Positions 1 through 32,469 of a DNA stretch of 32,469 bases are shown one piece after another (the first letter of the stretch is position 1; the number at the start of each line of letters is the position of its first letter). This DNA comes from a virus. Where the stretch lies: IMG/VR virus record IMGVR_UViG_3300042154_000518, positions 1-32,469 of that record, one strand, 5' to 3'. The translations under genes and the position numbers were made by a program. The notes under the pieces were generated by a model that was not told the DNA's origin, ran no database searches, and saw only the letters and a program-made list of their open reading frames with translations.

Positions 1-153
1 TTCAGTTGGTGCAATATCAACTTCATCTGAGCTACTCAAAAATAAGAAATATACTTCATTGATATCTTGCACAAAGTTAAAGAATGTATCTGAGTCAAAG
101 AATACACCTTGTAGACTTTCCGCTGTTTCGTTTGTTACTATCCTTCCTTCCAT
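1..153 (-). CDS. Partial small protein of the tail region, open at left edge
   Basis: Fifty-one codons are visible, beginning MEGRIVTNETAESLQ and remaining open to the first base of the window, so the C-terminus is missing. The start codon shares a base with the stop of the upstream lectin-like gene (TAATG), an arrangement used repeatedly in this genome, which supports real translation. The visible part is acidic and rich in Phe (FFDSDTFFNFVQDINEVYFLF). I do not recognise a family. Position suggests a small accessory protein of the tail appendage operon; that is inference only. Confidence 0.6.
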   Translation of the reverse strand, partial: MEGRIVTNETAESLQGVFFDSDTFFNFVQDINEVYFLFLSSSDEVDIAPTE

Positions 154-950
154 TATACTTGTCTTCCTAAAGTTGTTTGAAATGCCTGTACCGCTGTGTA
201 AAAGTTAGAAGCATCTGTATCTGTTAAACCGTCACCAATTGAAGAAAAAGCACATTCTTTGGTTGAATAATAATTTGGTACATTCCCATAATTAGCAGCT
301 AATATAAATATAGTAACATTAGGTCTTATACCAGCACTAAATGTTCTTGAAACTACATTAGTATTATTTCTAAAACCTTTCTCTAATGCTCCTATTCTGT
401 TCCCAATATAGAATGCTCGTGAATCTGTGTCTGATGCTGTAGTATAAGAACCAGTTACGTTCATAACAAATCTACTATTGTTTGAATCCCTTATCCATAG
501 CATTAAGTAAGGACCAACAGCAAAATTTGCACTACCTATCTCAATTTGAGTGGTGTTTACATTTGTTCTTGAGTAATAACTTAAATGTACATTATCATTA
601 ACAGAAAAGCCAGTTGTAGGGTTAAAATAAGTATTTGCAAATCCACTTGTTCCATTACTTACCATACCATTGCTTGAGTGTGTGACTCCAGTTCCATAAG
701 TTAATCTAAATGCAGCATCTAAATCTCTAGGGTCTTTCAAATTGAATTTATGACTGCTTGCTGTGCCACCTACAATAGGATAAATAGCTTTCATTTTAGT
801 CCAAACCCCATAGGTTTTTAAGTCAGCTACCAAAGTTATAATTGCACTTTGTTGTTTTGGGTCAGTTATTCCAGCCGCTGTTATGAATGCTTGTGCATCG
901 GGGTCAACTCCTGGAGTTTTTGGCATCAAAGAAATTAGGCTTCTGTACAT
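153..950 (-). CDS. Tail appendage protein, lectin/glucanase-like fold suspected
   Basis: 265 residues if started at 950; an internal Met at 926 (MPKTPGVDPD) would remove the overlap with the preceding gene and is an equally good start. The N-terminal part has AQAFITAAGITDPKQQSAI followed by VGGTASSHKFNLKDPRDLDAAFRL, then a beta-rich body, ending in TDTDASNFYTAVQAFQTTLG. This layout is typical of proteins encoded after fibre genes in Bacteroidetes phages and prophages, where the body resembles concanavalin A-like lectin domains. It probably decorates the tail tip and binds host surface sugar. The role is inferred from position and general resemblance; no catalytic motif is visible. Confidence 0.6.
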   Translation of the reverse strand: MYRSLISLMPKTPGVDPDAQAFITAAGITDPKQQSAIITLVADLKTYGVWTKMKAIYPIVGGTASSHKFNLKDPRDLDAAFRLTYGTGVTHSSNGMVSNGTSGFANTYFNPTTGFSVNDNVHLSYYSRTNVNTTQIEIGSANFAVGPYLMLWIRDSNNSRFVMNVTGSYTTASDTDSRAFYIGNRIGALEKGFRNNTNVVSRTFSAGIRPNVTIFILAANYGNVPNYYSTKECAFSSIGDGLTDTDASNFYTAVQAFQTTLGRQV

Positions 951-2422
951 GTTCCTACTATATCAAATTTCGTATCTGTTGAATTATAAATGCAACCAAT
1001 ATAAGTGGTCTTATTAGCCACCGTTGTTGTTGGTGCTGTTACTCCAATTGCTCTGAAATTAGTTCCGTAAGTTATAGCTCTTGCCGTTCCATTATCCTTA
1101 ATTCTGAAAATCAAAGATTGACCTTCTGCAAATGTACCAGTTGGATTTGCTAACGTTAAACCAACTGCTTGAGCTGTAATCGTTACTATGTCATTTGTGC
1201 TTGTAGCTGTAACCGTTGCACTTGAAGCTACCGTTTGAACTCTTGGATTAAAGAACGTTTGGTCACCAGTATTTGTTCCACTTGTATTTCCAATTACGGT
1301 TAAATTTGCATCTGTTACATAACGCTTGTTTAAGCTATCTGCTATATCTGCCGTTGTTGCATCTGCTCCAGCTGTGACCAACCCTTTTGCATCGTAAGTA
1401 ATTTTGGTCTTTGTTGCTCCCGTAATTGCTGTATTTGATGCCACCTTGCCATTGAATGTAGTCCAATCAGCTGAGCTCAATGCACCTCTATTAGTAGCAG
1501 ATGCTGTAGGTAGATTGAATGTGTGAGTAGATGTAGCTGAACTGATTGCAAAGTCAGTGCCACTTGTACCTACTGCTAAGTTCTGCACCTGAGCAGTTAA
1601 GCCATTCAATGCTGTTAAGCCAGTTGAGAAGGTAGTTATTATCTGACTAAGATGATTGTCTTCTGTGTGAAGTGTGATTGTTCTACCACTATGAGTGACA
1701 TATATCCTCACAGCAAGTCTATCTGTTAATGCTAGTGTAGTCTGTGGTACTGCTAATGCTGATAGATACAAGTCTATTGCTGTGCCTCCAGTGATGCCTT
1801 CAGGATTGGTTGAGTTAGATGCTATCAATGTCAATGTAGCACCATCCCATTTGTAGAGCTCTACATAAAATGAAGGTGTGCCACCAGAACTAGATGCAGA
1901 AAAATATGTTTCAAAGTTCCAATTTCCACCTGGTATCTCTAATTGACTAGGATCATTGGCATCTGTAATGAATGACTGAATGTAACCATCAGCATTGATA
2001 GTGAAATCTGTGCCAGCTCCTATGACTGGTGTCTTATTTATTTCTTTCATTGCAACACCACCAAATGTACCTTGACTTACTGAGCCATTAAGATAGTAAC
2101 TGACAGATGCACCACCACCACTTGATGTTGGAAAGTTAGCAAGTTGACCATCACCTCTGATGTATTGTGTTGCTACACCAGCACCAGCAACTGCTAATGT
2201 GCCTGATGTAGTTATTGGATTGCCAGTTACTGTGAATGCTGATGGCATAGTTAAGTCTACACTTGTAACTGTACCTGCACTAGCTAATACTCCATCAATT
2301 ATCTCCTGTCCTGTTACACTCTTACTTACATGACCACCTCCTGATACTTCTGCTATCTCTAGCAAATCTGTTGGATCAATTGCACTACCTTTAGCTGGTA
2401 AATCTGTTATTTTTACTGCCAT
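935..2422 (-). CDS. Tail fibre-like protein
   Basis: 495 residues starting MAVKITDLPAKGSAIDPTDL, a common fibre N-terminus that precedes a short attachment domain. The sequence is low in Cys and rich in Thr, Ser, Ala, Gly and Asn, with collar-like stretches such as GTVTSVDL and TTSGTLAVAGAG. A GDQTFFNP element introduces a C-terminal beta-rich segment (about residues 390-495) ending FDIVGTCTEA. This composition and the place after the large tail proteins fit a receptor-binding or side fibre. It starts 2 bases after the stop of the 785-residue tail protein and its end overlaps the next gene, indicating one operon. Fibre assignment is good; the receptor is unknown. Confidence 0.65.
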   Translation of the reverse strand: MAVKITDLPAKGSAIDPTDLLEIAEVSGGGHVSKSVTGQEIIDGVLASAGTVTSVDLTMPSAFTVTGNPITTSGTLAVAGAGVATQYIRGDGQLANFPTSSGGGASVSYYLNGSVSQGTFGGVAMKEINKTPVIGAGTDFTINADGYIQSFITDANDPSQLEIPGGNWNFETYFSASSSGGTPSFYVELYKWDGATLTLIASNSTNPEGITGGTAIDLYLSALAVPQTTLALTDRLAVRIYVTHSGRTITLHTEDNHLSQIITTFSTGLTALNGLTAQVQNLAVGTSGTDFAISSATSTHTFNLPTASATNRGALSSADWTTFNGKVASNTAITGATKTKITYDAKGLVTAGADATTADIADSLNKRYVTDANLTVIGNTSGTNTGDQTFFNPRVQTVASSATVTATSTNDIVTITAQAVGLTLANPTGTFAEGQSLIFRIKDNGTARAITYGTNFRAIGVTAPTTTVANKTTYIGCIYNSTDTKFDIVGTCTEA

Positions 2423-2424
2423 AA

Positions 2425-4782
2425 TTATTCTATAAATCTGATTAAATTATCTTCTGTAATTCTTACAATTCCTTCTTCTGTAATTCTAGTATTAGGATCT
2501 ATGATTATTGTTTGTTGAATTCCTTCTCCTTTTATTATGCGTAGAAGTTCGACCTTAGTAGATACATTAGACCCACTAAGATAGTCACTAATACTCAACA
2601 ACCTATATACTACACCATCAATGTTTATTAAGTTTCTAAAGTTTAATGCGTTAATATCTTGTGGATTAAGCATTACATAACATGTCAACTTCTTACCATA
2701 CCTTGATAACAACTCTTTAATGAATGTATCATGATATAGATATAGATTATTGGATGGATAATTATTACTAACCCAGAATACATAATCAGGAACACCCCAA
2801 TTGAAGTCAAATGTAGGAGAATCTAAACTATCTAAGTGACCAACATACGGATAAAGAGTATTAAAATAATCAACATTAAACTCATCTCTATGAAACCAGT
2901 TACCTGTTCTTAATCCACCTAATTGAACTATAAATGACTTTCCTTTCTTTAACACTATCTCACTTGTACCATTTTCATTAGTCTTTAAATCAAAGGACCT
3001 TGGAACAATCAAATCAGTAAATGTACCTGGTGAATCACCTGGTATCTGAACAAGTAACTTCTGAGAGAATGGTAGTAAGAAATCTGTAGAGTTTACTGAG
3101 AATTGACTTTGACTCTCAATAAAGAATGATCCATATTGCTTGTTAACATCATTCTGATATCTCTGATTCCAATAGTCAGTATCTTGTGTGAAATTAAATT
3201 TATAATTCTTACTTGCGAAGTTAATAGTAGGCTCAACCATAATCTCTTTTGACCTATCAATCTTAGATGACCAATCAATAGCATCACCACTTGGATTATA
3301 GAATTGACTCAATGGCTCTATCTCTAATACAGTTGCATCTTCTGTTGATGGTTTAACTAATAGATTAAATGCATTAACAAAGCCTTTAAAGAATACATCA
3401 CAAGTCATGTTAGGAAGAAATGGAGCTAATGTAACTAATCCTCCAGCTGTTAGAGCTTGCTGTTGTTTTAATATATCTAACTCAGCTGTATTGCTTGTTA
3501 CTTCAAATGTTAGATTATAATTGCTTAAACCACTTCTACTTATAGTAGTGTTGTTGATAACAAATCTTAAGTTAATTCTTATCTCATCATTTATTACTAC
3601 ATTGATTTCTCTTGAATAATTAAATGAGAATGATAATGATGTAGAAGTACTAGTTAAGGCTCCTTGATATATTAAATCTGATGTTAAGTAAGATCCATTT
3701 TTAATTATCTCTAATCTAACTTCATAAGATCCATTGATAATATATGCTCCAGCTCCATTACCTGAAATATTTATATCAACATCATGATCACCATAATAAT
3801 TGATTTTAAACAATCCATCACTAGCAGATACAAATGATAAAGGAATTGTACCTTGTGCTTGGTTTAAATTATCTTGAGTAACAGTACAATCATATTGATC
3901 TAAGAAATTTCTAACTCCAGTAGACATACTTCCTGTAGGATCTCCTGGCTCTAAGAAATCTTGTAATTGACCATTAAAAATAAAACCATTAGTATTGTTA
4001 TCTTCTGTAGTGAATAATGAATCATTATTAGCTTGTGAGCTATCAATCAATGGTAGGTCACCACCATCATAAGCAAGTAGTAATTTCTTAAATGTCTGAG
4101 TCTCTAAGAAGTTACTATCCCATGTGATACCACAATATTCAAAAGCTTTCTTTAATACTTCATAACAGAATACTTGTGGTGGTATATTCTCAACTGCAAA
4201 GGTATCTGCTGATGGCCTTGTATATCCGTAATCTATCAATCCGTAATAATAACCTTCACCAGTCCAACCTTGTGAGTCATAATTACTTGAAGGACTTCCA
4301 TCTAACTGGATAACTCCATTCCATGTATCTTGTTGATTAGCATAAGTCAATAGATGATCATATTCTGACCAACCTAACTCATTTACTTTTATCTTCTGTA
4401 GCCTAGAGATATAATCAATTGTATCACTAACTAAAGTTATGTCAAAGGACCATATTCCATCTAATTGCTTACAGCTCATCAACTGAACTACTCCATTAAA
4501 CTCAAGCAATCCACTCTGATAGTATTGGCATTCAGCTTTTATACTTGGATCAAAGTCTATGAGTTCTGGTTGGTCTTCAAAGATACTATCAATAGCTGAT
4601 AGTGTAAACACACTAAGCATTAACTGTACATTGCTTCTTGTACCTGGTAGTGTTATAGTCTTTGACTTATTTCCTTTCCTTGATGATAGGTCCTTAATAT
4701 CACTGATACTAAAGGTCAAAGGAAATGGAGCATTTTGGTCAATGTCTACCAGTCTACCATTTATGAATAATTCTCCAGCCAT
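2425..4782 (-). CDS. Large tail protein (tail tip/baseplate type)
   Basis: 785 residues. The N-terminus MAGELFINGRLVDIDQ, followed by ISDIKDLSSRKGNKSKTITLPGT, is the hallmark opening of a large tail protein conserved in many Bacteroidetes phages and prophages. The body is beta-rich with many aromatic residues, and has no transmembrane segment. The start codon shares a base with the stop of the 394-residue tail gene (TAATG), so the two are probably translationally coupled. Size, position between another tail protein and the fibre, and the lack of enzymatic motifs suggest a distal tail or tail-tip structural component. The exact structural equivalent in model phages cannot be told from sequence alone. 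Confidence 0.65.
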   Translation of the reverse strand: MAGELFINGRLVDIDQNAPFPLTFSISDIKDLSSRKGNKSKTITLPGTRSNVQLMLSVFTLSAIDSIFEDQPELIDFDPSIKAECQYYQSGLLEFNGVVQLMSCKQLDGIWSFDITLVSDTIDYISRLQKIKVNELGWSEYDHLLTYANQQDTWNGVIQLDGSPSSNYDSQGWTGEGYYYGLIDYGYTRPSADTFAVENIPPQVFCYEVLKKAFEYCGITWDSNFLETQTFKKLLLAYDGGDLPLIDSSQANNDSLFTTEDNNTNGFIFNGQLQDFLEPGDPTGSMSTGVRNFLDQYDCTVTQDNLNQAQGTIPLSFVSASDGLFKINYYGDHDVDINISGNGAGAYIINGSYEVRLEIIKNGSYLTSDLIYQGALTSTSTSLSFSFNYSREINVVINDEIRINLRFVINNTTISRSGLSNYNLTFEVTSNTAELDILKQQQALTAGGLVTLAPFLPNMTCDVFFKGFVNAFNLLVKPSTEDATVLEIEPLSQFYNPSGDAIDWSSKIDRSKEIMVEPTINFASKNYKFNFTQDTDYWNQRYQNDVNKQYGSFFIESQSQFSVNSTDFLLPFSQKLLVQIPGDSPGTFTDLIVPRSFDLKTNENGTSEIVLKKGKSFIVQLGGLRTGNWFHRDEFNVDYFNTLYPYVGHLDSLDSPTFDFNWGVPDYVFWVSNNYPSNNLYLYHDTFIKELLSRYGKKLTCYVMLNPQDINALNFRNLINIDGVVYRLLSISDYLSGSNVSTKVELLRIIKGEGIQQTIIIDPNTRITEEGIVRITEDNLIRFIE

Positions 4783-5966
4783 TAGTTAAGTTGTGATCTA
4801 TATGTATATGTTCTATCTATGGTCACTTGTTCCTGTAGCAATCCATCTCTTCTCCTAGTCTTTAATTGGTAGGTTGAATTAGTAACTTTAACAGGCTCAA
4901 ATTCTGTTCCATTTGTTTGCTCAAGATAAACTATAGGGGAGTCATATAAAGACTCTACCAACCAATTCTGAACATCTTCTGATATCCAATCTGAATTCAA
5001 TACTAATTGCTTATTCTTAGTCTTGGCATAATTTACTTTTTGCCCTGAGTATAGTGGATAAGTGTAGCTGTTACCACTCCATACACCTGGATCACGTTGA
5101 TAAGCAAATGACTGTACAGTTGCTGATTGTGTTGATACTAATCCAAATGTAAATGAATCCCAACATCCAAGCTTATTTAACCAATGCAATCTATAAGGCT
5201 CATATCTTTGACATGCTAAATCCATGTAGATAAAAAATGTTTCTGAACTACTTATACCACCAACATCAACATAAACAAAATATTTAAAACAATCATCAAA
5301 GTCCAATTGTGTTATTGTTGAATTTGCTATAATAGCTTGTGGACCAACATTCAAAATATTATAATCTGTACTTGTTAAAGAAATTGAGAAATCAGAAGCT
5401 ATAACATTTCCTAACACATCATATAGTTCACATGCTAAAGCAACTCCAGCACTACCAGTTGGCTCTAAATAACCTAAATAAAAGTTATCTTCCATTCCAC
5501 ATAAAGCTCTAGATGTTCTTGGGAAATAAGTAAGAAATAAACTATTTTGAGTCTGATTAGGATCATAATCAGCATCATCAAAATCAATCCATTCAGTATA
5601 CTCTAATGATCCATTAAAAGCCTTCAATGTAGTACTAGTATCACTTGCTTGTGTGATTGGTGGATTACCATACTTTTCATAAACTATTATAGCATAAGTA
5701 ACCATTGAATCAGTAGCATCTAGTTCTAAGTTAGTAGTAGGAATAGTATTTCTAATATAAGCTTCTACAGCTTGAGATACATCTATCCTTGATAAAGCAT
5801 TGAACTGTCTGAATACTTGTTGAGTCAACACTAATGTAGAGTCAATGTATAACTCCACAATAAATGAAAAGTTTTCCTGTGCTGTCTGATCACTGCTAAA
5901 AGTAAACACCAAAGGATTGCCAGCTGGTGCTATAGCTTGTGGTTGATTATATATTGTTACTGCCAT
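4782..5966 (-). CDS. Tail structural protein
   Basis: 394 residues, beginning MAVTIYNQPQAIAPAGNPLVF, with NFSFIVELYIDSTLVLTQQVF and later RRRDGLLQEQVTIDRTY near the C-terminus. The sequence alternates hydrophobic and polar residues as in beta-sandwich tail proteins, and resembles proteins found just before the ~800-residue tail-tip protein in Bacteroidetes phages. It overlaps the preceding gp10-like gene by 20 bases and is coupled to the following gene by TAATG. I infer a distal-tail or tail-hub role. There is no motif that would prove it, so the call stays generic. Confidence 0.6.
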   Translation of the reverse strand: MAVTIYNQPQAIAPAGNPLVFTFSSDQTAQENFSFIVELYIDSTLVLTQQVFRQFNALSRIDVSQAVEAYIRNTIPTTNLELDATDSMVTYAIIVYEKYGNPPITQASDTSTTLKAFNGSLEYTEWIDFDDADYDPNQTQNSLFLTYFPRTSRALCGMEDNFYLGYLEPTGSAGVALACELYDVLGNVIASDFSISLTSTDYNILNVGPQAIIANSTITQLDFDDCFKYFVYVDVGGISSSETFFIYMDLACQRYEPYRLHWLNKLGCWDSFTFGLVSTQSATVQSFAYQRDPGVWSGNSYTYPLYSGQKVNYAKTKNKQLVLNSDWISEDVQNWLVESLYDSPIVYLEQTNGTEFEPVKVTNSTYQLKTRRRDGLLQEQVTIDRTYTYRSQLN

Positions 5967-6471
5967 TCTTTAAAAAATTTATTTCAAACATTAATCCAGT
6001 CAACTCAGCCAAATCATTTGCAATCTTATTAAGCACATCATCAGTGATAACATTCTCAGTTATTCTCTTAGGTCTTAAACCTCTCTGCTTGATTTTATAT
6101 GATACTGCATAAGCGTGACTCATATCTAATCCTTTCCATTGACTTATAGCTGTTGCCATGTTATGACTTACACCAGGATAGTTAAATGAAAATCTACTAC
6201 CATAATTGTTACTACCAACAGCATTAACTCCTTCATCAACAAATGGATAGTAATCATCAGCCTCTAATCTAAATGATAACAGTCCAGTTGGTACAGGTAT
6301 AATTGAAGCTGCTAATGCTCCAGTGTTCTGAGCTACCTTCTTAGTGTAATCTCTGAATTCAGTTGCAAGCTGTGTTGATAAACCTGTTATAAATCTATCA
6401 TAAGCAGTTTTTGGCTTCTCAGCTTCCTGAGTAGTGATACCAAAGTCCTCAAGAAAATCAAATTCTGCCAT
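5947..6471 (-). CDS. HK97 gp10-like neck/tail-completion protein
   Basis: 174 residues. The central part has TGALAASIIPVPTGLLSFRL, then DDYYPFVDEGVNAVGSNNYG and GVSHNMATAISQWKG. The pattern of 'NTGALAxSI', an aromatic acidic stretch ending YxxFVDEG, and a later conserved helix is that of HK97-gp10-like proteins, which sit at the head-tail junction. The start overlaps by 14 bases the end of the -1 reading frame described for the preceding gene, consistent with tight packing. The protein might be a minor tail component instead; family resemblance is moderate. Confidence 0.6.
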   Translation of the reverse strand: MAEFDFLEDFGITTQEAEKPKTAYDRFITGLSTQLATEFRDYTKKVAQNTGALAASIIPVPTGLLSFRLEADDYYPFVDEGVNAVGSNNYGSRFSFNYPGVSHNMATAISQWKGLDMSHAYAVSYKIKQRGLRPKRITENVITDDVLNKIANDLAELTGLMFEINFLKNGSNNI

Positions 6472-6712
6472 TACTTAATATGCGTTTATGTTCGTTCTCA
6501 TCTACTATTCTAAAGTAGTTCATCCAAAATAATGATGTCACATAAGGCTGTTGTGTAATTTTTCCCACACTGAGTCCCATTTCTTTTGATAGTCTATGTA
6601 AGATAGTGGTCCAAGTGAACCATTCTGAATCTTTAATTCCTGATTCATCTGACTCATCTGCATATTCACTCTCACCATCTGTATCCCTAATATAGCGTTC
6701 TTCTGCTTTTTT
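6458..6712 (-). CDS. -1 frameshift extension of the tail assembly chaperone (GT-like product)
   Basis: A reading frame offset by -1 from the 237-codon gene stays open for 84 codons from the heptamer A AAA AAG to TGA at 6458-6460. It encodes KKAEERYIRDTDGESEY, a D/E/S-rich linker (ADESDESGIKDSE), then EWFTWTTILHRLSKEMG, QQPYVTSLFWMNYF and RIVDENEHKRILSNGRI. A charged linker followed by a compact helical, Trp-rich end looks like a genuine C-terminal domain. A product made by slippage would have 264 residues and share its first 182 with the 237-residue protein. It fills the 66-base gap before the next gene and overlaps that gene's start by 14 bases. It is not a free-standing gene: no start codon is expected. 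The alternative is a sequencing indel in the A run. Confidence 0.65.
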   Translation of the reverse strand, partial: KKAEERYIRDTDGESEYADESDESGIKDSEWFTWTTILHRLSKEMGLSVGKITQQPYVTSLFWMNYFRIVDENEHKRILSNGRI

Positions 6713-7251
6713 GAGTAGTGCAAAAAAAAACTAAAGAAGTTTAAAAATTCATCACCAGGGAAATGTTCTTTAAACAAATGATATCTATTATCATTAGGAT
6801 TAAGTAATCTACCTCTATCATCCTCTTGACAATATTCCATACCTTTCTCAAGGTACATAATTGCTAATGCTTGACATGGATCTTGGCTAATGTCTTCAAT
6901 CAACTTTAAGTCAATAATCTGTCCAGTAGCAACATGAGAGAAGTTCTTTTCCAGCCTGTACTCTTTACCATTGATAGTAATGAATTCTTTTGGCTCAGTA
7001 TATTGATAACTACTCAACATCTTAAGCAAGTGATTGGATGCCTCCTGAACACTTGAGATATCAGAGTTCTTAATCTTATTGATTGACTCACCACTGAATA
7101 TACTAAGTAACTGACATTGGAAAATTAAAAACTGAGTGATGTCCTCTTCTTTCTGTTCCTTGATAGCATCAGCCATCATTAACCATTTAGTCATTTGCTC
7201 TGGGCTACAATCAGCAATGGTTTTTGGTAGTTTAATATCTAGTTGTTTCAT
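6538..7251 (-). CDS. Tail assembly chaperone-like protein (zero-frame product)
   Basis: 237 residues, starting MKQLDIKLPKTIADCSPEQM and overlapping the terminase stop (ATGA). The middle has EFITINGKEYRLEKNFSHVATGQIIDL and CQALAIMYLEKGMEY, a pattern seen in Bacteroidetes phage proteins that set up tail assembly. An A AAA AAG slippery site at codons 180-182 allows ribosomes to leave this frame, so two proteins with a common N-terminal 182 residues and different ends are predicted. Gp G/GT-like chaperones coat the tape measure protein and recruit tail tube subunits. In most siphoviruses this gene directly precedes the tape measure gene; here the tape measure is elsewhere, which is odd. Identification rests on the frameshift signal and context, not on strong sequence similarity. 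Confidence 0.55.
   Translation of the reverse strand: MKQLDIKLPKTIADCSPEQMTKWLMMADAIKEQKEEDITQFLIFQCQLLSIFSGESINKIKNSDISSVQEASNHLLKMLSSYQYTEPKEFITINGKEYRLEKNFSHVATGQIIDLKLIEDISQDPCQALAIMYLEKGMEYCQEDDRGRLLNPNDNRYHLFKEHFPGDEFLNFFSFFLHYSKKQKNAILGIQMVRVNMQMSQMNQELKIQNGSLGPLSYIDYQKKWDSVWEKLHNSLM
6706..6712 (-). other. Slippery heptamer A AAA AAG, programmed -1 frameshift site
   Basis: In the zero frame the codons read TCA AAA AAG CAG (residues 180-183), giving the X XXY YYZ heptamer A AAA AAG. This is the efficient -1 slippery sequence known from bacterial dnaX. The -1 frame is open for 82 codons beyond it. Frameshifting of this kind is a known feature of tail assembly chaperone genes in siphoviruses. 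I see no strong downstream hairpin or pseudoknot by eye. Confidence 0.65.
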
Positions 7252-8450
7252 ACTCTTAATGCCATGTATCTGCCTCGGTTTGTAAACTCTTTCTTACTAT
7301 GCCATGCTAATGCTGTAGATATAACTCCATCATCATGCAATCCTGATGGTGCAGAATAAGTTACATTCCTTGTGTTTGGATTGTAAATATAGGAATAATT
7401 TTCAAGCTCATCTATCAACCATTGTTCATTGATAATTGATATTGACTCCTGTTCAAATGCTACAGCAAGGTCCTCAATAATGATTGGCTTTGTCTTAGAG
7501 CTTGTAACAAATGGATGGATTAGATTCTTACACCTGGACTGAAGCATTTCATAGAATACATCACCTTGATTGTTTACCTCCACCAATGTAGTTGCATTAT
7601 ATTGCTTGATGATAGTTGCTACCTTCTCAATGATTTTACTCCATTCATCATGTCTCCATCTGTGAGCTGTGACCATCTGACCATCTTGATTGAGAATAGT
7701 TAATACAGTGTAGTCATCAGCTCTACCAATATCTAATCCTCCATACATCTTAGCTGTCTTATTTGCTACTTTAATGCAGTTACTTACATTCTTAAATATA
7801 CCAGATGCATTATCTATAAACTCAGCCATGTACTCTTGTCTGAATACTATATCAGGTAGTGATCTCTTTCTCTCTTCCAGTTCTCTTGGATCAATCATTG
7901 GATTGTCATAAGAAGTGAAATGAAAGTAAGCATACCTATCATCATAGTTAGGTTGCATACATAATCTATGAAAGTGATTCTTACCTTTTGGAGTAGAGAT
8001 AAATATTATCTTCTTACCTTTCACCAGGACAGTTGCACTAAGTACCTCATCCCAAAGCTCAGGTCTAGTAAATGCCATCTCATCTACTACCATGTAATCA
8101 AAGGTATTACCTCTGATATTATCTGGTCTTTCACCTGAAAAGAATTCTATGGTAGATCCGAATCCTGTAATCATTAAGTCTGATCTATTGAATGAAAATA
8201 AACCACTTGCTGATGTTGCTCTTTCCATTTCAGAGAATACTTTCTTGCCTTGCTTATAGACTGGAGTTACCCAAGCAATTTTACAACCTTTATCATTGAT
8301 GGCCCAGTATAACAATTGGTTGATTCCAAGCATGGTCTTGCCAAACTGTCTACCAATATTTAGAGCATAGTATTTCTCATGGCCATGGTTAATAGCATCA
8401 TGAATTGTTCTCTGATTATCATGTGGTTTATAACCTTTGACTGTACTCAT
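7248..8450 (-). CDS. terL: Terminase large subunit
   Basis: 400 residues. The ATPase domain has Walker A GRQFGKT (33-39) and Walker B YMVVDEM (119-125), with the coupling ISTPKG motif near 151. The nuclease domain opens with GGLDIGRADDYTVLTI (Asp240 as first metal ligand), continues with VEVNNQGD (about 290) and ends with HDDGVISTALAW (about 370-380), supplying the acidic triad expected of the RNase H-like nuclease. It cuts concatemeric DNA and powers packaging through the portal. It overlaps the small subunit gene by 4 bases (ATGA) and the tail-chaperone gene likewise. Size is typical for a compact large terminase. Confidence 0.95.
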   Translation of the reverse strand: MSTVKGYKPHDNQRTIHDAINHGHEKYYALNIGRQFGKTMLGINQLLYWAINDKGCKIAWVTPVYKQGKKVFSEMERATSASGLFSFNRSDLMITGFGSTIEFFSGERPDNIRGNTFDYMVVDEMAFTRPELWDEVLSATVLVKGKKIIFISTPKGKNHFHRLCMQPNYDDRYAYFHFTSYDNPMIDPRELEERKRSLPDIVFRQEYMAEFIDNASGIFKNVSNCIKVANKTAKMYGGLDIGRADDYTVLTILNQDGQMVTAHRWRHDEWSKIIEKVATIIKQYNATTLVEVNNQGDVFYEMLQSRCKNLIHPFVTSSKTKPIIIEDLAVAFEQESISIINEQWLIDELENYSYIYNPNTRNVTYSAPSGLHDDGVISTALAWHSKKEFTNRGRYMALRV

Positions 8451-8845
8451 TCAAAGTCAAACTTCTCTACATTTTTAGTCTCAAGTTGTTGTCTATCATG
8501 CATGCCAAGTCTATTCTTAGCATAGAAGATTCCCTTGCCTTCATTACCAACAATGTCAATGGCTAAGCCTTTAAATAGGTTATCTATTTTTTTAATAGTG
8601 TCCGATTTGAGTTTGTCATCAGAGTCCAACCATCTGTAATATGTATCTCTGACAATACTCTGCTCCTTCCTTACAATAGGAATCCAAATTCTAAGGAAAT
8701 AGTCTATTGTTGGAATATGTCTATCCAATACCATAACAATATCTCCTTTATTAGATATCATTTCTTTTTTGTGGTTAAGACACTCCTCAATATAGATATG
8801 AGCAAGTTCCTCCAGATGCATTATAAATTCATCGGAATATGCCAT
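8447..8845 (-). CDS. terS: Terminase small subunit
   Basis: 132 residues, mostly helical, overlapping terL by ATGA. The N-terminal half has an HTH-like arrangement (HIPTIDYFLRIWIPIVRKEQS, then DTYYRWLD), and the C-terminal part carries KGIFYAKNRLGMHDRQQ. That last element, 'G(I/A)xFxLKNxxGMxD', is typical of small terminase subunits that bind the packaging site and oligomerise. The C-terminal acidic tail (KNVEKFDFE) may contact the large subunit. Position immediately upstream of terL makes the call strong. Confidence 0.85.
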   Translation of the reverse strand: MAYSDEFIMHLEELAHIYIEECLNHKKEMISNKGDIVMVLDRHIPTIDYFLRIWIPIVRKEQSIVRDTYYRWLDSDDKLKSDTIKKIDNLFKGLAIDIVGNEGKGIFYAKNRLGMHDRQQLETKNVEKFDFE

Positions 8846-8868
8846 TATTATTATAATTTATTGTTCGA

Positions 8869-9936
8869 TTAATTACAGTACTTGATATAGAATGTATAAG
8901 GTACCACTTTAAGTTTAGCAAGTATCCAGATAACATGCTTATATTTTTTGAAGTCATACTTCTCAAAGTTATCTCTGCTCCCCATTCTCATATTTACAAG
9001 TCTTAGCATTCTTTCAGCACTTGTTCCAAGTTTTGTGAAATCAAATTCTGACTTTATGCTAAACTTTTCTTTTGCCTCTTCTTTAGTTAGCTTTCCACTT
9101 CTTACTTGTGCAGCAAGGTATACAATTCTTTTATCTATATTAAACTTTTCAGGTAGAAGGAATGATCCAACAAACTCAGTATAGACATTCTCACAATGTT
9201 TTCCACCATAATCTTTCCAGTTGATTAGTCTTTTCATTTCAGCCTCCATTGTATCTCTATCAAATCCATAGTGAAATGGTCTGACATTCTTGATACCTAT
9301 CAAGGCATAGAATAATTGGTCCTTGAAAGTGAAAAGAGGATAGTTGTGAAGCTTGAGTCCAGTGTATTTGTTATAAACTGACTGAATATATTTAGCATCC
9401 ATGTAGGTCCATCCTTTTGGGGTTGATCCTTCAGTTCTGAAGTCATGACCATTGAGAATATACTTTATGCCATATTTGTAAGCTGTGTCATACATTAGCT
9501 TAGTCATTGCTATGTCATTTGGAATATCAGCATCTGGAATACCGGCAGCAAGGAATGAATCATTCAATCTGTCATACTCAGCTTTATTAACATTGTATGT
9601 TATTAAGTCTACATTAAGTTGTTTGACTAATTGAGTCATATTGTGAATAGCCTCTGGAGCATTCCAGTTATTATCAAAGTGTATAACAAGAGGCTTCAGA
9701 TTCCAATATCTTACAGCTGTATACAGAAGAGTGCTGGAGTCAATACCTCCAGATATTCCCATAATGCAGTCATAGGTCTTATTATTACCTTTGGCTCTTA
9801 TCTCTTTGATTATATGCTTAAGCTCATGAGGATTAGCTTGTAGTTCAAGTTGATCATGTAGGTCACAGTACTCGCATTGTTTTTCTGTTATAACTGTTAT
9901 TGACTCATCAAATAAACAGCGTGGACATTCTTTCAT
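8869..9936 (-). CDS. N-acetyl sugar amidotransferase, WbpG/PseA family
   Basis: 355 residues. Two CxxC pairs at the N-terminus (CPRC at 4-7, CEYC at 21-24) precede the PP-loop SGGIDSS (62-68) that binds ATP. Further signatures of the family are LNGHDFRTEG (about 162-171) and WKDYGGKHCENVYTEF then LLPEKFNIDKR (241-271). Family members (P. aeruginosa WbpG, PseA) convert an acetamido group of a nucleotide sugar to an acetamidino group for O-antigen or flagellin glycans, usually with ammonia from HisH/HisF-like partners. No such partners are visible here, so a host protein or free ammonia would be needed. It directly follows a glycosyltransferase gene, so a sugar-modification role is likely; the substrate is unknown. 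Confidence 0.9.
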   Translation of the reverse strand: MKECPRCLFDESITVITEKQCEYCDLHDQLELQANPHELKHIIKEIRAKGNNKTYDCIMGISGGIDSSTLLYTAVRYWNLKPLVIHFDNNWNAPEAIHNMTQLVKQLNVDLITYNVNKAEYDRLNDSFLAAGIPDADIPNDIAMTKLMYDTAYKYGIKYILNGHDFRTEGSTPKGWTYMDAKYIQSVYNKYTGLKLHNYPLFTFKDQLFYALIGIKNVRPFHYGFDRDTMEAEMKRLINWKDYGGKHCENVYTEFVGSFLLPEKFNIDKRIVYLAAQVRSGKLTKEEAKEKFSIKSEFDFTKLGTSAERMLRLVNMRMGSRDNFEKYDFKKYKHVIWILAKLKVVPYTFYIKYCN

Positions 9937-9962
9937 AGTTGATAAAGTTATGATATAAATTG

Positions 9963-10664
9963 CTAATATAGTAATTTTTTAAGTTCTGTAAAATCTTTCT
10001 CAAGTATACCAGGTGAACATCTTTCAGACCTAAGTATTCCATCCCAATGATCTTTAAATTTATGCTTGTTGTTCCATTTGTTTGTTGAGATTGAAAGTAG
10101 TTGCACTGATTTATCACATTCTAGTATTCCAATTTCTTGTTTAGTTTTTACTGCCTTCAGCCACATGGACCAATCAAGACCAGAATTAAGTCTTTGATCA
10201 AATGGAGTATAGTTAATTTTCTCAAGGAATTCTCTATTTAGAAATCTACCAATACCAATTGGCTCATTCTTTCTCATGTTGTCCTTGTATCCTTTCCAGT
10301 GTACTAATCTTATTGAATCAGATACATCAGCAAAGTGAGATCCAAGCATTCCAATCATTCCAAAATCTTTACTATGCTCTTTGCATCTTTCAATGTATTG
10401 GTCACTGCACCAGTCAGATGATCCCATGAAGATTACAGCATCAGGATTATAATTCTTTGAAGCTTGGAATCCTGTGTTCCATTTATTACCTAATGGATCA
10501 TTATCAATGGATATGAATTCACAATCAAATTCTTTTGCAATTTCTTTTGCTTCATTCTCATGACCTAAAATAATAGGAGTCACACCTTGTTTAATAAGTC
10601 TTGAGATAGTTAACCTAAGCAAAGGAAATCTACCAAAAACAGGTATTGGAGCAGTTACTATCAT
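9963..10664 (-). CDS. Glycosyltransferase, GT-A fold, family 2-like
   Basis: 233 residues. The start MIVTAPIPVFGRFPLLRLTI matches the first beta strand and nucleotide-binding helix of GT-A enzymes. Residues near 85 read PDAVIFMGSSDW, placing an acidic residue where the metal-binding DxD-type motif lies. A later segment, IGIGRFLNREFLEKINYTPF followed by NSGLDWSMWLKA, resembles the acceptor-side part containing the catalytic acid. It overlaps the preceding gene by ATGA and lies 26 bases before the sugar amidotransferase gene, so the pair is probably co-expressed. It likely transfers a sugar from a nucleotide donor to a virion, DNA or cell-surface acceptor. The donor, and which acceptor, cannot be read from the sequence. 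Confidence 0.75.
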   Translation of the reverse strand: MIVTAPIPVFGRFPLLRLTISRLIKQGVTPIILGHENEAKEIAKEFDCEFISIDNDPLGNKWNTGFQASKNYNPDAVIFMGSSDWCSDQYIERCKEHSKDFGMIGMLGSHFADVSDSIRLVHWKGYKDNMRKNEPIGIGRFLNREFLEKINYTPFDQRLNSGLDWSMWLKAVKTKQEIGILECDKSVQLLSISTNKWNNKHKFKDHWDGILRSERCSPGILEKDFTELKKLLY

Positions 10665-10897
10665 TGTTTAATTCCTATAAAGTGAATTCTTGGAGTTAAT
10701 TGTTCTTCTTTATTTAAAGAATTTACCAATCTTCCCATAGCATTTCTTATGTAAGAGTTACAGCATGTCTTAAGTTTTCCATGACCATTTGTTTCATGCC
10801 AGGTTGCTAATTCTTTTTTTAAAGGATTGCTTAAATGGAAGCTTTTTGTTTTTTTAAATCTTTCAGCTTGTGCTAATAGTTCTTCACTTAGATTCAT
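10661..10897 (-). CDS. Unknown small basic protein
   Basis: 78 residues, not recognised. It is basic, with paired cysteines in TCCNSYIRNAMGRL and a HETNGHGK stretch, but no clear zinc motif. It overlaps both neighbours: 14 bases with the end of the small membrane protein gene and ATGA with the glycosyltransferase gene. The tight packing supports expression; the function is open. Confidence 0.6.
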   Translation of the reverse strand: MNLSEELLAQAERFKKTKSFHLSNPLKKELATWHETNGHGKLKTCCNSYIRNAMGRLVNSLNKEEQLTPRIHFIGIKQ

Positions 10898-11096
10898 AAA
10901 GTAAAATTAAATCAGATAATAAATAAGTAATAAATGCCAAGCCAATAAGATGCCATTCAATTATTGCTGAAGTAACTAATGCTATCCAGAATGACAAACA
11001 ACTCTGACAATTGAATGGTTTAAAATCAAGGAGATTGAAGCTCAGGAATGCTCTCGCTAATCCTATTGGCATTGTTATTATAATCAGATAAATCAT
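10884..11096 (-). CDS. Small membrane protein with NCQSCLSFW motif
   Basis: 70 residues, predominantly hydrophobic. An N-terminal segment (about 1-20) is followed by FKPFNCQSCLSFWIAL and two further hydrophobic stretches to residue 66, suggesting two or three membrane helices with a CxxC between the first two. Similar small proteins with a C-x-x-C-x-(S/T)FW motif occur in many phages of Bacteroidetes, without known function. The start may be Met at 11072 (MPIGLARAFL), which would shorten the unusually long 71-base overlap with the sigma-like gene to 47 bases. Possible roles are holin-like or superinfection functions; neither can be shown. Confidence 0.6.
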   Translation of the reverse strand: MIYLIIITMPIGLARAFLSFNLLDFKPFNCQSCLSFWIALVTSAIIEWHLIGLAFITYLLSDLILLYESK

Positions 11097-11526
11097 ATTT
11101 GAATTGTTTAATTGCTAAATGTATGGTATCTAAACTGATACCTGTCAGTGTTCTTATTTCTCTATAGGTCATACCCATTAGATGCATCTTAGTAATTTCT
11201 TTAGTGAAAAGTTTCTGATCATCTGTAGGGGATTCATGTAAATATGTATCTAATAACTGCTGAGCTTCTGTGACATGATATTCATCTTCTGATTGAATAT
11301 TGATATCTAGAAGCTCTTCGTGCAGTTTGTATTGTTTATTAAATGTTGAATCTCTCCACTTATATTGGTTGTAAGCATATCTAGCAAACACTCTTGGAAG
11401 ATCCTCTTGTTTGATATTGAGTTCACAGACCAATAGATAGACGTGACTAACCAGGTCTCTTGATATTGGATTTCCTCCAGTAATCTTGTTTGCGATGATA
11501 TAAGCTTCAGTTTTCCAGAAATGCAC
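11026..11526 (-). CDS. Sigma-70-like transcription factor
   Basis: 166 residues starting at GTG (the only start before an in-frame stop; no ATG is available). The N-terminal half (residues 1-60) has a helical layout resembling a reduced sigma region 2, with FARYAYNQYKWRDSTF. The C-terminal part has KMHLMGMTYREIRTLTGISL then DTIHLAIKQFKYDL (about 110-145), a region-4-type helix-turn-helix. Such proteins are common in Bacteroidetes phages and may redirect host RNA polymerase or act as transcription regulators. It lies between an HTH gene and the sugar/terminase genes, a good place for a late-gene activator. The regulatory role is inferred. Confidence 0.6.
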   Translation of the reverse strand: MHFWKTEAYIIANKITGGNPISRDLVSHVYLLVCELNIKQEDLPRVFARYAYNQYKWRDSTFNKQYKLHEELLDINIQSEDEYHVTEAQQLLDTYLHESPTDDQKLFTKEITKMHLMGMTYREIRTLTGISLDTIHLAIKQFKYDLSDYNNNANRISESIPELQSP

Positions 11527-11534
11527 ATGTAAAA

Positions 11535-11756
11535 TTATTGATTTTTACCATACCAATTAAACCATTTGATATAGAAATCTTCAGAGACTTTATTATCATT
11601 AAGAAATCTAGACATTTGAGCATTAGTTACACCAATATCTTCAGCTACGTGAGTTTGTTTATATCTGTTATTGATTTTATAAACCGTCTCTTCTTGCATC
11701 CATTTCTTAAGATTATGGTCAAAGTCTCTAAGATAGATTGTGATTGTTCTTACCAT
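11535..11756 (-). CDS. Small helix-turn-helix DNA-binding protein
   Basis: 73 residues. Residues 34-70 read QTHVAEDIGVTNAQMSRFLN then DNKVSEDFYIKWFNWYG, a compact Cro/XRE-like helix-turn-helix in which VAEDIGVTNAQMSRFL spans the two DNA-contact helices. The N-terminal half is basic with a short beta-like segment (RTITIYLRDF). It overlaps the upstream 56-residue membrane protein gene by 7 bases and lies just before the sigma-like gene, so a switch or repressor function for this phage is plausible. No operator is identified. Confidence 0.65.
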   Translation of the reverse strand: MVRTITIYLRDFDHNLKKWMQEETVYKINNRYKQTHVAEDIGVTNAQMSRFLNDNKVSEDFYIKWFNWYGKNQ

Positions 11757-11920
11757 ATTTTGTAAAGATTATAAATGTAGTAGATAAAAGCTAATAAAAA
11801 TACTATTATAATTCCCATGCTACCAAACATCATGTTAACACCATATAAAAAAACACTTACAAATATCACCCAGATTAAGCATATCAATGCCCAAATTCCG
11901 AACATTTTTATTCTTTCCAT
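11750..11920 (-). CDS. 56-residue membrane protein
   Basis: Reading the gap between the DUF3127 and HTH genes gives an ATG-initiated frame of 56 codons ending TAA at 11750-11752. The protein has two hydrophobic segments, WALICLIWVIFVSVFLYGV and MGIIIVFLLAFIYYIY, with short polar ends (MERIK, NLYKIW), so it is a two-helix inner-membrane protein. Its start shares a base with the stop of the DUF3127 gene (TAATG), and its end overlaps the HTH gene by 7 bases. No family is recognised. Confidence 0.65.
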   Translation of the reverse strand: MERIKMFGIWALICLIWVIFVSVFLYGVNMMFGSMGIIIVFLLAFIYYIYNLYKIW

Positions 11921-12195
11921 TAGAATAGCTTAGATTTTACCTCAAGTACATTCAATGTGTTGTAGTGAGTTTCTTTGTATGCTTTACCTCTTAATTCAAA
12001 CACAAGCTCTACTGTATCATTCACCTGGATAAAATCTAGTAGATATATCTTATCATTCACTAATTGGAATTTTACTTCTTGCGGATATTTATTATCTCCT
12101 ACCTTGAGGATAAATTCTTGTATTCTGAACGTTTCAGATACTTGCTTTGCGGGCAATTTGTTAATGATTGCTCCTTCTAATTTAAATTGATTCAT
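11920..12195 (-). CDS. DUF3127 protein, OB-fold-like, possible ssDNA-binding
   Basis: 91 residues. The pattern FRIQEFILKVGDNKYPQEVK, FQLVNDKIYLLDFIQVNDTV and ELVFELRGKAYKETHYNTL follows the DUF3127 family: a central 'KYPQ' strand, then a 'GD/ND-V-x-V' turn and an RGxxY segment. This resembles the arrangement of OB-fold ssDNA-binding proteins. The family is largely confined to Bacteroidetes and their phages. It lies a little downstream of the annealing-protein and exonuclease genes, so a single-strand-binding role in replication or recombination is attractive. The function has not been shown here, and binding is inferred from fold-like pattern and context. Confidence 0.7.
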   Translation of the reverse strand: MNQFKLEGAIINKLPAKQVSETFRIQEFILKVGDNKYPQEVKFQLVNDKIYLLDFIQVNDTVELVFELRGKAYKETHYNTLNVLEVKSKLF

Positions 12196-12196
12196 A

Positions 12197-12385
12197 TTAT
12201 TTGTTTTTGATATAATTACTTAATTGTTTCTCTTCATGCTTGATAGCTTTTTTTACATTTTTAAGTTGTTTTTTAGCTAACTCAATATTGTTAATTGTAA
12301 ATTCTTTCTTTAAATGTAGCTCTTCAATTAAAAACTCTTGTCCTTCAATCCATAAGTCTACTGACTTTTTAAAATCTTCATTCAT
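12197..12385 (-). CDS. Small coiled-coil protein
   Basis: 62 residues, highly charged and helical throughout (LKKEFTINNIELAKKQLK, NVKKAIKHEEKQLSNYIKNK), with a heptad-like spacing of Ile/Leu. It begins downstream of the terminator-like hairpin at 12408-12470 and ends one base before the DUF3127 start. No family is recognised. The coiled coil suggests protein-protein contacts. Confidence 0.55.
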   Translation of the reverse strand: MNEDFKKSVDLWIEGQEFLIEELHLKKEFTINNIELAKKQLKNVKKAIKHEEKQLSNYIKNK

Positions 12386-12407
12386 ATTATTTGTTTACTT
12401 GTTACTT

Positions 12408-12470
12408 AAAAAACCCCTCCTTGTTATTCACATCAGTTTTAACTTCCCAGGTTTTAACTTTGGAGGGGTT
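12408..12470 (-). terminator. Terminator-like hairpin with a 41-base loop
   Basis: On the minus strand AACCCCTCC (12470-12462) pairs perfectly with GGAGGGGTT (12420-12412), and the T run continues through 12408 (TTTTTT). The loop is 41 bases, long for an intrinsic terminator, and contains two copies of AAGTTAAAAC. It separates the TAVEWL gene from the coiled-coil gene. It may end early transcription or act as a leaky attenuator. Confidence 0.65.
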
Positions 12471-12473
12471 GGC

Positions 12474-12698
12474 TTACCAGAGCCTGATTACTTGCTTTTG
12501 CCGAGTAAAGGTTTCATTGTAGTATTGTCTTTTGTAATTTTCACTACCTTCATAATGTGCATTCATTATCTGCTCTTTTTCTATTTTTTTGGCTTGTTTA
12601 ATTAGTTTTTTAATTGTAAAATTTCTAAGACTTATTTCTTCAATTTTATAAGCTATTGCTAATGCTTCAGCTAACCATTCTACTGCTGTCTGTTTCAT
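12474..12698 (-). CDS. TAVEWL-family small protein, copy 1
   Basis: 74 residues starting MKQTAVEWLAEALAIAY, then a basic helical part (KKLIKQAKKIEKEQIMNAHY) and an end with QYYNETFTRQK. The same layout (KQTAVEWL near the start, a K-x-K-Q-I-x-x-(S/A)H middle and YYN-x-TF end) is found in the gene at 19158-19379, so the two are paralogues. The first codons also share 17 identical bases with two other genes. Function unknown; the family is common in early regions of Bacteroidetes phages. The stop lies just before the terminator-like hairpin. Confidence 0.65.
   Translation of the reverse strand: MKQTAVEWLAEALAIAYKIEEISLRNFTIKKLIKQAKKIEKEQIMNAHYEGSENYKRQYYNETFTRQKQVIRLW
12673..12689 (-). repeat. 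17-base direct repeat, copy at TAVEWL gene 1
   Basis: The plus-strand sequence AACCATTCTACTGCTGT is identical at 13138-13154 and 19354-19370. All three encode TAVEWL at a gene start. Conservation at the DNA level indicates recent duplication or exchange. Confidence 0.8.
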
Positions 12699-12709
12699 TT
12701 TATTGTAAT

Positions 12710-12946
12710 TTAAAAGTTAAATAATCTTTGTAAAAAACTTTTCGGTTGTGTTTTTTCAAGTATTGCCACAATTATTTCTGTATTTACTTGCTCTTGACCA
12801 GCAGGTAATGTTGTAAACCAATCTTCACCTAAAAAATGGTTTGTTAATATTTTAAATGCCTCTTCTGATGTTGTAGGTGGAGGACATATTCCATAGTCAA
12901 TTTTTGACTTTTTTCTTTGTTCTTCTAAAAATTGTTCTGCTGTCAT
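12710..12946 (-). CDS. Small protein of the TAVEWL neighbourhood
   Basis: 78 residues beginning MTAEQFLEEQRKKSK, which resembles a diverged TA-x-(E/Q)-(W/F)-L start of its neighbours. A Pro-rich segment (YGICPPPTTSEEAF) follows, then FLGEDWFTTLPAGQEQVN and a helical end. It lies 1 base after the next gene upstream and 11 bases before TAVEWL copy 1. No function is recognised, and membership in the paralogue family is only suggested by the first residues. Confidence 0.55.
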   Translation of the reverse strand: MTAEQFLEEQRKKSKIDYGICPPPTTSEEAFKILTNHFLGEDWFTTLPAGQEQVNTEIIVAILEKTQPKSFLQRLFNF

Positions 12947-12947
12947 C

Positions 12948-13157
12948 TTATTTCTTTTTAAATTGTTTTATCAATTCATCACCTGCAACTGAACACATAT
13001 TGTTTTCAAGTAAAGTATTAAGTAGTAAATTAACTTTTTCCTTTTGCTCTAATTCCATTTTTAAAGCTTCTTCAAAGTATACGTCAATATTAAGTTCTAA
13101 ACCCATTCTTTTTGTTGTGTTGATAATTTGAATTTTCAACCATTCTACTGCTGTCAT
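12948..13157 (-). CDS. TAVEWL-family small protein, copy 2
   Basis: 69 residues starting MTAVEWLKIQIINTTKRMG, followed by a long helical and charged body (EALKMELEQKEKVNLLLN) and a basic end (IKQFKKK). The TAVEWL codons carry the same 17-base sequence as copies at 12.7 and 19.4 kb, while the rest is diverged. The start overlaps the stop of the 60-residue gene by ATGA. Function unknown. Confidence 0.6.
   Translation of the reverse strand: MTAVEWLKIQIINTTKRMGLELNIDVYFEEALKMELEQKEKVNLLLNTLLENNMCSVAGDELIKQFKKK
13138..13154 (-). repeat. 17-base direct repeat, copy at TAVEWL gene 2
   Basis: Identical to 12673-12689 and 19354-19370 (AACCATTCTACTGCTGT on the plus strand) and again encodes TAVEWL at the start of a gene. 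Confidence 0.8.
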
Positions 13158-13336
13158 TTCTTATTGTTTAAATTGTTAAATTCTTCTTTGCTTACCTTCC
13201 TAACATCTAATTGGTCAATGTTGTCTGTCACCAAAATACAATAGTCATGACCTGACTTGTTGAATGTCTTAGCTGAGTATCTAGCATACTTGAGATTCTC
13301 TAAGCTTGACTCAATAATGAAGTAGGATTTTTCCAT
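13154..13336 (-). CDS. Unknown small protein
   Basis: 60 residues (MEKSYFIIESSLENLKYARY through DVRKVSKEEFNNLNNKK). Mixed strand-helix pattern with a central hydrophobic strand (YCILVTDNID). It shares a base with the stop of the 132-residue gene upstream (TAATG) and overlaps copy 2 of the TAVEWL genes by ATGA, so it is in the same operon. I do not recognise it. Confidence 0.55.
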   Translation of the reverse strand: MEKSYFIIESSLENLKYARYSAKTFNKSGHDYCILVTDNIDQLDVRKVSKEEFNNLNNKK

Positions 13337-13734
13337 TACTTAGCTATTGTTTTAGGATTGAAAATTAAAATATCATCACTTATTTTACTGTAAGCAAATT
13401 CTTTTCTATCCTTTTCTTGTGTTATTTCTGTGAAAATAAACTCAATTAATTGAAAAGATGAGAATTTAACATTTTGCTTACTTGTTTTTTGTGGTGATCC
13501 ACAGAATTGAACTCTAAATCCAGCTTCATTATTAAACATAAAAGCTAAATTATCTCCTATTTTTCCAATTTTAACAAATTTCTTATCTGTTTTAAAATTA
13601 TTAGAAATAGTGACAGCATAATTTTTGTTCTTAGTATTATACCAAATAGACAAAGTGTCTTCTAATATTCTTCTTCTTCTTACTGGACCACTCCAGTCAA
13701 AGTATTCGATTAATTCTTCCATTTTTGTTTGCAT
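13336..13734 (-). CDS. Unknown protein between nuclease and small early genes
   Basis: 132 residues. The N-terminus (MEELIEYFDWSGPVRRRRIL) is acidic then strongly basic, with an RRRR run. The middle alternates strand-like hydrophobic segments (NYAVTISNNFKTDKKFVKIG) with a FRVQFCGSPQKTSKQ loop. No known motif is found. It begins 1 base after the stop of the exonuclease-like gene, suggesting joint expression with the recombination genes. A later start at Met5 is possible. Confidence 0.55.
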   Translation of the reverse strand: MQTKMEELIEYFDWSGPVRRRRILEDTLSIWYNTKNKNYAVTISNNFKTDKKFVKIGKIGDNLAFMFNNEAGFRVQFCGSPQKTSKQNVKFSSFQLIEFIFTEITQEKDRKEFAYSKISDDILIFNPKTIAK

Positions 13735-13735
13735 G

Positions 13736-14356
13736 TTATTTGTTATTTAATTGTTCAATATACTCATTGTAATACTCTGTACAAGCTGTTAGCCTCTCTC
13801 TAATGGATTCTTCTATAGAAGTGTTACGTTCATACCTTAGCACTGTTATTCTCTTTCTAGGGTCAATGTGAGATACTTTGTGGATAGATTTGTTATCCCA
13901 ATCAGTAAGTAAGAAATCATCAGTGTCAATCATGCAGTAGATTAGCTCAGCTGATTCCTTATCACATAGCATCATGTAGCCTCTCAATTGCCACTCATAG
14001 TCTTTGTTGATTCCTTCTGCTGAGATAGCTGGGAAAGTCTCTAATGACCATGATGTCTTAATATCAATGATTGAATTGTCCAATATGATGTCAGGTGTAC
14101 CAATTAGACAGTCATTCTCAATAGTATCTTCATTCTTGATGTAAAATGTATCTCTAATCTGATTGACTAACTCAATTGACTCATGCTCCCAGTCTGTACC
14201 TTTCTGCATTGCCTTTGTAGAGATAAAAGAGTTGTAGCCATAGAAGTCCTCTTTTGCCTTGTTAGCGATATAAGACTTAGTAGTCTGACTCAATACTTCT
14301 GACTTAGTTCTAGACTCAGTCATTAATTTTCCTAGTGATGATGGATGCCATTTCAT
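13736..14356 (-). CDS. YqaJ/lambda-exonuclease-like nuclease
   Basis: 206 residues of the PD-(D/E)XK superfamily. The motifs in order are GTDWEHES (53-60, acidic residue of helix 1), GTPDI (86-90), IIDIKTSW (96-103, Asp98 and Lys100) and WQLRGYMML (about 122-130, the conserved Gln). This is the layout of YqaJ-type exonucleases, which resect double-stranded ends to feed a single-strand annealing protein. It overlaps by ATGA the ERF-like gene, its expected partner, so together they form a phage recombination module. Confidence 0.8.
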   Translation of the reverse strand: MKWHPSSLGKLMTESRTKSEVLSQTTKSYIANKAKEDFYGYNSFISTKAMQKGTDWEHESIELVNQIRDTFYIKNEDTIENDCLIGTPDIILDNSIIDIKTSWSLETFPAISAEGINKDYEWQLRGYMMLCDKESAELIYCMIDTDDFLLTDWDNKSIHKVSHIDPRKRITVLRYERNTSIEESIRERLTACTEYYNEYIEQLNNK

Positions 14357-14916
14357 AGTGCTTGTATTTGTGTTTTGGTTAAATTGAAATCTGATTTTAA
14401 TTTTTCTGCTGTGTACTTTCCTGACTCAATTGACTTAAGAGCTTCCTTGAATCTGTCATCTGTTAGCGTTGGCTTTTCAGCTACCGTAACTGGTTCTAAT
14501 GATTCAACACCATCATTCTCAGTGATGTCATAGGCTGATTGATAAAGATACCTTCTATTGTAAGTGATAGTAGATCCTAATCTTTGGATCGCATCAACTA
14601 CAGATGTACCTCCACCTTTAGCTAACATTTCAGCATCAACATAAGGGATGATAACTTCATAGAAATCAGTTTTATCATCTGAATTAACTAATGTTAGTAC
14701 ACAAATCCCTTCATTTTTTAAAAACTTAGGATAAGCATTTACTCCATACTTAGCATTTAATTCATTAACAATAGGCATAAAATCTGTAAGCTCATGGTAC
14801 CTAAATCCAGAGAATTTGTTAAGTCCTGATTTTGGAATTTTACGCTTACTAATTTCCAACTTAATTGCAGCCATCCTAAGATGCAATGTTGGTAGTTTTT
14901 CTTCTTGGTTTTGCAT
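14353..14916 (-). CDS. ERF-family single-strand annealing protein
   Basis: 187 residues. KFSGFRYHELTDFMPIVNEL (about 34-53) and GTSVVDAIQRLGSTITYNRRYL (about 103-124) are the characteristic ERF elements: an N-terminal F-x-Y-x-x-L segment and the G-S-x-x-(T/S)Y-x-(R)RY-L signature, followed by AYDITENDG. The C-terminal third (EKPTLTDDRFKEALKSIESG and on) is a separate helical tail. ERF proteins anneal single strands and cooperate with the adjacent exonuclease. A consensus Bacteroidetes promoter lies 22 bases upstream. Confidence 0.85.
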   Translation of the reverse strand: MQNQEEKLPTLHLRMAAIKLEISKRKIPKSGLNKFSGFRYHELTDFMPIVNELNAKYGVNAYPKFLKNEGICVLTLVNSDDKTDFYEVIIPYVDAEMLAKGGGTSVVDAIQRLGSTITYNRRYLYQSAYDITENDGVESLEPVTVAEKPTLTDDRFKEALKSIESGKYTAEKLKSDFNLTKTQIQAL

Positions 14917-14937
14917 GTATATTTATTTAATTGTTTA

Positions 14938-14967
14938 CAAATGTAATAATTTTATTTAGATGTGCAA
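14938..14967 (-). promoter_or_regulatory. Bacteroidetes-type promoter for the recombination genes
   Basis: On the minus strand TTG (14967-14965), a 19-base spacer and TACATTTG (14945-14938) match the TTG-N19-TAnnTTTG promoter consensus of Bacteroidetes. It lies in the only sizeable gap here, directly before the ERF-like gene. Confidence 0.7.
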
Positions 14968-14971
14968 CTAT

Positions 14972-15178
14972 TTAGAATAAAAATAATTGAATATACCACC
15001 ATTTAGGCTCAATTATCTGTCCAATGTAATCATCATCTGTATAGTCTTCACCATTCCAAATGACCTGAGTTACTTTGTAGTATTCTACTCCACCAAATTT
15101 ATTAATCTTCACTACCTCACCTACAAAGTAGCAGTCACCATCTTCTGTATCTTTTATCTTATCTCCTATTTTCAGCAT
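14972..15178 (-). CDS. Small KOW/SH3-like protein
   Basis: 68 residues. The start MLKIGDKIKDTEDGDCYFVG followed by EVVKINKFGGVEYYKV looks like a small beta-barrel (KOW/SH3-like) with regularly placed Gly and hydrophobic residues, ending in the aromatic WWYIQLFLF. It overlaps the VRR-NUC gene by 7 bases and ends just before the next promoter. Function unknown. Confidence 0.55.
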   Translation of the reverse strand: MLKIGDKIKDTEDGDCYFVGEVVKINKFGGVEYYKVTQVIWNGEDYTDDDYIGQIIEPKWWYIQLFLF

Positions 15179-15642
15179 AGCAAAGTATTATACCATTCAA
15201 CAAACGTATCAAAATCTCTAGCAATGTAGTAGATACCTTTTGCACTCTCTATTTTTTGTTGGTAGTCTTTCTGTGCATCTGACTGAACATCACGCTTGTA
15301 CTTCACCTCAATCTTAACTGACTTGCCATTTATAGTAGCAGAAATGTCAGCTGTACCCTTAGTACCTTGACCTGGTGTCCACTTACCGGGTAGTTGTTTA
15401 GTGTATGCTATCTCACCAGTGCCAACTTGAATCTTGTTACCTTCTCTGTATTGCCCTTGATTACCAATCCTTTCAGCTTGATTGCCAGTAGCATTGATAT
15501 AAAAGATAATAGACTTAGTCAGGCTATTAGCTGAGTTATCTGACCATTCTGTAGATGGTAGATAGTTAGGATTCATTGATGACTTAGCTTTTAGTATTTC
15601 AAGCTCTAATGCTTTGAGTTTTGCTTTGTTTTCTTTGGTCAT
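15172..15642 (-). CDS. VRR-NUC-like nuclease
   Basis: 156 residues. The C-terminal half carries KGTADISATINGKSVKIEVK (95-114) with Asp99, Glu112 and Lys114 forming the PD-(D/E)XK core. It is followed by QSDAQKDYQQKIESAKGIYY and ARDFDTFVEWY. The Q-x-x-Y-x-x-x-(I/L)-x-x-x-(G)-(G/I)-x-Y order is typical of VRR-NUC domains. Phage members act on branched DNA or assist packaging and recombination. It overlaps the primase-helicase gene by 4 bases. The N-terminal ~90 residues are not part of the nuclease core and are unassigned. Confidence 0.75.
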   Translation of the reverse strand: MTKENKAKLKALELEILKAKSSMNPNYLPSTEWSDNSANSLTKSIIFYINATGNQAERIGNQGQYREGNKIQVGTGEIAYTKQLPGKWTPGQGTKGTADISATINGKSVKIEVKYKRDVQSDAQKDYQQKIESAKGIYYIARDFDTFVEWYNTLLC

Positions 15643-17885
15643 TTCTCTTCTATTTTTTTAATTAAATTTATTACTTGCTGTCTACTTATACCTAACTGCT
15701 CAGCTACTTTTGTTCTGTTAAAGTTACTATCTGACTTGTAGATAGATAATAATTTGTCATAGGTAGTCTCAGCTCCTTTCATAGCTGATTTAATATCTTT
15801 TAATTCAGCTGCTTCAATCTTAATTTTCTTAGCATTCATGATAAAGTAGTTACTTAACTTCTCAGCTTTAAGAATACTATCTTTAGTTACTTCTAACACA
15901 TTGACTTTCTCATCAAAATTGCTTGAGAATATATGAATTAACAAAGCAAATCTTGGGATGTAACTCTTTTGCTTAGGATACATTGACTTTAGATATTCAT
16001 TCTCCTCATCATTGTTTTGCTCCTTAGTTATTCTGTTAAAGATTCGCTTCCATTCTTCTTTTGCTTCTTGTTTGAACTTAACAGTCTGAGTGATTATTTT
16101 ACCTTCATTATCTCTTTTTAAGATAGCTGATTTAATACCTTGATAGAATCTAGTGATAGTGTTGCTATACCACATAATATCAGCTATGTGCATTTCATTT
16201 TCGTTATACTCCTCAACTTTTGCATCAGGAAAGCTTAACAACATTCTATCTAAGAAACCATTATCTTTATTCTCATCTGTAGAAAATTGGTTAAAGATAC
16301 TTGGCTGGATACCTCCGAGCACTGGTATAAATGGACTCTCAATAAATGATCCTTTTCTAGTCATTCTATTCACAGATACTGACTTGCTACTCCAGCATGA
16401 TAGCCAAAATTCCAAATCAGATCCAGCTCTATACTTATTCATGTCCTTAAACCATCCAGCAAGCTCATCTTTAAATACACCAACTGAATTATCTGACTCC
16501 TGGTGTAAGTCAACCAATGCCTCTAATGTAATATCATTGGCTATAAACTGAGTCTTTTTAGGTTTCATAGGCTCAGGATGTTCTTCTTTCTCTTTCTTAG
16601 TTAAGTCATTGTAATAGTTATACACCTCCATCTGATCAGAGTATCTCTTTATCTCTTTAAAGTTCAAGACATTCAATGGCTTAATGATATTGTCAATACT
16701 TGGAGTCTTACCTATACCAGCTCTACCTACTACAGCTAACCAAATTACACCAGGCTCAGTCCATCCTTTTTTAACTTCTATCTCATGAGTATTACCTACA
16801 CACACTGAAATCAACCAAAGCAAACTACAGCCCATGTAGTCAATATTAGCATCTAGTTTTTTGTTACATTCTAAAATGTAATGCTGTATTTCTTCTGGAA
16901 AGATATCTAATGGAAAATTAATACCTGATATTGCTAATGGCTTTTCAATCTTTGGCTTATCCTTTTCAATTTCTTTCTTTCTTCTTGATCCAAATCCTTG
17001 CTCATATAAATCCTTAGTAGCCTCTTTAAAGTCACCATTGTGCATCTTGTGTGCGTATGCTACAAATGGACTTATTAACTTTTCATGCGGATACACTGTC
17101 CCAGTTGAAAATAGATACATGCATCCACTATCTCTGAACACACTACCTGAATGAGCAGAAGTAGCTCCATGTCTTTTGATTAGGTAGTGGTCTTTCTTTT
17201 GACCATTGGTAGGAATAAAGAAGTCATCTTGAATGACTGACCAAATATCTGTCTTATCATTGAAATCTTGCCAAGGTGTCACCTCATCATCTGAGTATAT
17301 CTTTGGCTCTTTCTTTGGCTCTTCTGGTGCCTTCTCAATGTGATTGTAAGCTGAGGAGATATTCCATAATGTTTGTCTATCATCATCTGTAATAAATTCA
17401 AGTTGAAAGTATGACCTTGTATTGTCTAACTTCTTACCAGGGTAAACAAAGACATAGCCTCCAGTACCTCTAGTCTCTATTACAGCCTCTTTATGACCTT
17501 TTAACTTAGCTATCTTTGAATTACCTACTACTCGCTTAGACTTGTATAGGATGTGATAGCCACCACTTTTAGTTACATAGACAGAAAACTTTGACTCAAA
17601 GTCTAAGATGTTATCTTTAAGAGTCTGATAGTATTCTTTCCAAAACTGATCCTTTTCTAATTGTGTTGAGAATACCTTAGTGTCTACATCAATGACCTCT
17701 AATGATTCAAAGCCAGTGACTATACCTATCCCTTTTGTAGATGGTTTTCTTAAGTTGATTAGGAATTGTTCTTCTGTTAGTTTTTCAGATTGACATTCTT
17801 TCCAAGTATGATTAGGAATTTTGTCATCTCCAATAGTTATGACTGAAAAGTAATCTAAAAAATTTAATGCTTGTAATTCTTCCAT
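15639..17885 (-). CDS. Prim-pol/DUF3987 primase-helicase-like replication protein
   Basis: 748 residues. The N-terminal ~180 residues match a primase-polymerase domain: KPSTKGIGIVTGFESLEVID then DVDTK (metal-binding Asp66 and Asp68), and SGGYHILYKS (107-116) with a catalytic-type His. The central part is DUF3987-like, with Walker A GRAGIGKTPS (387-396) after an LAVV strand and a later 'DELAGWF' Walker B-type segment (near residue 465). The C-terminal 40 residues (NRTKVAEQLGISRQQVINLI) form a helix-turn-helix, which may help DNA loading. It is probably the main phage replication initiator-helicase. Its promoter, leader hairpin and a ten-copy heptamer array lie upstream. Confidence 0.8.
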   Translation of the reverse strand: MEELQALNFLDYFSVITIGDDKIPNHTWKECQSEKLTEEQFLINLRKPSTKGIGIVTGFESLEVIDVDTKVFSTQLEKDQFWKEYYQTLKDNILDFESKFSVYVTKSGGYHILYKSKRVVGNSKIAKLKGHKEAVIETRGTGGYVFVYPGKKLDNTRSYFQLEFITDDDRQTLWNISSAYNHIEKAPEEPKKEPKIYSDDEVTPWQDFNDKTDIWSVIQDDFFIPTNGQKKDHYLIKRHGATSAHSGSVFRDSGCMYLFSTGTVYPHEKLISPFVAYAHKMHNGDFKEATKDLYEQGFGSRRKKEIEKDKPKIEKPLAISGINFPLDIFPEEIQHYILECNKKLDANIDYMGCSLLWLISVCVGNTHEIEVKKGWTEPGVIWLAVVGRAGIGKTPSIDNIIKPLNVLNFKEIKRYSDQMEVYNYYNDLTKKEKEEHPEPMKPKKTQFIANDITLEALVDLHQESDNSVGVFKDELAGWFKDMNKYRAGSDLEFWLSCWSSKSVSVNRMTRKGSFIESPFIPVLGGIQPSIFNQFSTDENKDNGFLDRMLLSFPDAKVEEYNENEMHIADIMWYSNTITRFYQGIKSAILKRDNEGKIITQTVKFKQEAKEEWKRIFNRITKEQNNDEENEYLKSMYPKQKSYIPRFALLIHIFSSNFDEKVNVLEVTKDSILKAEKLSNYFIMNAKKIKIEAAELKDIKSAMKGAETTYDKLLSIYKSDSNFNRTKVAEQLGISRQQVINLIKKIEEK

Positions 17886-17908
17886 TCTGCATAATGTTTT
17901 TAAAAAGT

Positions 17909-17956
17909 AAAGCCCATTAATCTCGAGTGATGCAGCACTTTTGACTAATGAGCTTT
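17909..17956 (-). promoter_or_regulatory. Leader hairpin (attenuator-like) before the replication gene
   Basis: On the minus strand AAAGCTCATTA (17956-17946) pairs with TAATGGGCTTT (17919-17909), 11 base pairs including one G-U wobble, around a 26-base loop. The T run ACTTTTT follows. It lies between the promoter at 18013-18041 and the start codon at 17885. A six-codon open frame (ATG CAG AAG GTT AAT TAT TAG) begins earlier in the leader. The hairpin may end or slow transcription; regulation is inferred. Confidence 0.5.
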
Positions 17957-18012
17957 AAAAAAATGTCCTAGTGACTAATAATTAACCTTCTGCATTGTTA
18001 ATTTTCACTGGA

Positions 18013-18041
18013 CAAATGTAGTAATTTTTCTTAGATTACAA
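18013..18041 (-). promoter_or_regulatory. Bacteroidetes-type promoter for the replication gene
   Basis: The minus strand reads TTG (18041-18039), 18 bases, TACATTTG (18020-18013). The -7 element is perfect and identical to the one at 14938-14945; the spacer is one base shorter than usual. The heptamer array begins 12 bases upstream, so proteins bound there could also control this promoter. Confidence 0.65.
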
Positions 18042-18052
18042 AAAATAATTAG

Positions 18053-18226
18053 GTGTAAACTACTGTAAAGTGACTTTACACCTGACTTTACAGTAACTTT
18101 GTAGTATCTATAAGGCTTGTAGCCATTTTAGGTGTAAAGTTTACAGTAAATCTTATTTTTAAATTTATTTTCTATTTATTTTTTTTTTACCTACTGTAAA
18201 GTGACTTTACACTTTACACTTTACAC
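18053..18226. repeat. Iteron-like array of TTTACA[C/G] heptamers, candidate replication origin
   Basis: Ten copies of TTTACAC or TTTACAG occur in both orientations in 174 bases: 18053, 18063, 18075, 18087, 18132, 18140, 18194, 18206, 18213 and 18220 (start positions). They build perfect palindromes: TGTAAAG-TGA-CTTTACA at 18064-18080, repeated at 18195-18211, and TGTAAA-G-TTTACA at 18133-18145. The last three copies are in direct tandem. A run of almost pure A/T (about 18147-18190) lies between them, as at a duplex-unwinding element. No canonical DnaA box (TTATCCACA) was seen. The array sits between a DnaA domain-IV-like gene and the replication gene. The rest of the 17886-18220 gap holds only the promoter and hairpin listed separately. 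Confidence 0.7.
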
Positions 18227-18604
18227 CACTCTTTCTAAGTACTGGTCATTAGCTATTCTCTCCTTAATTATCCTTAAATCTGTGGTGTTGTTGCAATTGA
18301 TAACATCCTCAAAGATAGAGTACTTAGGTAGCTCAACTGGTCTATCACTAGGATAGAGATAGTCTTTAATTGGTGCAATAATGTCATCATAAATCTTGTC
18401 ACAATTTTGAAATTGATTGTCTACATTAAGTCCATGCATGACAGTGACGTGATCCTTTTCAAGCATTCTACCTATTTCTGACAAGTTCAATCCTAATTTT
18501 TTTAGCTCTGAAAATAAATAGTATCTTTTATATACTATCCCTCTACTTCTTTTTGTACTGATTAGATCGTAAAGGTCAATCATGTATTTTATTTTTTCTA
18601 TCAT
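18221..18604 (-). CDS. Stand-alone DnaA domain IV-like DNA-binding protein
   Basis: 127 residues. RGIVYKRYYLFSELKKLGLN then LSEIGRMLEKDHVTVMHGL (21-59) follows the DnaA domain-IV helix-turn-helix and signature: an R-x-x-(V)-Y-x-R helix, L-x-x-IG, and DHVTVMHGL in place of DHSTVLHAI. The Asp-His-x-Thr residues that read the DnaA box in the bacterial initiator are kept. There is no AAA+ ATPase domain. The remaining 65 residues (DDIIAPIKDYLYPSDRPVEL onward) are not recognised. The gene's end overlaps the heptamer array, its obvious candidate binding site. It might initiate phage replication or repress the replication promoter. Confidence 0.75.
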   Translation of the reverse strand: MIEKIKYMIDLYDLISTKRSRGIVYKRYYLFSELKKLGLNLSEIGRMLEKDHVTVMHGLNVDNQFQNCDKIYDDIIAPIKDYLYPSDRPVELPKYSIFEDVINCNNTTDLRIIKERIANDQYLERVV

Positions 18605-18622
18605 CTTATTCTTTTTTAAAGG

Positions 18623-18781
18623 TTATTTTTTAACTCTAAAAGACCAAGGGTAAAATGGATAGTTAGCCATGTATTTATCCCCATATTTATCTTGATACTC
18701 ATAAACACCTAGTCCACTTACCTTGTCAGTAAATGAATGCCTCAAACATTTCATTGTAAATCTGCTTATTATTTTTTTCAT
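18623..18781 (-). CDS. 52-residue basic protein
   Basis: An ATG-started frame in the gap between two accepted genes encodes MKKIISRFTMKCLRHSFTDK and continues to NYPFYPWSFRVKK. It starts one base after the stop of the 81-residue gene and is preceded by the repeated leader AACCTTTAAATCAGAATAG. The protein is basic with a Tyr/Asp-rich middle (YEYQDKYGDKYM). No family recognised. Confidence 0.55.
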   Translation of the reverse strand: MKKIISRFTMKCLRHSFTDKVSGLGVYEYQDKYGDKYMANYPFYPWSFRVKK

Positions 18782-18782
18782 T

Positions 18783-19028
18783 CTATTCTGATTTAAAGGT
18801 TATACCAAATTTTTGTAGTTTGGTCTTTAAGTTTTCTTCCCAATTTTCTTTTCTTATCTCTATGAACCAATAGTCTTTATCAAACAATAAATCTTTCATT
18901 TCTGCTTTCATAAATCCATCACTATATTTATTTGTAAATACACAATGATACATTTCAATTAATTGTTCATCACTAAAGTTTTCTTTTTCTATTGGAAGCC
19001 AATTTGGTGTTGTTTTTATTATTTTCAT
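18783..19028 (-). CDS. Unknown small early protein
   Basis: 81 residues, Trp- and Lys-rich (TTPNWLPIEKENFSDEQLIE, FDKDYWFIEIRKENWEENLK). No known domain. Preceded by the repeated leader AACCTTTAAATCAGAATAAG, and its last codons (ITFKSE) are themselves written by the next copy of that leader. Likely part of the early operon. Confidence 0.55.
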   Translation of the reverse strand: MKIIKTTPNWLPIEKENFSDEQLIEMYHCVFTNKYSDGFMKAEMKDLLFDKDYWFIEIRKENWEENLKTKLQKFGITFKSE

Positions 19029-19039
19029 CTTATTCTGAT

Positions 19040-19156
19040 TTAAAGGTTGATAAAATACTTAATTATTTCTATTACTATAAAAATTCTAAATATGTCTACA
19101 AAACTAAATCTATTTTTTCCAGATAGTTCCATCCATATATGTTTTAATAATTTCAT
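19040..19156 (-). CDS. 38-residue membrane peptide
   Basis: A short frame between accepted genes: MKLLKHIWMELSGKNRFSFV, then DIFRIFIVIEIIKYFINL. The second half is a single hydrophobic segment. It begins one base after the stop of TAVEWL copy 3 and ends inside the repeated leader of the next gene. Spacing like that of its neighbours supports it, but such a short AT-rich frame could be chance. Confidence 0.4.
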   Translation of the reverse strand: MKLLKHIWMELSGKNRFSFVDIFRIFIVIEIIKYFINL

Positions 19157-19157
19157 T

Positions 19158-19379
19158 TTATTTTTGTTTAAATGTTTGGTTATAGTATTCAGTTGCTAAC
19201 TTTTTAGTATTCTCACTAATAGCACCTTTATCAAATTCAGATTGTCCATTTATATGGGATAAAATTATCTGTTGCTTATCCATTTCTTTGGCTTTGTGAA
19301 CTGCTTTTCTTGCTTTGTCACTCCAAAGAATATTCATTTCTAATTCTTTAACCAACCATTCTACTGCTGTTTGTTTCAT
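19158..19379 (-). CDS. TAVEWL-family small protein, copy 3
   Basis: 73 residues: MKQTAVEWLVKELEMNILW, HKAKEMDKQQIILSHINGQ and ATEYYNQTFKQK. It is paralogous to the gene at 12474-12698, sharing start, middle (K-x-x-x-K-(E/Q)QI-x-x-(A/S)H-x-x-G) and end (YYN-x-TF), although 6.5 kb away on the other side of the replication genes. It overlaps the 80-residue gene upstream by 4 bases. Function unknown. Confidence 0.65.
   Translation of the reverse strand: MKQTAVEWLVKELEMNILWSDKARKAVHKAKEMDKQQIILSHINGQSEFDKGAISENTKKLATEYYNQTFKQK
19354..19370 (-). repeat. 17-base direct repeat, copy at TAVEWL gene 3
   Basis: Plus-strand AACCATTCTACTGCTGT, identical to copies at 12673-12689 and 13138-13154. Confidence 0.8.
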
Positions 19380-19618
19380 GATATTTTCTTTTGGTCAATA
19401 TTCTTAAAAATATCAGAGTCAGAGTCTATCCTTCCAGTAGCCTTTATAAAGTCCACCTCTAGCTTAGCTGAGTTAATTATAACAGATCCAATGGAGCTAA
19501 TAGCTTTTGCCTTATCTACCTCTTCTTTAATCTGTTCATTTGTTAAAGACTCATCATTAAGTCTTTCTAGTGCTGCAAACATGTGGTCACGTAGATCACT
19601 GATTTTGTTTCTTGCCAT
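19376..19618 (-). CDS. Small conserved phage protein, unknown function
   Basis: 80 residues, helical: MARNKISDLRDHMFAALERL, NDESLTNEQIKEEVDKAKAI and GSVIINSAKLEVDFIKATG. The order 'DLR-x-H-x-F-x-x-LERLND-x-x-L', then 'INSAK-(L/V)EVDF', is a familiar signature of small proteins in Bacteroidetes phages and prophages, with no known function. It overlaps the HNH gene by 23 bases and TAVEWL copy 3 by 4 bases. Confidence 0.65.
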   Translation of the reverse strand: MARNKISDLRDHMFAALERLNDESLTNEQIKEEVDKAKAISSIGSVIINSAKLEVDFIKATGRIDSDSDIFKNIDQKKIS

Positions 19619-20219
19619 TGATTGTTTTGTTTAGTTTACTTGTTAATTTAATTACTTGTTGTATTTCTTGGGGGAATCTTTGGATGCTGTTTCTTATGAC
19701 ATTGTCCTTCATGCTTATGCATTGTAAGTTGTCTAACTGACAGTTCCTGGTGTTACCATCTATAAAAGTTATTATGTGCTTGTTAGGAATTGGTCCATTA
19801 GCATCAATCCATATTTTTTGATGGTAAAGAATCCACTTGCTATCAGCTACTTTGTAGTATAGATATATTCTACCACTTTGATCAGCATCTTTTCTCTCTA
19901 CTATAGTTCCATCAGGCTTCCAGTTATAAGGTCTATTACCTGGTTTAAACATTGTAGCTTTGACTTTGTCATAGACTTCTGTAGGCATTTCTTTGCCTTT
20001 ATTAAATGGTATGTGTCCAGCTTTAAATCTAAACTTTTTACCACCATTAATTAAATTATGTCTACCTGACGACTCTGACCTTTTAAACTCTAGTGTTTTT
20101 TTAAGGCCCATTGTGAATGCTCTGTTAGCTACTTGAGAATAAGTCAATCCTAAGTCATCAGCAATAGCTTGAGTTCTTTCATGAGGGAATCTTTGTCTTA
20201 TGATTTCATTAGGTGTCAT
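19596..20219 (-). CDS. HNH endonuclease with N-terminal HTH
   Basis: 207 residues. The N-terminus (HERTQAIADDLGLTYSQVAN) is a helix-turn-helix. Residues 131-166 read LYHQKIWIDANGPIPNKHII then TFIDGNTRNCQLDNLQCIS, the HNH_3 pattern: His133, Trp137, NG-x-IP, DGN (154-156) and N-x-x-L-x-NL. Free-standing HNH enzymes of this kind are often homing endonucleases, but some take part in phage DNA processing. This one lies in the middle of the early operon, overlapping both neighbours, with no visible intron, so it may be a resident gene. Confidence 0.85.
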   Translation of the reverse strand: MTPNEIIRQRFPHERTQAIADDLGLTYSQVANRAFTMGLKKTLEFKRSESSGRHNLINGGKKFRFKAGHIPFNKGKEMPTEVYDKVKATMFKPGNRPYNWKPDGTIVERKDADQSGRIYLYYKVADSKWILYHQKIWIDANGPIPNKHIITFIDGNTRNCQLDNLQCISMKDNVIRNSIQRFPQEIQQVIKLTSKLNKTINGKKQNQ

Positions 20220-20389
20220 GGCTCCTCTACTTTATAACCATTATTAATATACCATTGTGGAGTCTCAGGTAGGTCATCAGGATATTTCTCATCTTGAAGA
20301 CATCCATTGTGATCAAGGTAGCAATACCACCAAAAACCACCTAGCTCTTCTACTGAGTCCTCAAGCCAAATTCTGTGTGTTGCTTTCAT
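20216..20389 (-). CDS. 57-residue acidic Trp-rich protein
   Basis: A frame of 57 codons fills the gap between two genes, overlapping each by ATGA. The protein starts MKATHRIWLEDSVEELGGFW and has WYCYLDHNGCLQDEKYPDD and PETPQWYINNGYKVEEP. It is acidic and aromatic, with two Cys. The double ATGA overlap makes it convincing. No family recognised. Confidence 0.65.
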   Translation of the reverse strand: MKATHRIWLEDSVEELGGFWWYCYLDHNGCLQDEKYPDDLPETPQWYINNGYKVEEP

Positions 20390-20598
20390 AGTGCTTGTAT
20401 TTCTTGTTTAACTTTGTTCCAATACTGCTTAAATGGATTAGGTAACATCACATTGTCCATTGCTTGAATTATTTCATCAACTGCAATAATTGCACATCTT
20501 TTTGACTCATCAACATTTTGAAAAATAGTATAACTGTCTCCAGTATGTTCAAAGTTAAATTTACTTACTAATTGTTTTGCTTTCTCTTTTGGTGTCAT
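20386..20598 (-). CDS. Small early protein, unknown function
   Basis: 70 residues (MTPKEKAKQLVSKFNFEHTG, RCAIIAVDEIIQAMDNVM, QYWNKVKQEIQAL). The M-(T/S)-x-KEKA-x-x-L start and 'AI-x-x-VDEII' centre are typical of small proteins in phages of this host group, of unknown role. It overlaps the 57-residue gene by ATGA and begins 6 bases after the 66-residue gene. Confidence 0.6.
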   Translation of the reverse strand: MTPKEKAKQLVSKFNFEHTGDSYTIFQNVDESKRCAIIAVDEIIQAMDNVMLPNPFKQYWNKVKQEIQAL

Positions 20599-20604
20599 AG
20601 CTCC

Positions 20605-20805
20605 TCAATTTTTAAGATTAATACTGGCCATCTGTCCACTAGGAGAATGGCATGTTGTTGATCGTATGCCTTCACTATCTTGAAGGACTTGTCTCTCATT
20701 GTGACTCTGTATGTTTTCATTTTTAGCTCTTAAGTAGTTAATGTATAGTTGGATGTTAAAGTGGCCTCTCTTAGCCCAGTAGGACTCAATATCAGCTAAG
20801 TTCAT
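20605..20805 (-). CDS. 66-residue unknown protein, start at 20805
   Basis: I start this protein at Met 20805 (MNLADIESYWAKRGHFNIQL) because a longer version starting at 20904 would use residues that are out-of-frame text of the overlapping zinc-ribbon gene. The body is helical and basic (YINYLRAKNENIQSHNERQV) with one Cys-His pair near the end. It overlaps the zinc-ribbon gene by 14 bases. No family recognised. Confidence 0.55.
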   Translation of the reverse strand: MNLADIESYWAKRGHFNIQLYINYLRAKNENIQSHNERQVLQDSEGIRSTTCHSPSGQMASINLKN

Positions 20806-20923
20806 GTTCTTTAATTTCTCCGTTGTTACATCCACACTCTTCTTCTGTGTAGTGAATTTCATTACCAAATGTGCAGAAGTGTACCTCAATAGTACCTTCT
20901 CCATTGCAGTCAGGGCAAATCAT
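20792..20923 (-). CDS. 43-residue zinc-ribbon-like protein
   Basis: Starts at an ATG that overlaps the stop of the preceding gene (ATGA). The protein begins MICPDCNGEGTIEVHFCTF and contains EECGCNNGEIKEHELS. C3-x-x-C6-x-G-x-G and C30-x-C32-x-x-G resemble a DnaJ-type CxxCxGxG zinc-binding knuckle pair, with another Cys at 17. It probably binds zinc and could contact nucleic acid or protein. It is easily missed because a longer false frame overlaps it. Confidence 0.65.
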   Translation of the reverse strand: MICPDCNGEGTIEVHFCTFGNEIHYTEEECGCNNGEIKEHELS

Positions 20924-21150
20924 AGCTCACAAAATTTAACAGTTGTGTACTTTTTATGCTTGAATGTGCTCAGGTTTCTCCTAGTAGGAGCAGTCAAGTT
21001 GAACTGTTTAATCATGTCTGAATATGTATGCCAGTATGATCTCCATCTTGTTGCTGGTTCAGACTCAGTACCAAATTGTCTTAGTGAAAATAGATACATG
21101 TCCCAGCAATGTTTCTCTTGTTCAATGATGTGTTTGATTAAATTTTGCAT
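20920..21150 (-). CDS. Unknown early protein
   Basis: 76 residues: MQNLIKHIIEQEKHCWDMYL, RQFGTESEPATRWRSYWHTY and a basic end. Rich in Trp and Arg in the middle. No domain recognised. It is the second gene after the early promoter at 21263-21292 and overlaps the zinc-ribbon gene by ATGA. Confidence 0.55.
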   Translation of the reverse strand: MQNLIKHIIEQEKHCWDMYLFSLRQFGTESEPATRWRSYWHTYSDMIKQFNLTAPTRRNLSTFKHKKYTTVKFCEL

Positions 21151-21151
21151 G

Positions 21152-21232
21152 TTACTTTGATTTAAGGGTTAAAATTTTGATTGTTGCTACTATGCTGTAA
21201 AGCACTAATAAGTATACGATTTTTCCTTCCAT
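21152..21232 (-). CDS. 26-residue membrane peptide, first gene of early operon
   Basis: The first ATG downstream of the early promoter opens a 26-codon frame: MEGKIVYLLVLYSIVATIKI then LTLKSK. One hydrophobic helix is flanked by charged ends. It stops one base before the next gene starts. Tiny first genes of this sort can be membrane-active effectors, but chance occurrence cannot be excluded. Confidence 0.4.
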   Translation of the reverse strand: MEGKIVYLLVLYSIVATIKILTLKSK

Positions 21233-21262
21233 GATTTATTGTTTTGGTTAATAATTATGAAA

Positions 21263-21292
21263 CAAAGTTATTAACTCTTTTCATATATGCAA
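21263..21292 (-). promoter_or_regulatory. Bacteroidetes-type promoter for the early operon
   Basis: Minus strand: TTG (21292-21290), 19-base spacer, TAACTTTG (21270-21263), fully matching TTG-N19-TAnnTTTG. The terminator-like hairpin at 21325-21373 lies just upstream, so this is a clean transcription start for the leftward early genes. Confidence 0.7.
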
Positions 21293-21324
21293 ACATTTTA
21301 ACATATTTTAACATTTGATAGCAT

Positions 21325-21373
21325 AAAAAAACCCATGCAGTTTATATTCGTCAATATTCTTACATGGGGGTTT
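21325..21373 (-). terminator. Intrinsic terminator T2 with nested hairpin
   Basis: On the minus strand CCCATG (21368-21363) pairs with CATGGG (21337-21332), followed by TTTTTTT (21331-21325). Inside the loop ATATT-GACG-AATAT (21357-21344) forms a second hairpin. It stands between the candidate RNA from 21460 and the early promoter. Confidence 0.7.
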
Positions 21374-21455
21374 GTCATAAGTTATACTTTTCAGCTTTCC
21401 TTTACACAGAAAAAGACCAGAGATGGTGCTGTGGCAGAACAGTCTCAGGTACTGT
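21327..21455 (-). ncRNA. Candidate small RNA upstream of terminator T2
   Basis: The ~130-base stretch between the TATATTTG element at 21460-21467 and the terminator has no credible gene: the only long frame needs a TTG start and runs through both terminators. It is richer in G/C than the surroundings and has small hairpins such as ACCA-TCTC-TGGT. The promoter lacks a good TTG at -33, so this is weaker than the upstream candidate. Confidence 0.25.
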
Positions 21456-21459
21456 AGTA

Positions 21460-21467
21460 CAAATATA
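21460..21467 (-). promoter_or_regulatory. Possible -7 element
   Basis: TATATTTG on the minus strand, followed by TAC exactly as at 21540-21547, giving two copies of TATATTTGTAC 80 bases apart. No TTG is found 19-21 bases upstream. Confidence 0.3.
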
Positions 21468-21468
21468 T

Positions 21469-21502
21469 AAAAAAAGGGATAAACTATCTCTAGATCATCC
21501 CT
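21469..21502 (-). terminator. Intrinsic terminator T1 after the lysis genes
   Basis: Minus strand: AGGGAT (21502-21497), 16-base loop, ATCCCT (21480-21475), then TTTTTT. It lies 47 bases after the stop of the last lysis-cassette gene and about 30 bases after the expected start of transcription from the promoter at 21540-21569. Confidence 0.65.
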
Positions 21503-21535
21503 CTTAGGTGTTATTGTAACCAAACAATATACATG
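21471..21535 (-). ncRNA. Candidate ~65-base small RNA between its own promoter and terminator
   Basis: A consensus promoter (21540-21569) predicts a start near 21535, and terminator T1 ends at about 21471. The ~65-base transcript contains a small hairpin TTGT-TTGGTT-ACAA plus the terminator stem and no usable reading frame. The limits are estimates. Confidence 0.4.
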
Positions 21536-21539
21536 CGTA

Positions 21540-21569
21540 CAAATATAACTATTTTTTTCTTCTAAGCAA
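21540..21569 (-). promoter_or_regulatory. Bacteroidetes-type promoter at the end of the lysis cassette
   Basis: Minus strand: TTG (21569-21567), 19 bases, TATATTTG (21547-21540). The TTG lies within the 3' end of the acidic repeat gene and the -7 element starts 2 bases after its stop. No gene follows before terminator T1. Confidence 0.6.
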
Positions 21570-21824
21570 GAATTTTATTAACTTACCTATCAATCCTGAC
21601 TGCTCATTAACATCTACATTCACCTCACCATTGTTGACTTGTACATCTACCTTCTCAGTATCTATTTTAAGCTCTTTTAAGTCACTATCTTTGTGAAAGT
21701 CTACGTCTACTTTATCTGTGTCTACTTTAACGTCTGTAACACCATCTTTTCGTGTCACTTTAATATCTACATTCTTAGTATCAATATTGATGTTGATGTC
21801 TTTTTTTTTCTTAGGTGTTTTCAT
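21549..21824 (-). CDS. Acidic beta-repeat protein with cationic C-terminal helix
   Basis: 91 residues. After a lysine-rich start (MKTPKKKKD), residues 10-75 alternate Val/Ile with Asp/Lys in repeated units: INIDTKNVDIKVTRKDG, VTDVKVDTDKVDVDF, LKELKIDTEKVDVQV and EVNVDVNE. This looks like a small beta-solenoid or beta-meander. The end, GLIGKLIKFLLRRKK, is a cationic amphipathic helix like those of membrane-active peptides. It starts in a TAATG-type overlap with the endolysin stop, so it belongs to the lysis cassette. A role in outer-membrane disruption or in anchoring is inferred, not shown. Confidence 0.6.
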   Translation of the reverse strand: MKTPKKKKDININIDTKNVDIKVTRKDGVTDVKVDTDKVDVDFHKDSDLKELKIDTEKVDVQVNNGEVNVDVNEQSGLIGKLIKFLLRRKK

Positions 21825-22342
21825 TATGCTTCGTTTTGACTAATTTCTCCTTTTGTTTCTAATTTTACTACTCTTACACTGGATGGTTGAGCTATTTTCC
21901 ATGCTGTTCTTCTAGCTTGACTTAATCTTGATTTCTCAATTCTCATCACATTCACCTGGTTGTTTTGATTTCCACCTAGTACATGATAACATGTAGTATC
22001 TTCTCCAATATAAATACCAACATGTCCTCCTCCATTTCTTGTGAATGTTAATACATCACCAAGCATTGGAACCTGAGCTACATTTCCAAACTTATTCCAG
22101 TTCAATGCCCATAAAGGATGTTTAACAACATCTAATCCTTGAGCATGGCAGCAATAAGCTATAAAAAGTCCACACCAGGGAATCTCATCATTGGTATAAA
22201 CTGATTTTAAACCAATAGCTTCAGCCCATGCAAGTATCTTTTTATTGTGTTGTTTACCTACAATCTCCTTAGTACCTATATGCTTGATAGCTTCTACTAA
22301 TATCTTAGGTGATTTCTCTTCTTTTAACCAGGTGTAACTCAT
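21824..22342 (-). CDS. Endolysin, TIGR02594/CHAP-like (NlpC/P60 superfamily)
   Basis: 172 residues. NDEIPWCGLFIAYCCHAQGL (51-70) places the catalytic Cys57 in the PWCG motif, and GDVLTFTRNGGGHVGIYIGE (95-114) supplies His107. HVLGGNQNNQVNV (120-132) supplies the third polar residue. This order is that of the TIGR02594 family of cysteine peptidases, which cut peptidoglycan peptides and act as lysins in many Bacteroidetes phages. No signal peptide is visible, so a holin is expected. The start overlaps the 81-residue membrane protein gene by ATGA. Confidence 0.85.
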   Translation of the reverse strand: MSYTWLKEEKSPKILVEAIKHIGTKEIVGKQHNKKILAWAEAIGLKSVYTNDEIPWCGLFIAYCCHAQGLDVVKHPLWALNWNKFGNVAQVPMLGDVLTFTRNGGGHVGIYIGEDTTCYHVLGGNQNNQVNVMRIEKSRLSQARRTAWKIAQPSSVRVVKLETKGEISQNEA

Positions 22343-22584
22343 AATGAATCTTTAACAATATAAATGTATTTAACTTTCTTTTTTACAGTCAATAAGCTAT
22401 CTACATCATGTTTAAGTTGTTCAACTTTTACATTGTTTTCTTTCTCAAGATCATGTAGATATTTTTCAGCTTTGATTGTGATTAAATCTTTTTTATGATC
22501 TTGATATTGATGCACTGGCATTGGTGTAAAAATTGCTAATAGAGAGCTCACAATTGTGGCAATCAATAAAACTTTATTCTCCAT
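22339..22584 (-). CDS. Membrane protein of lysis cassette, spanin- or holin-like
   Basis: 81 residues: an N-terminal hydrophobic segment (VLLIATIVSSLLAIFTPMPV) followed by a charged helical region (KDLITIKAEKYLHDLEKENN through KHDVDSLLTVKKKVKYIYIV). One N-terminal membrane anchor with a periplasmic coiled coil suits an inner-membrane spanin or a pinholin-like protein. It overlaps both neighbours (ATGA with the endolysin gene). The assignment rests on topology and context. Confidence 0.55.
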   Translation of the reverse strand: MENKVLLIATIVSSLLAIFTPMPVHQYQDHKKDLITIKAEKYLHDLEKENNVKVEQLKHDVDSLLTVKKKVKYIYIVKDSL

Positions 22585-22816
22585 CTAATTTTTTGTTAAG
22601 TTCTTTTTGGAATAGTATATCTTGCATTAATTTTTTATCAGATTTTCTCTCCTCATCACAATCATCAATCTTTTGCTGTTGCTGTTTAATCTCAGTATCT
22701 TTTGATGTAATAATATATCTACCAATCATAATGAGTATAGTCAATAAAATAAAGAAAATATAAGTGAATGGACTTTTCCCAAATGTCTTATAATCTAATT
22801 TAAAAATGTTTTCCAT
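22574..22816 (-). CDS. Membrane protein with coiled coil, lysis cassette
   Basis: 80 residues with one membrane helix (FTYIFFILLTILIMIGRYII, about 17-36) followed by a Lys/Glu/Gln-rich coiled coil (KDTEIKQQQQKIDDCDEERK). It overlaps the next membrane protein gene by 11 bases. The N-in, single-span plus periplasmic coiled coil topology is that of i-spanins, though a holin accessory is possible. Confidence 0.55.
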   Translation of the reverse strand: MENIFKLDYKTFGKSPFTYIFFILLTILIMIGRYIITSKDTEIKQQQQKIDDCDEERKSDKKLMQDILFQKELNKKLDGE

Positions 22817-22827
22817 ACTTATTATGC

Positions 22828-23292
22828 TTAATCGTTCTGAAAGTCATAATCATCATAAGGTATAGAACACCAATCATTGTTATCATAGATAGATGCATTC
22901 ACTGATATTGTCCATCCAGCAGTTACATCTGGTCCTCTATTAATGAATGGTTGTGTTGTTATATCTCCATTAATATCCATAAAGTCCTCAAATCTCCATT
23001 GTTGGAATGTGATTCTTATGTCATTGCAGATACTTAAGCAATCAGAATGTATCTCATCAATCTGTCTATATTCTTGGATATTGTATTTATCACATATTGT
23101 GATGATCATATTAACATTAACAGCTTGAGTAGTCATTGATCCAGGTTGCAATGTTACAACCATTAATGGATATTGTGCAGCATCTCTAGAAACAGCATCA
23201 ATATAATCACCTTGAAAGAATTCTCTTATCTGTTTGTGCTTTGTTGCTATTATTTGCAACTCTTTCATTAGTTGGTTGAGAGTTCTTTCCAT
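22828..23292 (-). CDS. Neck/tail-completion-like protein
   Basis: 154 residues. The N-terminus MERTLNQLMKELQIIATKHK is helical, then YPLMVVTLQPGSM and QAVNVNMIITICDKYN give alternating strands, followed by DEIHSDCLSICNDIRITFQQ and an aromatic acidic end. This alpha-beta layout and its place directly after the connector gene resemble tail-terminator or head-tail joining proteins of siphoviruses. The start at 23292 lies 48 bases after the preceding gene; an in-frame stop precludes extension. Assignment mainly by position. Confidence 0.5.
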   Translation of the reverse strand: MERTLNQLMKELQIIATKHKQIREFFQGDYIDAVSRDAAQYPLMVVTLQPGSMTTQAVNVNMIITICDKYNIQEYRQIDEIHSDCLSICNDIRITFQQWRFEDFMDINGDITTQPFINRGPDVTAGWTISVNASIYDNNDWCSIPYDDYDFQND

Positions 23293-23344
23293 TTTTTTCT
23301 AGGTAAAATTTAAGCTTATCAATTTGTTTTTTTGAGAATTTCAT
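23207..23344 (-). CDS. Possible 45-residue overlapping protein
   Basis: An ATG overlapping the stop of the connector gene (ATGA) opens a 45-codon frame, MKFSKKQIDKLKFYLEKNGK and on, ending at TGA 23207. Its last 86 bases overlap the neck-protein gene in another frame. ATGA junctions elsewhere here mark real genes, which is the only support. The basic, amphipathic start looks plausible, but the overlap makes it doubtful. Confidence 0.3.
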   Translation of the reverse strand: MKFSKKQIDKLKFYLEKNGKNSQPTNERVANNSNKAQTDKRILSR

Positions 23345-23853
23345 CTGATCCAATTTAGTGGACTATAACCTGTCTTATCTTTCCTTACAAATTCATTACA
23401 ATGATCAGAGCACATATCACAATATTCTGGATACTTAGTAGCTTGATCATCCATTAAGTAACCTATCAATCTTTCTTTATAAAAATATGCATCTTTCCTT
23501 AATTGGTCTCTAAATTCATCAACCTCAGCCAAAGTATTAGCTTGTATATTTTCATCCTGTACTCTACCAGTAGTCTTATTAGTTATCTTTTCAGTTACCA
23601 ATAAAGCTGCTCTATAATCAACAAATGCTACTAAGCAAGGAATAACATATTCATTCATAAGATCTAAATAGTCTTGAGTCCAGGTATTGGTTTCAACTCT
23701 ATCAAGTAATGCTCTATAAAGCGGAGTTCCTAGAGCTGGTTGAATATGCATATCTTGACTTCTCTTGATAGCAACTGCTAAGAGCTTAGTATCTGTATTA
23801 TTGTGAATAAGTCCAAGCTTCTTTAGATTCTCCACTGAAAGTAAATAATTCAT
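23341..23853 (-). CDS. Head-tail connector protein, gp6-like
   Basis: 170 residues, all helical. VAIKRSQDMHIQPALGTPLY (27-46) with 'I-x-P-x-LG(T/S)-x-LY' and IPCLVAFVDYRAALLVTEKI match the connector proteins of Bacteroidetes phages (DUF6712-like), built as bundles that extend the portal. The C-terminal CDMCSDHCNEFVRKDKTG has Cys-x-x-Cys-x-x-x-Cys, possibly a metal or disulfide site. It starts 4 bases after the portal stop. Confidence 0.65.
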   Translation of the reverse strand: MNYLLSVENLKKLGLIHNNTDTKLLAVAIKRSQDMHIQPALGTPLYRALLDRVETNTWTQDYLDLMNEYVIPCLVAFVDYRAALLVTEKITNKTTGRVQDENIQANTLAEVDEFRDQLRKDAYFYKERLIGYLMDDQATKYPEYCDMCSDHCNEFVRKDKTGYSPLNWIR

Positions 23854-23856
23854 ATC

Positions 23857-25818
23857 TTATCTTTTTACTACTAATTGCTGAATCCATTCATGTCTACACC
23901 ATGGAGTTGATTTACCAGTATCTGGATTAGTATACCATCCACCTCTATATCTCCATACATCTCTATCAACTCTATTAGATATACTATTAATCTCATCTTT
24001 TGTATACAACCTATTAAGACCTAGTAATCTTTCACAGAATTGTCTAGATCCACTCTTTGCTGGAGGAACATCTAATCTGGTCCTGTATCCATATCTTACT
24101 TCGAATCTTTCAATAGGAATATTTTCTTCTCTTACTAATTGCTTTCCTAAATCTGTTACTTCTCCCTTTGTAATCACTTCCCATTTCATAAGCTTAGCCA
24201 TTGACTTAGCAATCTCTTCAATGTTAGTATTAAGAGCTTTAGCAATAGCATTAGAGTCTTCACCATCACCTAACATCTTTAAAACATTCTTATCAAAGTC
24301 ATTTAGTTCTGCTGATATCTCTCCAATGGTTGCAAATAATTGGTCTTGTTTAGTGAATACATCAGCAGATGGAGTATCCCAAGCAATTGGAAAAGTAGCA
24401 AATACTTCATATTCATGTGCTGATTCACCATATTGAGCAAAGTATCCAATCTCATTATCTGAGAATATATGAACATGCTTACAAGATGACATTTGTTGAG
24501 GAGCTGAATTTAATCCTACAATCTTACGAGCTTGGATTTCATCAATGGTTGGGAAGGATGCCAATAGAACTTGCAATGCAGATTCTGGAGTCAATATCCC
24601 TTCTTTAATCTTTGCAACAACATCAATAAGTGATGCAATCTGTGCTCCATTTAATGCACTTTTAGCAACATCAACTGGTGCTTCTACTGTTGGTTGATTA
24701 GGAGTTGATTGTGTTGGAGCATTATTAGTTGATCCAATTGGATTAACATCTCTAAGAGTAAGAGTTCCTACATCACCAGATAGTGTAACCATGTAATTCA
24801 ATATCCATTCAATTCTTTTTTGTCTTGTGTTGACATAAGTGTTTTTAAATATCTCAAATAATTCAGCAGATTCAGCAGCATTAAATGATCCTTCTGGAGC
24901 TACACCAAACAATGATGGAGAAACAACTGAATGTGCTACAAGAATATTTTGCTGAACTGATTTCTCAAGAGCACTATATCTTTTATCCAGGTCATTTCCA
25001 TTTAAACTCTCTACCTTTGGAGCTTGATCAGCTGATGCAGCAAATGTGATTATTATATCTCCACTATTTTCAATATTAGATGCTGGATCTTTGATTTGAT
25101 TTTTAAAAGATTCTGCTTCTTCTTGAGTCTCAGGAAATCCATTCATGAATGTGATCATAGTTCCTGACTTAAATCCATTCTGTAATTCATACATGTTGAA
25201 TTTAGAGATATCAACATCAGTTTGAATAGCTGTTAATCCACCTTGATAAACAGGCTTAGGATATACTCCATGTTCTTTCCTTGCTTTCTTAGCTGGGTCT
25301 TTATAATAAAGCACAAATGATCCAGTTTTTTTATCTTCATCTAGAGCTGGAATAGTTCTAAGATTTGTTTTCTCAGCTGATTGTTGTTGCATTGTCCAAT
25401 CATCTGATATATAATACATTCTTTCATCTGATGATACTCTTATTGCATCTAATGGTAGATATTCCCAAACAGCTACTCTTGTACCTTCTAGATTCCAAGT
25501 ACCTTTAACTGCAAATGCTCCAAATAATTCATAATCAAATGTCAATTGCTCAACAATCTCATCCATTGTGAAATCAGAATAGGAGTTATTCAGAAACCTT
25601 TCTAAGTTACCAGTAACAACTTCAAGACCTCCACCAGCAATGTAGTGAGTTTTATTCTTGATTATTCCTTGATGCCATGCTGAACCATTATAAAGGTCCA
25701 CTAAAAAATAAGGATAGTCATTCTTTTTTCCCCATTTGATAAATCCAAGCAATCTATCTTGTTCCTCAACTGGCAGGACAAAGTCCTTTCTAAATGACAT
25801 TGATTCAAACTTATTCAT
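23857..25818 (-). CDS. Portal protein with C-terminal MuF-like domain
   Basis: 653 residues. Residues 1-370 are a portal core: GFIKWGKKNDYPYFLVDLYN at the start, NKTHYIAGGG, ELFGAFAVKGTWNLEG, and VAHSVVSPSLFGVAPEGSFN in the part corresponding to the wing. A Pro/Thr/Asn linker (about 365-385) is followed by a helical region (LNGAQIASLIDVVAKIKEGI). Next comes a winged-helix-like stretch (EDSNAIAKALNTNIEEIAKS, about 525-545), then a C-terminal domain with RQFCERLLGLNRLYT and RRGG-type sequence RYRGGWYTNPDTGKSTPWCR, MuF-like. Such a fusion is common in Bacteroidetes phages. The portal forms the dodecameric DNA channel. Confidence 0.85.
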   Translation of the reverse strand: MNKFESMSFRKDFVLPVEEQDRLLGFIKWGKKNDYPYFLVDLYNGSAWHQGIIKNKTHYIAGGGLEVVTGNLERFLNNSYSDFTMDEIVEQLTFDYELFGAFAVKGTWNLEGTRVAVWEYLPLDAIRVSSDERMYYISDDWTMQQQSAEKTNLRTIPALDEDKKTGSFVLYYKDPAKKARKEHGVYPKPVYQGGLTAIQTDVDISKFNMYELQNGFKSGTMITFMNGFPETQEEAESFKNQIKDPASNIENSGDIIITFAASADQAPKVESLNGNDLDKRYSALEKSVQQNILVAHSVVSPSLFGVAPEGSFNAAESAELFEIFKNTYVNTRQKRIEWILNYMVTLSGDVGTLTLRDVNPIGSTNNAPTQSTPNQPTVEAPVDVAKSALNGAQIASLIDVVAKIKEGILTPESALQVLLASFPTIDEIQARKIVGLNSAPQQMSSCKHVHIFSDNEIGYFAQYGESAHEYEVFATFPIAWDTPSADVFTKQDQLFATIGEISAELNDFDKNVLKMLGDGEDSNAIAKALNTNIEEIAKSMAKLMKWEVITKGEVTDLGKQLVREENIPIERFEVRYGYRTRLDVPPAKSGSRQFCERLLGLNRLYTKDEINSISNRVDRDVWRYRGGWYTNPDTGKSTPWCRHEWIQQLVVKR

Positions 25819-26179
25819 ATATATTGAATGTTATATTTTCATTATACTCATTAGATGGAGAATCAATAACATAAACATGAGCTCTCCCCTCTTCTACTAA
25901 ACCATCAGATAAAATTGGATCTAAATTAGTTGATGATATTTGCTGATAAATTCTATAAGTATAGTATCCATCATAATCAAAATTTAAATCTACTCCATCA
26001 ACAAGCTCAAACTCATCATATCTTTCTGTAGCTAAGCTTATATTATCTAGAATACAGTAATACTTTAAGAATGATTGCTCATGTTCAAATTCAAATAGGT
26101 AGTAAACTGGACTAACTGTTGTCAGTTCCGTTACTGTCACTATCATAATTGAAGTTGAGTCCTTCAGTATTTTTAGCAT
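25811..26179 (-). CDS. Unknown protein between capsid and portal genes
   Basis: 122 residues; Met at 26146 (MIVTVTELTTVSP) is the better start because it reduces overlap with the preceding gene from 68 to 35 bases. The body is beta-rich: SPVYYLFEFEHEQSFLKYYC, FELVDGVDLNFDYDGYYTYR, YQQISSTNLDPILSDGLVEE and GRAHVYVIDS. This looks like a small structural protein found beside portal genes in Bacteroidetes phages. It overlaps the portal gene by 8 bases. Function unknown. Confidence 0.6.
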   Translation of the reverse strand: MLKILKDSTSIMIVTVTELTTVSPVYYLFEFEHEQSFLKYYCILDNISLATERYDEFELVDGVDLNFDYDGYYTYRIYQQISSTNLDPILSDGLVEEGRAHVYVIDSPSNEYNENITFNIYE

Positions 26180-26327
26180 TTTTAATTAATTTAGGTTTCT
26201 TTATTTCAAATATATGAATAAATCCAAGTGAATGGTAAAAGTCCTCTTCACCTCTTTTTATATCAATCCATTTGCTCAATAATATTGACCATTGTTTTGA
26301 TCCAATAAACTTTGCTTTTATTTCCAT
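26112..26327 (-). CDS. 71-residue unknown protein
   Basis: Started at ATG 26327 (MEIKAKFIGSKQWSILLSKW); a TTG two codons earlier is less likely. The first part is strand-like (IKAKFIG), then DIKRGEEDFYHSLGFIHIFE and a Asn/Asp-rich end (NFNYDSDSNGTDNS). It is the first gene after the terminator at 26341-26364, with a TATATTTG element 4 bases before its start, but no -33 TTG. No family recognised. Confidence 0.5.
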   Translation of the reverse strand: MEIKAKFIGSKQWSILLSKWIDIKRGEEDFYHSLGFIHIFEIKKPKLIKNAKNTEGLNFNYDSDSNGTDNS

Positions 26328-26340
26328 GTTCAAATATACA

Positions 26341-26364
26341 AAAAAAGGAGGGACATAGCCCTCC
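26341..26364 (-). terminator. Intrinsic terminator after the major structural genes
   Basis: Minus strand: GGAGGG (26364-26359), loop CTATGT, CCCTCC (26352-26347), then TTTTTT (26346-26341). It follows the stop at 26390 and would end transcripts carrying capsid and structural genes before the portal genes. Confidence 0.8.
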
Positions 26365-26389
26365 CTTTAAATATCACTTCAATCAATTC

Positions 26390-26920
26390 TTAGATAGATG
26401 GCGATTGTTGACCTAATAATGATAAATAAACAGATGAAAGTACATCTGGAACAGGATCATTTTCTAATCCACCCATGATGATGTCATGTCCTAATCTATC
26501 AGATTTAATTACTCCAGAACCATAAGCAGAAGCTTCAGCAATTTGAAGTCCTTCACCAAATCCAAGAGCAACAACAGTACCATCAGCTTTCTCAACAAGA
26601 GCAACACACTCATTCTGTCCTACTAAGTGAATCTCTGAACGTAATTCTTTAGTATCTGAAGCTAAGATCATAGTCAAATTTTGTTCATACCAAAGAGTTC
26701 CATTTCCTTTATTCACTCTGATTGGTGCAGTATAACTTGATAAGTTAGATTTTAACTTATACAAAAATACTTCACCTGTTACAGTCAAAGCAGTCACTTC
26801 ATTGTCTACAATTGTAGAGGCAGTTACATTCTCTAATGGAAATATCAAAACAGATTTTATACCACCTTTACCGTTGGTACAAGTTCTGTCATTATATCCC
26901 TGTGTCATATTACAGCTCAT
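26390..26920 (-). CDS. Major structural protein (tail tube or head decoration type)
   Basis: 176 residues starting MSCNMTQGYNDRTCTNGKGG, then IKSVLIFPLENVTASTIVDN, ALTVTGEVFLYKLKSN, ELRSEIHLVGQNECVALVEK and VPDVLSSVYLSLLGQ. A short Cys-rich start, a GGI-K-x-V-x-I strand and a beta-rich body recall abundant virion proteins of Bacteroidetes phages; whether they make the tail tube or decorate the capsid is not settled by sequence. It follows the capsid gene across a hairpin and precedes a strong terminator, consistent with high expression. Confidence 0.55.
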   Translation of the reverse strand: MSCNMTQGYNDRTCTNGKGGIKSVLIFPLENVTASTIVDNEVTALTVTGEVFLYKLKSNLSSYTAPIRVNKGNGTLWYEQNLTMILASDTKELRSEIHLVGQNECVALVEKADGTVVALGFGEGLQIAEASAYGSGVIKSDRLGHDIIMGGLENDPVPDVLSSVYLSLLGQQSPSI

Positions 26921-26950
26921 TGCTTTTTATTTTTTTAATGTTATTAAATA

Positions 26951-26970
26951 GGGAGGAGTCACCCCCTCCC
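26951..26970 (-). promoter_or_regulatory. Hairpin between capsid and next structural gene
   Basis: Minus strand: GGGAGG (26970-26965), loop GGGTGACT, CCTCCC (26956-26951), followed by TATTTAATAA, not a T run. It is likely an RNA processing or stabilising hairpin, or a weak terminator, which could set a surplus of capsid mRNA. Confidence 0.5.
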
Positions 26971-26980
26971 ATTATTTTTC

Positions 26981-27952
26981 TTAGTTAGGAGAAGATGTTC
27001 CATTCCAAACTCCGATTTGGCTCAAGAAAGGTACTTGTACACCAGCTCTAAATTTAGATCTTAAGTAGATTACATCATCATCTTGAGAATACCATAAATC
27101 AAAGTTCTCAAAGTCAGAGCTTAAGTCAGTTCCAAATACAAATTGAGAAGCTCTACCAGTATAGATGTTATCTAATCCATTCAATCCATTAACTTTAACA
27201 ATTCTCATGTTTGTTCCTGGAAGGATCAACTCATTCAAGTCACCAATGTTAGCTGGATTGTAGTGGAATAAGTTATCATCAACTAAATTCTTAGTTAAGA
27301 AGTTAAAGTTCTCACGACCTGTAAAACAGATAAAATCACCAGCCTCAGCAACATTTGCTGGAGTATTAACGAAACACTCATAGAACACATCAAATGCATT
27401 TGTAGCAGAGATTGTTGCTGTTGAAGATGAATTCAAATTCACACAACCATTTGCAACTGTTAAGAATTGACGGAATCCATTCATTTTAGATAAGTTACCT
27501 GATCCAGTAGCTTTGTTACCTTTCCAGATTAATTTATCTAATTCAAATGAATGCAATTGCAATAAGTAGCTGATGATTTGTGCTTCAAATGGAAGAGTTT
27601 TATCTTCAGCCATTGCACCTGGTCTAAGACCTAACTGTGTCCAGAAACCATCTAAGTCTTTTTGACAGAAAGATTTCATATAACCTAAAGTCTCAACTGC
27701 AATTGCTCTATCAGTGAACACAGTGTCACCATTAGGACTCATTGTACAGTCACCATCTTGGTAAATGATTGAATCATCCATTAATTTCAATTCTTGAGAT
27801 CCTTTAATCCCTTGTTGAATTGATACATACTGCAATGTTCTAGCTTCAGTTACTGACTTTACAATTAAGTCTTCTCTTTGCTCATCAACATAAGCTGCTA
27901 AACCAGATACATCCCAGTTAAATTTTGTGCTTAAATATTTTTTTAACGACAT
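26981..27952 (-). CDS. Major capsid protein
   Basis: 323 residues. N-terminal DVSGLAAYVDEQREDLIVKS and VTEARTLQYVSIQQGIKGSQ, middle LPFEAQIISYLLQLHSFELD with LIWKGNKATGSGN, then FDVFYECFVNTPANVAEAGD and FICFTGRENFNFLTK, ending VQVPFLSQIGVWNGTSSPN. This is the layout of HK97-fold capsid proteins common in Bacteroidetes phages, placed right after the protease and scaffold genes. There is no large N-terminal delta domain in the same frame, in agreement with a separate scaffold gene. It is followed by a hairpin suited to high-level mRNA. Confidence 0.8.
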   Translation of the reverse strand: MSLKKYLSTKFNWDVSGLAAYVDEQREDLIVKSVTEARTLQYVSIQQGIKGSQELKLMDDSIIYQDGDCTMSPNGDTVFTDRAIAVETLGYMKSFCQKDLDGFWTQLGLRPGAMAEDKTLPFEAQIISYLLQLHSFELDKLIWKGNKATGSGNLSKMNGFRQFLTVANGCVNLNSSSTATISATNAFDVFYECFVNTPANVAEAGDFICFTGRENFNFLTKNLVDDNLFHYNPANIGDLNELILPGTNMRIVKVNGLNGLDNIYTGRASQFVFGTDLSSDFENFDLWYSQDDDVIYLRSKFRAGVQVPFLSQIGVWNGTSSPN

Positions 27953-27957
27953 TTTTA

Positions 27958-28536
27958 TTAGATTTTAGAATTTTTTAAGAATAATTGTCTAGCTGTTAGG
28001 TTGCCAACCTTGCTGAATTTTTCAGCTTCTTTTGTCTCTACAGATGGTTTAGCTTTGAAAGCCTCGAATTCACTTTTCAAATTACTTAACTCATTGATAA
28101 GAGTATTATTTGTTTCTACAATAGTCTTAGTCATTTCTGCCAATCCTTCGACAGCTTTGGAGAATGACTCAAGCTTTGCATTTACAATTGATTCAACTTG
28201 ATCAGCACTCATGGATTCTGCTGTTGTTTCTTCAACAACAACTTCTCCATCTCCTTCATTTTGTCTTTCATCAATAACCTCAGTTATGATAGCTTCTGCA
28301 TCAACAACAATAGATACACCAGCAAGTTCTCCACTCAATGAATGAGTTCCTTCAGGAGCTGGTATTCTTTCGCCATCTGCAACAACAAAAACTGGCATAC
28401 CAACTTCAAGAGCATCATACTCAATAGTTGTTACACCATCAGCTAAAACTGCTGTATCAAATTTGTCAACTGACTTAGAGAATTGTGCTTTCATTTCAGC
28501 AATCAATTCCTTAATGGTAGTTAGTTCTTTATTCAT
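27958..28536 (-). CDS. Scaffold-like protein
   Basis: 192 residues. The N-terminus (KELTTIKELIAEMKAQFSKS) is helical. A compact beta domain follows (VLADGVTTIEYDALEVGMPV, FVVADGERIPAPEGTHSLSG), then an acidic linker (QNEGDGEVVVEETTAE) and a long coiled coil (VNAKLESFSKAVEGLAEMTK, ETNNTLINELSNLKSEFEAF). Acidic linker plus coiled coil between protease and capsid genes is the expected form of a capsid scaffolding protein that is removed by the prohead protease. The lipoyl-like 'ADG' beta element is an odd addition also seen in related phages. Confidence 0.65.
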   Translation of the reverse strand: MNKELTTIKELIAEMKAQFSKSVDKFDTAVLADGVTTIEYDALEVGMPVFVVADGERIPAPEGTHSLSGELAGVSIVVDAEAIITEVIDERQNEGDGEVVVEETTAESMSADQVESIVNAKLESFSKAVEGLAEMTKTIVETNNTLINELSNLKSEFEAFKAKPSVETKEAEKFSKVGNLTARQLFLKNSKI

Positions 28537-28549
28537 ATTCTATTATATT

Positions 28550-29452
28550 TTATTGTTCGGAAATTCCTAATTCTTTTAGTTTACTTTGTGTCCATTGTTT
28601 AGCTGCTGGTCCACCCCATAATAAATAAGAGATAGTCCCACATGCAGATTCATCACTTGGATTATAATACTCCTCAGCTCTTGATAGATAAGAATACATT
28701 CTTTTTATAACAGCAACTGAGACAGTCTGTCTATTAGCTAAAGTTGTTGCTCTTAATCTACCAACCCTTGTGGCACATTTATTTCCATACTTCTGATTGA
28801 GCTCAATTCCTTTCTTTGCATTGTTAGTTACAGCTTCAGGATAGTCATTGTAAAATGTTATGTATTCCTGTACTTGCTTTAACTCTTGATAGATTGCTTT
28901 GAATTCATGTTCCCATCCTTTTCCAGTCTCAAGTAATTGGAATACACCTTCAATTGAGAATCCTGTAAACATACCAGCTTTAGCAGCATCATATATATCT
29001 TTATTAGTAAGCTTATAAGATACTAACCATGATCCATCTTTCTCATCTTTAAACCTTTCAGGAGCTGTGAATCCTTTTTTCTCATCAATGATATAAGACA
29101 TAATCATATAGATACCATCTACTACTCTCTTACTATTATGCTCAAGATTAACATTGTTAAAGTTTTCTCTTCTAGCATAATCAAATACTATATCCTTAAT
29201 TGATGCTGGGGAGAAATTTACATAATACTCTTCTCCTGTACTTGGATCTCTTCTAAAAATTGGAGTATTAGCAGAAATAGCTACACCTGTTATTACTTGC
29301 TCCTCATCATTGAATTGATAAGCAATCTTTTGTGAGAATGTCTCAAATGATTTCTCATGAGCTGGATTAGCTACAAGGCTATTGAATGACACTGTAGTCT
29401 CTGGATCATCCAGATCTATTATAATATCATATAATGGTAATTCTCTTAGCAT
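28550..29452 (-). CDS. XkdF-like prohead protease with extra C-terminal domain
   Basis: I start it at Met 29452 (MLRELPLYDIIIDLDD); a start at 29497 would overlap the plus-strand gene. The XkdF-like protease domain runs through NSLVANPAHEKSFETF, ITGVAISANTPIFRRD, GEEYYVNFSPASIKDI, NVNLEHNSKRVVDG (likely catalytic His) and TGFSIEGVFQL (likely catalytic Ser). The last ~75 residues, GNKCATRVGRLRATTLANRQ and ACGTISYLLWGGPAAKQWTQ, form a separate conserved module with two Cys that is often attached to phage head proteins. It matures the prohead by cutting scaffold and capsid proteins. Next downstream is the scaffold-like gene. Confidence 0.8.
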   Translation of the reverse strand: MLRELPLYDIIIDLDDPETTVSFNSLVANPAHEKSFETFSQKIAYQFNDEEQVITGVAISANTPIFRRDPSTGEEYYVNFSPASIKDIVFDYARRENFNNVNLEHNSKRVVDGIYMIMSYIIDEKKGFTAPERFKDEKDGSWLVSYKLTNKDIYDAAKAGMFTGFSIEGVFQLLETGKGWEHEFKAIYQELKQVQEYITFYNDYPEAVTNNAKKGIELNQKYGNKCATRVGRLRATTLANRQTVSVAVIKRMYSYLSRAEEYYNPSDESACGTISYLLWGGPAAKQWTQSKLKELGISEQ

Positions 29453-29464
29453 ATAATTATTATG

Positions 29465-29472
29465 TATATTTG
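29465..29472 (+). promoter_or_regulatory. Possible -7 element for the plus-strand gene
   Basis: TATATTTG on the plus strand, 6 bases before the ATG at 29479, so transcription would start at about the start codon (leaderless). No TTG at the expected -33 distance. Confidence 0.25.
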
Positions 29473-29478
29473 TTCGAA

Positions 29479-30159
29479 ATGATTTTTGTATATCCATACC
29501 ATAGCAAGGTCACTTATGACTTTGAGATTATTCAATCTATTGAAATTATTAGACATCTATATCCTGATGCTAAGATATATACCATAGGTAAAGAAATACA
29601 AGGAGTCAATAATATACCATGCAATCAACACAATAACATCAGAGGATGTGATGTTACCAATAGAATCTTAACTTTTGCAAAGAAGATTGGAGGAGATTTT
29701 ATTTATATGAATAAAGATTTCTTTTTAAGTGAATCATGGCAGCCTCATGTAGCAATTAATAATGGACCATTGATTGTTAATCCTGAACATCCACCACATA
29801 CTAAGATAGCTCAAAGTAATACTCTTGAATTCCTTAAGCATAACAACTTTACTGCTTATAATTTTGAGACTCATACACCTGTACTAATGAATAGTCAAAA
29901 GTTAATTGATCTATTTGATAATATTAATTGGCAGAATGATAATCATTTCATTAAATCAATCTATTGCAATGTTTACCAGGTACCATCTAAAGAAGGTGTA
30001 AATTCAAAAGTATCTGTAGCGTCAATTGATAAAGCTCAAGAATTTATATCTATCAATGGATGTTTCTCAACAGGGGATAACTTCTGGAATAAAGCTACAG
30101 TAAAATGGATTAGAAGCTTGACTTCACCTCCTGGACAGCTACCTTGTTCTGAACATTAG
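29479..30159 (+). CDS. Glycosyltransferase-like protein, Stealth/GT-A-type, only plus-strand gene
   Basis: 226 residues started at Met 29479 (MIFVYPYHSKVTYDFEIIQS); an upstream ATG at 29434 would run through the divergent gene. The order of segments suggests a nucleotide-sugar transferase: SIEIIRHLYPDAKIYTIGKE (strand and turn as in CR2 of Stealth proteins), KKIGGDFIYMNKDFFLSESW (comparable to 'DFIYFNDDMFL' with one Asp replaced by Lys) and HTPVLMNSQKLIDLF. The Lys at the usual first DxD position makes catalysis by the standard mechanism uncertain. Its end overlaps the tape measure gene tail-to-tail by 50 bases. This looks like a moron gene; sugar transfer is inferred. Confidence 0.6.
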   Translation: MIFVYPYHSKVTYDFEIIQSIEIIRHLYPDAKIYTIGKEIQGVNNIPCNQHNNIRGCDVTNRILTFAKKIGGDFIYMNKDFFLSESWQPHVAINNGPLIVNPEHPPHTKIAQSNTLEFLKHNNFTAYNFETHTPVLMNSQKLIDLFDNINWQNDNHFIKSIYCNVYQVPSKEGVNSKVSVASIDKAQEFISINGCFSTGDNFWNKATVKWIRSLTSPPGQLPCSEH

Positions 30160-32469
30160 TGATATCATATTCCAATACTGCTACCTTAGTCATATTCTGT
30201 AAATTAGTAGCTGTAACATTCTGACTATTAAGATCAGTTTGTTGAGTATTAGTATTAGCTGTGAATGTTGATGCTGTTGCTCCTAATGATGTATCACCTG
30301 GTGGTGGTGGTGCTGTTGGTGGAGTTCCTCCTGAATTAAACTTAGTCTTAGAAATTGCTGCTATTTGTGCTGCTCCTGTAATAGCAGAGAATGCAGAGAA
30401 TGGTAGACCAAATGTAACTGGTGATGCTGCTACTGACTTACTTATTGCACTAGCAGTTGAGATTATAACTTCAGATATCTTAAGAGCTTTCTCTCTGTTA
30501 AATGCTTTCTTTCTAATCTCATTCTGAGCACCTTCATTACCTTCTAACTTCTTAATTCTTTCTTCATCATTAGCATTGAGCAATCCATTCAATGCACTCA
30601 TTGTCTCTTTAAATGCTTTAGCTATCTCAATTACTTTGTCAATATTTGAGATTATTTTTTTAACTCTTTCGTCATCTATTTTCTTTTGTTCTTCAGCAAT
30701 AGCTTTGTCATTAGCTACTTTTTTCTTACCATACTCTAAATTGATTTCATTAATCTCATTTAGTTTAGCAGTTTCTATAATTGCTAGTTGTTCAGCATTT
30801 CCCTTGGCTTGTTCTTCTAGAGTAAAATATTTATCATTAACAGCTTGGATTTCATTTTGTTGCTCTGAAAATAAACGCTGTCTATTTTCTTCTGCTATTA
30901 TTTCCAACTGATTCAAATATTCTACTTCAGCTGCTTTTCTTAATTTATTAAGTTCATTTTTTTGATTCAATACAGCATCACTTTCAATCTTAGCATATTT
31001 GCCATTTATCTCTGCAATTTCTGACTGTTGTTTAGCTATTAATTCTTTATCACTTTGACCGGCTGCATCTGCTTTTGCATATAATTCTTGATACTTATTA
31101 TCTAATGCTTGTAACTCTTTCTCCTTAGCATCTGTAATCTTAGACTGTCTTTCAGCTTCAATTGCATCAAAGAATTCAGTAAGCTTTTTATTATAGTCTT
31201 GTTCTTCTTTTAATCTATCTTCATTTGCTTTTTTATTATTATCAGACCTTTTTTTATCAATGTTAGCTTTGTTAATATCCAATTGATTCTCAGCATCTAA
31301 AATAGCATCAGTTGTTTCTTGAATTGATTTCTTTGTTTCTGCAATAAGCTCATCATTTACTCCCATTGCATTGGTAGCTTTTAATATTCTCTCATTTAAT
31401 TCAAGTTCTTTTAATAATGATTTTTGATATTCAATAGAATTTTGAATTCTCTTTTCTACCAATGCATCTGAACTTTTACCTTGAGCTTCTAATAATGCAA
31501 TTTGTCTACCTAATGATTTATCTTCAGCATTATAAGCATCCTCCCTAGCTTTACGTTGTTCAGCTTGTTTAGCAAGAGATTTATCTACTCTCTTCATGTG
31601 AGCTTCATGTCTTGCTTTTTGATCACGTTCTGCTTTGTTATCAATGACATTGAAGTATTCTAATGCTTTGATTGCAGCATAAACAACCCCTATAAATGGA
31701 AAGAATATTCCAATTAAAACTTTAACTCCAACACCTAATTTATCAAAGTAGTCGTAAGCTTTAACAACATAACCTGATAGTTTAATTACTACCTTACTTA
31801 CTGTATCAAAATTAGCAATCAAAGTTCCTATTAAAACAATAATAGCTCCAATACCAGTAGCAATTAATGCTGCTCTAAATGCCTTTGTTGCAAATGTTGC
31901 TGTATTAGTTGCAACAGTTAATCCACCTTCTGCTGTTGCTAGTCCAGCTGTTGCACCAATAGATCCTGTTAATATAAATGCTTTAGCCTTTTCAAGTCCA
32001 TTTCTTAACTGTAGACCTAAGATTGACTCCTTATTCAAGTTGTTTGAAATAATACTAACAGAATTAACAAGGCCCTGAACAGCTTGAAGCTTAACCATTG
32101 TCTCTGCTAATTTCTCATTCTCAACTCCAGCTAATGCAGCAGCAGATTGTATACCTTGAAATGCAGCAGCTCCAGTCTCTATTCCTTGTAATGTAGTATC
32201 AAGTCCAACAAAGTCAGATGATAAAGCTGTAGTCTGAGCTTTTAAATCTCCAATCTGATCCTTTAATTCAGCAGCATTTCTAATTGCTTGTTGACCTACT
32301 GGACTCTTATCACCAGCTTGCAATGCTAAAGTCTGATACTCCTTCATTGTTCTAGTCAACTCTCTCATAGTGAGTCCACCAGCTTCAACTCTAGCATTTA
32401 GTTCTTGGATTTTCTGGTCAAAATTATCTATTCCAGTATTATCAGAAGCTGTTGCTTGTGTTGCTTTTA
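30110..32469 (-). CDS. Tape measure protein, partial at its N-terminus
   Basis: Open from the right edge (in-frame residues KATQATASDNTGIDNFDQKI lie before the Met at 32368), so the true start is outside. 785 codons are visible. Two long hydrophobic stretches (AALIATGIGAIIVLIGTLIA and VGVKVLIGIFFPFIGVVYAA) plus AFILTGSIGATAGLATAEGG sit in the N-terminal half. A long Lys/Glu/Gln-rich coiled-coil region (KRVDKSLAKQAEQRKAREDA onward) follows, then a Pro/Thr/Asn-rich tail near the C-terminus. Tape measure proteins fix tail length and enter the host membrane. Its 3' end overlaps the plus-strand gene. Confidence 0.85.
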   Translation of the reverse strand, partial: KATQATASDNTGIDNFDQKIQELNARVEAGGLTMRELTRTMKEYQTLALQAGDKSPVGQQAIRNAAELKDQIGDLKAQTTALSSDFVGLDTTLQGIETGAAAFQGIQSAAALAGVENEKLAETMVKLQAVQGLVNSVSIISNNLNKESILGLQLRNGLEKAKAFILTGSIGATAGLATAEGGLTVATNTATFATKAFRAALIATGIGAIIVLIGTLIANFDTVSKVVIKLSGYVVKAYDYFDKLGVGVKVLIGIFFPFIGVVYAAIKALEYFNVIDNKAERDQKARHEAHMKRVDKSLAKQAEQRKAREDAYNAEDKSLGRQIALLEAQGKSSDALVEKRIQNSIEYQKSLLKELELNERILKATNAMGVNDELIAETKKSIQETTDAILDAENQLDINKANIDKKRSDNNKKANEDRLKEEQDYNKKLTEFFDAIEAERQSKITDAKEKELQALDNKYQELYAKADAAGQSDKELIAKQQSEIAEINGKYAKIESDAVLNQKNELNKLRKAAEVEYLNQLEIIAEENRQRLFSEQQNEIQAVNDKYFTLEEQAKGNAEQLAIIETAKLNEINEINLEYGKKKVANDKAIAEEQKKIDDERVKKIISNIDKVIEIAKAFKETMSALNGLLNANDEERIKKLEGNEGAQNEIRKKAFNREKALKISEVIISTASAISKSVAASPVTFGLPFSAFSAITGAAQIAAISKTKFNSGGTPPTAPPPPGDTSLGATASTFTANTNTQQTDLNSQNVTATNLQNMTKVAVLEYDITNVQNKVAVQEVKSSF

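Follow-up and report, generated by a model that had tools for sequence, protein, structure and literature searches.

How many proteins does the gene behind the terminase of this virus encode, and how are they made? The window, by which we mean the whole analysed stretch of 32,469 nucleotides, carries on its minus strand an open reading frame for 237 amino acids (6538-7251 with its stop codon, taken from the ORF list), here called gene X. It lies directly after the gene for the terminase large subunit (7248-8450, minus strand; phrog_2 with E 2.8e-44, Terminase_6N). The first-pass annotation had noted this frame, a zero-frame A AAA AAG heptamer inside it (6706-6712, minus strand), a -1 frame that is open down to 6458, and a gap of 66 bases before the next gene. 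From these it had predicted a -1 frameshift at the heptamer, with products of 237 and 264 residues. All four features are indeed there, and both product lengths hold. It had not mentioned a run of nine Ts a little upstream (T9; 6722-6730, minus strand, codons AGT TTT TTT TTG), which opens the same -1 frame as the heptamer.

Below we argue that gene X has one start and is, in all likelihood, decoded in two ways: by standard reading into the protein of 237 residues, and through a -1 shift at T9 into one of 264.

Gene X and its surroundings

The extension in the -1 frame (6458-6724, minus strand) has 88 codons and a stop. It fills the 66-base gap and overlaps the next gene by 14 nt. That gene (5947-6471, minus strand, 174 aa) looks HK97 gp10-like by eye, and the gene order is the same in related genomes. 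The layout of the extension is a short helix, an acidic linker and a Trp-rich helical domain (EWFTWT...PYVTSLFWMNY), and in 40 diverse members the residues F1, E8, Y11, E34, W35, W38, P60, Y61, W67, N69 and E76 are invariant. Gene X itself is conserved in 80 viral contigs at 70-100% amino acid identity, with relatives down to 42%, and its -1 frame is open in all complete loci.

The longer predicted product would consist of 176 N-terminal residues common to both forms followed by the 88 from the -1 frame. Two products with a common N-terminus had been foreseen before, but the 182 common residues given then have to be reduced to 176. With a slip at T9 the junction would read FALLKK, while a slip at A AAA AAG would give LHYSKK. 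The predicted -1 peptide of the window that would locate the slip at T9 is EHFPGDEFLNFFSFFFALLK; the peptide suggested earlier, KKAEERYIR, does not locate it.

A putative tape-measure gene (30110-32469, minus strand) is cut at the window end; it is called from its sequence character and has no family match. In relatives of complete size the tape measure lies 5.2-6.4 kb downstream of gene X, with several genes between them. Both ends of the window (1-153 and 32300-32469) fall inside genes, a small one at position 1 and the putative tape-measure gene, whose N-terminal residues are missing in comparison with the related genome G009. The two ends cannot be closed into a clean circle, although relatives with sizes of about 32-33 kb have the look of circular permutation. 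Between the tape measure and protease genes there is an ORF of 241 aa (29434-30159, plus strand) that is opposite in strand to all its neighbours and has no Pfam match. Upstream of the terminase genes, which is an unusual position, a protein of 355 aa (8869-9936) has a match of PP-loop ATPase type (PAPS_reduct, E 5e-5) and N-terminal CxxC pairs; by eye it resembles the N-acetyl sugar amidotransferases of surface-polysaccharide synthesis. Two further homopolymers were seen in the window. The gene at 21549-21824 begins ATGAAAACACCTAAGAAAAAAAAAGAC and has a minus-strand A9 (21801-21809), i.e. a slippage-prone run within its first codons and in coding sense. A T10 on the plus strand (18179-18188), the only run above nine in the window, lies in a stretch without a listed ORF (17886-18220).

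Probable position of the slip

In the window and its first 80 IMG/VR relatives (70-100% amino acid identity) T9 is found in the same codon phase, with both frames open, in 81 of 81 loci. When distinct segments were collected with the tail motif, and not X, as the anchor, 168 of the 169 loci of the window's family had exactly nine Ts. The sole exception, L325, has a deletion of about 230 nt that removes T9 and part of X; this contig (at L325:2999) is either a misassembly or a defective phage. The run is also kept in relatives at 42-57% amino acid identity, among them a contig from a metagenome-assembled genome (MAG; L082). Over a tree of length 5.66 the T9 columns show zero substitutions, and the codon that opens the run varies (AGT, GGT, GCT) with its last base always T. 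Apart from this site, T-runs of at least eight are avoided on the gene X strand: 1.3 Mb of locus DNA contains 9 T8 against 212 T9.

The A AAA AAG heptamer, where the slip had been placed at first, behaves differently. It is a classic in-frame heptamer in the window and its closest relatives (L001-L013), but it is broken in L014, at 86% amino acid identity, and absent from the rest, and yet the -1 frame and T9 are retained there. Because most relatives without the heptamer keep both frames and T9, we reject it as the conserved slip site, and a slip at this position in place of T9 is very improbable. The alignment of homologues, which had been proposed beforehand as a check, thus bears out the conservation of the -1 frame and not that of the heptamer. 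A minor extra slip at A AAA AAG may occur within the lineage of the window. From the comparison of loci we infer that the slip would take place at T9 and not nearby.

A structure search with Foldseek linked X to a protein of the cultured Nonlabens phage P12024S, which infects a flavobacterium. In P12024S, gp38 lies directly after TerL and contains T9 as CTT TTT TTT TAT; the -1 frame continues through gp39. P12024S and P12024L thus share with the window the order TerL-X-tail, T9, and a -1 frame that is open through the tail domain. They differ in having only 25 zero-frame codons after the run, and in the codon phase of the run, which is spread over three codons as 1+6+2 in the window's family and as 2+6+1 in the sister family. 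Profile-profile comparison of the two families (X, E 7e-10; tail, E 0.0035) supports homology of X and weakly supports homology of the tails. A tblastn search of X against cultured phages gave no match.

Among the relatives of P12024S, all 62 informative loci have the run, 61 as T9 and one as T10, and the zero-frame extension past it varies from 16 to 84 codons. In the wider group with a WGWY tail, of which more than 585 loci are present among the matches listed, the 76 informative loci sampled comprise 66 with T9 and ten with T10, none having fewer; two loci cut by contig ends were left out, and this sample overlaps slightly with that of the P12024S relatives. In L401 and the ten WGWY-group loci with T10 the frames are kept, mostly since the first codon of the run became TTT. 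The WGWY tail has no match in 289 genomes from the phylum of the L082-bearing MAG.

Substitutions in the two frames

Next, we counted parsimony changes per site in 100 unique sequences. Upstream of the overlap the values at codon positions 1, 2 and 3 are 3.05, 1.40 and 10.25; in the overlap (6541-6721, minus strand, about 60 codons) they are 1.94, 3.94 and 4.44. Past the zero-frame stop, the changes counted by -1 positions are 2.2, 0.93 and 9.0, a pattern that is purely that of the -1 frame. Going by the substitution pattern in these three regions, gene X codes first in the zero frame, then in both frames and finally in the -1 frame.

The wobble position of each frame is constrained in the overlap. 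Changes at the zero-frame wobble fall to 43% of the single-frame rate (p=6e-12) and those at the -1 wobble to 44% (p=6e-4, with only 15 control codons), and the first and the second half of the overlap each show both drops. Sites count as independent in these tests, so that the p-values should be seen as guides. The zero frame is most constrained over the first 30 codons of the overlap, where the -1 wobble changes 2.68 times per site, and less so later (5.11; p=0.01). Late in the overlap, two conserved zero-frame glycines sit over conserved -1 tryptophan codons, and these glycines may follow from the tryptophan codons. Taken together, these substitution patterns show both frames of the overlap to be under purifying selection. 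In agreement with the first-pass annotation, a -1 frameshift with an unusually long dual-coding overlap is thus supported: both frames are conserved across relatives, and about 60 codons would be read twice, compared with 5 in lambda G and about 5 in P2 E.

Could the two frames instead be one true frame that is split by a homopolymer indel, arising by sequencing or mutation, as the competing explanation had it? Homopolymers are error-prone. However, T9 (in the sister family sometimes T10, with frames kept) and both frames are found in about 250 independent contigs and in the two sequenced isolates, P12024S and P12024L. Selection on both frames also rules out an indel or a pseudogene, and we regard this explanation as excluded, with a probability close to nil. 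Neither do two separate overlapping genes, where the -1 ORF has its own start, seem at all probable. Such an arrangement is found in the annotation of P12024S, in which gp39 starts from an internal ATG. But in the window's family there is no ATG, GTG or TTG before codon 41 of the -1 ORF in 39 of 40 diverse representatives, and residues 1-40, from F1 on, include conserved positions. With no start before codon 41 and conserved residues in front of it, a frameshift is therefore needed.

Possible mechanism of the slip and possible role of the two products

In our model a fraction of the gene X products would enter the -1 frame at T9 (6722-6730). We have a mild lean towards slippage of the RNA polymerase, which would add one U at T9, because the length of the run is constant while its codon phase shifts. 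All intact loci of both families have T9 or T10 and never fewer than nine, and in many bacterial genomes slippage-prone runs begin to be selected against at a length of nine (PMC1088944). The scarcity of other T-runs of eight or more on the gene X strand points the same way. A search for a stimulatory RNA structure downstream of the run gave no consistent signal (mean z -0.3 to -0.6, no RNAalifold pairs; pseudoknots were outside the search). We also considered a CTCGC...GCGAG hairpin, about 20 nt past the run in some subgroups, but it is too far away and not common to all. The minimum of nine in both families and the lack of a consensus RNA structure therefore favour the polymerase.

A purely ribosomal -1 frameshift, in which a pair of Phe-tRNAs on T TTT TTT would move back by a single base, as in tail assembly genes of the lambda and P2 type, is nevertheless a serious candidate, although we consider it somewhat doubtful. 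This heptamer stands in frame in every intact member of both families (6724-6730, minus strand, inside T9 of the window), and nine Ts in any phase contain it. In P2, gene E shifts at TTTTTTG with no structure following it (PMC3091744), tailed phages are known to shift at a low level where stimulators are lacking (PMC5009743), and sites of the lambda and P2 type work on the ribosome without such a structure (PMC5009743; PMC3091744). For a ribosomal slip, however, seven Ts would suffice, and runs of seven or eight occur in no member, whichever the codon phase; nor is any downstream structure conserved. Amino acid constraint can account for the two extra Ts, i.e. Leu/Phe in the window's family and a hydrophobic first codon plus Tyr/Trp in the sister family. 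Since the in-frame heptamer is always present and the extra Ts are explicable by amino acids, the run length is no proof of polymerase slippage.

Polymerase slippage, to which we give a slight preference, has precedents in the programmed transcriptional slippage of Thermus dnaX, Shigella spa13 and IS elements. Like gene X, these have a conserved nine-base A/T run and a conserved shifted frame and need no structure. In the open literature that was searched, we found no report of polymerase slippage in a phage morphogenesis gene, or of a tail chaperone with a T9 site.

Concerning function, the analogues are lambda gpG/gpGT and P2 gpE/E+E' (PMC5009743). Lambda gpG/gpGT resembles the predicted gene X pair in having one start, a short and a -1-extended form, a -1 part that is a distinct domain, and a place in the late structural block. 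In lambda, where the -1 shift is ribosomal, the slip occurs on GGGAAAG, 5 codons of the zero frame remain after it, and the gene adjoins the tape-measure gene H. Gene X, on the other hand, has T9 and about 60 dual-coded codons, lies 5-6 kb from the tape measure, and gave no match in sequence or fold; its slip site is not near the end of the first ORF but some 60 codons ahead of it. P2 gpE/gpE+E' has in common with gene X a T-rich slip site (TTTTTTG) without downstream structure (PMC3091744). In P2 E the slip is at 19685 and the E stop at 19705, which leaves about 5 codons of overlap, and the gene adjoins the tape measure T; gene X differs by its nine Ts and its long overlap.

By this analogy, the pair of 237 and 264 residues probably works like lambda gpG/gpGT. 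The abundant short form would hold one tail partner, and the rare long form would recruit a second one via the -1 domain during tail assembly. We write that it works like a chaperone, not that it is one, because there is no family or PDB fold match, the tape measure is distant and the overlap is far longer. The earlier label of a tail-chaperone-like gene is thus plausible by analogy, but neither a family, profile or PDB-fold match nor an adjacent tape measure backs it. No homology of X to known chaperones was found in Pfam, NCBIfam, PHROGs, PDB sequences or by Foldseek against PDB, and the PDB matches of the X profile, which fall on short repeat motifs in toxins of clostridia and in cell-wall-binding proteins, were judged spurious. 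The AF2 models have moderate confidence (pLDDT 71 and 69). Foldseek against BFVD returned many unnamed phage proteins, including I6R9M9 of P12024S, and an entry named tail assembly chaperone at E 0.6 and probability 0.28; the model of the tail domain had no significant Foldseek match.

The missing chaperone homology, and the location of the gene directly after the terminase and 5.2-6.4 kb before the tape measure, would also fit a protein for head-tail joining or another step of morphogenesis that is made in two forms, decoded as described above. We see this as possible but less than probable: a -1-extended pair among structural genes is what one typically finds for tail assembly chaperones, and an unsystematic look revealed no other shifted pair adjoining the tape measure.

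If both the chaperone-like role and polymerase slippage are right, which we suggest only tentatively, a very widespread phage group, present in at least part of the Bacteroidota, would produce its tail-chaperone-like pair not by ribosomal frameshifting but by programmed slippage of the RNA polymerase at an obligate run of at least nine Ts, with a long doubly selected stretch. The -1-shifted gene pair has been hidden until now in this large group: in the deposited annotation of P12024S, gp38 and gp39 are two hypothetical proteins, and in PHROGs they are two unlinked unknown families (phrog_32199 and phrog_38404). T9 is a simple mark by which the pair can be found and annotated. The long overlap is also a good natural case of dual coding, with built-in flanking controls where only the zero frame and then only the -1 frame is read. 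If polymerase slippage is the true mechanism, the ratio of two phage morphogenesis proteins would be set at transcription and not at translation, and the host RNA polymerase would help to set it.
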